From Hylemonella sp. (lineage in GTDB: Bacteria; Pseudomonadota; Gammaproteobacteria; Burkholderiales; Burkholderiaceae_C), in the NCBI GenBank assembly GCA_030695415.1, contig JAUYQZ010000046.1:1-64000 (forward strand): a stretch of 64,000 bases of DNA. Direction: 5' to 3'. Positions 1-64,000 of this stretch are shown here, in pieces (positions within the stretch are counted from its first letter, which is position 1; each line of letters opens with the position of its first letter). The position numbers and the translations under genes were made by a program. The notes beneath the pieces are model-generated. The model was not told the DNA's origin, ran no database searches, and worked only from the letters and a program-made list of their open reading frames with translations.

Positions 1-1
1 C

Positions 2-865
2 ATGGAGGAGCTGTCCTCCACGGTGAAGCAGAACGCCGACAACGCCCGCCAGGCCAATCAGCTGGCTCAGAGTGCGTCCACCGTGGCGGTGCAGGGTGGT
101 CAAGTGGTGGCCCAGGTGGTGGACACCATGAAGGGCATCAACGACAGCTCCAAGAAGATCGCCGACATCATCAGCGTGATCGACGGCATCGCCTTCCAGA
201 CCAACATCCTGGCCTTGAACGCGGCGGTGGAAGCCGCGCGGGCCGGCGAGCAGGGCCGCGGCTTTGCCGTGGTCGCCGCCGAAGTGCGCAGCCTGGCCGG
301 TCGCTCAGCCGAAGCGGCGAAGGAGATCAAGACCCTGATTGGCGACAGCGTGACCCGCGTGGGGCAGGGCACGGCCCTGGTGGACCAGGCGGGCCACACC
401 ATGGAAGAGGTGGTGGCCAGCATCCGGCGTGTGACGGACATCATGGGCGAGATCAGCGCGGCCAGCACCGAGCAGAGCCAGGGCGTGGCCCAGGTGGGCG
501 AAGCCGTGACCAGCATGGACCAGGCCACGCAGCAGAACGCCGCGCTGGTGGAGGAGATGGCCGCTGCGGCCAGCAGCCTGAACAGCCAGGCGCAGGAGCT
601 GGTGCAGACCGTGGCGGTGTTCAAGCTTGACGCCTCTGCGGCGAGTGCCAGACCAGCCGCCGCCTTCGGCAGGCGTTCCGAGCCCCAGGTTTCAGCTCCT
701 GGGCAGTTCAAGCCTGCTGCAGCCCGAGCGCTTCCGCCGGCCGTCAGCAGCCGGCCCAAGGCCCCGCCTGCGGCCGCGGCCAAGCCGGCAGCGCCCAGGA
801 TTGCTGCAGCGAAGCCTGCTGCTGCACCGAAAGCCGGCGACGATGGCGATTGGGAAACCTTCTGA
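2..865 (+). CDS. Methyl-accepting chemotaxis protein, C-terminal part (5' truncated by window edge)
   Basis: This is the cytoplasmic signalling half of a chemoreceptor that controls CheA/CheW and undergoes reversible methylation. The hairpin-tip sequence around [20 protein letters not shown], followed by [10 protein letters not shown], is the near-invariant MCP core. Heptad-rich helical bundle sequence lies on both sides. After the bundle comes an Ala/Pro-rich linker of roughly 70 residues ending in DWETF. That matches the NWETF-type pentapeptide used by major receptors to tether CheR and CheB. The first visible Met is probably internal, because the sequence before the tip already reads as methylation helix. 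The sensor domain lies outside the window, so the ligand is unknown. Confidence 0.95.
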
Positions 866-968
866 CCGGCTGAAATCGAACGCGACAACGGCACCTGCGG
901 GTGCCGTTTTTCATACATCGCGGCACCGAGCTTGTATGCTCGTGCCCCATACGATTTGAGGAGCAAGC

Positions 969-1907
969 ATGAGCCACACACTGGATAGCAGCGCCCGGGG
1001 CGTCTACCTGATCGCCGTCACCCCCTTCACCGACAGCGGCGCGCTGGACCTGGCCAGCACCGACCGCATGGTGGACTTCTGCCTGGAAAAGGGCGTCACC
1101 GGCCTGACCGTGCTGGGCATCATGGGCGAGGCGCCCAAGCTCACCATGGAAGAGTCGCGCACCTTCGTCCGTCAGGTACTGGCGCGCGTGGCCGGCCGCG
1201 TGCCGGTGGTGGTGGGCGCCTCGGCGCCAGGCTTCGCGCCCATGAAGGAGCTGACCCAGAGCGTGATGGAGCTCGGTGCGGCCGGCGTCATGGTGGCGCC
1301 GCCCGCCACCGTGCGCACCGACGACCAGATCACGGCGTATTTCGACATGGTCAACGAAACCCTGGGTCCGAACGTGCCCTGGGTGCTGCAGGATCACCCC
1401 GTGGCCACCGGCGTGCAGATGTCCACCGGCGTCATCCTGAAGATCCTCAAGAACTCGCCCGGCTGCGTGATGCTCAAGCACGAGGACAGCCCCGGCCTGG
1501 CCAAGCTCTCGGCGATCCGCGCGGCCAGCGACAAGGGTGAGGTGAAGCGTGTGTCCATTCTCACCGGCAATGGCGGCGGCCTGTTCCTGCCCGAAGAGCT
1601 CACGCGCGGTGCCGACGGCGCCATGACAGGTTTTGCCTACCCCGAGATGATGGTGGACGTGTGCGCCGCCCATGCGCGCGGCGACATCGAGCGTGCCCAC
1701 GACCTGTTCGACGCCTACCTGCCACTGGCGCGCTACGAGCAGCAGGCCAATATCGGCCTGGCCGTGCGCAAGCACATTCTGATGAAACGCGGCGTGATTG
1801 CCAGTGAGGCGGTGCGCAAGCCGGGGCCGAAGCTCTCGGCGCAGGACATGGCGGACATTGCGCGCCTGACAGCGCGGCAGGAAAAACGGCTGGCCGAACT
1901 CGGTTGA
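969..1907 (+). CDS. Dihydrodipicolinate synthase/N-acetylneuraminate lyase family aldolase (not true DapA)
   Basis: A 312-residue TIM-barrel class I aldolase. The Schiff-base lysine is visible as Lys170 in VMLKHED. Two hallmarks of genuine DapA are changed: the GTTGE loop reads GIMGE (residues 50-54), and the strand that normally carries the proton-relay Tyr reads VLQDHP (139-144). The enzyme therefore probably cleaves or condenses another 2-oxo acid. An AGGAG-like site (gaggagcaagc) precedes the ATG. It stands alone, convergent with argA, with a palindromic repeat between them. The substrate cannot be named from sequence. Confidence 0.88.
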   Translation: MSHTLDSSARGVYLIAVTPFTDSGALDLASTDRMVDFCLEKGVTGLTVLGIMGEAPKLTMEESRTFVRQVLARVAGRVPVVVGASAPGFAPMKELTQSVMELGAAGVMVAPPATVRTDDQITAYFDMVNETLGPNVPWVLQDHPVATGVQMSTGVILKILKNSPGCVMLKHEDSPGLAKLSAIRAASDKGEVKRVSILTGNGGGLFLPEELTRGADGAMTGFAYPEMMVDVCAAHARGDIERAHDLFDAYLPLARYEQQANIGLAVRKHILMKRGVIASEAVRKPGPKLSAQDMADIARLTARQEKRLAELG

Positions 1908-1923
1908 AGGTACGCCGGCCTCA

Positions 1924-1982
1924 CCGTTCGGACTGAGCCTTTCGAAGTCCAGCCTGCGTTTCGACAGGCTCAACGCGAACGG
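1924..1982. repeat. REP-like palindromic repeat between convergent genes
   Basis: The left arm (1924-1946) and right arm (1959-1982) are imperfect inverted copies of a CCGTTCG...GAGCC...TTCGA sequence. The same family occurs inside hrpA at 6351-6416. Its place between two gene 3' ends would let it act as a transcript end or mRNA stabiliser. Confidence 0.75.
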
Positions 1983-2000
1983 GCCCGGGTTGGCGCAGCG

Positions 2001-3350
2001 TTAGACCAGCTTCTTCACCAGCACCTGTGACTTGCGGTCCCAGTTGTACTTGCGCTTGCGTGCCTCGGGCAGCCAGTCCGGGTCCACGTTCTGGAAGCCG
2101 CGCTTGATGAACCAGTGCATGGTGCGCGTGGTCAGCACGAAGATGCTCTCCACGCCCATGGCACGGGCGCGCTGCTCGATGCGCTTCAAGACCTTCTCGC
2201 CGTCGCCCTGGCCCTGCGATTCGGGCGAGACGGTGAGTGCCGCCATCTCGGCGGTCTTGGCCTCGGGGTAGGGATAGAGCGCGGCGCAGGCGAAGATCAC
2301 CCCGTCGTGTTCGACGATGGTGTAGTTGCCGATGTCGCGTTCGATCTCGGTGCGGTCGCGCTTGACCAGAGTGCCGTCCTTCTCGAAGGGCTCGATCAGC
2401 TGCAGGATGCCGCCCACGTCGTCGGCGGTGGCTTCACGCAGTTCTTCCAGCTTCTCGTCCACCACCATGGTGCCGATGCCGTCGTGCACATACACCTCCA
2501 GCAGCAGCGCGCCGTCCACCGCGAAGGGGATGATGTGGCTGCGCTCCACGCCGCCCTTGCAGGCCTTCACGCAGTGCTGCAGGTAGAAGGCGGTGTCGCT
2601 GGGCTGTGTGGGGTTGGGCAGCTGGGCCAGCAGCAGTTCGGCGGCAGCCAGGGGCAGCTCGGTGTCGACGGGGTTGTCGTCGCTCTCGGGCTCGGTGGCG
2701 TGGATGCGGATACCCGGCACCTCGCTCACGAAGATCAGCTTGTCGGCATGCAGGGCCATGGCCACGGAGGTCGCCACCTCTTCCATGGTCAGGTTGAAAG
2801 CCTCGCCCGTGGGCGAGAAGCCGAAGGGCGAGAGCAGCACCATGGCACCCATGTCCAGGGTGCGGTTGATGCCGGCCACGTCCACCTTGCGCACCAGACC
2901 CGAATGCTGGAAGTCCACGCCGTCGACGATGCCCACCGGGCGCGCCGTGATGAAGTTGCCCGAGAGCACGCGCACCGTGGCGCCGGCCATGGGGGTGTTG
3001 GGCAGGCCCTGGCTGAAGGCCGCCTCGATCTCATAGCGCAGCTGGCCCGCAGCCTCTTGCGCGCAGTCCAGCGCCACCTCGTCGGTGATGCGCATGCCGT
3101 GCGAATACTTGGCCGTATGGCCCTTGGCCTTGAGCTGTTCGTTCACCTGCGGACGAAAGCCATGCACCAGCACGATCTTCACGCCCATGCTCTGGATCAG
3201 CGCCAGGTCCTGCGCCAAGTGCGCCAGCTTGCCGGCGGCGATGGCCTCACCCGCGATGCCCACCACAAAGGTCTTGCCGCGGTGCATGTGGATATAGGGT
3301 GCCACGGAGCGAAACCAGGGCACGAAGGTGAAGTTGAAGACGGCGGACAT
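2001..3350 (-). CDS. argA: Amino-acid N-acetyltransferase (N-acetylglutamate synthase)
   Basis: It catalyses the first committed step of arginine synthesis, transferring acetyl from acetyl-CoA to glutamate. At 449 residues it is close to E. coli ArgA (443). The N-terminal half is an amino-acid-kinase-like domain (roughly residues 25-290; VLVHGFRPQVNEQL, then GFSPTGEAFNL) that usually mediates arginine feedback. The C-terminal GNAT domain (roughly 300-449) shows the acetyl-CoA loop in LTVSPESQGQGDGEKVL. The start MSAVFNF at 3350 leaves only 65 bases to the divergent hrpA start, so the two promoters must overlap closely. Confidence 0.95.
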   Translation of the reverse strand: MSAVFNFTFVPWFRSVAPYIHMHRGKTFVVGIAGEAIAAGKLAHLAQDLALIQSMGVKIVLVHGFRPQVNEQLKAKGHTAKYSHGMRITDEVALDCAQEAAGQLRYEIEAAFSQGLPNTPMAGATVRVLSGNFITARPVGIVDGVDFQHSGLVRKVDVAGINRTLDMGAMVLLSPFGFSPTGEAFNLTMEEVATSVAMALHADKLIFVSEVPGIRIHATEPESDDNPVDTELPLAAAELLLAQLPNPTQPSDTAFYLQHCVKACKGGVERSHIIPFAVDGALLLEVYVHDGIGTMVVDEKLEELREATADDVGGILQLIEPFEKDGTLVKRDRTEIERDIGNYTIVEHDGVIFACAALYPYPEAKTAEMAALTVSPESQGQGDGEKVLKRIEQRARAMGVESIFVLTTRTMHWFIKRGFQNVDPDWLPEARKRKYNWDRKSQVLVKKLV

Positions 3351-3415
3351 GCTGGGTGAGGTGGGCTTGGACTCAATGACTGGGATAATCGCCGATTCTC
3401 CCTGAAGTTACCCTC

Positions 3416-6400
3416 TTGAGTTCCTCTCCCCTGAAAATCGAGTTCCCCGAGTCGCTGCCGGTGTCGGCCAAACGCGACGAAATCACGTCCGCCCTGCAGG
3501 CGCACCAGGTCATCATCGTCTGCGGCGAGACCGGCTCGGGCAAGACCACGCAGTTGCCCAAGATCGCCCTGGCCATGGGGCGTGGCAAGCTCAATTACCC
3601 GCCCGGCCAGCGCCCCCGCCTGATCGGCCACACGCAGCCGCGCCGTATTGCTGCTTCATCTGTCGCCAAGCGCATTGCCGAGGAGCTGCATACGCCGCTG
3701 GGCGAGGTGGTGGGCTACAAGGTGCGTTTCCAGGACCGTTTGTCCAAGGACGCTTCCGTCAAGCTGATGACCGACGGTATCCTGCTGGCCGAGACGCAGA
3801 CCGACCCGCTGCTGCAGGCCTACGACACCATCATCATCGACGAGGCGCACGAACGCAGCCTCAACATCGACTTCCTGCTCGGCTATCTGCGCCAGATCCT
3901 GCCGCGCCGGCCCGACCTCAAGATCGTCGTCACCTCGGCCACGATCGACGCCGACCGTTTCGCCAACCATTTCGCGTCGAGGAACGGCCCGGCGCCGGTC
4001 ATCATGGTCTCGGGGCGTACCTTTCCGGTCGAGCAGCGCTGGCGGCCCTATGAGGAAAGCCGCGAGTACGACCTGAACGACGCGATTGCCGACGGGGTCG
4101 ATGAACTCTGGCAAGGCAATGCGGCCGGCGACATCCTCGTCTTCCTGCCCGGCGAACGCGAAATCCGCGAGGCCGCGGACCACCTGCGCAAGCATCTGTC
4201 CCACAACGCCATCACCCGCAACGCCGAGGTGTTGCCCCTGTTCGCGCGCCTGAGCCAGGCCGAGCAGGATCGCGTCTTCGACAGCCACAGCGGGCGGCGC
4301 ATCGTGCTGGCCACCAATGTGGCCGAAACCTCGCTCACCGTGCCCGGCATCCGCTACGTGATCGACGTTGGCACGGCCCGCGTCAAGCGCTACAGTTTTC
4401 GTAGCAAAGTCGAGCAGCTGATGGTGGAGCCGGTGAGCCAGGCCGCGGCCAACCAGCGCGCGGGCCGCTGCGGCCGCGTGGCCAACGGCATCTGCATTCG
4501 TCTCTACGACGAGAAGGACTTTGCCGGGCGCGAGCGTTTCACCACGCCCGAAATCCTGCGCTCCTCGCTGGCCGGCGTCATCCTGCGCATGAAGTCTCTG
4601 CACCTGGGCGTGGTGGAAGACTTCCCTTTCCTGGAGATGCCCTCGGGTCGCGCCATTGCCGACGGCTACCAGCTGCTGGCCGAACTGGGTGCGGTGGACG
4701 AGGCCAACGAGCTCACCCCCATGGGCCGAGAACTCGCCAAGCTGCCGCTGGACCCGCGTGTGGGCCGCATGATCCTGGAGGCCAAGGCCCGCGGCGCGCT
4801 GGAGGAGGTGCTGATCATCGCCAGCGCCCTGAGCGTGCAGGACGTGCGCGACCGCCCCATGGAAGCGCAGGCCCAGGCCGACCAGGCCCATGCCAAGTTC
4901 GACGACGAGAAGAGCGAGTTCACCGGTTACATCAAGCTGTGGAAGTGGATCAACGATGCGCGCGGCGGCCATGGGGAGCACAAGCTGAGCAACCGCCAGT
5001 ACGAACAGCTGCTACGCCAGAACTTCGTCAACATCCGCCGCGTGCGCGAGTGGCGCGACATCCACAGCCAGCTGCTCACGGTCGTGACCGAGCACAAATG
5101 GCAGATCAACACGGCACCGGCCAGCTACGAGCAATTGCACCTGTCCATGCTGGCCGGCCTGCTGGGCAATGTGGGCTGGAAGCTGGAGGAAGAAGCCAGC
5201 GCGGGGGAGTACCTGGGCGCACGCGGCATCAAGTTCCACCGCCACCCGGGCGCCCACCTGAGTAAACGGCCGGGCCGCTGGATCGTGGTGGCCGAGCTGG
5301 TGGAGACCACGCGCCTGTTCGGCCGCGGCATCGCCAACATCGAGCCCGGCTGGATCGAGCAGGTGGCCGGCCACCTGCTCAAGAAGCAGCTGCTGGACCC
5401 GCACTGGGAAAAGAAGGCTGCCGAAGTGGTGGCGCTGGAGCGCGCCACGCTCTACGGCATCGTGATCTACAGCGGGCGGCGCATCAACTACGGCCGGGTG
5501 GACCCGGTGGCTGCGCGGGAGATCTTCATCCGCGAAGGCATCGTGGGCGGCGAGTGGGAGACCAAGCTGCCCTTCCTCGCCGCCAACGAGAAGCTGATCC
5601 GCCAGGTCGAGGAGCTGGAGCACAAATCACGCCGGCAGGACGTGCTGGTGGACGACGAGCTCATCTACGCCTATTACGACCAGCAGCTGCCGGCCCACAT
5701 CTGCAGCGGTTTTGAATGCGAGCGCTGGTACCGCGAAGAGAGCAGGAAGAACCCCCAGCTGCTGCTGCTCACGCGTGATGAACTCATGCGGCATGAGGCA
5801 GCGGGCATCACCAGCAACGCCTTCCCCAAGACCCTGCGCCTGGGCGGCATCGACTGCGCAGCCAGCTACCTGCACGAGCCCGGTGACCCGCGCGACGGCC
5901 TCACTGTCAGCGTGCCGCTGTTCGTGCTGAACCAGGTCAACGAGGACCGTTGCGAGTGGCTGGTGCCCGGCATGCTGAAAGACAAGATCCAGGCCCTGCT
6001 GAAAAGCCTGCCCCAGCGTTCGCGCGGCCGTTTCGTGCCCTTGCCGGAATCGGCGGCCAAGCTCGCCGAGACCCTGGGCACGCCCGAGGCCTTCGGCCGC
6101 GGCGGCCTGACCGATGCGCTGCTGAAACAGGTGCGCGACATCACCAGCCTGGACATCAAGCGCGCCGACTTCAAGCTCGACATGCTCGCGCCCCACCTCT
6201 TCATGAACTTCCGCGTGGTGGACGAGCATGGCCGCCAGATGGGCACGGGGCGCAACCTCGGTGCGCTCAAGGCCGAACTCGGCGCGCAGGCGCGCGGGGC
6301 TTTTCAGGCCCTGGCCGGGCTCAAGCTGGCGTCGCAGGCCCAAGCCAATACCGTTCGCCCTGAGCTTGTCGAAGGGCAGCCCGTAAGCAGGGCTTCGACA

Positions 6401-7324
6401 GACTCAGCCCGAACGGAGGAGGGCGCAGTGCGAACGGAGAAGGGCAACAAGCCCGCCGCGCCCACCGTGCCCGCGGACCAGCGCTACACCGCCTGGACCT
6501 TTGGTGAACTGCCCGAGCTCATGGAAATCCGCAAGAGCGGGCAGACGCTGATCGGCTTCCCGGCCCTGATCGACCTGGGCGAGGCCGTGGGCATCGAAGT
6601 CTTCGACGAGCCCGAGGTCGCGGCGGCCAAACACCGTGGTGGCTTGCGCCGCCTGTTCGCCTTGCAGATCAAGGACGCGCTCAAGTACCTGGAAAAGAAC
6701 ATCCCTGATCTGCAGAAAATGGCCGTGGCCTATATGCCGTTGGGAACGATGGAGGAGCTACGCGGCCAGATCATCGACGTGGCACTGGAGCGCGCCTTCC
6801 TGCTCGATCCCTTGCCCGCCGACGAATTCGATTTCAAGAAGCGGCTGGAGGAGGGCAGGGGCCGCCTGACCCTCATCGCCAACGAGGTGGCGCGCCTGGC
6901 CGGCGTGATCCTGGTCGAGTACGCCACGGCGGTGCGCAAGGTCAAGGACACCAAGAATGCACCCGATGCCACCGCCGATTGCACGCAGCAGCTGCAACGC
7001 CTCATGCCCAAACGCTTCATCGCCCAGACGCCCTGGCCTCAGCTGCAGCATTTCACACGTTACCTCAAGGCCATCACGGCGCGCCTGGACAAATACCGCG
7101 CCGACCCGGCTCGCGACGCCACCCGTCTGGCCGAACTGCGCCCGCAGGAGCAGCGCTACTGGCGCCTGGTGGCCGAGCGCAAGGGCGTGATGGACGATCG
7201 CCTGCAGGAATTCCGCTGGTTGCTGGAGGAACTGCGCGTAAGTTTCTTCGCGCAGGAGCTGCGCACGCCGCAACCAGTGAGCATCAAGCGACTGGAAAAG
7301 GCCTGGTCTCAGCTGACCAGCTGA
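3416..7324 (+). CDS. hrpA: ATP-dependent RNA helicase HrpA (DEAH box)
   Basis: A 1302-residue DEAH-box helicase, the usual length for HrpA. Visible motifs are GETGSGKTTQ (Walker A, about residue 38), DEAH (about 141), the SAT motif and NQRAGRCGR (motif VI). The long DUF3418-type C-terminal region follows. The family is linked to mRNA processing and ribosome rescue or quality control. The start is TTG at 3416, needed to keep the conserved N-terminus. Odd features: residues about 979-1000 are encoded by a REP-like repeat, and the last codons form one arm of a perfect 19-bp inverted repeat. Confidence 0.96.
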   Translation: MSSSPLKIEFPESLPVSAKRDEITSALQAHQVIIVCGETGSGKTTQLPKIALAMGRGKLNYPPGQRPRLIGHTQPRRIAASSVAKRIAEELHTPLGEVVGYKVRFQDRLSKDASVKLMTDGILLAETQTDPLLQAYDTIIIDEAHERSLNIDFLLGYLRQILPRRPDLKIVVTSATIDADRFANHFASRNGPAPVIMVSGRTFPVEQRWRPYEESREYDLNDAIADGVDELWQGNAAGDILVFLPGEREIREAADHLRKHLSHNAITRNAEVLPLFARLSQAEQDRVFDSHSGRRIVLATNVAETSLTVPGIRYVIDVGTARVKRYSFRSKVEQLMVEPVSQAAANQRAGRCGRVANGICIRLYDEKDFAGRERFTTPEILRSSLAGVILRMKSLHLGVVEDFPFLEMPSGRAIADGYQLLAELGAVDEANELTPMGRELAKLPLDPRVGRMILEAKARGALEEVLIIASALSVQDVRDRPMEAQAQADQAHAKFDDEKSEFTGYIKLWKWINDARGGHGEHKLSNRQYEQLLRQNFVNIRRVREWRDIHSQLLTVVTEHKWQINTAPASYEQLHLSMLAGLLGNVGWKLEEEASAGEYLGARGIKFHRHPGAHLSKRPGRWIVVAELVETTRLFGRGIANIEPGWIEQVAGHLLKKQLLDPHWEKKAAEVVALERATLYGIVIYSGRRINYGRVDPVAAREIFIREGIVGGEWETKLPFLAANEKLIRQVEELEHKSRRQDVLVDDELIYAYYDQQLPAHICSGFECERWYREESRKNPQLLLLTRDELMRHEAAGITSNAFPKTLRLGGIDCAASYLHEPGDPRDGLTVSVPLFVLNQVNEDRCEWLVPGMLKDKIQALLKSLPQRSRGRFVPLPESAAKLAETLGTPEAFGRGGLTDALLKQVRDITSLDIKRADFKLDMLAPHLFMNFRVVDEHGRQMGTGRNLGALKAELGAQARGAFQALAGLKLASQAQANTVRPELVEGQPVSRASTDSARTEEGAVRTEKGNKPAAPTVPADQRYTAWTFGELPELMEIRKSGQTLIGFPALIDLGEAVGIEVFDEPEVAAAKHRGGLRRLFALQIKDALKYLEKNIPDLQKMAVAYMPLGTMEELRGQIIDVALERAFLLDPLPADEFDFKKRLEEGRGRLTLIANEVARLAGVILVEYATAVRKVKDTKNAPDATADCTQQLQRLMPKRFIAQTPWPQLQHFTRYLKAITARLDKYRADPARDATRLAELRPQEQRYWRLVAERKGVMDDRLQEFRWLLEELRVSFFAQELRTPQPVSIKRLEKAWSQLTS
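6351..6416. repeat. REP-like repeat inserted in frame within hrpA
   Basis: The arms 6351-6377 and 6391-6416 are imperfect inverted repeats of the same family as 1924-1982. In the hrpA frame the first arm reads VRPELVEG, the characteristic translation of this repeat in betaproteobacteria. The frame is kept through the element. The insertion sits in a linker region before the conserved C-terminal part resumes at about 6478. Confidence 0.85.
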
Positions 7325-7336
7325 GACCAGGCCTTT
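7297..7336 (+). terminator. hrpA: Perfect 19-bp inverted repeat overlapping the hrpA stop codon
   Basis: Arms 7297-7315 and 7318-7336 are perfectly complementary with only two bases between them; the TGA at 7322-7324 lies in the right arm. The right arm ends in TTT but no longer T-tract follows. It is probably the hrpA transcription end, made partly from coding sequence. Confidence 0.65.
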
Positions 7337-7347
7337 CAGTGAAGGCT

Positions 7348-7501
7348 CATATGGCCGCAGGCCATGTGATGCCGGAACTACAAGGCATCGTCGGCCGCTA
7401 GGCCGATGCCATGCCATGCCTTGCGGCGTAGGGTCACATCTGCCCGCAGGGCATGTGAGCCGAAGCCACAAGGCATGGTCGGCCGCAGGCCGATGCCGTG
7501 C
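7348..7501. repeat. Diverged tandem duplication of palindromic units
   Basis: Two copies of a roughly 66-base unit (7348-7413 and 7435-7501) share order and most bases. Each contains two small hairpins with a GCA or similar loop flanked by GGCC. The region lies between hrpA and the EamA transporter and has no convincing reading frame. Confidence 0.6.
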
Positions 7502-7578
7502 AGAAGCCCGGCAGCAGCTGAACAGCTGAGGTCCCTTGCGCGACGGCCATTCATAAGCATCCCTACTAAACTCAGGTG

Positions 7579-8523
7579 ATGCGCGTCAAGGGACAACACA
7601 AACTCAAACCTCATCGCAGCCCGTGGCGGCGGCGCATGGACCTGACGCGCCATCGTGCGGGCCGGCTGGCCCCCACGGTGCAGGGCCTGCTGTGGTCCAT
7701 CGCGGCCGGTCTGTGCTTCGTGCTGCTCAACACCATGACGCGCTACCTCACCACGCAGATCCCTCCGCTGCAGTCTCAGTTCCTGCGTTACCTCTGCGGG
7801 GTCATCGTGCTCTTGCCCCTGGTTCTGCGCACCGGCATGGCGGCCTGGATGCCCCAGAACATCCGCGGGCAGTTCGTGCGCGGCTTCGTCCACGCCGCGG
7901 GCCTGGGCATCTGGTTCACGGCCATCCCGCACATCTCCCTGTCCGAAACCACGGCCATGGGCTTCACCACCCCCATCTTCATCATGCTCGGTGCCTGGCT
8001 CTTCCTGCGCGAGCCCATGCACTGGGAGCGCTGGCTGGCGGCCGGCATCGGCTTTGCGGGGGTGCTCATCGTCGTGGGGCCCAACCTGAGCGGCCAGGCC
8101 GGCTGGTGGAACCTGGTGATGCTGTCCTCGGCGCCCATGTTTGCAGCCTCCTTCCTCATCAGCAAGGCACTCACGCGTTACGAGTCGGCGGGGGTCATCG
8201 TGCTCTGGCAGTCCATCACCGTCACCATCCTGAGCCTGCCGCTGGCCCTGCTCAACTGGCAGCCCGTCAGCGCCGTGCAGTGGGCGGGGTACATGCTCTG
8301 CGGTGTGCTGGGCAGTGGCGCGCACTACCTGCTGATGCGCTCCTACGCCGTGGCCGATATCTCGGCCACCCAATCCGTCAAGTTCCTGGACCTGGTCTGG
8401 GCCGCACTCATGGGCTGGCTGGTGTTTGCCGATGTGCCCACCAGCCATTCGCTGATTGGCGGCGCCATCATCGCGGGCTCGACGCTGTGGATTGCACGCC
8501 GCGAAGCACGCCGGGGTACCTGA
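7579..8523 (+). CDS. EamA/DMT-family transporter
   Basis: A 314-residue inner-membrane protein with about ten hydrophobic segments arranged as two EamA repeats (roughly residues 30-160 and 175-305). The first half contains a GFTTPIFIMLGAWLFLRE stretch typical of the drug/metabolite transporter superfamily. Members export or import small metabolites such as amino acids or nucleosides; the substrate cannot be inferred. The ATG at 7579 directly follows a GTG at 7576 that could also serve. The N-terminus is strongly basic (about 20 residues), fitting an inside orientation. Confidence 0.88.
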   Translation: MRVKGQHKLKPHRSPWRRRMDLTRHRAGRLAPTVQGLLWSIAAGLCFVLLNTMTRYLTTQIPPLQSQFLRYLCGVIVLLPLVLRTGMAAWMPQNIRGQFVRGFVHAAGLGIWFTAIPHISLSETTAMGFTTPIFIMLGAWLFLREPMHWERWLAAGIGFAGVLIVVGPNLSGQAGWWNLVMLSSAPMFAASFLISKALTRYESAGVIVLWQSITVTILSLPLALLNWQPVSAVQWAGYMLCGVLGSGAHYLLMRSYAVADISATQSVKFLDLVWAALMGWLVFADVPTSHSLIGGAIIAGSTLWIARREARRGT

Positions 8524-8602
8524 GCGCTTGACAGGGGAAGCAGGCTCCAGATAAATTGGGGCGCCACTGGCCATCCCGCCAGCTTCACGCCGAGGACAGC
8601 GC

Positions 8603-9307
8603 ATGGACCGCCGCCAGTTTGTCGAAACCTGTTCCACCAGCGTGGCCTGCCTCACGGCGGCCGTTGCGCTGCCCAGCTTTGCCGCCGACGCCAAGCCCAA
8701 GGCCTACGCCCGTGTGCTGCTGAGCGACGAGTTCGGCGACCCGATCAAGGCCAGCCAGCTCAAGGCCCAGACCAACTACGTCTTCCACTACCCCTTCGAG
8801 GCCACGCCGGTCTTCCTGCTCAAGCTGGACAAACCGGCTGCGCCGCAGCCACTGAGCACCAAGGCCAAGGACAGCTACGTCTGGCCCGGCGGCGTGGGGC
8901 CGCAACGCAACCTGGTGGCCTTCAGTGCCATCTGCGCGCACCAGCTGGTCTACCCCACACAACAGGTGAGCTTCATCAGCTTTCGCAAGAGCAAGGCCAA
9001 GAAGGGCGTGGCCGACAACCTGATCCACTGCTGCGCCGAGCACAGCCAGTACGACCCCGCCCAGGGCGCCCGCGTGCTGGACGGCCCGGCCGAACAGCCC
9101 CTGTGCGCCGTGCTGCTGGAGCACGACCCCAAGGCCGACACGCTGACGGCCTACGCCACCCTGGGTGGTGAACTGTTCGACGACTTCTTCCGCAAGTACG
9201 AGTTCAAGCTGAGCCTGGACGTGGGGCCCAAGGCGAAGAACGCAGTGGCCGGCAAGGCGGTGGTCAAGGAGCTGGAGAAGTTTTGCAGGAATCCGATTCA
9301 ATGTTGA
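8603..9307 (+). CDS. Tat-exported Rieske-type [2Fe-2S] protein
   Basis: A 234-residue protein opening with MDRRQFVE and a hydrophobic stretch ending ALPSFAADA, a plausible twin-arginine signal with cleavage near residue 28. Rieske ligands are present as Cys111-x-His113 (ICAHQ) and Cys144-x2-His147 (CCAEH), 33 residues apart. The extra disulfide cysteines of cytochrome bc1 Rieske proteins are missing from their usual positions, so a lower-potential cluster is more likely. No oxidoreductase partner is encoded beside it. It is probably a periplasmic electron carrier or oxidase small subunit, but the partner is unknown. Confidence 0.82.
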   Translation: MDRRQFVETCSTSVACLTAAVALPSFAADAKPKAYARVLLSDEFGDPIKASQLKAQTNYVFHYPFEATPVFLLKLDKPAAPQPLSTKAKDSYVWPGGVGPQRNLVAFSAICAHQLVYPTQQVSFISFRKSKAKKGVADNLIHCCAEHSQYDPAQGARVLDGPAEQPLCAVLLEHDPKADTLTAYATLGGELFDDFFRKYEFKLSLDVGPKAKNAVAGKAVVKELEKFCRNPIQC

Positions 9308-9436
9308 GGGGCTGATAGCGGCCAAGAGCCGCCACCTGCGTTCACAGGGCGTGTGACCGCTTCAGGCTGATAACGGTCCTCCTGAGGTGTTTTTGTAGGT
9401 CCGGTGTGTCGCGATAACCGACATTTAATGGCTTCG

Positions 9437-9877
9437 CTATTGGAGTCGAGGATTTACATTGTGCTTATCAAAACGGTGCCAGAAGTCTTCGAGCAAAAGA
9501 CGCACAGCGCTCTTTTTTTTATCAACCGAATGTTTTAACCATTCGTCAATCTTCTGACCATTCGACATTGTCCTTAAGCCTGCATCCGGTGAGCGGGCAG
9601 CCATACCCCAATCGGGAAATTCTCGATTTGAAATCTCGTCTTGCCAAAGCACAATAAGATCAAAATGGCGAGGATCTGAACGTATGGATCTCATCAACAT
9701 GTCTAGTGATTCTTTGGAGCCCTCAAGACATTGCATGAAAAGTCCATCGGAATAAAGCAGCAGTCCAGTAACACCAAGTGAGTCATTGCGTGAGGCTGCC
9801 TTCTCTATAAGGTTGGAAAGCGATTCATTGGACAGTTTGTGGACGGCTGTCGAAACATACGCAAGTGAAGAAAGCAT
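9437..9877 (-). CDS. Short BLUF-domain blue-light photoreceptor
   Basis: A 146-residue protein with an N-terminal BLUF domain that would bind FAD. The key residues Tyr7, Asn31 and Gln49 (LAYVS, RNDSLGVTG, FMQCLEG) have the same 24- and 18-residue spacing as Tyr21, Asn45 and Gln63 of AppA, so the photochemical site looks intact. About 45 residues of C-terminal helix follow and no output domain, as in PixD/Slr1694-type proteins that act by protein contact. A GGGAG ribosome site sits five bases before the ATG. The gene is richer in A and T than its neighbours, which suggests recent acquisition. Confidence 0.92.
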   Translation of the reverse strand: MLSSLAYVSTAVHKLSNESLSNLIEKAASRNDSLGVTGLLLYSDGLFMQCLEGSKESLDMLMRSIRSDPRHFDLIVLWQDEISNREFPDWGMAARSPDAGLRTMSNGQKIDEWLKHSVDKKKSAVRLLLEDFWHRFDKHNVNPRLQ

Positions 9878-10461
9878 GTATCTCCCAGATCCTTATTTGT
9901 GTTTGACCCAGCGGGCCTACTTTACGTGTGGCTTAGGCCACACTAGACAACTTTAAGAATACCGGGGCGACATGGCTATCGGGCCCATACCTGAGACTGA
10001 TGGGTGAAACACCTGAGAAGCTGGCGTATCTGACAGATGAATGCCCAAAGCCCCTGTGATGCCACTTCGATTGGCGATTCATCGTGCCAATTGGCTCAAG
10101 TGGCCCAAGAGGCAATCAGCTAGTCTTGCATTTGGCCTTTGCCAGCAAGACCGCGTTCAGCCCATCAGAGCCAGTCAGTTCCAAAAAGCCACTAACTGCA
10201 ATTGCTGCGGAGCAGTCACTTGGCCTGATGCCGTGAATGCCCGCAATGGGTCGAGAACAGACGCGAGTTCTTGTCCTGCTTCGGCAGTGAGCAGTCGACC
10301 CAAGGCACAAACCGCTGGGTCTGCTCCTGGTAATGCGCCTACCCGGGATGGTGCGCCAGCATCCGGCGCTCTTCCAGCGTGGACTTCAACCACCGTGCTG
10401 CTGGTCTCCGCCACGTAGAGCATGCGGTAAACGCACCTTGCCACCAGGGCCTCCGCAATTT
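9878..10461. other. 584-base stretch without a supportable gene
   Basis: Open frames here are short (up to about 125 codons), on both strands, with poor codon character and no recognisable motif. The part next to the BLUF gene contains an inverted repeat, GTGTGGC/GCCACAC, at 9926-9943, about 50 bases upstream of the BLUF start, which may be an operator. The rest could be decayed coding sequence. Confidence 0.6.
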
Positions 10462-14464
<4,003 letters not shown>

Positions 14465-14488
14465 AGCCGCAGGGCGCAAAATGGGGGT

Positions 14489-15340
14489 ATGAAAGTACCC
14501 GAAAGACTGCAGTCCCTGGTGGAAGAAGGCCTGATCGACACGGTGGTGCGTCAGCTCATGAGCGGCAAGGAGGCGCTGGTCTACGTGGTGCGCAGCGGTG
14601 AGGAGACGCGCTGCGCCAAGATCTACAAGGAAGCCACGCAGCGCAGCTTTCGCCAGGCCGTGGACTACACCGAGAACCGCAAGGTCAAGAACACGCGCCA
14701 GGCCCGCGCCATGGCCAAGGGCTCACGTTATGGCCGCCAGGCCATCGAGGCGGCCTGGCAAAGCGCTGAGGTCGATGCGCTGTACCGCCTGGCTGCCGCC
14801 GGCGTGCGCGTGCCCAAGCCCCACAACTTCCACGAGGGCGTGCTGCTGATGGAACTGGTGACGGATGAGCACGGCGACGCGGCACCGCGCCTGAACGACG
14901 TGGCCTTTACCGCCGAAGAAGCGCGCCAGCACCACGCCACGCTGCTGACCGAGGTGGTGCGCATGCTGTGCGCGGGCATCGTGCATGGTGACCTGTCGGA
15001 GTTCAACATACTCCTGGCAGCGGACGGCCCGGTGATCATCGATCTGCCGCAGGCGGTGGATGCAGCGGGCAACAACCACGCCGCGCGCATGCTGCTGCGT
15101 GACGTGGCCAATCTGCGCGACTTCTTCGGGCAGTTCGCGCCAGAGCTGCTGACCACCGATTACGGCCCGGAAATCTGGGATCTTTACCAGCGCGGCATGC
15201 TCACCCCTGAGACACCGCTGAGCGGCCGCTTCGAGCAGCCGGTGGGGGCGGTGGATGTGGGCGGTGTGATCCGCGTGATCGACGACGCCCGTGCCGAGGA
15301 GGCCGCGCGCCTGATGCGCCAGCAGCTGGCGCGGGGGTGA
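14489..15340 (+). CDS. RIO1-type serine protein kinase
   Basis: A 283-residue atypical kinase. The nucleotide loop SGKEALVYVV (about residues 25-34) matches the RIO consensus. The lysine in CAKIYKE would contact ATP. The catalytic loop HGDLSEFNIL supplies Asp and Asn, and the metal-binding IIDLPQAVD motif replaces DFG. Bacterial RIO kinases are of unclear function; archaeal and eukaryotic homologues act in small ribosomal subunit maturation. It follows fadH by 24 bases on the same strand and may be cotranscribed. Confidence 0.9.
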   Translation: MKVPERLQSLVEEGLIDTVVRQLMSGKEALVYVVRSGEETRCAKIYKEATQRSFRQAVDYTENRKVKNTRQARAMAKGSRYGRQAIEAAWQSAEVDALYRLAAAGVRVPKPHNFHEGVLLMELVTDEHGDAAPRLNDVAFTAEEARQHHATLLTEVVRMLCAGIVHGDLSEFNILLAADGPVIIDLPQAVDAAGNNHAARMLLRDVANLRDFFGQFAPELLTTDYGPEIWDLYQRGMLTPETPLSGRFEQPVGAVDVGGVIRVIDDARAEEAARLMRQQLARG

Positions 15341-15350
15341 ACGCCGCGGC

Positions 15351-15617
15351 TCAGTCGGCCGCAGGCCAGTCGCTGAAGGGGAAGGGTGCTTCTTCGCTGG
15401 CGAAGCTCAGGAAGTCGGTGAGCTGGCGGAAGTAGCGGCCCAGGCCGCGACCCAGGTGCTTGAGGCGCTCGTTGGGGCCGTCCGAGACGATGACCAGCAC
15501 GAACTGCACCAGGGCCAACGTAGCCAGCAGCGTGGCGGCCAGGTAGAAAGCCATGGCCAACAGGATCATCAGGAGCGCGCGCACCCAGAGGCTGCGTTTT
15601 TCCGGGCTATCGCTCAT
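15351..15617 (-). CDS. DUF4389 family membrane protein
   Basis: An 88-residue protein with one long or two closely spaced hydrophobic segments (about residues 12-46). It is followed by the family signature LGRGLGRYFRQLTDFLSFASEEAPFPFSDWP, given here as positions about 57-85. No enzymatic residues are apparent. It runs opposite to the RIO kinase and just downstream of another short minus-strand gene, with 24 bases between the two. Confidence 0.82.
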   Translation of the reverse strand: MSDSPEKRSLWVRALLMILLAMAFYLAATLLATLALVQFVLVIVSDGPNERLKHLGRGLGRYFRQLTDFLSFASEEAPFPFSDWPAAD

Positions 15618-15641
15618 GAATGTCTCTCCTGTAATCGTCGT

Positions 15642-15872
15642 TCACGGTGACCGGTGCAGGCGCGGTGCGGCCAGCAGGGCGAGGTTTTCCTCGATGGCCA
15701 GGTCCACGTTGCGCCAGCGGCCCTGGAGCTGGGCCTTGACCATGGCAGCCTGCAGCTGCTGCAGGTCCTTCACGGTGGGCGCCACCTTGATCTGCGCAAT
15801 CGCCGCTGCCGCGTTGCCGCCCTTGATCAGCGTGAGCACCTTGCCCGGCCATTCACTTTGTTTGCTCATCAT
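15642..15872 (-). CDS. Hypothetical protein, 76 residues
   Basis: A short soluble frame beginning MMSKQSEWPGKVLTLIKGG and predicted to be largely helical (AAAAIAQIK, DLQQLQAAMVKAQLQGRW). I do not recognise the family. Its position directly upstream of the DUF4389 gene on the same strand suggests a two-gene unit. The second Met (15869) is an equally likely start. Confidence rests on codon character and gene spacing only. Confidence 0.5.
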   Translation of the reverse strand: MMSKQSEWPGKVLTLIKGGNAAAAIAQIKVAPTVKDLQQLQAAMVKAQLQGRWRNVDLAIEENLALLAAPRLHRSP

Positions 15873-15932
15873 CCACCTGTCTGTTCGTCAGGCCCCACTG
15901 TACACACTGCGAGCAGGTATCCTCGCTGGTCA

Positions 15933-16238
15933 ATGAACTACACCGTGAAACTGTTCGACGCCGAGGGCGTTTCCGAGGCACAGCACCGCGAGGCCGTGCT
16001 GCGTTTTCGCCGCGCTCTGGACGACACACTGGGCGACGCCAGCCTGGTGCTGCCCGTCTACCTGGCCTACCAGCGCATCGCCGCCGCCTACGGGGAACAG
16101 CCCGACACCGCGGCCCTGACCGACGCCGAACGCGAGATCGTCGAACAATGGCAGGCGGCCGAGACGGCGGCGATCACCGCGGTCTTCGGCCCGCTGCGCA
16201 ATATGGGCGACGGCATGTACGAACTCAAAGCGGCCTAG
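15933..16238 (+). CDS. Hypothetical protein, 101 residues, ending at an inverted-repeat element
   Basis: A soluble helical protein beginning MNYTVKLFDAEGVS, with HREAVLRFRRALDDTLGD and AEREIVEQWQAAE helices. No family is recognised. Its TAG stop (16236-16238) lies exactly at the outer edge of the left terminal repeat of the element at 16237-16504, so the native C-terminus may have been trimmed by the insertion. Compare homologues for a longer tail. Confidence 0.65.
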   Translation: MNYTVKLFDAEGVSEAQHREAVLRFRRALDDTLGDASLVLPVYLAYQRIAAAYGEQPDTAALTDAEREIVEQWQAAETAAITAVFGPLRNMGDGMYELKAA

Positions 16239-16504
16239 GGCCTGTTCACACTAATTTCTCAAGTGCGAACAGGGTGCAAACGGTGCCAATCTAGGCGCGC
16301 GACGAAGCCCAGACTGGCGGTCTGGGTGAGGAGTGCAACAACGAGTGGCGCCGTTTGCACCCGGTTCCCTCCGGGTTGCGGCCAAAAAAGCCATGCGGGG
16401 TGTTGCGCGTACTGGCCGGGGGTGACCCCGGCGGCGTCCACGCGCCTACCGCATGACTTTTTTGATCCGCAACGCATCTTGAGAAATTAGTGTGAACAGG
16501 CCCT
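16237..16504. mobile_element. Non-autonomous inverted-repeat element (MITE-like)
   Basis: Perfect 27-bp inverted repeats at 16237-16263 and 16478-16504 enclose about 214 bases with no coding capacity. The interior holds nested hairpins: 16272-16288 with 16346-16362 (one mismatch), an inner pair 16308-16314/16320-16326, and 16384-16398 with 16449-16463 (one mismatch). No transposase is present. Both flanking genes end in or against the repeats. Target duplication is not clear: TA flanks the left end and TG the right. A structured RNA is the alternative. Confidence 0.85.
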
Positions 16505-17107
16505 GGCCCCCAGACCGAGCGCGTTGAACACGCGAATGGCGGCCCAGGCGTCGTTGGCCGCATAAATCAGTTGTGCCTCGGTCAATCGCGGATTGGCCCA
16601 GTTGGAGGTGGCGGCCTTCTTGGACTTGAGGTAACGCCGGTTGAAAAGGATGGCGACCGCGCCTTTCACGCCCATGTCCTTGCGGTAACCCCGCTCGCGG
16701 AAGACGGCGTTGAGCTCCAGCACGCCACCGGGCTCCACCCCCAGCTTGGCCGTGATGCGCTTGCGGTCGTCGCCCAGGCCGAAACCGGCCTTGGTGACGC
16801 CGTGCAGGGCCAGCAACTCGGCCACGGGGGCGCGGCAGCCGGCCTCATGCAACTGGAAGATCCAGGCCTGTTCGGGCGTGGCCAGCTGCACGATGTGCGG
16901 GCCGTCGGATACCTCGCCGACACGAAAGGTGGGCTTGGATTCGGTGTCGAAGCCCAGGCAGGGCGCGCACGCGAGTTCAGCGCAGGCCTTTTCGGCCTCT
17001 TTCACGCTGCTGACCAGCCGGATGCGGTCCAGCCCCAGGCGTTCGAAGGGGTCGAGCAGGGCGATCTCTTCCTTGCTCGGTGTGGGCTGGTGGGTGTGTG
17101 TTGGCAT
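16487..17107 (-). CDS. 3'-5' exonuclease domain protein (DEDDy, RNase D-like)
   Basis: A 206-residue single-domain nuclease. Exo I is visible as FDTES (Asp and Glu), Exo II in the AGFGLGDDRKRI region and Exo III as YAANDAW, with the Tyr and Asp expected for DEDDy members. It would trim RNA or DNA 3' ends. No HRDC domains are present, unlike full RNase D. The start MPTHTHQP at 17107 is preferred. The final residues (CSH) and the TAA stop come from the right terminal repeat of the adjacent element. Confidence 0.87.
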   Translation of the reverse strand: MPTHTHQPTPSKEEIALLDPFERLGLDRIRLVSSVKEAEKACAELACAPCLGFDTESKPTFRVGEVSDGPHIVQLATPEQAWIFQLHEAGCRAPVAELLALHGVTKAGFGLGDDRKRITAKLGVEPGGVLELNAVFRERGYRKDMGVKGAVAILFNRRYLKSKKAATSNWANPRLTEAQLIYAANDAWAAIRVFNALGLGARACSH

Positions 17108-17134
17108 GCTTATTTCACGATGCGATATATATGT

Positions 17135-17163
17135 GTGACAAGGCGTTACGGATTGTGTATGCT
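17135..17163 (+). promoter_or_regulatory. Candidate sigma70 promoter
   Basis: GTGACA at 17135-17140 and TATGCT at 17158-17163 with a 17-base spacer, about 70 bases before the ATG at 17236, in the divergent gap. Confidence 0.4.
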
Positions 17164-17235
17164 CCACAAAAACGCCCTGCAAGAGGCTGACCGTCAGAGG
17201 GTTCGAAGTGGTTCAAGGGAAGCAGGGGGTCCAAT

Positions 17236-17478
17236 ATGGCTTTTGAATTTGAAGAGCGACAGGATCGCATCGATCAGTTGTCCAAACTGTTGTCGGTGAC
17301 GCAGAACCTTGCGCGCAAGCTGGGCAACGAGTCCCACGGCCGATCCTACGACAAGGTGCACGAGCTCAACGAAATCCTGCATCGGGCCCGCTTGCAGATG
17401 GAGGCCATCGAGACCGAGGAGCGCCGCCAGGTGCTGATGGAACGCCGTCGCGCACCGCGCACCAGTCTCGATATCTGA
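17236..17478 (+). CDS. Hypothetical coiled-coil protein, 80 residues
   Basis: Almost entirely helical and strongly charged (FEERQDRIDQLSKLL, RARLQMEAIETEERRQVLMERRR), so probably a short coiled coil or scaffold. I do not recognise the family. It opens a four-gene plus-strand run with yciH and two other small genes, separated from the next by 37 bases. Confidence 0.6.
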   Translation: MAFEFEERQDRIDQLSKLLSVTQNLARKLGNESHGRSYDKVHELNEILHRARLQMEAIETEERRQVLMERRRAPRTSLDI

Positions 17479-17515
17479 TCCCCGGGGATAATCGGGCGTT
17501 CCACGCAACGCCCCC

Positions 17516-17770
17516 ATGTCCATCAGCAAGTCCTTCACGAGCGGTGACTACCAGCTCTATCCCTCCCCGCGCAACACACACCGCATCCTGTTCGAGCACC
17601 AGGTCTTCGTGCCGCACCCGTACGCACTGATCGACCTGGCGGCCATGGGCCTCAAGGGCCGCTACAGCCTGTTCGCTGCCAGCCGCCAGGCCGACCGCAA
17701 ACAGGGCCAGCTGGTGAGCTTCGAGAACGAAGCCGATGTGGCCACCTTCAACGCGAAATTCGAGCCGTGA
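17516..17770 (+). CDS. Hypothetical protein, 84 residues
   Basis: A small soluble protein (MSISKSFTSGDYQLYPSPRNTHRILFE at the N-terminus, positions 1-27) with mixed strands and helix and no recognised motif. It overlaps yciH by four bases (GTGA), which implies translational coupling. The coupling suggests a role near translation, but that is inference from position only. Confidence 0.65.
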   Translation: MSISKSFTSGDYQLYPSPRNTHRILFEHQVFVPHPYALIDLAAMGLKGRYSLFAASRQADRKQGQLVSFENEADVATFNAKFEP

Positions 17771-18123
17771 AGAACAGCGGTGGCCTGGTCTATTCCACCG
17801 AGGGCGGGCGCATGTGCCCGGTCTGCCGCCAGCCGCTGGCGCAGTGCGCCTGCAAATCGCAGCAGGCTGCCTTGCCCCTGGGCGACGGCCGGGTGCGGGT
17901 TTCGCGCGAAACCAGCGGACGCGGCGGCAAGGCCGTGACGGTGGTGCGCGGCCTGGCGCTCGACGCCACGGCGCTGACCCAGTTGGGCAAGCAGCTCAAG
18001 GCGGCCTGCGGCACGGGCGGCACGGTGAAGGACGGTGTGATCGAGATCCAGGGGGACCATGCCGACAAGCTGGTGGCACTGCTGCAGGCGAAGGGCTACG
18101 CGGTGAAGAGGTCCGGTGGCTGA
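17767..18123 (+). CDS. yciH: SUI1/YciH-family translation factor
   Basis: A 118-residue homologue of eIF1/SUI1. The N-terminal part has a CPVCRQPLAQCAC cysteine cluster. The C-terminal SUI1 fold carries the GRGGKAVTVVRGL and CGTGGTVKDGVIEIQGDH signatures (about residues 50-105). E. coli YciH affects start-codon selection and initiation fidelity. The start is a GTG at 17767 within the previous gene's stop, and the next gene starts one base inside this gene's stop codon. Confidence 0.93.
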   Translation: MKNSGGLVYSTEGGRMCPVCRQPLAQCACKSQQAALPLGDGRVRVSRETSGRGGKAVTVVRGLALDATALTQLGKQLKAACGTGGTVKDGVIEIQGDHADKLVALLQAKGYAVKRSGG

Positions 18124-18350
18124 TGTTTGACGGCGAACAGTTGCAGCGCCTGCTGACGACCGAGATGCCTTACGGCAAGCACAAGGGTCGCCTGATTGCC
18201 GACCTGCCCGGCAATTATCTGAACTGGTTTGCGCGTGAAGGTTTTCCGCCGGGCCAGTTGGGCCAGCTCCTTGCGTTGATGCACGAGATCGACCACAACG
18301 GCCTGTCCGGCCTGCTGGTGCCGCTGCGTCGCCAGTTGAAAAAAACCTAA
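18123..18350 (+). CDS. DUF3820 family protein
   Basis: A 75-residue protein matching the DUF3820 signature PYGKHKGRLIADLPGNYLNWF and MHEIDHNGL. These small proteins resemble the putative quorum-sensing-regulated/exonuclease-associated family, but their function is not established. It is translationally coupled to yciH (TGATG overlap). Its 3' end overlaps the convergent caspase-fusion gene by four bases. Confidence 0.85.
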   Translation: MFDGEQLQRLLTTEMPYGKHKGRLIADLPGNYLNWFAREGFPPGQLGQLLALMHEIDHNGLSGLLVPLRRQLKKT

Positions 18351-20140
18351 GCCTTCTTCTTTGTCTTCGGCGCCGTGCCGGGAAAGCGTGTCTGCTTGTG
18401 CCCGGAAGGGCGGTAGAGCTGGGCCTGCTGCTCGTAGCCGAGCTTGTGCTTGAGCACGCTGTTGCATTGCGCCACGATGTCTTCCAGCGTCTTGCGCCCG
18501 GCGCTGGCGCGCAACTGCTGGATCAGCATGAAGGTCATTGCGCCATAGGGGACCGAGCCGTGCGTGTATTCGTAGGCGTACTGGTCTTCGCGGCAGGCGG
18601 CCAGCAGCACCGGGTTGTAGGGGCCGTGGTGGCCCAGGCGCTTGCGGGCGGCCTTGAAGGCGGCTGGATTGTCGCTCCAGCGGCCCACGGCCCGGCCCAT
18701 CTTCTGGGTGGCGCCATCGGCCCCCAGGTAACGGCGGACCACCTCGGCCGATGCGCGGTCCATGCGGCCGGTGAGGTCGAGCTTCTTGCGCGGGAACCAC
18801 ATCTCCTTGTCCGCGTCCCATTCGATGCTGCGGTGGCGCACGTCGTCGGGCGGGTTGATGCCGCGTACCGCCACACCGCCGGCACGCGCGATGCCGCCGG
18901 AGTGGCAGCAGTCCAGGATGATGGAGAAGCGTGCTTCATAGGGCAGGTTGGCGTAGTAGCGTGCCAGCATGTCGTCGGTGATGCCGGTGTTGCCGCTCCA
19001 GTCGAAGTCGTGCGTGACCAGGGCTTCGTCCTTGTGGTCCGGCTCGCCGTCGGCGTCGTAGGCGGCCACCTGTGCGCCGTGGCCCGAGTAGAACAGCACG
19101 CGCTCGTCGCCGGCGCGCACGTCTTCCAGCAGCCACCGCAGGCGCTCGTTGACCCCGCGGGTGGTAGCGCGGGCGTCCAGCACCACACGGATCTCCTCGG
19201 GCTGGTAGCCGCGCTCCTGCAGCATGGCGCTCATCTGGAACACGTCGTTGACGCAGCCGCTCAGGCGGTTCTCGGGCTCCGGGTAGTCGTTGATGCCGAT
19301 CAGCAGGGCACGCCGCTTGCGCGGGCTGCGGCGCTGGATCGTGGGCGCCTTGAACCAGCCGCCGCCCACGGCGGGAGCCGGTTTCGGCCTGGCCACTGCC
19401 GTGCTGCGCGGCAGGGCCGTGGCCAGGCCGGCCCACACGTTGGCGGCCGTGACCTCATGGCCCAGGTATCTGTCGGGGCTGTGGTCCAGCGGGCCGGATT
19501 CGTCGAAACGCGTGTCGAGCTGCGTGTAAGGGGCGCCAGGAAAATCCAGTTCGCAGGTCAGCACCGCATCCTCGTGGTTGTAGAGGTGGTACCAGTGCCG
19601 CACGGTGGTGATGGGCTGCAGGTAACCGCCGAAGGTCTCGGCCAGGGCCGGGTGGCCGATCTGTGAGCCCAGGGTCACGAGCAGGCGGTCCTTGGCCAGG
19701 GCCTGCCGGGCGGCCAGGGTGTCGTAGGTGATGAGGGAGCCCAGGCTGTGCGCGCAGATGAGGTGCGGGTTGACGCGCTCGATACATTCGGCCAGATCCG
19801 TGGCGAGCTGCTGGCGCAGCGCGGGCAGCGCGGTCCATTTGGCGACCATGCCGATGGTGTTGTCGATCAGGGTACCCAGGCCCTTTTCCATGGGACGGCC
19901 CAACGCCCGCCGGTGCGCCAAGTAGCTGCTCCAGAGCCGCTTGACGGCTTCGGCGTAGACCGCCGGCGTGGCGGTGATCTGCTCGAAGCGTGCGTTGTAG
20001 CGCAGTTCGTGGAACTCGAAGGCGTCGGACGCCACCCCGGTGCGGGTCGCCGCCGCGCGTATGGCCCGCTGCCACTGGTCCAGCCAGTCGCCGTTCTCGT
20101 TGGTATTGACACCGTGCAGACACAGGATGCGGATGCTCAT
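18347..20140 (-). CDS. Alpha/beta-hydrolase fused to a caspase-like (C14) peptidase
   Basis: A 597-residue two-domain protein. Residues 1 to about 240 look like a lipase/esterase: LCLHGVNTN oxyanion strand, nucleophile elbow AHSLGS with Ser132, and candidate Asp191 and His228. After a Pro/Ala linker, residues about 275-560 form a metacaspase-type fold. It starts RRALLIGINDY, with catalytic His354 (YSGHGAQ) and Cys412 (LDCCHSGG). No signal peptide or membrane segment is visible, so it is cytoplasmic. Substrates are unknown; bacterial caspase homologues often act as regulated effectors. It stands alone, with no obvious defence genes beside it. Confidence 0.9.
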   Translation of the reverse strand: MSIRILCLHGVNTNENGDWLDQWQRAIRAAATRTGVASDAFEFHELRYNARFEQITATPAVYAEAVKRLWSSYLAHRRALGRPMEKGLGTLIDNTIGMVAKWTALPALRQQLATDLAECIERVNPHLICAHSLGSLITYDTLAARQALAKDRLLVTLGSQIGHPALAETFGGYLQPITTVRHWYHLYNHEDAVLTCELDFPGAPYTQLDTRFDESGPLDHSPDRYLGHEVTAANVWAGLATALPRSTAVARPKPAPAVGGGWFKAPTIQRRSPRKRRALLIGINDYPEPENRLSGCVNDVFQMSAMLQERGYQPEEIRVVLDARATTRGVNERLRWLLEDVRAGDERVLFYSGHGAQVAAYDADGEPDHKDEALVTHDFDWSGNTGITDDMLARYYANLPYEARFSIILDCCHSGGIARAGGVAVRGINPPDDVRHRSIEWDADKEMWFPRKKLDLTGRMDRASAEVVRRYLGADGATQKMGRAVGRWSDNPAAFKAARKRLGHHGPYNPVLLAACREDQYAYEYTHGSVPYGAMTFMLIQQLRASAGRKTLEDIVAQCNSVLKHKLGYEQQAQLYRPSGHKQTRFPGTAPKTKKKA

Positions 20141-20265
20141 GAGATCTCCCGGGAATGATGGGCGTGCGTCTTTATACGTTTAAAAACGTCGCTTGTGCTC
20201 CCGTGTTTGTGGGAGGCGGTGATAATCGTCGCGCATCCCCACCCGATCCCCCCACGAGTACGCGC

Positions 20266-20715
20266 ATGGCCCTTTTCATCGATTCCGGCACCGTCACCCA
20301 CGGCATCCAGCTGGCCGTGGCGCCGGTGTTTCTGCTGACCGCTGTCTCGGGGATGATCGGCGCGGTGGCCGGGCGGCTGTCACGCATCATCGACCGGGGC
20401 CGCGTGCTGGAGGAGAAGCTGCGCCTGCGCAGCGAGCCCGATATGCAACCCCAGTGGAAGGCCGAGCTGGCCATGCTGCGCCGTCGCGGGCTGCTGGCCA
20501 ACAGCACCATCGGCCTGCTGACGCTGTGCGCTTTCATGATCGGCCTGACCATCGTGGTGCTCTTTCTGGGCGAGACCACGCTCTTCCAGATCGAGCGGCT
20601 GGCGATCTACGCCTTCCTGGCCGGCGTGAGCTGCTTCATGGCCGCGCTGTGCTGCTTCCTGGCCGAGACCCTGCTGGCCACGCGCGTGCTGAAGTTCGGC
20701 CGGCCGGAAAAATGA
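20266..20715 (+). CDS. DUF2721 membrane protein
   Basis: A 149-residue protein with three hydrophobic segments (about 15-37, 85-108, 118-142). The first is followed by SRIIDRGRVLEEKLR, the family's cytoplasmic charged segment. Function is unknown in the family. The start MALFIDSG is used; the frame is open further upstream but without membrane-protein character. It is convergent with the AsmA gene with three bases between stops. Confidence 0.82.
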   Translation: MALFIDSGTVTHGIQLAVAPVFLLTAVSGMIGAVAGRLSRIIDRGRVLEEKLRLRSEPDMQPQWKAELAMLRRRGLLANSTIGLLTLCAFMIGLTIVVLFLGETTLFQIERLAIYAFLAGVSCFMAALCCFLAETLLATRVLKFGRPEK

Positions 20716-20718
20716 ACA

Positions 20719-22713
20719 CTAGCGCCGCAGCAGGTCCTTGAGCCGGTCCTCGGCCTGTTCCTTGAGACGCTGCCCCGCCTTGGCCTTTTCTTCGTCCAGC
20801 CGCTTCTGCGCATCCTGCTGCAATTGCCCCTTGCGCTGATCGAGAAGCTCCCTGGCGCGGTTGCCGGCCACGTTGCCGAAGTCGATCTTCCAGGCGATGG
20901 CCGTGTAGGGGCCGCTGAGGCGCACGGGGATGGTCAGGCCCTTGAGCTGTTCCATCTCGGGGCCGCCCTGGCCCTGCAGGGTGGGCACCACGGTGGCCCG
21001 GGCGGTGTAGTCCAGCCGGTCCTCGGCAATGAAGATGTCGCCGGCGCCGCCCAGGCGCAGCAGCGGTGTCTTGGCGGACAGATCGTCGTTGCGCGCCACG
21101 CCCTGGCTGATCTTGAAGCTGGCGCTGAACTCGCTGAAGTCGGTCTTCTTCTGGGTGGTCGCCTGGCCTTCCTGGGCGCCGCCGCCGAGCTGGCTCTTGA
21201 TATTACGCAGCGCACCGGCGATGTCGATGCCGTTGATGGCGCCGTCGGCCAGCTGCAGGCCAGCCGTGCCCTTGAGGTTCTTCTTGAACAGGCTCACGGT
21301 GTTGCCGCTGGTGCTGACATCGAGCGCCACGTTGCCGCGTCCGTCGATGGGCTGCTGGTCCAGGGCGTCCTTCATCAAAGGACCGATGTTGATGCCACGC
21401 AGGTCCAGCTTGGCCGCCAGGGTTTGCGGCGCCTGGGCGCTGGCCAGGAGGCTGCCGCTCACGCCACCGCCATAGAGCGTGGCCGTCAGCGGCTTGACTT
21501 CGGCCCGGCCACCCTGGGCCTGGAGCTGCAGGCGGATGCTGCTGGCGCGCACCTTCATGATTTTCAGCGCCGCGATCTTGAGCGTGCCGCGCGCATCCAG
21601 CGTGCGCAAGGGCGCGAGGTCAATGACCGCTTCCGGGCCGGCCGGGCCGCTGCCCGCTGCGGCGGCGGGTTTCCCGCTCGCGGGCAGGTAACGGTCGGCG
21701 TCGAGCTCGCCCAGGGCGATGTCGAAGTCGATGGCCGGCTGCGCAAAGCGCTTGACACCTGCCTTGATCGCGAGCGTCGTGCTGTCGAACTGGCCGTCAA
21801 GGGCCAGCTGCACCGCTTCGCGCGCGAGGTCCACCGAGGCCTGGCCCTGCAGCTTGAGTGCCAGCGCTCCGCCGGCCGGGTTGGGGGCCGAGACATCGAG
21901 CGTGAGCCCCGCCATCTTGATCGCCTGGGGCGATGCTTCGACGTTGCCCAGGCCCAGCTTGATCTGCAGATCGCGCAGGCCGGCCGCGCTGCCGCCCAGG
22001 CTGGCCTGGACATTGTCGAGCAGGAGCTTTTGCTGGGCGATCTGGGGTGTGAAGTCGCTCTTGACGCTCAGCTGAAGGGCCAGCTGCGGGTTTGTACCCT
22101 GGAGCTCGGCACTGAAGTCCAGCGTGCTCTTCCTGCCCTCGGCGATGGCGCCGGTGCTGAAGTTCAGTTTGGAGACGCTCAGCTGCTGCTGGCTGGCGGC
22201 ATCGCGGTAGTCCAGGCTGGCGTTGGTGAGCGCGATGCCGCCGACCTGCAGCAGGGGGAGGCTGGCCGGGGCCTGCGCCGGGCTGGTGTCAGGCGGGGGC
22301 ACCGCCTTGTCGCCCTGGGACAGCAGGTCGTCGAAGTTGAATCGGCCCTGGCGGTCGCGTTGCACTTTGACATTCAGGCCGTCGACCAGCACGCGGTCCA
22401 CCTCCACCTTGCGGGAGAACAGTGGCAGCAGGGCCACCGAGACTTTCACCTGCTGGGCCGAGGCAAAGAGCTGCTCGCTGCGTGGCTCGGACAGGGAGAG
22501 CTGGCCCAGGTCGGCGCCGATGCGGGGGAAGAGGGTGAGCCGGATCTCGCCAGGGATGGAGAGGGTGCGGCCGGTCTGCTCCCTGACCAGCTTGATGAGT
22601 TCGGGCTTGTGGTCGTTGGGGTTGAAGGTGGCGACGATGAAGGCCGCAACGGCCACCAGCAGCACGACTATGGCGCTCAGGGCGATGAGGAGGACTTTGA
22701 GAGGCTTGTTCAT
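20719..22713 (-). CDS. AsmA family protein
   Basis: A 664-residue protein with an N-terminal membrane anchor (MNKPLKVLLIALSAIVVLL) and a very long beta-rich periplasmic region. The N-terminal AsmA signature is present (FNPNDHKPELIKLVREQTGR, about residues 30-50), as is the conserved C-terminal domain (about 440-620) with ADGAINGIDIAG. AsmA-like proteins belong to the bridge-forming group that influences lipid supply to the outer membrane. The upstream frame to 22779 lacks a good start, so the ATG at 22713 is used. Confidence 0.9.
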   Translation of the reverse strand: MNKPLKVLLIALSAIVVLLVAVAAFIVATFNPNDHKPELIKLVREQTGRTLSIPGEIRLTLFPRIGADLGQLSLSEPRSEQLFASAQQVKVSVALLPLFSRKVEVDRVLVDGLNVKVQRDRQGRFNFDDLLSQGDKAVPPPDTSPAQAPASLPLLQVGGIALTNASLDYRDAASQQQLSVSKLNFSTGAIAEGRKSTLDFSAELQGTNPQLALQLSVKSDFTPQIAQQKLLLDNVQASLGGSAAGLRDLQIKLGLGNVEASPQAIKMAGLTLDVSAPNPAGGALALKLQGQASVDLAREAVQLALDGQFDSTTLAIKAGVKRFAQPAIDFDIALGELDADRYLPASGKPAAAAGSGPAGPEAVIDLAPLRTLDARGTLKIAALKIMKVRASSIRLQLQAQGGRAEVKPLTATLYGGGVSGSLLASAQAPQTLAAKLDLRGINIGPLMKDALDQQPIDGRGNVALDVSTSGNTVSLFKKNLKGTAGLQLADGAINGIDIAGALRNIKSQLGGGAQEGQATTQKKTDFSEFSASFKISQGVARNDDLSAKTPLLRLGGAGDIFIAEDRLDYTARATVVPTLQGQGGPEMEQLKGLTIPVRLSGPYTAIAWKIDFGNVAGNRARELLDQRKGQLQQDAQKRLDEEKAKAGQRLKEQAEDRLKDLLRR

Positions 22714-22775
22714 GGCGGGATCTCGGGGCTGGGGCTTGCGAACAGGATAGCGCAGCAAACCCTGTGTGTCTGTGC

Positions 22776-23612
22776 TCAAAGCCGCCCATCGCGCGCCAGC
22801 CGGGCGGCCAGCTCACTCAGGGCGGCGTAGGCCGCGCCAGCCTGGGCGTCCCAGGCCGCCACGGCCTGGCCCTGGCGCTGCGCCAGGGCGGTATCGCCGC
22901 GCGCGGCCGGGCCGGTGAGCGCGCCGGCCGGTCCCAGGGCCAGCAGGTTGTCGACGGCATGGCGCAGCAAGTTGGCGCGCAACTGCGGCAACAGCTCGGC
23001 GGGCACGCCGCTGTCCTGCCACAGCGCTTCGGCCGTGGCCTGCAGCACGGGCAGGAAGTTGGTGGCGAAAACGGCAGCGGCGTGGTAACGCAGCTTGTCG
23101 GCCGAGGGCAGGGTGAAACAGTGCGCCCCGATGGCGGCAAAGAGCGGCTGCAGCGCAGCGACCGTCTGTGCGTCGCCTTCGAGCGCGCAAGGCGTGCCGG
23201 CAAACTGCTGCACGGCCGTGGCCGGTGTGGCAAAGCTCAGGATGCAGTGCGCGCTGGCGACCTGCCAGCCCGCGGCCTGCAGGGGCGCGAGTTCGGCCGC
23301 GGCTAGCGCACCGCTGGCGTGGAAGGCGATGGCCGGCGGCAGGCCCGCACTGACCAGGGCCCGGGCGCTGGCGGCGATCTGCCGGTCGGGTACGGCGATC
23401 AGCCAGTAGTCGGCGGGTCGCATGTCGTCCAGGGAGGAGGCAGGGCGACCGGACCCGATGAAGTCCACGGCGGCCTGTGCACTGGCGGACGAGGTGGTCA
23501 GCACGTCCTGCAACCGCAGCACGCCCTGGGTGTGCCACAGACGGCCCAGGGCGCGGCCGACGCGGCCCGCGCCGAGCAGGTTGAGCGTGGGCAGCGCCGT
23601 CACGGTAGGCAC
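22776..23612 (-). CDS. Rossmann-like/DUF2520 domain protein
   Basis: A 278-residue protein with an N-terminal dinucleotide-binding fold (LNLLGAGRVGRALGRLW) of the F420/NADP oxidoreductase type. A C-terminal helical DUF2520 domain follows (about residues 130-270; ADKLRYHAAAVFATNF). It resembles 6-phosphogluconate dehydrogenase-like dimeric dehydrogenases. The substrate is unknown; some relatives sit with pantothenate genes. Here it lies between the AsmA gene and a chromate transporter pair, with only four bases to the latter, suggesting one transcript. Confidence 0.85.
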   Translation of the reverse strand: MPTVTALPTLNLLGAGRVGRALGRLWHTQGVLRLQDVLTTSSASAQAAVDFIGSGRPASSLDDMRPADYWLIAVPDRQIAASARALVSAGLPPAIAFHASGALAAAELAPLQAAGWQVASAHCILSFATPATAVQQFAGTPCALEGDAQTVAALQPLFAAIGAHCFTLPSADKLRYHAAAVFATNFLPVLQATAEALWQDSGVPAELLPQLRANLLRHAVDNLLALGPAGALTGPAARGDTALAQRQGQAVAAWDAQAGAAYAALSELAARLARDGRL

Positions 23613-23616
23613 CCCG

Positions 23617-24195
23617 TCATACCAGGCCGAACCAGCCCAGCAGGCCGCCGAGCCCCAGCAGCCAGAGCAGGTGCAGGCGGGTGCGCCAGACGATCACGGC
23701 GGTGAGCGCGGTGAGCAGCCACAGGGGCCAGTCGCGGGCCAGGTCGCCGTGGGCGCGCGCCAGGATCCAGCCGGTGGCGATCAGCAGCGCAATGACGATG
23801 GGCGCCATGCCCAGCTTGAAGGCCCGCACGGCGCGCAGCTCGCGGTTCTGATGGCTCCAGCGGGAGGTGACGTAGACGAGGATGGAGCTGGGCAGGATGA
23901 TGCCCAGCATGCAGACCAGCACACCCAGGAGCGCCGGCCCGATGCCGCCGGCGTTCAGGCCGACATGCCAGCCCAGCAGCGCCACGAACAGGATGTTGGG
24001 CCCGGGTGCGGACTGGGCGATGGCGATGGACGCGGTGTACTGGGCGTCGCTGAGCCAGCCCTGCTGGTCCACCAGGTAGCGGTGCATGTCGGGCGCGGTG
24101 GTGATACCTCCGCCCACGGACAGCAGCGACAGCGTCATGAAGTGGGTGAAGAGCTGCAGCCAGTCGCCCCAGCCCAGTTCCAGCATCGGCGTCAT
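23617..24195 (-). CDS. Chromate transporter, second half-size subunit
   Basis: A 192-residue CHR-family protein with about six hydrophobic segments and the family motif SVGGGITTAPDMHRYLV near the N-terminus, followed by QSAPGPNILF. Half-size CHR proteins normally work in pairs as antiparallel dimers to export chromate or related oxyanions. The start ATG at 24195 overlaps the stop of the partner gene by four bases, so the two are made together. Confidence 0.9.
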   Translation of the reverse strand: MTPMLELGWGDWLQLFTHFMTLSLLSVGGGITTAPDMHRYLVDQQGWLSDAQYTASIAIAQSAPGPNILFVALLGWHVGLNAGGIGPALLGVLVCMLGIILPSSILVYVTSRWSHQNRELRAVRAFKLGMAPIVIALLIATGWILARAHGDLARDWPLWLLTALTAVIVWRTRLHLLWLLGLGGLLGWFGLV

Positions 24196-24785
24196 GCGCT
24201 CGCCTCCTGGCCCAGCTTGCGGTAGGCGAGCACGCAGGCCACGCTGCCCAGGCCCAGCAGCACATAGACCAGGGGCCAGCGCAGCAGGGCGACGGCCACG
24301 AAACCCAGCAGGCCCAGAGCGGTGTTCAACGCGATCCCCATGGCGCTGTTCTTGAGCGAGGAGCCCAGCCGCAGCCCGGTGGCCACGACCAGGCCCGCGG
24401 CCACCGCGCCCATGCCGCGCAGCGCGCCAATCACGCCCGGATGGCTGGCGTACTGGGCATAGACCAGGGCGATTGACAGCAGCACGATCAGCGGGGCCGT
24501 GAACATGCCGGCCAGTGCGGCCAGCACTCCGGGCACGCCGAAGTAACGCCCACCAATCATGATGGCCAGGTTGACGATGTTGGGCCCGGGCATGATCTGC
24601 GCCACGGACCATTCCTCCACGAACTCCTCGTTCGTGAACCAGCGTTTGCGCTCCACCAGTTCGCGCTGCGCCACGGCCAGAACCCCGCCGAAGCCCTGCA
24701 GGGCCAGCATGGTGAAGGAGATGAACAGGTCAGCGAGTGACTCGGGGCGTGCCCGTGGCGTTGAAGTGTTGGGGGAATCCATCAT
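24192..24785 (-). CDS. Chromate transporter, first half-size subunit
   Basis: A 197-residue CHR-family membrane protein. The N-terminal signature FTMLALQGFGGVLAVAQRELV and the QIMPGPNIVNLAIMIG segment are characteristic. Together with its overlapping downstream partner it reconstitutes a full ChrA-type exporter. A short N-terminal Pro/Arg-rich cytoplasmic tail precedes the first hydrophobic segment. Whether it confers chromate resistance or moves another anion such as sulfate is not decidable here. Confidence 0.9.
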   Translation of the reverse strand: MMDSPNTSTPRARPESLADLFISFTMLALQGFGGVLAVAQRELVERKRWFTNEEFVEEWSVAQIMPGPNIVNLAIMIGGRYFGVPGVLAALAGMFTAPLIVLLSIALVYAQYASHPGVIGALRGMGAVAAGLVVATGLRLGSSLKNSAMGIALNTALGLLGFVAVALLRWPLVYVLLGLGSVACVLAYRKLGQEASA

Positions 24786-24907
24786 CGAATTATCAGCTTT
24801 GCTTGCGGCAGCCGATGCCCTGTGGGAAACTTAAACGACTACTTATGAACGGCAGTTTGGCCGTTTCGCACTGGGTCTGTGTGAGCAACAAGCGCAAAGG
24901 TGGCGAT

Positions 24908-25777
24908 ATGAGTGACTTGCGGCGACGAGCCGGTCTGCTGGCCGGGGCGGGGTGGCTGGGCCTTTCGGTCCTGCCGCGCACGGTTTGGGCTCAGGGCACT
25001 GCGCCGACCCGGCCCTTGCTGCTGGGGGTGCTCCCCATCACCAGCACCCGCGTTCTGCTCAAGAACTACCAGCACGTGGCGGCCTACCTGGAGCGCCGGC
25101 TCGGTGTGAAGATCGAACTGGAGACAGCGCCCGACTTCCAGACCTTTCACCGCAATACCCTGGAAGGCCGGTACGACATGATCGTTACCGCCCCCCACCT
25201 GGGGCGTCATGCCGAGCTCGATGCCGGTTACGCACCGCTGGCACGGTACAGCGCTCTGCACCGCACGCTCATTGTGATGTCCAGGGCGCGACCGGTCCGA
25301 AAGGCGGACGAATTGCGGGGTGCGAGCATTGCCATGATCGACGCCCTGACCCTGGCATCGACCGAGGCGCATGCCTGGTTGCGCGCGCGGGGACTCCAGC
25401 CCGGGGCGGATTATTCGGTGGTGTACACCCCGACCCCCGCCAGTGCCGCCCATGCGCTGGTCAACGGGCAGGCCCTGCTCGCCGTGAGTTCGCCGCAGGG
25501 CATGCTGAACACCCCCAAGGAGTTGCGTGACGAGATCGAGGTCTTTGTGGCGCTGCCCGAGATGCCCAGCCTGCTGTGGCTGGGGCACGGCCGCGTGAGC
25601 AAGCTGCTGCCGCAGATCAAGCCGGCGCTGCTGGCGTTTGCAGGCGACACCTCGGACGGGCAACCCTTTTTTGAGGCCACCGGGTATCAGGGCCTGCGTG
25701 AGGTGCAGTTGGCGGAACTGCAGGCTGTCGATGTCCATCTCCCGCGTCTGCGCGGCATGATGGGCAGCGGCAAATGA
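24908..25777 (+). CDS. PhnD/SsuA-type periplasmic substrate-binding protein
   Basis: A 289-residue binding protein with an N-terminal signal (LRRRAGLLAGAGWLGLSVLPR...WAQ), possibly Tat-like because of the Arg run. The fold signature is PLLLGVLPITSTRVLLKNYQHVAAYLERRLG (positions about 32-62). The ligand-site regions FHRNTLEGRYDMIVTAPHLG and TPASAAHALVNGQA follow. Family members bind phosphonates, phosphite, taurine and other oxyanions. No ABC transporter is nearby; the stop overlaps the start of a GGDEF-EAL sensor by four bases. It probably serves as a periplasmic ligand sensor for that protein. The ATG at 24908 is chosen for its signal peptide and upstream AGGTGG. Confidence 0.88.
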   Translation: MSDLRRRAGLLAGAGWLGLSVLPRTVWAQGTAPTRPLLLGVLPITSTRVLLKNYQHVAAYLERRLGVKIELETAPDFQTFHRNTLEGRYDMIVTAPHLGRHAELDAGYAPLARYSALHRTLIVMSRARPVRKADELRGASIAMIDALTLASTEAHAWLRARGLQPGADYSVVYTPTPASAAHALVNGQALLAVSSPQGMLNTPKELRDEIEVFVALPEMPSLLWLGHGRVSKLLPQIKPALLAFAGDTSDGQPFFEATGYQGLREVQLAELQAVDVHLPRLRGMMGSGK

Positions 25778-28599
25778 GGCTTCTCCGCCAGCGATCGCTG
25801 CGCACCAAATTGCTGCTGGCGAGCCTGCTCGTCCAGCTGCCCTTGCTGGTCCTGATCGTGTTCAACAGCCTGCGCATTTCCGATGAAGTGCTGCAGGAAC
25901 GCATCGACTTGCGCAATCGCGAGCTGACTGTCCTGTTGAATTCCGCGTTGTCCGCTCCGCTGGCCGAGCGGGACTACGCCACCGTGAGCGAGATCCTCAC
26001 GGAGATTCGCCTGAGTGAGGGGGTCGTTTACCTGGTACTGACCGACAGCGCCGGCGTCCGCGTGGCCGCTGCAGGCTGGCCCAAGGATCAGCCCGTCCCG
26101 GCCCCCCGGCCCCATGCCGATCTTGCGGAGCATCGGGCCGGCGTGCTGGATCTGGCTATGCCGATACAACTGGGCATGCGCAACTACGGGGTGCTCAGTT
26201 ATGGCCTGGCGACCCAGTATGTCCAGCGCACGCGTGCCAACCTGATCCAGCAGAGCTTGCTGATCGGCGGCTTGGGCATTGTGTTTTCCGTCACGCTGCT
26301 CACGGTCCTGGCCTATTTCCTCACACGGCACCTGAGCCGGCTGACCGAGGCGTCGGCCCGGGCCGTAGCGGGCGACTTCACCTTCCGGCTGCCGGTGTCG
26401 GCCGACGACGAGGTGGGGGTACTGACCCGCAGCTTCAACCGCATGGCCGAGGCCGTGCAGGCCCGCATCGATGACCTGAGCGCCAGCGAGGCGCGCTTCC
26501 ACGCCATTGCCGACTACACCTATGCCTGGGAAAGCTGGTTCGATGCCCAGGGCCGGCTGATCTGGATCAACCCCTCGGTGGCCCGCATCACCGGGTACAC
26601 GCCGGAGGAATGCCTGGCCATGCGGGACTTCCCGGTCTGCCTCGCTGCGCCAGGCGACGCGCATGCCCTGCAGCATGCCCTGCAGACCGCGCAACAGGGA
26701 CGCGGCGAGCGTTTCGAGTGCCGCCTGCGGCACCGCGACGGGCACCTCCTCTGGTTGGCCATGTACTCGCAGACCATCTTCAGTGCGACGCAGGAAAACC
26801 TGGGCGTGCGCACCAGCATGCTGGACATCACCCAGCGCCGCGAGGCTGAGACAGCCTTGCAGGTGGCGCTGGTGGACCTGAAGGTGGCCGACGAGTCGCG
26901 TCGGCAATATCTCACGGGTCTGGAGGAGGAGCGCGCGCGCCTGGTGGCTCTGCTGGGTGCCATGAACCTCGGCATCCTGTTCGTGACGGCGGACAACCAG
27001 GTCAAGTACTACAACAGCATGTTCCAGAGGATCTGGATGATCGCGGAGGACAAGGACCTGACCGGCAAGTCGGCCAATGAGGTGCTGGCGTACTCGAGCA
27101 ACGAGTTGGCGCGGCCGGATCATTTCTCCCGCCACTTGCTGGATGTGCTGGAGACGCACGAGGTGTCGAGCACCTACGAGATCACCATGAGCGATGGCCG
27201 GGTGGTGACCCAGTTGTCCTACCCCGTGCGTGACTCCGACAACCGCTTCATCGGCCGGCTCTGGGTCTATGAGGACGTCACGCGCGAGCGGCAGACCGCC
27301 GAACAGCTCATCTATCTGGCCGAGCGCGATGCGCTGACCGGCCTGTACAACCGGCGCCGCTTCGAGGAGGAGCTGGGCCGCTTCCTCCAGGAGTCGGATC
27401 GGCATCAGCGCCAGGGCGCGCTGCTTTTTTTCGATCTGGACGAGTTCAAGTACATCAACGACACCTTCGGGCACCGGGCGGGCGACTCGGTGCTGATCCG
27501 CGTGGCCGGCGAAGTCTCGGCGCTGACCCGCAAGAACGAGATCTTCAGCCGTCTGGGTGGGGACGAATTCGGCGTACTCATGCCCGACGCCAACGAGGCC
27601 GACGCCGAGCGGCTGGCCGAGCGCATCGTGCGCGCGGTCTCGCAGATCCCTTTCCGCCTGGAAGGCCAGAACTTCCGTCTGACCACCAGCCTGGGCATCG
27701 CCCATTACCCGAAGAATGCGGGCAACTCCGAAGAGCTGATTGCCCACGCCGACGCGGCCATGTACCAGGCCAAGGAGACCGGCAAGAACGCCTGGAGCGT
27801 GTACCGACCCGAGCGCGATGCTTCGCGCGAGATGATCACGCGCTTGAGCTGGAACGACCGCATCGAGCGCGCCTTCGAGAAGGATCTGCTGCGCCTGCAT
27901 TTCCAGGGTGTCTACCACGCTGGCAGCGGCCAGCTTTCGCATCTGGAGGTGCTGATCCGAATGGTGGATGAGACCGATCCGACCCGCCTGATCATGCCGG
28001 GGCACTTCATCACGTACGCTGAGAAGAGCGGCAAGATCCTGGACGTCGACCGCTGGGTCCTGCGCCAAAGCATTGCCCTGCTGGCCGGTTCCCCGCAGAT
28101 GCCGCCGCTGGCGGTGAACATCTCCGGGCGTTCCTTCGATCAGCCGACCCTTCCGCATTTCATCGCCGAGGAACTGCGGCGCCAGGGCGTGGCGCCACAG
28201 CGCCTGCTGGTGGAGTTGACGGAGACCTCGGCCGTCTCGGACCTGCAGGATGCGGAACGTTTCATCGAAGCCTTGCGCAAGACCGGTTGCATCACCTGCC
28301 TCGATGATTTCGGCAGCGGCTTTTCCTCCTTTGCGTATCTCAAGCACCTCAAGGCCGACGTGCTCAAGATCGACGGCCTGTTCATCCGCAACCTGCCCCA
28401 TGACCGGGACAATCAGGTCTTCGTCAAGTCCATCGTCGATGTGGCGCGCGGCCTGGGCAAGCGAACCGTGGCCGAATTTGTGGAGAACGAGGACACCCTG
28501 GCGATGCTGCGGCATTTCGGTGTCGACATGGTGCAGGGCTACCACCTGGACATGCCACAGGAAAAACATCCCGCCCTCGGGTCTGGGCTGGCTGCCTGA
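25774..28599 (+). CDS. Membrane sensor with HAMP, PAS, GGDEF and EAL domains
   Basis: A 941-residue c-di-GMP turnover protein. Two membrane segments (about residues 10-32 and 163-187) bracket a periplasmic region. Then come HAMP (about 188-240), two PAS domains (about 245-365 and 385-510), GGDEF (GGDEF at about residue 595) and EAL. The cyclase signature is intact and the RxxD inhibitory site is absent (RKNE). The EAL motif reads EVL, but Asn (VNISG), Glu (ELTET), DDFGSG, LKID and AEFVEN are all present, so phosphodiesterase activity is likely. Coupling to the upstream binding protein suggests ligand control of c-di-GMP. Confidence 0.94.
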   Translation: MRLLRQRSLRTKLLLASLLVQLPLLVLIVFNSLRISDEVLQERIDLRNRELTVLLNSALSAPLAERDYATVSEILTEIRLSEGVVYLVLTDSAGVRVAAAGWPKDQPVPAPRPHADLAEHRAGVLDLAMPIQLGMRNYGVLSYGLATQYVQRTRANLIQQSLLIGGLGIVFSVTLLTVLAYFLTRHLSRLTEASARAVAGDFTFRLPVSADDEVGVLTRSFNRMAEAVQARIDDLSASEARFHAIADYTYAWESWFDAQGRLIWINPSVARITGYTPEECLAMRDFPVCLAAPGDAHALQHALQTAQQGRGERFECRLRHRDGHLLWLAMYSQTIFSATQENLGVRTSMLDITQRREAETALQVALVDLKVADESRRQYLTGLEEERARLVALLGAMNLGILFVTADNQVKYYNSMFQRIWMIAEDKDLTGKSANEVLAYSSNELARPDHFSRHLLDVLETHEVSSTYEITMSDGRVVTQLSYPVRDSDNRFIGRLWVYEDVTRERQTAEQLIYLAERDALTGLYNRRRFEEELGRFLQESDRHQRQGALLFFDLDEFKYINDTFGHRAGDSVLIRVAGEVSALTRKNEIFSRLGGDEFGVLMPDANEADAERLAERIVRAVSQIPFRLEGQNFRLTTSLGIAHYPKNAGNSEELIAHADAAMYQAKETGKNAWSVYRPERDASREMITRLSWNDRIERAFEKDLLRLHFQGVYHAGSGQLSHLEVLIRMVDETDPTRLIMPGHFITYAEKSGKILDVDRWVLRQSIALLAGSPQMPPLAVNISGRSFDQPTLPHFIAEELRRQGVAPQRLLVELTETSAVSDLQDAERFIEALRKTGCITCLDDFGSGFSSFAYLKHLKADVLKIDGLFIRNLPHDRDNQVFVKSIVDVARGLGKRTVAEFVENEDTLAMLRHFGVDMVQGYHLDMPQEKHPALGSGLAA

Positions 28600-28654
28600 C
28601 GGTCGGCTGCCGGTCGGGCTGGCCGGCGCAGGTCGGCCCTAGGGCCGGTTCACA

Positions 28655-29398
28655 TCAGTTGCGCGCGTAATTCAGCTGGAAGCCGGTGACGCCTTCGAAA
28701 CGCGTCATCTCATGCGAGAGTTCGGAGATGGTCACCATGCGCTGGCGGCTGCGCGCCACGGCAACGAAGGACCACCGAAGGACCTCGGCGTCAAGCTCGA
28801 TGGCGATGGTGCCCGACGCAATGTCGTAGCCGCGGGCCTCGGCCATCTGGCGCAGGGCCGGCTCGCTGGGCAAATAGCCAGGGCGAAAGCGCAGCGTGAT
28901 GGCCACCGCCTGCCGCGAGGGCAGCCAGGCCTCCAGCCTGGATATCCACATCATCGAGACAGCCGACAGCAGCGCCAGCGCCATCGCCGCGCCATAGAAA
29001 CCGACGCCGACCAGGATGCCGATGACCGAGGCTGCCCACAGGGAAGCCGCGGTGGTGAGGCCGCTGATGTTGAAGCCCTCGCGCATGATGACGCCCGCGC
29101 ACAGGAAGCCGATGCCGGTGACGATGCCCTGGATCACGCGCGTGGTGTCGCCCGCCGTGGCAGCCAGCGTGTGGCCCCCGAACCAGCCCGATGAGTAACC
29201 GCCGATCACCGTGAGCGCGGCCGAGGCCATGCAGACCAGGCCGTAGGTGCGCATGCCAGCGGCACGACCGTGGTAGGAGCGCTCGTAGCCCACCAGCAGC
29301 CCCAGCAGCAGGGCGCCCAGCAGGTTGAAGAACACCAGCACATTGGTGGCGACCATGGGGGCCGACCAGAAGCTGGCCAGGGTGTCGAGGGTGGGCAT
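28655..29398 (-). CDS. MgtC/SapB family membrane protein
   Basis: A 247-residue protein with about five hydrophobic segments over residues 20-155. It has the MgtC signature LLGLLVGYERSYHGRAAGMRTYGLV (about 33-57) and the GVIMREGFNISGLTTAASLW motif. A C-terminal ACT-like soluble domain of about 85 residues follows. MgtC proteins inhibit the F-ATPase or adapt cells to low magnesium and acid. No magnesium-transport ATPase is beside it. It is divergent from the ygiQ gene. Confidence 0.9.
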   Translation of the reverse strand: MPTLDTLASFWSAPMVATNVLVFFNLLGALLLGLLVGYERSYHGRAAGMRTYGLVCMASAALTVIGGYSSGWFGGHTLAATAGDTTRVIQGIVTGIGFLCAGVIMREGFNISGLTTAASLWAASVIGILVGVGFYGAAMALALLSAVSMMWISRLEAWLPSRQAVAITLRFRPGYLPSEPALRQMAEARGYDIASGTIAIELDAEVLRWSFVAVARSRQRMVTISELSHEMTRFEGVTGFQLNYARN

Positions 29399-29517
29399 GG
29401 TACGGGGGGCACGGTGGATGACGTGGGGCCATTCTGCGCCCGTGGGGCGCAGCCGCCAAGCAAAGGATCACCCCGGCGCCCCGCTGGTATTGCCAAAAAC
29501 GTACACTTCAGGGCCCT

Positions 29518-31857
<2,340 letters not shown>

Positions 31858-31861
31858 ACGC

Positions 31862-32725
31862 TCAGCCTTTCGGCAGGGTATGCAGCGGCAGGTCCAGCCG
31901 CTGTGCCAGGGCATCCAGTGTGCGCCGCGTCTGCGAGGCAAACCAGGCCTCCAGTGCCTTGCGGGTAGCCGGCGCCAGCATGTTCGACGTCTGCACCCCA
32001 GCTGCCTCACCCAGGGCCTGTGCGAAATGCGGCTCCAGCGCCGCCACCGCCACGCGGCCATCCTTGCAGGCATAGACGCGGTAGCCCGCATGGGCGCCCC
32101 CCACCGCACCCTTCGGCGTGGTCAGGCCCCAGTGGCGTGGAAGTGCCAGCCAGGCCACGGCGTCAGACAGTGCCACTTCCTGCCGTGACCCCATGCCACG
32201 CTTCTGGCGCTGCATGAGGGCCGAGAACACCGCTTCCAGGGCCAACAAAGCGCCCCCCATATCCGCAAACAGCGTGGGCGGCAGTGCCAGGCCACTGATC
32301 AGGTCCTGCTCGGCCATATAGGTCAGGTCGTGGCCCGGAATTTCGGCCAGGGGACCCGGTGCGCCGACGATGCTCACCAGACACAGGGCCGGGTACTGAC
32401 GGTGCAGGGCGGTCCAGCCCAGGCCCAGGCGCTGGAGTGCCGAGGGCCGGAAGGAGGTGAGCAGCACGTCGGCCCGGGCCAGTTCACGGTGCAGGGCCTT
32501 GCGGCCCGCATCGGTCTTGAGGTCGGCCCGGCGCACGCGGATGCCCGCGTGCAGATCGGCGTAGGCGCCCTGCTGGTAGGCCTGCATGGGATCGCCGGCG
32601 GGGGGCTCCAGCTTGACGCAGCGCGCGCCCAGGGCATGCAGGCGCATCAAGGCGGCAGGACCCGGCAGGTTCAGGGCCAGGCTGAGGACACGGATGCCCC
32701 TGAGGGGTTTGGAGGACGGGGCCAT
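31862..32725 (-). CDS. Class III CoA-transferase (CaiB/BaiF family), short form
   Basis: A 287-residue protein of the family that moves CoA between carboxylic acids or racemises 2-methylacyl-CoA. The N-terminal Rossmann part carries IRVLSLALNLPGPAALMRLHALGARC. The catalytic Asp is expected in the conserved FADMGGALLALEAV segment. It is about 100 residues shorter than most members and closer to alpha-methylacyl-CoA racemase-like forms. A TTG 18 bases upstream is a weaker start. It lies downstream of pobA in the same direction (21 bases), but a functional link is not evident. Confidence 0.88.
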   Translation of the reverse strand: MAPSSKPLRGIRVLSLALNLPGPAALMRLHALGARCVKLEPPAGDPMQAYQQGAYADLHAGIRVRRADLKTDAGRKALHRELARADVLLTSFRPSALQRLGLGWTALHRQYPALCLVSIVGAPGPLAEIPGHDLTYMAEQDLISGLALPPTLFADMGGALLALEAVFSALMQRQKRGMGSRQEVALSDAVAWLALPRHWGLTTPKGAVGGAHAGYRVYACKDGRVAVAALEPHFAQALGEAAGVQTSNMLAPATRKALEAWFASQTRRTLDALAQRLDLPLHTLPKG

Positions 32726-32746
32726 GGGGCCCAGTTTAATCAATGC

Positions 32747-34006
<1,260 letters not shown>

Positions 34007-34011
34007 TCAAA

Positions 34012-34048
34012 TGTGCGATCATCGCCACCAATGCGCGATGATCGCGCA
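34012..34048. promoter_or_regulatory. Paired palindromic operator sites between pobA and pobR
   Basis: A perfect palindrome with 8-bp arms around one base, TGCGCGAT-G-ATCGCGCA, lies at 34032-34048. An imperfect copy (TGTGCGAT-C-ATCGCCAC) lies at 34012-34028, exactly 20 bases upstream, two helical turns away on the same face. Probable binding sites for the adjacent IclR-type regulator. Confidence 0.75.
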
Positions 34049-34063
34049 AACATTGAAACCCCC

Positions 34064-34846
34064 ATGATTGCCAAATCCGACCTGATCGCAGGCATGGCCA
34101 AGGGAATGGCCGTGCTGGAGAGCTTCGACACCGAGCGCCAGCGCCTCAACGCGACCCTGGCCGCACAGCGAGCCGGTATCACGCGTGCTGCGGCGCGCCG
34201 GCACCTGCTGACGCTGGCCCACCTGGGCTATCTGGAGACGGACGGTAGCCACTTCTGGTTGTCGAGCAAGGTGCTGCGTTTTTCCGGCAGCTACCTGGCG
34301 TCCTCGCGCCTGCCACGCGTCCTGCAACCGGCGCTGGAGCGCCTGGCGGCCCAGACCGGGCAGGCCTATTCGGCCGTGGTGCCCAACGGCGACGAGGTGG
34401 TCATCGTGGCGCGCAGCAGCGACGTGCGCCGCAGCGCCGCTGATGGCCTGCCGCAGCTCATGGCTTATGGCCTGCACCTCGGTGCCCGATTGCCGGCGCA
34501 CGCCACGTCCACCGGGCGCGTGCTGCTGGCGGCGCAGCCCCGCCCGGAGTTCCTGGCCTGGATGAAGGGTCGGCTGCTGGAGCGCCTGACCGTTCACACG
34601 GTGACCGAGGCACGGCCTTTCCGCGCCCTGATCGAGCAGGTGCGTCGGGACGACTATTGCCTGAGCTCCGAAGAGCACGAACTGGGCGTGCATGCGCTGG
34701 CAGTCCCCCTGCGCAACTCCCAGGGCCGAACGGTGGCAGCCCTCAACGTGGTGGCCTCGACGGCGCATCTGTCCGGGGCCGCCATGCAGCGCGAACTGCT
34801 GCCCATGCTCTGGGAAGCGGCGCGGCAAGTGCGTTCTCTACTTTGA
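34064..34846 (+). CDS. pobR: IclR-family transcriptional regulator of 4-hydroxybenzoate degradation
   Basis: A 260-residue regulator with a winged helix-turn-helix (about residues 10-70; ITRAAARRHLLTLAHLGYLE) and a C-terminal IclR effector domain (about 85-255; LGARLPAHATSTGRVLLA and SSEEHELGVHALAVPL). Such PobR/PcaR-type proteins activate pobA or pca genes when bound to the aromatic acid. Divergent placement next to pobA supports this role. The ATG at 34064 lies just past the palindrome at 34032-34048, so the protein probably also represses itself. An ATG at 34031 would fall inside the operator and is less likely. Confidence 0.92.
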   Translation: MIAKSDLIAGMAKGMAVLESFDTERQRLNATLAAQRAGITRAAARRHLLTLAHLGYLETDGSHFWLSSKVLRFSGSYLASSRLPRVLQPALERLAAQTGQAYSAVVPNGDEVVIVARSSDVRRSAADGLPQLMAYGLHLGARLPAHATSTGRVLLAAQPRPEFLAWMKGRLLERLTVHTVTEARPFRALIEQVRRDDYCLSSEEHELGVHALAVPLRNSQGRTVAALNVVASTAHLSGAAMQRELLPMLWEAARQVRSLL

Positions 34847-34883
34847 TTTCTGTGTGCAATTGCAACAATCCGCAGGCGGCCCG

Positions 34884-34911
34884 TTGCTGCGTGGGGCTTG
34901 CGGTATATATT
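34884..34911 (+). promoter_or_regulatory. Candidate sigma70 promoter for the DUF1161 gene
   Basis: TTGCTG at 34884-34889 and TATATT at 34906-34911 with a 16-base spacer, 50 bases before the ATG at 34961. It is unusually AT-rich for this region. Confidence 0.5.
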
Positions 34912-34960
34912 CATCCCGGTATTCCGCACGCCTGATTTGCACCACCCTCAAGGAGCCACC

Positions 34961-35185
34961 ATGAAACGCCTGTCCCTCATCATCGCCCTGGCCTTTGCCT
35001 TGCCCAGCGCATGGGCCCAGCTCAAGCCCTGCGACGAACTGAAGACCGAGATTGCCGCCAAGATCGACGCCAACGGCGTCAAGAACTACACGCTGGAGAT
35101 CGTGCCCACCGAGCAGGTCGGCGACCGCAAGGTGGTGGGCAGCTGCGAGGGTGGCAGCAAGAAGATCGTCTACGTGCGCAACTGA
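34961..35185 (+). CDS. DUF1161 family small periplasmic protein
   Basis: A 74-residue protein with a cleavable signal (MKRLSLIIALAFALPSAWAQ). The mature part LKPCDELKTEIAAKIDANGV ... GSCEGGSKKIVY contains two cysteines likely to form a disulfide. Function is unknown; related E. coli proteins are small envelope proteins. AAGGAG stands six bases before the ATG, and a strong terminator follows at 35210-35238, so it is a monocistronic gene. Confidence 0.88.
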   Translation: MKRLSLIIALAFALPSAWAQLKPCDELKTEIAAKIDANGVKNYTLEIVPTEQVGDRKVVGSCEGGSKKIVYVRN

Positions 35186-35209
35186 GCGCTCGCCGCGTCA
35201 TCGCCCGCT

Positions 35210-35238
35210 CGCCGCCAGGATCTGGCGGCGTTTTTTTT
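35210..35238 (+). terminator. Strong Rho-independent terminator after DUF1161 gene
   Basis: A perfect 9-bp GC-rich stem (35210-35218 with 35222-35230), a GAT loop and eight consecutive Ts. Confidence 0.92.
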
Positions 35239-35319
35239 GCCTGGCTGGGTTGGCGCCACTTACAAATCCACACCATGTCCATGCCGGCTCAAGGCAGGGC
35301 GCTGCAAAATCGGGCAAAC

Positions 35320-35886
35320 ATGTTCTCTCTGTTTCGCAAGGACAGCGGCGCCAGCCCGCAGACCATCAGCCGCCAATCCATGCTGCCGCGCCGCATGGAC
35401 CTGGAGGAGCGCAAGGCGTTCCGGCGTGAACTGCTGGACCAGGTGATCCGGGAGAGCCTGCTGGCCCTGGAGGTGGAGAACGGCATGTATCGCCTGCGTC
35501 TCATGCCCCTGGATACGCGCCATCATCGCTTCGTCGCCATGATCGAGGTGGGCCGGGGTTTCCAACCCAGGCGAGGCGGCCGGGCCTGGGACGACCCGGA
35601 GACCGAAAACTGGATCCGCAAGTGTGCCTACGAACGCTTCGGCCTCTTGCTCGAGGCCATCTACTGGCGCTCGGGTGCCGCTGCGGCAGCCACCCGATCC
35701 GCTGCCACCCTGGCCGCGGCCGGGCCGACACATCCGCACTACCAGCTCGTGTCGGAAGAGGAAAAGGAGGCGCTGATGAAGGCCATCCGGCAGGGAAGCG
35801 AACTGCCCGTGCTTCATGTCGGCGACTGGGAATACCAGACCGACATGGCGCCGCTGGGTGAGCGCGGAGCGCCGGGCGCGGGCTGA
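35320..35886 (+). CDS. Hypothetical cytoplasmic protein, about 188 residues
   Basis: I do not recognise the family. From MFSLFRKDSG the protein has a charged helix (MDLEERKAFRRELLDQVIRES), a mixed region with RHHRFVAMIEVGRG, and a C-terminal helix (SEEEKEALMKAIRQG). No membrane segment or catalytic motif is visible. An in-frame ATG at 35275 would add 15 residues; neither start has a clear ribosome site. It faces the convergent rlhA gene. Confidence 0.7.
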   Translation: MFSLFRKDSGASPQTISRQSMLPRRMDLEERKAFRRELLDQVIRESLLALEVENGMYRLRLMPLDTRHHRFVAMIEVGRGFQPRRGGRAWDDPETENWIRKCAYERFGLLLEAIYWRSGAAAAATRSAATLAAAGPTHPHYQLVSEEEKEALMKAIRQGSELPVLHVGDWEYQTDMAPLGERGAPGAG

Positions 35887-35904
35887 ACCCGTCGGCGGGG
35901 GCGC

Positions 35905-37899
35905 TCAGTCCGCGGCCATGGCCGGACGCGTGCGGTAGAACTTCAGGGGCACGACCTCGGCCTCGCGGGCGGCCTGGTTCAGCACTGATTTCTTCATTCT
36001 GCCCACCACGTGCATTTCACAGGGCTTGCAGTCAAAGCGCAGGGTGAGCTTTTCCTTGCCGTTGACCAGGGTCAGCGGCTCGGCGCGCACCGTGCCCTGC
36101 ACCCCGGTCACGCCCTTGGCCTGCTTGGGGCACAGGCTGAGCGAGAAGCGCACGCAGTGCTTGGTGATCATCAGGCTGACTTCACCTTCTTCTTCATGGC
36201 TTTCGTAGGCGGCGGCGATGACCTTCACGCCGTGTCTCGCATAGAAGTCGCGCGCCTTCTCGTTGAACACGTTGGCCAGGTAGGTGAGGGTGTCTTCCGG
36301 ATAGGGCACCGGCGGCTCCACGGGCCTGGCACGCGGCGGGCGTTCGTAAGCGGCAGCGCGGGAGGCTTCCAGCGCAGCCACGGCGTCGCGGCGCAGGGTG
36401 TTGAGCGTGGAGGCGGGGATGAACCAGGCTTGGCTCAGGTCCAGCGTGATGGCGATCGGCTCGAAGATCGTGGCGCCAAAGCGCCCGAGTTGTTCGCGCA
36501 GCGTGGCCTCGGCCTGCGCGGCGTTCCTGGCCGGCTCCCTGGCCGCAGCGACGCTGGCGTGGCCCGTGTGGCCGTCCTCGTCCATCAGCTCCAGGGCAAA
36601 GCCCGTGGCGGTTTCCTGCAGCTTGGCCCAGACACCGATGCGGCGCTCGCTGGACTTCTTTTCCAACAGCCGGACCCAGTTCATGTCGCGGTTGCGGTTC
36701 AGCTCGGTGCCCTTGCGCAGGTCCTTGAAGCCGGCCATCGGGTCTTTGGGATACACGCGCCAGCTATCGACCGACATCGGGCCGGCCGGCTCGGCCCGGT
36801 TGATGGCCAGGCCCACCAGTTCCTTCTGCAGGTCGTAGTAGCACAGGCCGTCGCCGTTGTGCAGCACGGTGCCGGGTTCGCTCACCGTGAGCTCGACGAA
36901 ATCGGGACCGACCTTGTTGACGTAACCGAGATGGCGCCCCGGGTTCTTGGGCGTGTCGAAGGCGCCGATGTCTTCCTTGCGCCCCTGCACGAAGTAGTCG
37001 GTGAACTCGCGGTTGAAGTTCTGGTCTGGGTCCGGCGTGAAGCTGCAGGTGGTGTGGCCGCTGGAGGCGCGGGCCAGCTCGGGGCGCGCCTCCAGCAGTT
37101 CGTCGAACAGCTTGCGGTAATGCGCCGTGATGTTCTTGACGTAGGCGAGGTCCTTGTAGCGGCCTTCGATCTTGAAGCTGCGGATGCCGGCATCCACCAG
37201 CGCGGCCAGGTTGGCGCTCTGGTTGTTGTCCTTCATGGACAACACGTGCTTGTCATGGGCCACAAAACGGCCCTGGCTGTCCTGCACCTGGTAGGGCAGG
37301 CGGCAGGCCTGCGAGCAGTCGCCGCGGTTGGCGCTGCGCCCGGTGTGGGCGTGGCTGATGTAGCACTGGCCGCTGTAGGCCACGCACAGGGCTCCGTGCA
37401 CGAAGAACTCCAGGGTGCAGCGCGCGGGGTCGATCTGGGCATGGATGGCCTGGATCTGCTGCAGCGTGAGTTCGCGGGCCAGCACGATCTGGCTCAGGCC
37501 GGCGTCCTGCAGGAAACGGGCTTTCTCGGGGGTGCGGATATCGGTCTGGGTGCTGGCGTGCAGCTGGATGGGGGGCAGGTCGATTTCCAGCAGGCCCATG
37601 TCCTGGATGATGAGGGCATCGATACCGGCATCAAAGAACTGCCAGGCCAGCTTGCGCGCGGGCTCCAGTTCGTCGTCGCGCAGGATGGTGTTGAGCGTGA
37701 CGAAGATGCGGCTGTTGTAGCGGTGCGCGTGCTGCACCAGGCGGGCGATGTCCTGCACGGAGTTGTCGGCCGAGCTGCGCGCGCCGAAGGAGGGGCCGCC
37801 GATGTAGATGGCATCGGCGCCATGGTTGATGGCCTCGATGCCGATGTCGGCGGTGCGTGCCGGGGACAGGAGTTCGAGCTGGTGGTCGAGCAGGGACAT
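35905..37899 (-). CDS. rlhA: U32 peptidase family, 23S rRNA C2501 hydroxylation protein
   Basis: A 664-residue protein matching RlhA (YdcP, 653 in E. coli), needed for 5-hydroxycytidine in 23S rRNA. The N-terminal U32 barrel (LELLSPARTADIGIEAINHGADAIYIG) carries the conserved Cys set in FVHGALCVAYSGQCYISHAHTGRSANRGDCSQACR, given here as residues about 167-201. These probably bind an Fe-S cluster. A C-terminal DUF3656-type region with further Cys (FDCKPCEMHV) distinguishes it from shorter U32 proteins such as TrhP and UbiU. Confidence 0.9.
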   Translation of the reverse strand: MSLLDHQLELLSPARTADIGIEAINHGADAIYIGGPSFGARSSADNSVQDIARLVQHAHRYNSRIFVTLNTILRDDELEPARKLAWQFFDAGIDALIIQDMGLLEIDLPPIQLHASTQTDIRTPEKARFLQDAGLSQIVLARELTLQQIQAIHAQIDPARCTLEFFVHGALCVAYSGQCYISHAHTGRSANRGDCSQACRLPYQVQDSQGRFVAHDKHVLSMKDNNQSANLAALVDAGIRSFKIEGRYKDLAYVKNITAHYRKLFDELLEARPELARASSGHTTCSFTPDPDQNFNREFTDYFVQGRKEDIGAFDTPKNPGRHLGYVNKVGPDFVELTVSEPGTVLHNGDGLCYYDLQKELVGLAINRAEPAGPMSVDSWRVYPKDPMAGFKDLRKGTELNRNRDMNWVRLLEKKSSERRIGVWAKLQETATGFALELMDEDGHTGHASVAAAREPARNAAQAEATLREQLGRFGATIFEPIAITLDLSQAWFIPASTLNTLRRDAVAALEASRAAAYERPPRARPVEPPVPYPEDTLTYLANVFNEKARDFYARHGVKVIAAAYESHEEEGEVSLMITKHCVRFSLSLCPKQAKGVTGVQGTVRAEPLTLVNGKEKLTLRFDCKPCEMHVVGRMKKSVLNQAAREAEVVPLKFYRTRPAMAAD

Positions 37900-37960
37900 G
37901 CCCCCGATTATCCCAGCAGGAGGCCTTTTTTAGAAGGCAGGGGGACGTGCCCCTGCGGGT

Positions 37961-38776
37961 TCAGGGCGCCGCCGGGGCGACGGCTGCGCCTTCGATCTTG
38001 TGGCGCTGCAGGGCCTGTGCGACGAAGCCGCTGGCCTTCATCTCCTCGACGAAGCCGCGCAGATAGGCCACACCGGCCTCGCCGCGCACACGTGGCGTGC
38101 CCATGGCCTGGTTGATGACCATGAAGCGGCCGTCCAGCAGGCGCAGGCCGGGCACACGCTTGGCATCGGCCTCAAGCTGCTGCTTGACGCCGGCGGCGAC
38201 CTCGAGCTTCTGCGCGAGGAAGAAGTCGACGACGGCCGGGGACGTCGGCGCGCGCTCCAGGGTGGCCTGCTTGATCTCGCGGGTCAGGTACAGGTCATAG
38301 GCACTGCCTTTGCCGACGGCCACGCGGATGCCGGGACGGTCCACTTCCTCGTTGCGCCGGATCGGCGAGGCCTGAGGTACCAGGTAGGCGCCTTCGATGA
38401 CCACGTAGGCCGCGCTGTACAGCACGTCCTGGCCACGCAGAGGGTCGATCGCGACGAAGGCGATGTCCACCTTGTTGGCCTTGAGCGCCTCTACCACCGC
38501 GCCAGCGGAGCTGAAGGTGACCAGCTCCAGCTTCACGTCCAGGCGCCGGGCCAGCTCACGCGCCAGATCGACGGAGACGCCGCTGGGCTGGCCGGCGGCA
38601 TCCTTGTTGGCCAGGATGGGGTTGCCGAAGTTGATGGCGGCACGCAAGGTGCCCTGGGGGGCCAGCGCCTCGCGGGTGGCCGGCGCAATGGTGGAGCAGG
38701 CGGTCATGAACAGGGTGGAGGTGAGAAAAAACGCCAGGGCCAGGCCGCGGCCCATCGCATGGCTCAGAGCGGGCAT
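37961..38776 (-). CDS. Periplasmic binding lipoprotein (family 3 solute-binding)
   Basis: A 271-residue protein with a lipoprotein signal (ALAFFLTSTLFMTAC, lipobox Cys at about residue 27). The SBP family 3 fold follows (LRAAINFGNPILANKDAAGQPSGVSVDLARELARRL, then VDIAFVAIDPLRGQDVLYS). Ligands of this family are polar amino acids and related compounds. No permease or ATPase is adjacent. Its ATG overlaps the preceding hydrolase stop (TGATG), so the two are translationally coupled, an unusual partnership. Confidence 0.87.
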   Translation of the reverse strand: MPALSHAMGRGLALAFFLTSTLFMTACSTIAPATREALAPQGTLRAAINFGNPILANKDAAGQPSGVSVDLARELARRLDVKLELVTFSSAGAVVEALKANKVDIAFVAIDPLRGQDVLYSAAYVVIEGAYLVPQASPIRRNEEVDRPGIRVAVGKGSAYDLYLTREIKQATLERAPTSPAVVDFFLAQKLEVAAGVKQQLEADAKRVPGLRLLDGRFMVINQAMGTPRVRGEAGVAYLRGFVEEMKASGFVAQALQRHKIEGAAVAPAAP

Positions 38777-39609
38777 CAGAAGTCCACCTTCTCGCCGGGG
38801 TTGACCACCAGCATCTTGTTGGCTTCGTTGCCCAGTGCGGCGGAGAACTCGGCCGGGGTGCCCTTGAGTTGCGGGATGGTGCCGTAGTGGATGGGCAGGG
38901 CGTACTTGGGCTTGAGGTAGTTCTTCACAGCGTAGGCGGCATCGACCGGGCTCATGACGAAGTGGCCACCGATGGGGATCAGCAGCAGGTCGGGCTTGTA
39001 GTACTCGCCGATGAACTTCATGTCACCGAACAGGCCGGTGTCGCCCATGTGGTAGATCTTGAAACCGTTCTCCATCTCGATGATGAAGCCCACCGGCTCG
39101 CCGCCGACGTGCACTTCGTCCTTGGTGGTGGCCGGGTTCTTGTAGGCGAACTCGGAGGAGTGCTCGGCGCGGGTGGCCGTGATCTTCACGCTGTTCGGGC
39201 CGAAGGGCGTGATGGTGCCGCCCTTGCCGAAGCGGGGCGACAGTTCGTTGGGCAGGATGCCCAGGGTGGACAGGGTCTGGTTCAGCCCGGCCGGGCCGTA
39301 CACGGGGACCTTGTGCATCTTCGCCAAGTCCGGTGCGTCGGCCACGTGGTCAAAGTGGCCATGGGTGACCAGCACCAGATCCACCTTGCCCAGCGCCTCG
39401 AGGTTCTTGAAACTGGCGGGGGTCTTGGGATTGGTGCGCAACCAAGGGTCGACCACGATGACCTTGCCGCCGGGCGTGGTGATGCGCACGCTGGCCTGGC
39501 CCAACCAAAGGACCTCGGTCTTGCCGCTTTGTGCGCTGGCACTCAAGGCGCCCAGCAGCACGGTGGCGGCGAGGGTGGCTTTCAACAGCTTGCTGAGCAG
39601 GGCTTGCAT
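38776..39609 (-). CDS. Exported metallo-beta-lactamase-fold metal-dependent hydrolase
   Basis: A 277-residue protein with a signal peptide (KLLKATLAATVLLGALSASAQ). The fold shows HGHFDHVAD, the HxHxDH metal site, plus later His/Asp (MGDTGLFGD) and IPIGGHF. It resembles the UPF0173/UlaG-like group of lactonases and hydrolases, but periplasmic. The substrate is unknown. It is coupled to the downstream binding lipoprotein. The upstream gene is ppiC, insulated by a terminator at 39717-39742. Confidence 0.9.
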   Translation of the reverse strand: MQALLSKLLKATLAATVLLGALSASAQSGKTEVLWLGQASVRITTPGGKVIVVDPWLRTNPKTPASFKNLEALGKVDLVLVTHGHFDHVADAPDLAKMHKVPVYGPAGLNQTLSTLGILPNELSPRFGKGGTITPFGPNSVKITATRAEHSSEFAYKNPATTKDEVHVGGEPVGFIIEMENGFKIYHMGDTGLFGDMKFIGEYYKPDLLLIPIGGHFVMSPVDAAYAVKNYLKPKYALPIHYGTIPQLKGTPAEFSAALGNEANKMLVVNPGEKVDF

Positions 39610-39716
39610 AGAGGATTCTCCTTGGGTGTGGGGATGCGGGGCTTGCCGGATCGATTGAACACAGGCAAAAAGCCGGCGTCAAGCGGACAAACCCAGCGAG
39701 GGTCACCCGGACCAAA

Positions 39717-39742
39717 AAAAACGCGGCCGTAGCCGCGTTTTT
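39717..39742 (-). terminator. Terminator downstream of ppiC-type gene, bidirectional
   Basis: A stem of AAAAACGCGGC/GCCGCGTTTTT with a CGTA loop. On the minus strand the stem is followed by a run of Ts, suiting the gene at 39760-40548. Confidence 0.9.
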
Positions 39743-39759
39743 CGGGATGCTGCCAGGAT

Positions 39760-40548
39760 TTATTCGATTTTGGCCTTGGCTTTGAGTTCGTCCTGGAACT
39801 TCACCAGCTTCTGCTGGCCCAGTTGCTGGGCGATCTGAGGCTTGATCTCGTCGATCTTGGGCAGCTGGGCTTCGCGCACGTCGTCCAGGCGGATCACGTG
39901 GTAGCCGAACTGGGTCTTGACAGGGGTCTCGGTGATCTTGCCCTTGGCCAGTGCGACCATGGCGTCGGAGAATTCCTTGACGTAGTTGCCGGCCGCAGCC
40001 CAATCCAGGTCGCCGCCGTTGGCGCCGGAACCCGGGTCCTTGGACTGCTTCTTGGCGATGGCGTCGAACTTGGCGCCCTTCTTGAGCTGGGCGATGATGG
40101 CCTTGGCTTCGGCCTCCTTCTCGACCAGGATGTGGCGGGCGCGGTATTCCTTGCCGCTGTTGGCCGCGACGAACTTGTCGTACTCGGCCTGGATCTCGGC
40201 ATCGGTGATGGGGTTGTTCTTCTGGAAGGCGGTCACCAGATCACGGATCAGCAGGGAGTCGCGGGTGAACTCCATCTGGGCCTTGAATTCGGCGCTGGCG
40301 TCCAGGCCCTGTTTCTGGGCTTCCTGCACCAGCAACTCGCGGTCGACCACGGCCTTCTTGAGCTCCTCGATCATCTCGGGCGTGATCTGGCGGCCCGAAC
40401 GTGCGAACTGCTGCGCCAGGGCGTCAACGCGTGCCAGCGGGACGGGTTTGCCGTTGACGATGGCCAGGTTCTGTGCCTGGGCAGGCATAGCCAGGGTGCC
40501 CATGAGCGTGGCCAGGGCCAGGGCCGGGAGTATCAGCTTGTTCATCAT
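39760..40548 (-). CDS. PpiC-type (parvulin) peptidyl-prolyl isomerase, periplasmic
   Basis: A 262-residue protein with a signal peptide (LILPALALATLMGTLAMPAQAQ). A SurA-like helical N-terminal part (about residues 30-130) precedes the parvulin domain (about 135-230; RARHILVEKEAEAKAII and QFGYHVIRLDDVR). It probably assists folding of outer-membrane or periplasmic proteins. It is the last gene of a minus-strand block with bolA, yciB, msrB and selO. A clear terminator follows. Confidence 0.93.
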   Translation of the reverse strand: MMNKLILPALALATLMGTLAMPAQAQNLAIVNGKPVPLARVDALAQQFARSGRQITPEMIEELKKAVVDRELLVQEAQKQGLDASAEFKAQMEFTRDSLLIRDLVTAFQKNNPITDAEIQAEYDKFVAANSGKEYRARHILVEKEAEAKAIIAQLKKGAKFDAIAKKQSKDPGSGANGGDLDWAAAGNYVKEFSDAMVALAKGKITETPVKTQFGYHVIRLDDVREAQLPKIDEIKPQIAQQLGQQKLVKFQDELKAKAKIE

Positions 40549-40604
40549 GAATCCTAGGAAATCGACGGAGAGATCGGGGGGAGGGAAGACAGGCCCATGG
40601 GCGT

Positions 40605-40877
40605 TCAGAGCGTTTCGATGGCGATCGCATGCACGCCCCGGGCGATGAAATCTTGCAGAGCATCATACACAAGGCGATGGCGTGCCACGCGTGACATCTC
40701 TGTAAACAAGGGTGAAGCAATGCGAACCCGGAAATGGGTGCCATGGCTCGTGCCGTTGGAGCCGGCGTGGCCGGCATGCGCGGCGCTCTCGTCGATCACT
40801 TCCAGCACGCTCGCCTGCAGCTTGTCCTGCAAACGGGCAGCCATCAGGCCGGCCAGCGCGGACAGGTCCTGTGTCAC
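40605..40877 (-). CDS. BolA family protein
   Basis: A 90-residue protein with the BolA/KH-like fold. The conserved segments are LQASVLEVIDESAAHAGH near residue 20, SHGTHFRVRIASPLF, and the helix RVARHRLVYDAL. The invariant His of FxGxxRxxRHRxVy-type helices is kept. BolA proteins pair with monothiol glutaredoxins in Fe-S handling and affect cell shape. It lies between yciB and ppiC with about 60 bases on either side. Confidence 0.92.
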   Translation of the reverse strand: MTQDLSALAGLMAARLQDKLQASVLEVIDESAAHAGHAGSNGTSHGTHFRVRIASPLFTEMSRVARHRLVYDALQDFIARGVHAIAIETL

Positions 40878-40938
40878 TGAAGTACCTCCGTGCTGCTCGC
40901 TGCGGTGCGAGCTTGCTTGAAGCGGTTCTGCGCGGCGC

Positions 40939-41481
40939 TCATGGGTTTCCGGCCTCGTCTGTCTTAAGGTAGCGGGCGATGTACAGGCCCTGGCCGACGA
41001 TGAAGATCAGGGGGAACGCATAGCCCCAGAGCTTGAAGTTGACCCAGGCCTCCGTGCTGTAGACGGCCGCTACGTAGCCGTTGAGCGCCGCCATGAAGGC
41101 GCAGTAGACGATCCAGGCCACGTTCAGCCGCATCCACACGGGGTCGGGCAATTCCAGTTGGCTGCCCAGCAGCATCTTGAGGAAGTTCTTCTTCATGGCC
41201 CACAGGGCGATGGCCAGCGCCACCGCCATGGCGGCGTAGAGCACGGTGGGTTTCCACTTGATGAAGCGCTCGTCCTGCAGGAACAGGGTGAGTGCGCCGA
41301 AGACCAGGATCAGGGCCAGGGTGATCTTCTGCAGGGTTTGCAGCTTGCGGTCGATGGCGTACATGATGGCTGTCTGCAGCACGGTGGCCGCCATCAGCAC
41401 GGCGGTGGCCACATAGATGTCATGCAGCTTGTAGGCGCTGAAGAACAGCAGGATGGGGAAGAAGTCGATCAGGATTTTCAT
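40939..41481 (-). CDS. yciB: Septation/inner membrane protein YciB (IspZ family)
   Basis: A 180-residue inner-membrane protein with five hydrophobic segments. It starts with the family signature [18 protein letters not shown] and contains [16 protein letters not shown] and [13 protein letters not shown]. YciB affects cell division and envelope integrity in enterobacteria. The ATG at 41481 is chosen by family convention. It is part of the msrB-yciB-bolA-ppiC gene block common in Burkholderiales. Confidence 0.95.
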
Positions 41482-41529
41482 GAAGGTCCAGGCGGTCAAC
41501 CCCCGATTATCGGGGCAGGGACAGGTCGC

Positions 41530-41937
41530 TCAAGGCTTGTGTTCCAGCGCCGCAGAGTTCATGCAGTAGCGCAGCCCGGTGGGCGCGGGGCCGTCCTCAA
41601 AGACGTGTCCAAGGTGCGCACCGCACTGGGCGCACACGGTTTCGACCCGCACCATGCCGTGGCTGACGTCGCGTCGCTCTTCAATCGCATGGGGCTCGGC
41701 CGCCTCCGAGAAGCTGGGCCAGCCGCAACCGGCGTCGAACTTGGATCCGGACTCAAAGAGGCGCGCACCGCAGCAGACGCAGCTGTAGTAGCCGGCTTGC
41801 CAGAAGTCAGCGTATTTGCCAGTGTAGGGGCGCTCGGTGGCTGCTTGGCGCGTGACCTGGTAGGCCCCGGGCTCAGCGTGCTTGGCGGCCAGCAGGGCCT
41901 TCCATTCTTCGGCGGTTTTCTGGATGGCGTACGTCAT
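41530..41937 (-). CDS. msrB: Peptide-methionine (R)-S-oxide reductase
   Basis: A 135-residue MsrB. Zinc cysteine pairs are seen in CVCCG and CAQCG, the fold signature in [10 protein letters not shown], and the catalytic cysteine in [10 protein letters not shown]. It repairs oxidised methionine using thioredoxin. It starts 41 bases downstream of selO on the same strand. SelO is an oxidative-stress-linked AMP-transferase, so both genes fit one redox-response unit. Confidence 0.96.
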
Positions 41938-41978
41938 GGATGAAAAGAAATTGGTTTGAACAGGTGCGGCTCAGCGGC

Positions 41979-43472
41979 TCAGGAGGAACAGCTGATTTCT
42001 ATCGATGTGGCCCACTCGGGCGGAAAGCCGGCTTCGTCCTCGTGGCCGGGGTGCTCGTCATAGGGGTGCTCCAGCAGCGCCAGCAGTTTCGCAACCCCCG
42101 AAAAATCCTTCCCCCGGGCCTGCCGGATGGCCAGTTCGCCCAGGTGATTGCGCAGCACGAACTTGGGGTTGCATCCCAGCATGGTGGCCGAGGCCTGTTG
42201 CCGGTCTTGCTGCGCCAGCCGCGCCTCATACCGTTGCAGCCAGGCGTCGCAGGCCGCGCGGTCCAGAAACAGATCACGCACGGGCGCGGTCTGGCCGTCG
42301 GCGGCGAAATGGCTGAGGCGGCGCCAGAAGATGGTGTGATCGGTTTTTTCCTGGGCCAGCAGGCGCAGCGTGTCTTCGACCAGTTCGCGGTCGCCATCCA
42401 GTTTCTGCGCCAGCCCCAGCTTGGCGCGGAGACGGGTCTCGAGTTCGGCCGGGTAGCGCTCGCGGTAGGACTCCAGTGCAGCCAGGGCCAGTTCCTGCTC
42501 GCCGATCAGGGGCAGCAGGGCCTGGCCCAGGCAGAACAGGTTCCAGTAGGCGACGTTGGGCTGGCGGGCAAAGGCGTAACGCCCCTGCGTGTCAGAGTGG
42601 TTGCAGATGTGGGCAGGGTCGTAAGCATCCAGGAACTGGAAGGGGCCGTAGTCCAGCGTCAGGCCCAGGATGCTCATATTGTCCGTGTTCATGACGCCGT
42701 GGCAGAAGCCCACGGCCTGCCATTGGGCCAGCAGGGCGGCGGTGCGCTCGCTGACGACTTCGAGCAAGGCGGCGTAAGGATTGCCGCCAAATTTCTCCGT
42801 GCCGCGGCAGGCCGGGTAGTGGTGGTCGATGACGAAATCGGCCAGGCGGCGCAGTTCTTCGGTCTGGTTGTTGGCGGCGAAGTGTTCGAAATGGCCGAAG
42901 CGGATGAAACTGGGCGCCACGCGCGTGACCACTGCCGCGGTCTCGATCTCTTCGCGGCGCACCGCGGCGTCCGAGCCGGTCACGCACAGCGCGCGCGTGG
43001 TGGGAATACCCAAGGCATGCATGGCCTCGCTGCAGAGAAACTCGCGGATGCTGGAGCGCAGCACGGCGCGGCCGTCGCCCATGCGCGAGTAGGGCGTGCG
43101 CCCGGCGCCCTTGAGCTGGAGTTCCAGGCCGGCATCGGTTTCACCCAGCAGCAGGGCGCGGCCGTCGCCGAGCTGGCCGGCCCAGACGCCGAACTGGTGG
43201 CCGCTGTAGACCGTGGCCACGGGTTGGCTGCCGGCCAGCGGTCGGTTGCCGCTAAAGGCCTGAAGCAGCTCGTCCGACGTGGTCCATCCTGGCGGAAGAC
43301 CGAGCAGCTCGCCCACGGCGCAGCTCTGGCCTACCCAGTAGGGCGCGGGCAGGGGCTGCGGCGGCAGGGCAGTGTGGAAGGCCGCCCCGAGCGCAGCGTA
43401 GCGGTTGACCCAGGCCAAAGCGCTGGCAGGCGCAGCGGGGCGGTCCTGGAGGGTATCGATGGCAGCTGACAT
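41979..43472 (-). CDS. selO: Protein adenylyltransferase SelO (YdiU)
   Basis: A 497-residue pseudokinase-fold enzyme that transfers AMP from ATP to protein hydroxyls. Key signatures are [47 protein letters not shown] (positions about 82-130), [11 protein letters not shown] and [10 protein letters not shown]. It ends ISCSS: bacterial forms carry a Cys where eukaryotic selenoprotein O has selenocysteine. The frame remains open upstream, but the ATG at 43472 gives the usual length and N-terminus. It heads the block with msrB. Confidence 0.95.
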
Positions 43473-43595
43473 GGCCTGATTGTCGTGCAGGTGACGAAGG
43501 CTCGTCCCGATCAGGGACTTACCCTCGGTGGACAGGCCGATGGCTTGCGCGATACTCCGCGACGGAGCGCATAGAACACCCAAGGAGACCTGTCC

Positions 43596-45239
<1,644 letters not shown>

Positions 45240-45311
45240 GGGACAGGCTGAATGTCCGTTCAAGTCGCACGGCTTTCGGGGGCCTGGAAACGAGTCGCAA
45301 ATGCGATAGTT

Positions 45312-45327
45312 CTAGGGCAATCCCTAG
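45312..45327. promoter_or_regulatory. Perfect palindrome upstream of the liv binding protein
   Basis: CTAGGG-CAAT-CCCTAG, 6-bp perfect arms, centred about 66 bases before the ATG at 45386. A position and symmetry fit for a regulator site. Confidence 0.5.
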
Positions 45328-45385
45328 CGCTGCATCGGTGGAATTTGGTTACGCTGCAATGGTTTTGTCAACGAGGAGATTATTG

Positions 45386-46615
45386 ATGAAGTTCGCTATC
45401 AGGTTCGTGTCCGCCGCTGCCGTTCTCGCTTTTGCCGGTGCGGCTTATGCCCAGAAGGGTGAAACTGTCAAGATTGCCTTCATCGATCCGCTCTCGGGTC
45501 TGATGGGGCCGGTCGGCAGCAACCAGCTCAAGGGTTTCCAGTATTTCGCCGACAAATTCAGCAAGACCAACCCGGCGGGTGTCAAGTTCGAGATCCTGGC
45601 CTTCGACAACAAGCTCAGCCCGGCCGAAAGTCTCAACGCCTTGAAAGCTGCCACCGATCAGGGCGTGCGTTACATCACCCAGGGTGATGGCTCTTCCGTG
45701 GCTGGCGCCCTGATCGACGCCGTGGCCAAGCACAACGAGCGCAACCCGGGCAAGGAAGTCATCTTCCTGAACCACTCGGCCATCGACCCCGACTTCACCA
45801 ATAGCAAGTGCAACTACTGGCACTTCCGCTTCGATGCCGACACCTCCATGAAGATGGAAGCCCTGACCACCTTCATGAAGGACCAGAAGGACGTCAAGAA
45901 CGTTTACCTGCTGAACCAGAATTACTCGCACGGCCACCAGGTCGCCAAGTACGCCAAGGAGTTGCTGGCCCAGAAGCGCCCGGACGTCAAGATCGTGGGC
46001 GAAGACCTGACGCCCCTGGCCCAGGTGCGCGACTTTTCGCCCTACGTGGCCAAGATCAAGGCCGCCGGTGCCGACACCGTGATCACCGGCAACTGGGGCT
46101 CCGACCTGGCCCTGCTGGTCAAGGCAGCCAATGAAGGCGGCTACACGGGCAAGTTCTACACCTACTACACCGGCGTCACCGGCACCCCGACCGCATTGGG
46201 CAAGGGTGGTGCCGGACGCGTGTTCCAGGTGTCCTACAACCACTACAACATGGGCGGTCAGATGGGTCAGTGGCAGGCCGAGTACAAGGAGAAGTTCAAG
46301 GACGACTTCTACACCGGCTCCATCATCCACATCCTGACCGCGCTGGGTGAGTCCATGGCCACGGCCAAGTCGACCGACCCGGTCAAGGTGGCCAAGGTTC
46401 TGGAAGGCCTGAAGTTCAAGAGCTTCAGCGGCGAGGTCGAGATGCGCAAGACCGACCACCAGCTGCAGCAGCCGCTGTACCTGACGGTGTGGCAGCCGGT
46501 GGACAAGAAGTTCAGCTACAGCCCGGAAAATACCGGCATGACGCTGGCCCTGGTCAAGGAGTTCCCGGCCTACGTGGCCAGCACCCCCACCAGCTGCCAG
46601 ATGAAGCGCCCCTGA
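45386..46615 (+). CDS. Liv-type ABC transporter substrate-binding protein
   Basis: A 409-residue periplasmic protein with signal MKFAIRFVSAAAVLAFAGAAYAQ. The family fold follows (VKIAFIDPLSGLMGPVG, then GVRYITQGDGSSVAGALIDAVAKHN). The pocket regions differ from LivJ in detail, e.g. NWGSDLALLVKAANEGG and YYTGVTGTP. Given the flanking acyl-CoA ligase and beta-oxidation genes, the ligand may be a carboxylic acid rather than leucine. GAGGAG precedes the ATG and a terminator follows before the permease genes. Confidence 0.93.
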   Translation: MKFAIRFVSAAAVLAFAGAAYAQKGETVKIAFIDPLSGLMGPVGSNQLKGFQYFADKFSKTNPAGVKFEILAFDNKLSPAESLNALKAATDQGVRYITQGDGSSVAGALIDAVAKHNERNPGKEVIFLNHSAIDPDFTNSKCNYWHFRFDADTSMKMEALTTFMKDQKDVKNVYLLNQNYSHGHQVAKYAKELLAQKRPDVKIVGEDLTPLAQVRDFSPYVAKIKAAGADTVITGNWGSDLALLVKAANEGGYTGKFYTYYTGVTGTPTALGKGGAGRVFQVSYNHYNMGGQMGQWQAEYKEKFKDDFYTGSIIHILTALGESMATAKSTDPVKVAKVLEGLKFKSFSGEVEMRKTDHQLQQPLYLTVWQPVDKKFSYSPENTGMTLALVKEFPAYVASTPTSCQMKRP

Positions 46616-46641
46616 TATTCAGGTCGCTGTCCATGTGTGTG

Positions 46642-46675
46642 GGGCCCGATAGCCTTCGGACGATCGGGCCCTTTT
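46642..46675 (+). terminator. Terminator/attenuator between binding protein and permease genes
   Basis: A perfect 9-bp stem GGGCCCGAT/ATCGGGCCC (46642-46650 with 46663-46671) then four Ts. It would let the binding protein be made in excess over the membrane subunits. Confidence 0.82.
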
Positions 46676-46732
46676 CATGTCTGACGTATTTGTCTTGAGA
46701 TCTGCCGCAACGGCACGGAAGGTTGTTCCCTG

Positions 46733-47749
46733 ATGGAGTTCTTCATCATCTCCATGCTCAACGGCCTGAGCTACGGGCTCTTGCTGTTCATGCTCAGCTC
46801 CGGGTTGACGCTGATTTTCAGCATGATGGGCGTGCTCAACTTCGCCCATGCCAGCTTCTACATGCTGGGCGCCTATATCGGCTACAGCGTGGCCAGGCTG
46901 GTCGGTTTCTGGCCCGGCTTGGTGCTCGCCCCCTTGCTGGTCGGGATGCTGGGCGCGGTGTTCGAGCGCCTGGCGCTGCGCAAGGTCCACAAGTACGGTC
47001 ACGTGCCGGAATTGCTGATCACTTTCGGTCTGTCCTACATCATTCTTGAACTGGTTCAGCTGGTGTGGGGGCGCACGGCGGTGGAGTTCACGCCCCCCCC
47101 GATGCTGCAAGGTCCGATGTTCACGCTGGTGAACAACGCCACCGAGGGCCTTGGCCTGGTCTGGGGCATTGCTCCGGCTGAACTCTGTCAGGCTGCTGCC
47201 TGCTCGCCGTTTCCGGCGACGCGTGGCTTCATGATGCTGGTGGCGCTGTTCATGCTCGTAGCGCTATGGCTGATGCTTACACGCAGCCGCATCGGGATGG
47301 TGATCCAGGCGGCGTTGACGCACCCCGAGATGGTCGAGGCGCTGGGCCACAACGTGCCGCGCGTTTTCATGCTGGTCTTCGGGGCCGGCGCTGCGCTGGC
47401 CGGCCTGGGCGGCGTGATCGGCGGCAGCACCTTCGTGACCGAGCCGGCCATGGCGGCGACGGTGGGCTCCGTGATTTTCGTGGTCGTTGTCGTGGGCGGA
47501 CTCGGTTCGCTCTCGGGTGCCTTTCTGGCCTCGGTGCTGATCGGCGTGATCCAGACCTTTGCCGTGGCCTTCGACTACTCCTTCCTGACGATGGCGCAGC
47601 AGCTCGGCTGGGAGCTCAGTGCGGCAGCGCGCAACAACTCGGTGCTCAAGCTCACGCTCTCGCAGGTCGCGCCCATCCTGCCTTATCTCTTCCTGGTCCT
47701 GATCCTGATCTTCCGGCCCAAAGGGCTGCTCGGTACGCGGGACGAGTGA
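46733..47749 (+). CDS. Liv-type ABC transporter permease (LivH-like)
   Basis: A 338-residue inner-membrane subunit with about eight hydrophobic segments. The N-terminus NGLSYGLLLFMLSSGLTLIFSMMGVLNFAHASFYMLG (positions about 9-45) is characteristic of LivH. The EAA-like loop reads MVEALGHNVPRVFMLVFG. It contains a roughly 30-residue periplasmic insert around residue 150 (APAELCQAAACSPFPATRG) with two cysteines. It precedes the second permease, from which it is separated by a palindromic repeat. Confidence 0.93.
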   Translation: MEFFIISMLNGLSYGLLLFMLSSGLTLIFSMMGVLNFAHASFYMLGAYIGYSVARLVGFWPGLVLAPLLVGMLGAVFERLALRKVHKYGHVPELLITFGLSYIILELVQLVWGRTAVEFTPPPMLQGPMFTLVNNATEGLGLVWGIAPAELCQAAACSPFPATRGFMMLVALFMLVALWLMLTRSRIGMVIQAALTHPEMVEALGHNVPRVFMLVFGAGAALAGLGGVIGGSTFVTEPAMAATVGSVIFVVVVVGGLGSLSGAFLASVLIGVIQTFAVAFDYSFLTMAQQLGWELSAAARNNSVLKLTLSQVAPILPYLFLVLILIFRPKGLLGTRDE

Positions 47750-47763
47750 ATATGAAACACCCC

Positions 47764-47840
47764 CGATGCGCCTTCGGCGCCTCCCCCTCAAGGGGGCGCT
47801 ACCAGCGGCCCGGCAAAGCCGGCTCCGCGGTAGCCCCCGG
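47764..47840. repeat. Multi-hairpin repeat element inside the liv operon
   Basis: Three consecutive hairpins: GCGCC/GGCGC at 47768-47780, CCCCCT/AGGGGG at 47783-47796, and a long imperfect hairpin at 47792-47838 with an AAA loop. This is the style of dispersed intergenic repeats of Comamonadaceae. It separates the two permease genes. Confidence 0.72.
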
Positions 47841-47897
47841 TTTGCACCCTTGTTGGCATCATTCCTTGCAGAAACGTCGCGCCATGGGAATCGCACA

Positions 47898-49187
47898 GTG
47901 AAGCAGTACTACGAATTCAAGCCCTACAACGTCGGCCGCTGGATCATCTGGGGCCTGTTTGCGCTGCTCCTGTTCTTCGCGCCCAAGATGTTCACCAGTG
48001 GCCTGTCGGTGACCCTGCTCTCGCAGATGGGCATCGCCATCATCGCCTGCCTGTCCTACAACATGTTGTTGGGGCAGGGCGGCATGCTCAGCTTCGGTCA
48101 CGCGGTCTATTCGGGCCTGGGCTCCTATGTGGCGATCCATGCGCTTAACATGGTGACCAAGGGCAGCCTGCCCATCCCCGTCAGCCTGTTGCCCATCATC
48201 GGCGGCTTCGCCGGCATGGGTTTCGCCATCCTGTTCGGCTACGTCACCACGCGCAAGGCCGGCACCCCGTTCGCCATGATCACGCTGGGCATGGCCGAGC
48301 TGGTCTTCGCCATGTCCCTGATGTTCTCCGAATTCTTCGGCGGCGAGGCGGGGGTGTCGGGCAACCGCGTGGTCGGCCAGCCCTTCTTCGGCATCAGCTT
48401 CGGGCCGGGTACCCAGGTCTATTACCTGATCGCGATCTACACCTTCGTCTGCGTGGCGCTGATGTTCGCCTTCACGCGCACGCCGCTGGGGCGCATCCTG
48501 AACGCCGTCCGCGACAACCCGGAGCGCGTGGAGTTCATCGGCTACAGCACCCAGCGTGTACGCTACCTGGCGTTCATCATCTCGGGCTTCTTCGCCGGCA
48601 TTGCGGGCGGACTGGGCGTCATCCTGTTCGAGATCGTCACCGCCGAGGTGGTGAGCGGGATCCGCTCGGGGGCCTACCTGCTGTTCACCTTCCTGGGTGG
48701 TGCCACCTTCTTCTTCGGGCCCATCATCGGGGGGGTGCTGATGGTGCTGGCCTCGGTGCTGCTGTCGGAGATCACCAAGGCCTGGCTGCTTTACCTGGGC
48801 CTGATCTTCGTGTTCATGGTCATGTATGCGCCGGGCGGTATCGCCAGCCTGATCATGATGAATCTGCGCGTGGCCAGCTTCGGCTTCCTGCGCAAGGTCT
48901 GGGTCAGCTACCTGGGCCTGGCGATCTCGGCCCTGGTGCTGCTGCTGGGCGCAGCCGTGCTGATCGAGATGATCTACCACCTTCAGCTCAATCTCACGAT
49001 GGGGCCGGAGCTGCGCTTCGTCGGCATCCCGCTCAATGCGCACAGCCTCGACCACTGGTTCGGTGGTGCGTTCGTCATGCTCACGGGCCTGGGCCTGTTT
49101 GAGCTGTGCCGCCGGCACTATGTGCATGAGTGGGGCCAGATCCAGGAAGACATCGAGAAGGAAATCAAGCGGAGGGAAGCGCTATGA
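47898..49187 (+). CDS. Liv-type ABC transporter permease (LivM-like)
   Basis: A 429-residue permease. After MKQYYEFKPYNVGRW the LivM core follows (SYNMLLGQGGMLSFGHAVYSGLGSY, about residues 52-76, and the loop NAVRDNPERVEFIGYS). An extra C-terminal part of about 90 residues with two further hydrophobic segments and a charged tail (IQEDIEKEIKRREAL) exceeds the usual core. GTG at 47898 is the start at which similarity begins; the open frame upstream is repeat-derived. The stop overlaps the ATPase start by four bases. Confidence 0.9.
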   Translation: MKQYYEFKPYNVGRWIIWGLFALLLFFAPKMFTSGLSVTLLSQMGIAIIACLSYNMLLGQGGMLSFGHAVYSGLGSYVAIHALNMVTKGSLPIPVSLLPIIGGFAGMGFAILFGYVTTRKAGTPFAMITLGMAELVFAMSLMFSEFFGGEAGVSGNRVVGQPFFGISFGPGTQVYYLIAIYTFVCVALMFAFTRTPLGRILNAVRDNPERVEFIGYSTQRVRYLAFIISGFFAGIAGGLGVILFEIVTAEVVSGIRSGAYLLFTFLGGATFFFGPIIGGVLMVLASVLLSEITKAWLLYLGLIFVFMVMYAPGGIASLIMMNLRVASFGFLRKVWVSYLGLAISALVLLLGAAVLIEMIYHLQLNLTMGPELRFVGIPLNAHSLDHWFGGAFVMLTGLGLFELCRRHYVHEWGQIQEDIEKEIKRREAL

Positions 49188-49975
49188 GCGGGGAAGCTGG
49201 CATGAAAACACCCGCACTGGAACTCAAGGACCTGCGCAAGAGCTTTGGCAAGACCGAGATCATCCGGGGTGTCGATCTGGCCGTGCAGGCTGGCGAGCGC
49301 GTGGCCGTGATCGGCCCAAATGGCGCTGGCAAGTCGACGTTGTTCAATCTCATCAGCGGGCGCTTTGGCCCCACCAGCGGCGAAGTGCTGTTGCACGGCA
49401 AACGCATCGACGGGATGAAGCCCTACGAGATCAATCGCATGGGCCTGGCGCGCAGCTTCCAGATCACCAACATCTTTCCCAAACTCAGCGTGTTCGAGAA
49501 CCTGCGCTGCGCCGTGCTCTGGAGCCTGGGCCACCGCTACAGCTTCTTCAAGTTCCTGGCCGATCTGGAAGACGCCAACGACCGCACCGAGGAACTCCTG
49601 GAGATGATCCGCCTGGACAAGAAGCGCGACATCCTGGCGATGAACCTGACCTATGCAGAGCAGCGGGCGCTGGAGATCGGTGTGACCATCGCGGGCGGCG
49701 CCAGCGTGATCCTGCTGGACGAACCCACCGCGGGCATGAGCAAGAGCGAGACGACACGGTTCATCAAGCTGATCCGCGAGGTCACCGAGGGCAAGACCCT
49801 GCTGACGGTGGAGCACGACATGGGCGTGGTCTTCGGCCTGGCCGACAAGATCGCCGTGGTGGTCTACGGCGAGTTGCTGGCCTTCGACACGCCGGAGGCG
49901 GTGCGTTCCAATGCGCGCGTGCAGGAAGCCTATCTGGGCTCGCCCGTCGCCGATTCGCAGGCGGGAGGCCATTGA
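49184..49975 (+). CDS. Liv-type ABC transporter ATPase (LivG-like)
   Basis: A 263-residue nucleotide-binding subunit. Walker A GPNGAGKST, Q-loop in RSFQITNIFPKLSV, the signature region NLTYAEQRALEIGV, Walker B VILLDEPTAGMS and the switch His in TVEHDMG are all seen. Notably the signature reads LTYAEQ rather than LSYGQQ, a modest variation. It is coupled to the permease upstream by an ATGA overlap; the second ATPase follows one base after its stop. Confidence 0.93.
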   Translation: MSGEAGMKTPALELKDLRKSFGKTEIIRGVDLAVQAGERVAVIGPNGAGKSTLFNLISGRFGPTSGEVLLHGKRIDGMKPYEINRMGLARSFQITNIFPKLSVFENLRCAVLWSLGHRYSFFKFLADLEDANDRTEELLEMIRLDKKRDILAMNLTYAEQRALEIGVTIAGGASVILLDEPTAGMSKSETTRFIKLIREVTEGKTLLTVEHDMGVVFGLADKIAVVVYGELLAFDTPEAVRSNARVQEAYLGSPVADSQAGGH

Positions 49976-49976
49976 C

Positions 49977-50681
49977 ATGACCGCATTGCTGAAAGTTGAA
50001 AGCCTGCACGCCTTCTATGGCAAGAGCCATGTGCTGCACGGCGTGCATTTCGAGGTGCAGCCCGGTGAGATCGTGGCCCTGCTGGGTCGCAACGGTTCGG
50101 GCCGCTCGACCACGGCCAAGGCCGTCATGGGTCTGGTCGACTGCGCGGGCAGCGTGAAATGGCGGGGCGAGGAGATCCAGGGCCGTAAGGCCTTCCAGAT
50201 CGCGCATCTGGGCATCGGCTACGTGCCCGAGAACCGCGAGATCTTTCCCGACCTGACCGTGCACCAGAACCTGATGCTCGGTGAGAAGGGCAAAGGTCGC
50301 CAGAGCCGCTGGAGCTTCGACGACATGTACGGCATGTTCCCGCGCCTGAAGGAGCGGCAGCACACCGAGGCCGGCGTGCTCTCGGGCGGCGAGCAGCAGA
50401 TGCTGACCCTGTGCCGTACCCTCATGGGCGACCCCGACCTCATCATCATCGACGAACCCACCGAGGGCCTGGCGCCCAAGATCGTGGAGCTGGTGGGCCA
50501 GTACCTGAAGACACTCAAGGAGCGCGGCATCTCGGTGCTGCTGATCGAGCAGAAGCTGACCATCGCCATGGCCATCTCCGACCGCGCCTTGGTCATGGGG
50601 CACGGCAGCATCGTCTTTGAGGGCACCCCCGAAGCGCTGCGCAACGACAGCTACACCCGCAAGGAGTGGCTCGAGGTCTGA
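49977..50681 (+). CDS. Liv-type ABC transporter ATPase (LivF-like) with altered Walker A
   Basis: A 234-residue subunit. Q-loop (YVPENREIFPDLTV), signature LSGGEQQML, Walker B LIIIDEPTEGLAP and switch region LLIEQKL are standard. The Walker A reads GRNGSGRST: Arg replaces the near-invariant Lys that contacts ATP phosphates. Paired with the intact LivG-type subunit, it could make one ATP site degenerate. This may be a lineage trait rather than damage, since the rest of the protein is intact. Confidence 0.92.
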   Translation: MTALLKVESLHAFYGKSHVLHGVHFEVQPGEIVALLGRNGSGRSTTAKAVMGLVDCAGSVKWRGEEIQGRKAFQIAHLGIGYVPENREIFPDLTVHQNLMLGEKGKGRQSRWSFDDMYGMFPRLKERQHTEAGVLSGGEQQMLTLCRTLMGDPDLIIIDEPTEGLAPKIVELVGQYLKTLKERGISVLLIEQKLTIAMAISDRALVMGHGSIVFEGTPEALRNDSYTRKEWLEV

Positions 50682-50703
50682 GCCTTCCGGGCTGGGTTTC
50701 AGG

Positions 50704-50729
50704 GGGTTTGTCCCAGCGGTGACAAACCC
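50704..50729 (+). terminator. Inverted repeat after the liv operon
   Basis: A perfect 9-bp stem GGGTTTGTC/GACAAACCC (50704-50712 with 50721-50729). No T-tract follows and the next promoter's -35 starts three bases later, so it may end liv transcription or act as an operator. Confidence 0.5.
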
Positions 50730-50732
50730 TCG

Positions 50733-50780
50733 TTGCATCGCAACATCAACCCTTTACAATCAAAAATCGAACGATCGTTC
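50733..50780 (+). promoter_or_regulatory. Promoter and TetR-type palindrome for the beta-oxidation genes
   Basis: TTGCAT (50733-50738) and TACAAT (50755-50760) with a 16-base spacer form a good sigma70 promoter. The perfect 12-bp palindrome GAACGATCGTTC at 50769-50780 covers the expected start of transcription. Burkholderiales fatty-acid regulators of the TetR family use similar sites; which one binds here is inference. Confidence 0.72.
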
Positions 50781-50810
50781 TATTTTCTGAACCACCCGAG
50801 GAACGCAAGC

Positions 50811-52913
50811 ATGAGCGCTGAATACAAGGTGCATGGCGACGTCGCCGTGATCACGCTGAACAACCCGCCCGTCAACGGATTGGGCTACGAAACCCGCAAG
50901 GGCGTCACCGAAGCGCTCGCCAAGGCCAACGCGGACGGCGCCGTCAAGGCCATCGTCATCACCGGCGCCGGCAAGGCCTTCTCGGGCGGGGCTGACATCA
51001 AGGAGTTCGGCACGCCGAAGGCGCTGCAGGAGCCCAACTTGCTGAGCGTCATCCTGGCCATCGAGAACTCGGCCAAGCCCGTGGTGGCCGCCATGCACAC
51101 CATCGCCATGGGCGGCGGGCTGGAATTGCCCCTGGGCTGCCATTACCGCATCGCAGCCCCCGGCTGCAAAGTGGCTCTGCCCGAAGTAAAGCTCGGTCTG
51201 ATCCCCGGTGCCGGTGGCACGCAGCGACTGCCGCGCGCGCTGGGCGTGGAGGCAGCCCTGAACATGATCGTCAGCGGCGAACCCGTGCCCAGCGAGATGC
51301 TGGCGCAACTGCCAGGTCAGAAGCTGTTTGACAAGTTGGCCGCCTCCAACGACACCCTGCTGGATGAGGCCATGGCCCTGGCGCGCGAGAAGGCAGATGT
51401 GCGTCCCTTGCCGCTGGTGCGCAATCTGCCCGCCAAGCATCCGCAGGGCGACGCCTACTTCCAGTTCGCCCGCAATATGGTCGGTGGCATGAGCAAGAAC
51501 TTCCCGGCCCCGCTCAAGTGCATCGACGCCGTGGAAGCCGCCACGAAGAAGAAGTTCGATGACGGCCTGCTCTTCGAGCGCGAGCTCTTCATCAACCTCA
51601 TGTGGACCCCCGAGTGCCGCGCGCTGCGCCACATCTTCGCGGCCGAACGCGCCGCCTCCAAGATTCCGGACGTGCCGGAAGACACGCCCAAACGCGCCAT
51701 CCAGACGGTCGCCGTCATCGGTGCCGGCACCATGGGCGGCGGCATCACCATGAACTTCCTGAACGCCGGCATCCCCGTGAAGATGCTGGAGATGAAGCAG
51801 GAGGCGCTGGACCGTGGCATTGCCACCATCCGCAAGAACTACGAAGCCCAGGTCGGCAAGGGCAAGCTGAAAGCTGACAAGTACGAGCAGCGCATGGCCC
51901 TGCTGAGCACCACGCTGAACTACGAAGACCTGAAGAACGCCGACCTCGTGATCGAAGCCGTGTTCGAGGAGATGGGTGTCAAGGAGAAGGTCTTCAAGGA
52001 GCTGGACCGCGTGATGAAGCCCGGTGCCATCCTGGCCTCTAACACCTCCACGCTGGACGTCAACAAGATCGCTTCTTTTACCCAGCGTCCGCAGGACGTG
52101 GTGGGCCTGCATTTCTTCAGCCCGGCCAACGTCATGAAGCTGCTCGAAGTGATCCGTGGCGAGAAAACGGCCAAGGACGTGCTGGCCACCGTGATGGCCG
52201 TGGCCAAGACCATCAAGAAAACCGCCGTGGTTTCGGGTGTCTGCGACGGTTTCATCGGCAACCGCATGATCGAGCAGTACAGCCGCCAGGCCGGTTTCCT
52301 GATCGAAGAGGGCGCCACGCCCGAGCAGGTCGACAAGGCGGTCGAGAAATTCGGCTTTGCCATGGGCCCCTTCCGCATGGGTGACCTGGCAGGCAATGAC
52401 ATCGGCTGGGCCATCCGCAAGCGCCGCTACGTCGAGAAGCCGGGCATGAAGTACAGCAAGACAGCTGACCTGCTGTGCGAGCTGGGCCGTTACGGCCAGA
52501 AGACCGGTGCCGGCTGGTACGACTACAAGCCGGGCAAGCGCGACGCCATTCCCAGCCCGCTGGTGGTGGAGATGATCGAGAAGCACCGCAAGGACATGGG
52601 CATCACCCCGCGCAAGATCTCCGACGAGGAAATCGTGCAACGCCTGGTCTACGCCCTGGTCAACGAAGGCGCACACATCCTGGAAGAAGGCATTGCGTCT
52701 CGCGCCAGCGACATCGACATGGTCTACCTCACCGGCTACGGCTTCCCCATCCACCGTGGTGGTCCCATGCAGTACGCCGACACCGTGGGCCTGTTCAACG
52801 TGGCGCAGAGCATGAAACGCTTCGCGCAGAACCCGCTGGACGACGCCCAATTCTGGCAACCCGCACCCCTGCTGGCAAAGCTGGTGGCCGAAGGCAAGAG
52901 CTTCAACGGCTGA
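50811..52913 (+). CDS. Bifunctional enoyl-CoA hydratase/3-hydroxyacyl-CoA dehydrogenase
   Basis: A 700-residue FadB/FadJ-like enzyme carrying out the middle two steps of beta-oxidation. The N-terminal crotonase domain (about 1-190) shows [15 protein letters not shown] and the Glu-bearing [19 protein letters not shown]. The dehydrogenase part (about 300-490) has GAGTMGGGI and the catalytic His in [12 protein letters not shown]-terminal dehydrogenase repeats follow. It begins a new transcription unit with its own promoter and palindrome, and the thiolase follows 22 bases later. Confidence 0.95.
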
Positions 52914-52935
52914 GCCGCATCCAGGAGAATTTGAA

Positions 52936-54111
52936 ATGACCAACGCCGTTATCGTTTCCACCGCACGTACCCCCCTAGCCAAGAGCTGGAAGGGCGCTTT
53001 CAACATGACCCACGGCGCCACCCTCGGTGGCCATGCCGTGCAGCACGCCATCCAGCGCGCCGGCATCGACGCCGGCGAAGTGGAGGACGTGCTCATGGGT
53101 TGTGCCACGCCCGAGGGCGCCACCGGTTCGAACATCGCGCGCCAGATCGCGCTGGCCGCCGGCTGCCCGGTCACCGTCTCCGGGGTCACCATCAACCGTT
53201 TCTGCTCCTCCGGCCTGCAGACCATCGCCATGGCCGCGCAACGCATCATCGCCGGCGAGGGTGACGTGTATGTCGCTGGCGGCGTGGAGAGCATCTCCTG
53301 CGTGCAGAACGAAGCCAACCGCCACATGATCACCGACCCGGCCCTGCTCAAGGCCAAGCCCGAGATCTACTGGAACATGCTGCAGACCGCCGAGCAGGTG
53401 GCCAAGCGCTACAACATCGGCCGTGACGTCATGGACGAGTACGGCGCGGCCAGCCAGCAGAAGGCCTGCGCGGCCCAGGCGGCCGGCCTGTTCAACGCCG
53501 AGATCGCGCCCATCACGGTCACCGCCGGTGTGGCCGACAAGACCCTGGGCCTGATCACCAAGAGGGTCACGATCAGCGCGGACGAAGGCCTGCGCGAAGG
53601 CACCACGAAAGAAGGCATCAGCGGCATCAAGCCGGCCATGCCCGGTGGTGTGATCTCGGCCGGCAATGCCAGCCAGTTCTCCGACGGCGCCGGCGCCTGC
53701 GTGCTGATGAGCGAAGAGCTCGCCAGCAAACGCGGCTTCCAGCCCCTGGGCCGTTTCCTGGGCTTTGCCGTGGCCGGTTGCGAGCCCGACGAGATGGGCA
53801 TCGGCCCTGTTTTCGCCGTGCCCAAGGTGCTCAAGCGCCTGGGCCTGAAGGTGTCGGACATCGACCTGTGGGAACTCAACGAAGCCTTCGCCGTGCAGGT
53901 GCTCTACTGCCGCGACAAGCTGGGCATCCCGGCCGATCGCCTCAACGTCAATGGCGGTGCCATCGCCGTGGGCCACCCTTATGGCGTCAGCGGCCAGCGC
54001 CTGACCGGCCACGCCCTGATCGAAGGCAAGCGCCGTGGTGCCAAGCGTGTGGTGGTCACCATGTGCATTGGGGGCGGCATGGGCGCAGCCGGAGTTTTCG
54101 AAGTCCTGTAA
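52936..54111 (+). CDS. Acetyl-CoA C-acyltransferase (thiolase)
   Basis: A 391-residue thiolase that cleaves 3-oxoacyl-CoA at the end of each beta-oxidation cycle. The nucleophilic Cys is in NRFCSSGLQ (about residue 91), the His in [14 protein letters not shown], and the second Cys in [11 protein letters not shown]. It pairs with the bifunctional enzyme just upstream to form a FadBA-like complex. AGGAG precedes the ATG. The gene ends 18 bases before the acyl-CoA dehydrogenase. Confidence 0.96.
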
Positions 54112-54129
54112 AACACGACGCATCGCGCC

Positions 54130-56004
54130 ATGAGCTACCGGCAGACCCTCGACTTCCTGCTCTACCAGTGGCTCGCGGCCGATTCGCTGAATGAGCGCGC
54201 GCGTTTCGCTGACCACGGCCGCGAAACCTTCGACGCCGTGCTCGACACCTGTGAGCGCATCGCGCGCGAGAAATACGCGCCCTTCAACCGCACGGTGGAC
54301 ACCGAGGAGCCGCGTTTCGATGGCGAGCGGGTCATCCTGCCGCAGGCGACCCACGATGCCCAGAAGGCCTACGCAGCCTCCGGCATGCTGAGTGCCGCGC
54401 AGGACTATGAGTTCGGCGGCATGCAGCTGCCCTACACGGTGGAGGCGGCGGCCAACTCCTTCTTCGCCATGGCCTCAGTGAGCATCGGCTCTGGCCTGCT
54501 GACCGCGGGTAACGCCAACCTGCTGATGGCGCATGGCACGTCGCTGCAGAAAGAGGTCTTCGCCAGGAATGAGTTTGCAGGCCGCTTCTCGGGCACCATG
54601 TGCCTGAGCGAGCCGCAGGCGGGTTCGTCCCTGAGCGACATCGCCACCCGTGCCGTGCCAGACGGTGTGGACCATCAGAACGACCCCCTGGGCCCGCGTT
54701 ACCGCCTCAAGGGCAACAAGATGTGGATCTCGGCCGGCGAACACGAGCTGACCGAGAACATCATCCACCTGGTGCTGGCCAAGATTCCCGGGCCGGATGG
54801 CAAACTCATCCCCGGCACACGGGGCATCTCGCTTTTCATTGTGCCCAAGAAGCTCGTTGACACCGAGGGTCGGCTGACCGGTGAGCGCAATGACGTGGTG
54901 CTGGCTGGCCTGAATCACAAGTGCGGCTGGCGCGGAACGACCAACACTCTGCTGAACTTTGGCGAAGGCAAGTACCCCGTGCGGGGTGAGGGCGGCGGGG
55001 GACTGGATGGCTCCGGGTCCGGTGCGGTGGGCTATCTGGTCGGCCAGCCCGGCCAGGGTCTGCGCTGCATGTTCCACATGATGAACGAGGCACGCATCGG
55101 CATCGGCATGGCGGCCACCATGCTGGGCATGGCGGGTTACCAGGCCTCGCTGGACTATGCGAAGCATCGGCCGCAGGGCCGTCCGATACAGAAAAGCAGC
55201 GCGAGCGCTGCGGGCCCCGGTGGCAAGGACGCCGCGCAAGCCCAGATCCGCATCATCGAGCACGCCGACATCAAGCGCATGCTGCTGACCCAGAAGGCGT
55301 ATTGCGAGGGTTCGCTGGCCCTGCAGCTCTACTGCGCGCGGCTCATCGACGAGCAGCACACCGGCGACACCGAAGCCTCCGACGAGGCGCGCCTGCTGCT
55401 GGAGGTGCTGACCCCGATCGCCAAGAGCTGGCCCAGCGAGTGGTGCCTCGAGGCCAATTCCCTGGCCATCCAGATCCACGGCGGCTACGGCTACACCCGC
55501 GACTTCCCGGTGGAACAGTACTGGCGCGACAACCGCCTCAACATGATCCACGAGGGCACGCACGGCATCCAGGCCCTGGACCTGCTGGGCCGCAAGGTGC
55601 TGATGGAGGAGGGCCGCGGCCTGCAGCTGCTGGCCGGGCGCATGACGGCCACGATCCGGCGTGCCCAGGTCCAGACCGAGCTGGCGCCGTACGCAGCGCA
55701 GCTGGCCAAGGCCCTGCAGCAGGTGGGCGCGGCCACGAAAGCCGCCTGGTCCACCGGCCAGCCCGGCGAGGCCCTGGCCAACGCGGTGCCTTATTTGCAG
55801 GCCTTCGGCCACACGGTGCTGGCCTGGATCTGGCTCGAGGTGGCCTTGGTGGCCAAGCCGGACGGCCCGGACATGGCGCAGCGCGGCCGCCTGCTGGCCG
55901 CTCAATTTTTCTTCCGCTATGAATTGCCGAAAATCGGCGCCTGGCTTAATGTAGTGGAGACGCGCGACATGACCTGCGCGGATTTCCCCGAGGAGGCATT
56001 CTGA
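54130..56004 (+). CDS. Acyl-CoA dehydrogenase, long form with C-terminal extension
   Basis: A 624-residue flavoenzyme for the first oxidation of acyl-CoA. The core signatures MCLSEPQAGSSLSDI, MWISAGEHEL and QIHGGYGYTRDFPVEQYWRDNRLNMIHEGT (about residues 455-483) are present; the catalytic Glu lies in the last. A C-terminal domain of about 120 residues places it in the roughly 600-residue class. A Ser/Ala/Gly-rich insert lies near residue 357. Its last base overlaps the first base of the next small gene. Confidence 0.95.
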   Translation: MSYRQTLDFLLYQWLAADSLNERARFADHGRETFDAVLDTCERIAREKYAPFNRTVDTEEPRFDGERVILPQATHDAQKAYAASGMLSAAQDYEFGGMQLPYTVEAAANSFFAMASVSIGSGLLTAGNANLLMAHGTSLQKEVFARNEFAGRFSGTMCLSEPQAGSSLSDIATRAVPDGVDHQNDPLGPRYRLKGNKMWISAGEHELTENIIHLVLAKIPGPDGKLIPGTRGISLFIVPKKLVDTEGRLTGERNDVVLAGLNHKCGWRGTTNTLLNFGEGKYPVRGEGGGGLDGSGSGAVGYLVGQPGQGLRCMFHMMNEARIGIGMAATMLGMAGYQASLDYAKHRPQGRPIQKSSASAAGPGGKDAAQAQIRIIEHADIKRMLLTQKAYCEGSLALQLYCARLIDEQHTGDTEASDEARLLLEVLTPIAKSWPSEWCLEANSLAIQIHGGYGYTRDFPVEQYWRDNRLNMIHEGTHGIQALDLLGRKVLMEEGRGLQLLAGRMTATIRRAQVQTELAPYAAQLAKALQQVGAATKAAWSTGQPGEALANAVPYLQAFGHTVLAWIWLEVALVAKPDGPDMAQRGRLLAAQFFFRYELPKIGAWLNVVETRDMTCADFPEEAF

Positions 56005-56198
56005 TGGTGACTGAAACGAACAAGCTCCGCGTCGAGCGGTGGTCCTGGATCCTGATCTATGGCGGTCTCCTGGCGCTGGTGCTGGGCATGTTCCTGGAAC
56101 GGCAGGACCGCACGCTCGGTGACACGCTCCAGATCGGCGGCACCATCGTCGCGGGCAGCGGGGCCGTGCTGATCTGGGTCCGCTCCCGCATGAAGTAA
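56004..56198 (+). CDS. Small two-segment membrane protein, 64 residues
   Basis: I do not recognise a family. Two hydrophobic segments (about residues 14-29 and 43-58) are separated by a charged loop (ERQDRTLGDT), with a basic C-terminus (VRSRMK). It starts at the last base of the acyl-CoA dehydrogenase stop codon and precedes an SDR gene by 21 bases, so it is translationally coupled within the catabolic operon. It may anchor an enzyme or link the dehydrogenase to the membrane; this is inference. Confidence 0.72.
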   Translation: MVTETNKLRVERWSWILIYGGLLALVLGMFLERQDRTLGDTLQIGGTIVAGSGAVLIWVRSRMK

Positions 56199-56219
56199 CC
56201 GAGGCACAAAGGCAGACCC

Positions 56220-57011
56220 ATGACACGCACCATCCAGCAACTCTTCGACCTCAAGGGTAAGACTGCCCTCATCACCGGCGGCTCGCGCGGCCTGGGCCTG
56301 CAACTGGCGCATGCGCTGGGTGAAGCCGGAGCTCGCATCATGATCAGCGCCCGCAAGGCCGAGGAGCTGGAGGTGGCCGTGGCCGACCTGCAGGCCGCCG
56401 GCATCGACGCGCGCTGGATCGCCGCCGATTGCGCCAAGGAGGAGGACATCCTTCGACTGGCTGATGAAACCATGCAGCGCATGGGCGAGGTGGACATCCT
56501 GGTCAACAACGCTGGCGCGGCCTGGGGCGCCCCGGCCGAGGACCATCCGATCGCCGCCTGGGACAAGGTGATGAACCTGAACATCCGCGGTTATTTCATT
56601 TTGAGCCAGGTGATCGGCAAGAAGAGCATGATCCCGCGCAACTCAGGGAGGATCATCAATGTGGCGTCGATCGCCGGACTGGGCGGCAACCCGCCCGAGA
56701 TGACCACCATCGCCTACAACACCTCCAAGGGCGCGGTCATCAACTTCACGCGCGCCCTGGCCGCCGAGTGGGGCAAGTACAGCATCAATGTCAACGCCAT
56801 CTGCCCGGGGTTCTTCCCGAGCAAGATGACGGCCGGCACCCTGGAGGCCTGGGGCGAGGAGAACCTCAAGAAGCACGCTCCGCTGCAGCGACTGGGCGAT
56901 GACGAGGACCTCAAGGGCTTGTGCGTGCTGTATGCCTCTGACGCCGGGAAGCACATCACCGGGCAATGGCTGGCGGTCGATGGTGGTGTGAGTTGTGTCA
57001 CGGGGGGATGA
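56220..57011 (+). CDS. SDR family oxidoreductase
   Basis: A 263-residue classical short-chain dehydrogenase. The cofactor site is TGGSRGLG, followed by NNAGAAWG, the active-site Ser in NVASIAGLGG and YNTSK (Tyr-x3-Lys). The IAADCAKEEDI stretch after the second strand gives no firm cofactor preference. It resembles 3-oxoacyl reductases and gluconate 5-dehydrogenase. In this cluster it probably acts on a hydroxy- or oxo-acyl intermediate. The gene ends two bases before the thioesterase start. Confidence 0.92.
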   Translation: MTRTIQQLFDLKGKTALITGGSRGLGLQLAHALGEAGARIMISARKAEELEVAVADLQAAGIDARWIAADCAKEEDILRLADETMQRMGEVDILVNNAGAAWGAPAEDHPIAAWDKVMNLNIRGYFILSQVIGKKSMIPRNSGRIINVASIAGLGGNPPEMTTIAYNTSKGAVINFTRALAAEWGKYSINVNAICPGFFPSKMTAGTLEAWGEENLKKHAPLQRLGDDEDLKGLCVLYASDAGKHITGQWLAVDGGVSCVTGG

Positions 57012-57012
57012 G

Positions 57013-57447
57013 ATGAGCATCCCCTTTGGCGTGCGAATCCCCTTTGTCGAGCACCTGGGCTTCACCCTGGAGCGCTTCGAGGGCGGCCAGTCCGAACTGC
57101 ACTACGATCCCCAGCCCGAGCATCTGAACTCCTTTGACGTCACGCACGGCGGCGCCACCATGACGCTGATGGACGTGGCGATGGCCACCGCGGCGCGCAG
57201 CGTGCAGCCCGATATGGGCGTGGTGACCATCGAGATGAAGACCAGCTTCATGCAGGCCGCGCGCGGCAAGCTCACGGCCAAGGGCCGGCTCATCCACCGC
57301 ACCGCCACGCTGGCCTTCACCGAGGCCACCATTTACGACGCCGGGGGCAGGCCTTGTTCGCACGCCACCGGCACCTTCAAGTACGTCAGGCGCCTGCCGA
57401 CCGGCCCCCGGGACAGCCAGGCGCTGAACGTGATTTCCACCGACTGA
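57013..57447 (+). CDS. PaaI-type hotdog-fold thioesterase
   Basis: A 144-residue hotdog-fold protein with the signature LNSFDVTHGGATMTLMDVAM (about residues 32-51), including the HGG tight turn and the active-site Asp, and the strand VVTIEMKTSFMQAARGK. It would hydrolyse acyl-CoA or aryl-CoA dead-end intermediates. It sits tightly between the SDR and the reductase, in one transcript. The ATG at 57013 is preferred over an upstream start. Confidence 0.9.
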   Translation: MSIPFGVRIPFVEHLGFTLERFEGGQSELHYDPQPEHLNSFDVTHGGATMTLMDVAMATAARSVQPDMGVVTIEMKTSFMQAARGKLTAKGRLIHRTATLAFTEATIYDAGGRPCSHATGTFKYVRRLPTGPRDSQALNVISTD

Positions 57448-57465
57448 TCCACCCAGAGACACACC

Positions 57466-58482
57466 ATGCCCACGAACCGCCAGATCCTGCTCGACAACCG
57501 CCCGCAAGGCGAAGCCACTCCCGGCAATTTCAAGCTCGTCAGCACCGATACGCCTGCCCTGCAGGACGGCCAAGTGCTGGTGCGCCACCATTACCTCAGC
57601 CTGGATCCGTACATGCGCGGCCGCATGAACGAAGGCAAGAGCTACGCGCAGCCGCAGCCGCTGGGCGAGGTCATGATCGGCGGCACGGTGGGTGAGATCG
57701 TCGAAAGCCGCCACCCCAAGTTCGTCGCTGGCGACAAGGTGGTGGGCATGGGCGGCTGGCAGGAGTACAGCGTGGTCGACGCCAATCAGCTCGGCGCCGT
57801 GCGCAAGGTGGACACCACGCACGTGCCCCTGAGCCACTACCTGGGGGCCGTGGGCATGCCCGGCGTCACGGCCTGGTACGGCCTCGTGAAGATCATCGAA
57901 CCCAAGGCCGGCGAGACCATGGTGGTCAGCGCCGCCACCGGTGCCGTGGGCAGCGCCTATGGCGCTCTGGCCAAGGCACGCGGCTGCCGCGTCGTCGGTA
58001 TCGCTGGCGGCAAGGACAAGTGCGACTACGCAGTCAATGAGTTGGGCTTCGACGCCTGCATCGACTACAAGCAGCACAAGGATGCGGCTTCCCTGTCCAA
58101 GGCGCTCAAGGAAGCCTGCCCGAAGGGCATCGACGGCTATTTCGAGAACGTTGGCGGCATGGTGCTGGATGCTGTGCTGCTGCGCATGAACGCCTTCGGC
58201 CGCATCGCGGTCTGCGGCATGATCGCCGGCTACAATGGCCAGCCCATGCCGCTGGCTAACCCGGCCCTGATCCTGGTCAACCGCCTCAAAGTGCAGGGCT
58301 TCATCGTCAGCGAGCACATGGAGATCTGGCCCGAGGCGCTCAAGGAGCTTGGCACCCTGGTCGGAACGGGAAAACTGCGCCCGCGCGAGAGTGTCGCTCC
58401 CGACCTGGCAGCGGCCCCCGAGGCTTTCCTGGGCCTGCTCAAGGGCAAGAACTTCGGCAAGCAGCTCGTCAAGCTGATCTAG
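57466..58482 (+). CDS. NADP-dependent medium-chain oxidoreductase (2-alkenal reductase/CurA-like)
   Basis: A 338-residue zinc-free MDR protein. The N-terminal substrate domain has the family start NRQILLDNRPQGEATPGNF and the LDPYMRGRM motif. The NADPH site is SAATGAVGSAYGALAKARGCRVVG (about residues 152-175). Family members reduce the double bond of enones, curcumin or leukotriene derivatives. Its place beside enoyl-CoA metabolism suggests reduction of an unsaturated intermediate or of an aldehyde by-product. Confidence 0.93.
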   Translation: MPTNRQILLDNRPQGEATPGNFKLVSTDTPALQDGQVLVRHHYLSLDPYMRGRMNEGKSYAQPQPLGEVMIGGTVGEIVESRHPKFVAGDKVVGMGGWQEYSVVDANQLGAVRKVDTTHVPLSHYLGAVGMPGVTAWYGLVKIIEPKAGETMVVSAATGAVGSAYGALAKARGCRVVGIAGGKDKCDYAVNELGFDACIDYKQHKDAASLSKALKEACPKGIDGYFENVGGMVLDAVLLRMNAFGRIAVCGMIAGYNGQPMPLANPALILVNRLKVQGFIVSEHMEIWPEALKELGTLVGTGKLRPRESVAPDLAAAPEAFLGLLKGKNFGKQLVKLI

Positions 58483-58496
58483 GGCCTGCCCACACC

Positions 58497-59588
58497 ATGG
58501 ACCATGCTCCGCACCCGCAGCAAGACGATGGAGCAGGGCAGGCCGTCGCCAGGAGGGGCGAGGAGTTCCGCGACGACCAGCGTGCGCCGGGCAGCGGCAA
58601 TACCCAGGCCAGAAGCCTGCTGTCGGCCGAGGAACTGGCGCCACTCACCACGCTGTCGGATAGCCGCTCGATGCGGGCCGTCCTGCAGACGTTGCTGCTG
58701 GCTGCTTGCGGAATGGCACTGGCCCTGTCCACATGGCCAACGTCAGGGTGGTGGGCGGGCGGCCTGGCAGGCCTGGTACTGATCGGTGTGGCCCAGCACG
58801 GCCTCTTCATCCTGGCGCACGAAGCAGCCCATTACCGGCTGCTGTCGAACCGTACGCTCAATGATGGGCTGGGCCGCCTGATCGGCATGAGCGGGGGCGT
58901 CTCCATGTGCACCTACCGCGTCACGCACCGCCTGCACCACAACAACCTCTATGGCCCCGAAGACCCGGACACGGCCATCCACGGCGGTTATCCGCGTGGC
59001 AAGGGCTACCTGTGGAAGAAGCTGGGGCAGGACCTGATCGGCTGGAACGCCTGGAAAACCTACGCCTACTTCTTCGGCTCGCCGGCCATCAATGAAGACA
59101 CGAAGCGGCGCATCTCCCCCCTGGACGACACCTCGCCGCAGCTGCGCGCTGCGGCCCGGCGTGATCGCTGGGGTGTGGTGGCCTTCCATTTACTGGTGCC
59201 GGTGGCCGCCGCGCTGATGGGTGGCCTGGACGGCCTGCTGGCCTATCTGGCCCTGTGGACCCTGCCGCTGCTCACGACGCTGCAGCCCATCCTGCGCCTG
59301 CGTGCCATCTGCGAACACGGTGCGGTGAACGACCTCACATCGCCGCTGACCGCGGCGCGCACCAACCGGACCTGGGGCAGCGTGGCCAACTGGGTCGGGC
59401 GCTTTGTCCTGTTCCCGCACCACGTGAACTACCACCTGGAACACCATCTGTACCCGGCGGTACCGCACTACAACCTGCCGCGCCTGCACCGGCTCCTTGA
59501 AGAGAAGAACGCCTTGGGTGAGGCCGAGGTGCGCGATCTCGATGAGACCTGGTCCCAGATCTTTGCACCAAGGAAAGCTCGTGGCTGA
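58497..59588 (+). CDS. Membrane fatty acid desaturase family protein
   Basis: A 363-residue di-iron membrane enzyme. The three His boxes are HEAAH (about residue 105), HRLHHNN (about 143) and NYHLEHH (about 310). Hydrophobic segments surround them (positions about 58-100 and 230-265). It may desaturate or hydroxylate a lipid chain or a terpenoid/carotenoid-like substrate. The first 50 residues are low in complexity and disordered, so the true start may lie further in. The stop overlaps the next gene by eight bases. Confidence 0.9.
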   Translation: MDHAPHPQQDDGAGQAVARRGEEFRDDQRAPGSGNTQARSLLSAEELAPLTTLSDSRSMRAVLQTLLLAACGMALALSTWPTSGWWAGGLAGLVLIGVAQHGLFILAHEAAHYRLLSNRTLNDGLGRLIGMSGGVSMCTYRVTHRLHHNNLYGPEDPDTAIHGGYPRGKGYLWKKLGQDLIGWNAWKTYAYFFGSPAINEDTKRRISPLDDTSPQLRAAARRDRWGVVAFHLLVPVAAALMGGLDGLLAYLALWTLPLLTTLQPILRLRAICEHGAVNDLTSPLTAARTNRTWGSVANWVGRFVLFPHHVNYHLEHHLYPAVPHYNLPRLHRLLEEKNALGEAEVRDLDETWSQIFAPRKARG

Positions 59589-60534
59589 ATTGCTCCTGCA
59601 TCACTATCCGACTTCACCGTTCTCGGAGAAGATCCGTCTGATCCTGGGCTACAAGCAACTCGCATGGCGATCCGTGCTGGTGCCGCGGGTCATGCCCAAA
59701 CCCGATGTGGTGGCGTTGACCGGCGGCTACCGCAAGACGCCTTTTCTGCAAATCGGGTCACACATCTATTGCGATACGGCCCTGATCTGTGACGTGCTGG
59801 AACACCTCCAGCCTGAGCCCACGCTCTATCCCCCAGATCAAAAGGGCCTGGCGCGGATACTGGCGCAGTGGGCCGACGACAAGCTCTTCTGGGCCGCCAT
59901 GGCCTGGAACTTCAGCCCTGCAGGTGCGGCACAGATGTTCGGCGGCGGCGCTCCCGAGCAATGGGGCCCCGTGGCCAAGGCCTTTGGCGAGGACCGCGCC
60001 AGGATGCGTGTGGCCGTCCCGCGTAACGCACCCGCTGATGCAGCCGCTGCCTACAGGAGCTACTTGCGACGTCTGTCCGACATGCTGCAGACGCAGCCCT
60101 TCCTGTTGGGCGACACGCCCTGCGTTGCCGACTTTGCCTCCTACCATCCGCTGTGGTTCACGCGCACGCAGACCAGCGTGATGGCCGGCATCCTGAGCGC
60201 GACGCCCATCGTCCTGGCCTGGATGGACCGCATGGCGTCGATCGGGCACGGCCGGGCAGAAACGCTGTCCGCAGCCGATGCCATTGCCCTGTGCACAGCC
60301 TCGCCGGACGGGGGCGCCGTGCTGGGCAGCGAGCCTTTCCAGGACGAGCACGGAATCCCCCTGGGCAGCCGCGTCAGCATCGCCAGCGACAGCTTCGGGC
60401 CGGAACCCAGCACGGGCGAGCTGGTCGCGGCAACGCGCATGCACTACACGATCCGCCGAGTTGATGATCGTGCGGGCGTGGTCCACGTCCATTTCCCACG
60501 CATCGGCTATGTACTGAAAAAGGAAGAGACATGA
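59581..60534 (+). CDS. Glutathione S-transferase-like protein
   Basis: A 317-residue protein. The N-terminal thioredoxin-like domain (about 1-80) shows LHHYPTSPFSEKIRLILGYK and the GGYRKTPFLQIGSHIYCDT site, with the Ser-Pro start of a GST active site. A helical GST C-terminal domain follows (about 90-220). The last 95 residues form an extra, strand-rich tail not found in standard GSTs. The start is taken as GTG at 59581, overlapping the desaturase gene. The substrate is unknown. Confidence 0.87.
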   Translation: MAELLLHHYPTSPFSEKIRLILGYKQLAWRSVLVPRVMPKPDVVALTGGYRKTPFLQIGSHIYCDTALICDVLEHLQPEPTLYPPDQKGLARILAQWADDKLFWAAMAWNFSPAGAAQMFGGGAPEQWGPVAKAFGEDRARMRVAVPRNAPADAAAAYRSYLRRLSDMLQTQPFLLGDTPCVADFASYHPLWFTRTQTSVMAGILSATPIVLAWMDRMASIGHGRAETLSAADAIALCTASPDGGAVLGSEPFQDEHGIPLGSRVSIASDSFGPEPSTGELVAATRMHYTIRRVDDRAGVVHVHFPRIGYVLKKEET

Positions 60535-61442
60535 TCAAGGATTTCGCTGGCAAGACCGCCGTGCTGACCGGCGCCGGTTCCGGTTTCGGACTGGAGTGCG
60601 CGCGCATCGGGGCCCGCCTGGGCATGAAACTGGTGCTGGCCGATGTGCAGCAGGATGCGCTGGACCGTGCGGCCGCCGAGATGAAGGCCGCCGGCGCCGA
60701 CGTGCTGGCCCAGCAGGTCGACGTCTCGGATGTTGCCCAGATGGAGCATCTCGCGCGCCGCGTGGAGGAGCGCTTCGGCGCGCCGCACCTCGTCTTCAAT
60801 AACGCCGGCGTGGGCGCCGGCGGCCTGGTCTGGGAGAACACAGTGCAGGACTGGCAGTGGGTGCTGGGTGTCAACCTCTGGGGTGTGATCCATGGCGTGC
60901 GCCTGTTCACCCCCATGATGCTCGAAGCGGCACAGAAGGATCCCGACTATCGCGGCCACATCGTCAACACCGCGAGCATGGCCGGCCTGCTGAACCCGCC
61001 GAATATGGGCATCTACAACGTGAGCAAGCATGCGGTGGTTTCACTCAGCGAGACCCTCTACCAGGACCTGGCACTCGTGACGGACCAGGTGGGTGCTTCG
61101 GTGCTGTGTCCCTTCTTCGTGCCCACCGGCATCCATCAGAGCGAACGTAACCGGCCGCACCAACTGGCCGTGGCCCAGCCGACGCGCAGCCAGCTCATCG
61201 GCCAGGCGATGAGCGACAAGGCGGTGAGTTCTGGCAAGGTGACGGCCGCAGAAGTGGCCCAGAAGGTTTTTGACGCGGCGAGCGTCGGGCAGTTCTACAT
61301 CTACAGCCACCCCAAGGCCATCGCCTCGGTCCAGACACGTCTGGAAGACATCCTGCAGGCGCACAACCCCACCGACCCCTTCGCCCACAAGCCCGAGTTG
61401 GGCGAGGAGCTGCGCCGGGCGCTGCGTGCCGCCGCGGGCTGA
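60531..61442 (+). CDS. SDR family oxidoreductase
   Basis: A 303-residue short-chain dehydrogenase with cofactor loop TGAGSGFG, NNAGVGAGG, the catalytic Ser region NTASMAGLL and YNVSK. The Asp in VLADVQQDA after the second strand favours NAD(H) over NADP(H). The C-terminal 60 residues (ASVGQFYIYSHPKAIASVQTRLEDILQ, positions about 247-273) lengthen it beyond a minimal SDR. The ATGA overlap with the GST-like gene couples their translation; it is the last gene of the plus-strand cluster. Confidence 0.92.
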   Translation: MIKDFAGKTAVLTGAGSGFGLECARIGARLGMKLVLADVQQDALDRAAAEMKAAGADVLAQQVDVSDVAQMEHLARRVEERFGAPHLVFNNAGVGAGGLVWENTVQDWQWVLGVNLWGVIHGVRLFTPMMLEAAQKDPDYRGHIVNTASMAGLLNPPNMGIYNVSKHAVVSLSETLYQDLALVTDQVGASVLCPFFVPTGIHQSERNRPHQLAVAQPTRSQLIGQAMSDKAVSSGKVTAAEVAQKVFDAASVGQFYIYSHPKAIASVQTRLEDILQAHNPTDPFAHKPELGEELRRALRAAAG

Positions 61443-61444
61443 GC

Positions 61445-64000
61445 TCAGTGGATCTTGGGGGGCGACTGCTTGTCGCCGTCGATCAGCAGGTCAAGCTGCG
61501 CCAGCGGATTGTTCTGCCGGTCCTGGGATTCGACAAACTGCAGCAGCTCAACGTTCTTGATGAAGCTGGCGGCTGAGCTGACCTCCAGAATCCTCTCCGG
61601 GGCCATCGGGCGCGCGACGGCATAACCCTGGACATAGTCGACACCGATCTCCGCCAGGGCCTGGACCGTTGCCGCATCCTCGGCCCACTCAGCGATGGTT
61701 TTCATGCCCAGGTTACGCGCCAGGTTGACGATCGCCTCGACGATGGACACATTGGCCGGGTGCTGATTCATGTTGACGACAAAACTGCCATCGATCTTGA
61801 GCAGGTCTGCGGGCAGCTCCTTGAGGTAGGAGAAGGAGGTGTAGCCAGCTCCGAAATCGTCCAGCGCCACGCGGGCGCCGTAGCTGCGCACCTTGTCGAT
61901 GAAGCGGCGGGTGTTCTTCAGGTCATGCAGGGCGATGCTTTCGGTGATCTCGATACAGATGAATCGGCACACATGGCTGTTGCGGCGCAGGAGGTCGAAC
62001 ACCTCCATCATGAACTCCTCGTCGTTGAGCGAGGCACCACTGAGGTTGATGCAGACGAACTGGGTACGCAGCAGCTTGGAGCGGTGCTGGTCCAGCCAGG
62101 CCAGGGTGGTGGTCAGGACCCAGTGGTCGATCTTGCTCATGCGCCCGCTGTCCTCGGCCGCTGCAATCACACGGCTGACCGGCACCAGCTCTCCGGCGGC
62201 GTCGCGCATGCGCAGCAGCACTTCGAAGTTGAGCGCATCGTTCGGTCGGGTCAGCGACATGATGGGCTGCATCTCGAGGAAAAGACCGGCGATGGTGTCG
62301 CTGGCCGAGAGCTCGCCGATGAGGCGGATTTCGGCCTGGTGCTCCCGGAAGGCCGGGGAGTCCTGTTCGTACACGACGAGCCCGCGATACTGGCCGGACT
62401 TGGCTGCGCGGCAGGCGCGATCGGAGGTGGAGAGCACTTCCTTGAACGTGGTGCCGGGGCTGACCTCGATCAGGCCGATGGAGCCGCGCACGTAGAAGGC
62501 CTTTTCACCGACACGGAAGGCCTTCTCGTCAATGCTGTCGATGATGCCGCGGCAGATCACCGTGGCCAGCGGCATGCGCGTGTCCGGCAACAGGATGACG
62601 AACTCGTCGCCGCCGACACGCCCCAGGCGCATGTGACCAGCCAGCAGGCTGTTGACGCGCTGGCAGACCTGCCGCAGCACCTCGTCACCGGCATTGTGCC
62701 CATACAAGTCGTTGATGAGTTTGAACCGGTCCAGGTCAAGATAGGCCAGGGCCAGCGGGCTCGCATTGTCGGCGGCAGCGACCGCCTCATTGAAGGCCTT
62801 CTCGACCCCACGGCGGTTCAGCACCTTGGTCAGCGCATCGTTGTCAGCCAGGAAGTTCAGCTCCTCGGCGGCGATCGACTTGTCGGTCACGTCCTGCAGG
62901 GAGCCTTCGATCTTGTCGCTGGACAGGGCTGCCTTGACCAGGTAGCGGCGCGGCGCCTCGAAACCGGTCACGTCCATCTGGCTGCTGATCTCGATATCCT
63001 CGTCGGGCCGATGCTGCGCCAGATCCAGCAGCGCGTGCCAGATGTCCGAACCGAAATACTGCTGCCAGGTGTTGTGCGTTGTCTTGAAGGCGCGTGGCCC
63101 CAGCATCTTGCGCAGGGCGGGGTTGATGCTCGTGAAACGGCCGTACAGGTCCAGCGTGAACATGCCGATCGGTATGGAGTCGTAGGCGTGTTGCAGCTGA
63201 GACTGTGCGAACAGCCGCTGCAGGTGTTCCTGGCGCATCTGGGCTGCGATGGCCACCGAAGCCAACAGGCTGGACGCCAGCGCCGCGGTCACGCTGTTGG
63301 CCAGGCCAATGGTGAACGTGACGCCAAAGGCCGCGGCGATGATTTCAGACAAACCGGAGAAAGCCGTGATGCCCAGTGAGGCGATGTACCACATGGCGAC
63401 CGTCGAGCGGGTGGTACGGATGATGTCAATCAAAAGTACAACGAGCAGCACCAGTGCGACAGAGCCCAGAGACCACATGACCGGCAGGAACTGCGTGCGT
63501 GGCAGCACGAGGGCCGCCAGCACGATGCCCATGCTCAGCCAGGTCAGAAGCTTGCTGGGCAGCTGATGGCTGAGCTTCTTGAGTTCGTCCACGAACAAGG
63601 ACTTGAACAGTGCGACCGTCAGCACCGCATAGGCGCCACGGGTCAAAGAGCGCATGGGCAGGACCCAACCCTCGGGGACGGTCTGACCCAGCCAGTGACT
63701 ATCCCAGCCGGCAGAAATCGCCGCAGTTCGGAAGGTCAGGATCAGCCAGGCCGCGAAAACGACATAGGTCAGGCTGCGATTGAGCAGGGCAGCAAACAGC
63801 GTGAAGACAACCAGGGCGATCATGCCGCCTTCGAGCAGGCCGGAATCACGCTGGAAGTTCTGATCGGAAAGGAGCATGTCCTTCGCCGTCCCGACATTCG
63901 CTGTCAGACGGGCCGGACCGATAAACTTGCCCCTGCAGAGGACGGCCTGGGAGGGCTTGTCGACTTGCAGTGAAAAACCCGCCTTCAGCGGTTTGATCTG
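61445..64000 (-). CDS. Membrane GGDEF-EAL protein with seven-transmembrane sensor (5' end outside window)
   Basis: The reading frame stays open without a stop from 61445 to the window edge, so the apparent ATG at 63877 is internal. Upstream codons read as a beta-rich extracellular region, followed by about seven membrane segments as in 7TMR-DISM receptors. Then come a PAS-like domain, a GGDEF domain (GGDEF present, about nt 62600) and an EAL domain. The latter reads EVLLR, with INLSG, EITES, DDFGAGYTS, LKIDGSF and EWAED, so both synthesis and breakdown of c-di-GMP look possible. The C-terminus carries a 60-residue polar tail. Confidence 0.94.
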   Translation of the reverse strand, partial: QIKPLKAGFSLQVDKPSQAVLCRGKFIGPARLTANVGTAKDMLLSDQNFQRDSGLLEGGMIALVVFTLFAALLNRSLTYVVFAAWLILTFRTAAISAGWDSHWLGQTVPEGWVLPMRSLTRGAYAVLTVALFKSLFVDELKKLSHQLPSKLLTWLSMGIVLAALVLPRTQFLPVMWSLGSVALVLLVVLLIDIIRTTRSTVAMWYIASLGITAFSGLSEIIAAAFGVTFTIGLANSVTAALASSLLASVAIAAQMRQEHLQRLFAQSQLQHAYDSIPIGMFTLDLYGRFTSINPALRKMLGPRAFKTTHNTWQQYFGSDIWHALLDLAQHRPDEDIEISSQMDVTGFEAPRRYLVKAALSSDKIEGSLQDVTDKSIAAEELNFLADNDALTKVLNRRGVEKAFNEAVAAADNASPLALAYLDLDRFKLINDLYGHNAGDEVLRQVCQRVNSLLAGHMRLGRVGGDEFVILLPDTRMPLATVICRGIIDSIDEKAFRVGEKAFYVRGSIGLIEVSPGTTFKEVLSTSDRACRAAKSGQYRGLVVYEQDSPAFREHQAEIRLIGELSASDTIAGLFLEMQPIMSLTRPNDALNFEVLLRMRDAAGELVPVSRVIAAAEDSGRMSKIDHWVLTTTLAWLDQHRSKLLRTQFVCINLSGASLNDEEFMMEVFDLLRRNSHVCRFICIEITESIALHDLKNTRRFIDKVRSYGARVALDDFGAGYTSFSYLKELPADLLKIDGSFVVNMNQHPANVSIVEAIVNLARNLGMKTIAEWAEDAATVQALAEIGVDYVQGYAVARPMAPERILEVSSAASFIKNVELLQFVESQDRQNNPLAQLDLLIDGDKQSPPKIH

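Follow-up and report, generated by a model that had tools for sequence, protein, structure and literature searches.

A nearly length-invariant, TA-targeting mobile element with matched arms in Hylemonella and across its bacterial family

Two open reading frames (ORFs) on opposite strands run into a short element in the window, by which we mean the whole 64,000-nucleotide stretch of Hylemonella DNA that was analysed (Table 1). The element is MITE-like, lacks a transposase and occupies 16238..16503 (G16238-C16503), 266 bp in all. An inverted-repeat search returned arms of 32 nt (16232-16263 and 16478-16509) that are 94% complementary at a spacing of 214 nt and hold a perfect core of 27 nt (16237-16263 with 16478-16504). 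The initial annotation had read this core as perfect 27-bp ends. The match is perfect, but its outermost pair, A16237/T16504, is assigned to target DNA because empty sites have one TA and filled sites two. One base of the pair falls in the TA target and the other in its duplicate, which leaves a perfect 26 bp as the terminal repeat proper.

Table 1. Features of the element and its flanks (window positions)
Feature	Position	Strand	Details	Basis
Left terminal inverted repeat	16238..16263	+	26 bp	sequence, repeat search
Right terminal inverted repeat	16478..16503	-	26 bp, perfect complement of the left repeat	
Internal hairpin 1	16269..16365		arms 16269-16291 / 16343-16365 plus conserved top	folds, inverted repeat I2
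Internal hairpin 2	16376..16472		preceded by a small hairpin, 16367-16375	folds
GAACAGG, first direct-repeat copy	16267..16273	+		sequence
GAACAGG, second direct-repeat copy	16494..16500	+	inside right terminal repeat	sequence
Left TA target copy	16236..16237		also forms the first two bases of the TAG that stops the upstream ORF	empty sites G018, G006
Right TA target copy	16504..16505		decayed to TG	empty-site comparison
Upstream ORF	15654..16238	+	stop TAG spans left junction; true start possibly further in	ORF list
Opposite-strand ORF	16487..17182	-		ORF list

The earlier statement that no coding frame lies between the ends is essentially right: ORFs (72, 75 and 90 aa) fall within the element or overlap it, none of them supported by the analyses made, and there is no room for a DDE transposase. 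Lacking one of its own, the element is not itself an insertion sequence (IS). A promoter search found none, and terminator-like sites numbered 1 against 0.6 in shuffles. The sequence is 61% GC, and its fold comprises a terminal stem and two successive hairpins, with z scores of -14.2 (RNA parameters) and -13.8 (DNA parameters); none of 200 shuffles folded equally well in either case.

As had been noticed from the letters alone, both neighbouring genes end on bases of the element. Inside it lies the end of the minus-strand ORF, namely the stop (16487-16489), four complete codons and the greater part of a fifth, and the plus-strand ORF takes from the element the G of its stop TAG (16236-16238), a stop that is also TAG in the empty-site genomes G018 and G006. 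The insertion entered the TA of a stop codon, the element's first G restoring TAG.

In G018 and G006 the window locus is empty, with the flanks joined and the orthologous site reading GTAG with a single TA. G018 has GCGTAGCCCCC where the window has CCTA-element-TGGCCCCC; the duplication is therefore TA, and its right copy has decayed. Two other relatives differ at this place: G015 is without the element, and G013 has about 20 other bases instead. A second locus, L059, is cleaner than the window locus, with one TA in G013 and G009 (empty) against two flanking the element in G015. At L003 the flanks are contiguous in all nine other genomes searched, and G023 has the insertion in common; the letters at the empty site, inspected in eight genomes, are CA in five and others in three, so that TA is not clean. 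L010 is empty in G013 and G000, also without a clean TA. Among 101 near-full copies, TA flanks the element on the left in 55, on the right in 58 and on both sides in 35. The inner A and T, which adjoin the ends, are better conserved than the outer T and A, and a plain TA duplication does not explain this difference. A duplication of 4 bp, CTAG, was weighed and rejected: identical 4-mers stood in 5 of the first 63 copies, and the empty sites of the window locus and L059 have TA.

The element's own genome (a draft of 49 contigs) holds eight near-full-length copies at 80-100% identity, the copies other than that of the window being 80-88% identical to it. Matches, some of them partial, occur in 21 of 60 genomes (own included). 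A search across the bacterial family (E 1e-15) matched 35 of 399 genomes and 23 of 141 genera; at most two candidates were scored per genome, and these figures give presence and not copy number. No match was found in the plasmids and phages searched. The main copy set comprises the 101 near-full copies, obtained by trying 108 loci, 7 of which gave none; 18 genomes contributed, and 94 of the copies belong to the window's genus. A further set holds 35 copies from other genera (38 loci tried, of which 3 were too short). Length is 264-270 bp in 98 of the 101 copies (266-272 counting one target base on each side), and 34 of the 35 copies from other genera measure 267-269 on the latter count. The element has thus inserted at different places with TA duplication and without a transposase of its own, and its copies retain a near-fixed length and one fold, with co-varying arms.

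The MITE proposed in the initial annotation was to be recognized by copies at unrelated loci and by empty sites. Both were found, the copies in the own genome and among the 60 and 399 genomes, the empty sites at the window locus and L059; full-length ISs with closely similar ends, described below, agree with it as well. The proposal that perfect ends imply recent movement is not supported: copies in the own genome are only 80-88% identical, yet most copies are still end-matched. Because most diverged copies retain matched ends, the match does not date an insertion.

Several related copies depart from the common form. The 365-bp element at L148 1471-1835 (G015 C1 1781970-1782334) has the family's TA-flanked ends round a different body, in which no ORF is supported; it is a second MITE type with ends in common. 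G028, from another genus, carries elements (263-267 bp) in which the ends are the same and the bodies have diverged, as well as small forms of about 52 and 147 bp (L142, L146, L147, L143, L144). A copy in G020 (L046 2589-3200) is interrupted mid-way by about 340 extra bases. In three pairs (L057/L067, L055/L295, L080/L298), copies that are not sisters by the tree occupy the same orthologous gap, which suggests repeated insertion into favoured gaps. Elsewhere in the window, CCTAGGGCCGGTTCACATCAG at 28638-28670 resembles one element end; a partner was searched for nearby and none was found.

The closest relatives with transposases are a clade of IS5-family ISs of about 814-827 bp, flanked by TA, whose terminal 14-20 bases are closely similar to those of the element. 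We call them IS427-like by resemblance to the IS427 group, which PMC3281130 lists as 832-865 bp long, with mostly 2-bp duplications and in some members two overlapping ORFs with a frameshift motif. The genome G029 has nine matches to one IS transposase. Eight are IS copies with ends GGGC[CG]TGTTAACAC between TA and TA, 820-824 bp apart. The ninth (L133 381-2531) has IS-type ends about 2,150 apart round one transposase match, and is either an IS copy carrying an insert or a chance pairing of ends. Two overlapping reading frames of the G029 IS match DUF4096, DDE_Tnp_1 and two halves of NF033580 (IS5 family), each half scoring just below the model's whole-protein cut-off. Within the window's genus, G006 has one such IS, which measures 826 bp and shows 86% identity in the second frame. 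Some 3.5 kb from it, at C323 11184-11982, lies another IS5-type transposase that is more remote, at about 30% identity.

To compare ends, a script was run on 51 loci out of the 80 named ones retained from 366 relatives; it gave 46 end pairs, two of them implausible. IS loci of the family search gave an end pair in 26 of 30 cases, with TTAACA at both ends in 26 of 26; these and the loci of relatives may in part come from the same organisms. IS left ends read GGGC[CG]TGTTAACACTAAT, and the window element reads GGGCCTGTTCACACTAAT. Over all 136 MITE copies, TTC[AG]C stands at both ends in 65, TTAAC at both in 10 and a mixture in 1; the remaining 60 have an end outside the two patterns used. GGGCGTG occurs at both ends in four MITE copies and at one end in many ISs. 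The ends of the window element agree over 26 bp, and MITE copies average 19.3 matches in the first 20 bases (136 copies) against 14.7 of 20 in the ISs (n=26). A full-length relative with matching ends, which the initial annotation had named as a check, exists for the TTAAC end type. For TTCAC, the type of this copy, no IS was seen in the loci examined, and inspection by eye found no IS-sized pair of TTCAC ends among the matches listed for 9 genomes.

IS and MITE seldom occur together. The IS was not found in the element's own genome, and within the genus 1 genome out of 26 carries it; an NF033580 search of 12 genomes gave strong matches only in G006. Among the 399 genomes, 40 have the IS and 35 the MITE, and only G063 has both where about 3.5 would be expected (overlap counted by hand at the thresholds used). 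G006, which carries both, lies outside that sample. Two other sources of a parent were considered and rejected. For an IS630/Tc1 element, which would target TA, all PF13358 matches stayed below the cut-off and came from 3 of 10 genomes. Matches to the ends alone proved, where inspected, to be solo palindromes of 39 bp, truncated copies and other pieces, with no ISs among them.

We favour a MITE, a DNA transposon that targets TA and is non-autonomous, from an old family that has spread across the bacterial family; it is likely mobilized by IS5/IS427-type transposases and with its arms kept matched in the mobile lineage (probability roughly 0.8). Mobilization would act in trans, through putative IS5-family (IS427-like) transposases whose own elements have nearly the same ends. 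The mobilizer may alternatively be a lost or unseen sister with TTCAC ends.

The absence of the examined IS clade from most carrier genomes would also suit a system like that of REP and RAYT, in which a single-copy domesticated transposase moves the repeat and an IS with matching ends is unnecessary. The 39-bp solo palindromes, which resemble extragenic palindromes, are a further likeness. Solos are few, however, at 1 to 3 each in 10 of 31 genomes, and they fit deletion between the two GAACAGG repeats, as we infer from the sequence; the ends of the element, moreover, resemble those of a DDE-transposase IS clade. TA duplication and long terminal repeats are not known as features of REP elements. 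The present element differs from these in its TA duplication, its IS5-like ends and its few solos per genome, and we consider a REP/RAYT-like system very improbable.

Among known systems, the element shares with the IS427 group of the IS5 family (NF033580, transpos_IS5_3) closely similar terminal bases and a TA on both sides. It differs in being 266 bp long without a transposase, in ends that are mostly TTCAC and not TTAAC, and in a better mutual match of its ends. ERIC/IRU (127 bp), Correia/NEMIS and RUP are likewise short, non-coding palindromic elements; PMC2229807 describes them as mostly intergenic and most of them as TA-ended, and PMC10969869 places ERIC in Enterobacteriaceae and Vibrionaceae. 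Compared with ERIC/IRU and similar MITEs as described, the present element is longer, has 61% GC, forms a terminal stem and two hairpins instead of one stem-loop, and is near-fixed in length. It is most like a non-autonomous IS5/IS427-type element, and unusual in its near-fixed length, its fold and the matching of its arms. Among the papers listed in a literature search (titles and abstract openings), none described this MITE family, and the letters GGGCCTGTTCACAC occurred in no paper of the collection searched, which is weak evidence of absence.

The arms change in concert. The triplet at 16252-16254 takes over a dozen forms, and its exact complement stands at 16487-16489 in 87 of 101 copies, against a mean of 11.8 and a maximum of 23 in 1000 shuffles. 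On a FastTree tree of the 101 copies we counted 299 both-side changes on 84 pairs (shuffled partners: mean 29.9, maximum 54 in 200 runs); these counts are by parsimony on a poorly resolved tree, and tree error or recombination among copies could inflate all but those of true sister pairs. Doubles fall in adjacent pairs of one branch 30 times, where 13.4 are expected and 500 runs reached at most 22.

Such covariation, together with a length and fold kept across genera, could mark a structured RNA gene or mRNA element under RNA-folding selection, mobile by coincidence. An orientation bias points the same way: between tandem genes, 41 of 52 copies in the 101-copy set lie against the genes and 11 with them (p 3.6e-5), as do 13 against 2 of the 35 further copies, with gene orientation taken from a home-made codon score and not from a gene caller. 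A replication-strand bias is unconvincing (8 of 12 copies in one orientation by the G018 skew, counted by hand; that of G015 is too noisy). Watson-Crick pairs in the top of hairpin 1 broke to G-U 19 times and to A-C 6 times, and across 47 sequences of many genera G-U stands at 81 and A-C at 50 (mostly-G-U pairs left out). On the tree of 101 copies, in contrast, single breaks to G-U (98) and A-C (100) are equal. The ratio of transitions to transversions is 153:111 in double changes and 217:166 at unpaired sites, so that doubles show no transition excess; single changes of paired sites stand at 354:223. Rfam 15 covariance models found no match up to E = 1 in window positions 15800-17000, and sister copies at the same site differ mainly by single-side changes. 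The equal G-U and A-C breaks and the mutation-like spectrum of double changes therefore favour DNA-level arm-to-arm copying over RNA selection, and we regard the RNA reading as quite unlikely. The paired change points to a process at the DNA level that is strand-symmetric for the most part, such as template switching from arm to arm, and the cross-genus excess of G-U over A-C leaves room for an added RNA-level constraint. Compensatory changes, which the initial annotation had named as an argument against a MITE if found in a transcribed, conserved RNA, are present; mobility nevertheless stands, and the changes mostly look DNA-level.

A DNA-level process need not be linked to movement. Ordinary template switching at a long palindrome could keep the arms matched in every resident copy; template switching is proposed to create and maintain hairpins, in RNA genes, in PMC8794818, and the clustering of doubles in adjacent pairs and their mutation-like spectrum are as it would predict. 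The sister copies speak against this. On the terminal branches of four same-site sister pairs, double changes number 2 and single changes 24; the other branches have 303 and 553 (Fisher p 0.0026, with events taken as independent and only 3 of 26 sister events in the terminal repeat). This contrast, 2/26 against 303/856, may be partly artefact, given the tree on which it was counted. When the same pairs are compared directly, 3 double and 22 single changes are seen, mostly on a single side. The sister contrast hints, in our view, at arm matching as a feature of the mobile phase, and we consider upkeep in every resident copy possible but doubtful. One same-site sister pair, L277/L278, has opposite orientations relative to its flanks, probably through inversion at the terminal repeats; IS inversion by recombination between terminal repeats is reported in PMC3004938.

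On the favoured reading of a trans-mobilized MITE, one arm would be re-copied from the other by fold-back template switching in the mobile lineage, or only copies with matched arms would keep moving; after insertion the arms would diverge. A stronger form seems to us unlikely: during the mobile cycle a self-templated hairpin would let each arm rewrite the other, so that the ends stay mutual copies while their letters drift, and selection would keep the 266-bp fold as a DNA structure in many genera.

The element adds a widespread, old and nearly length-invariant MITE family. Its over a hundred natural copies make concerted change of inverted-repeat arms measurable without invoking an RNA function. 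Should the matching of the arms prove to depend on movement, it would be informative about the way in which short palindromic transposons multiply; should it not, the family cautions against taking covariation by itself as proof of a functional RNA.
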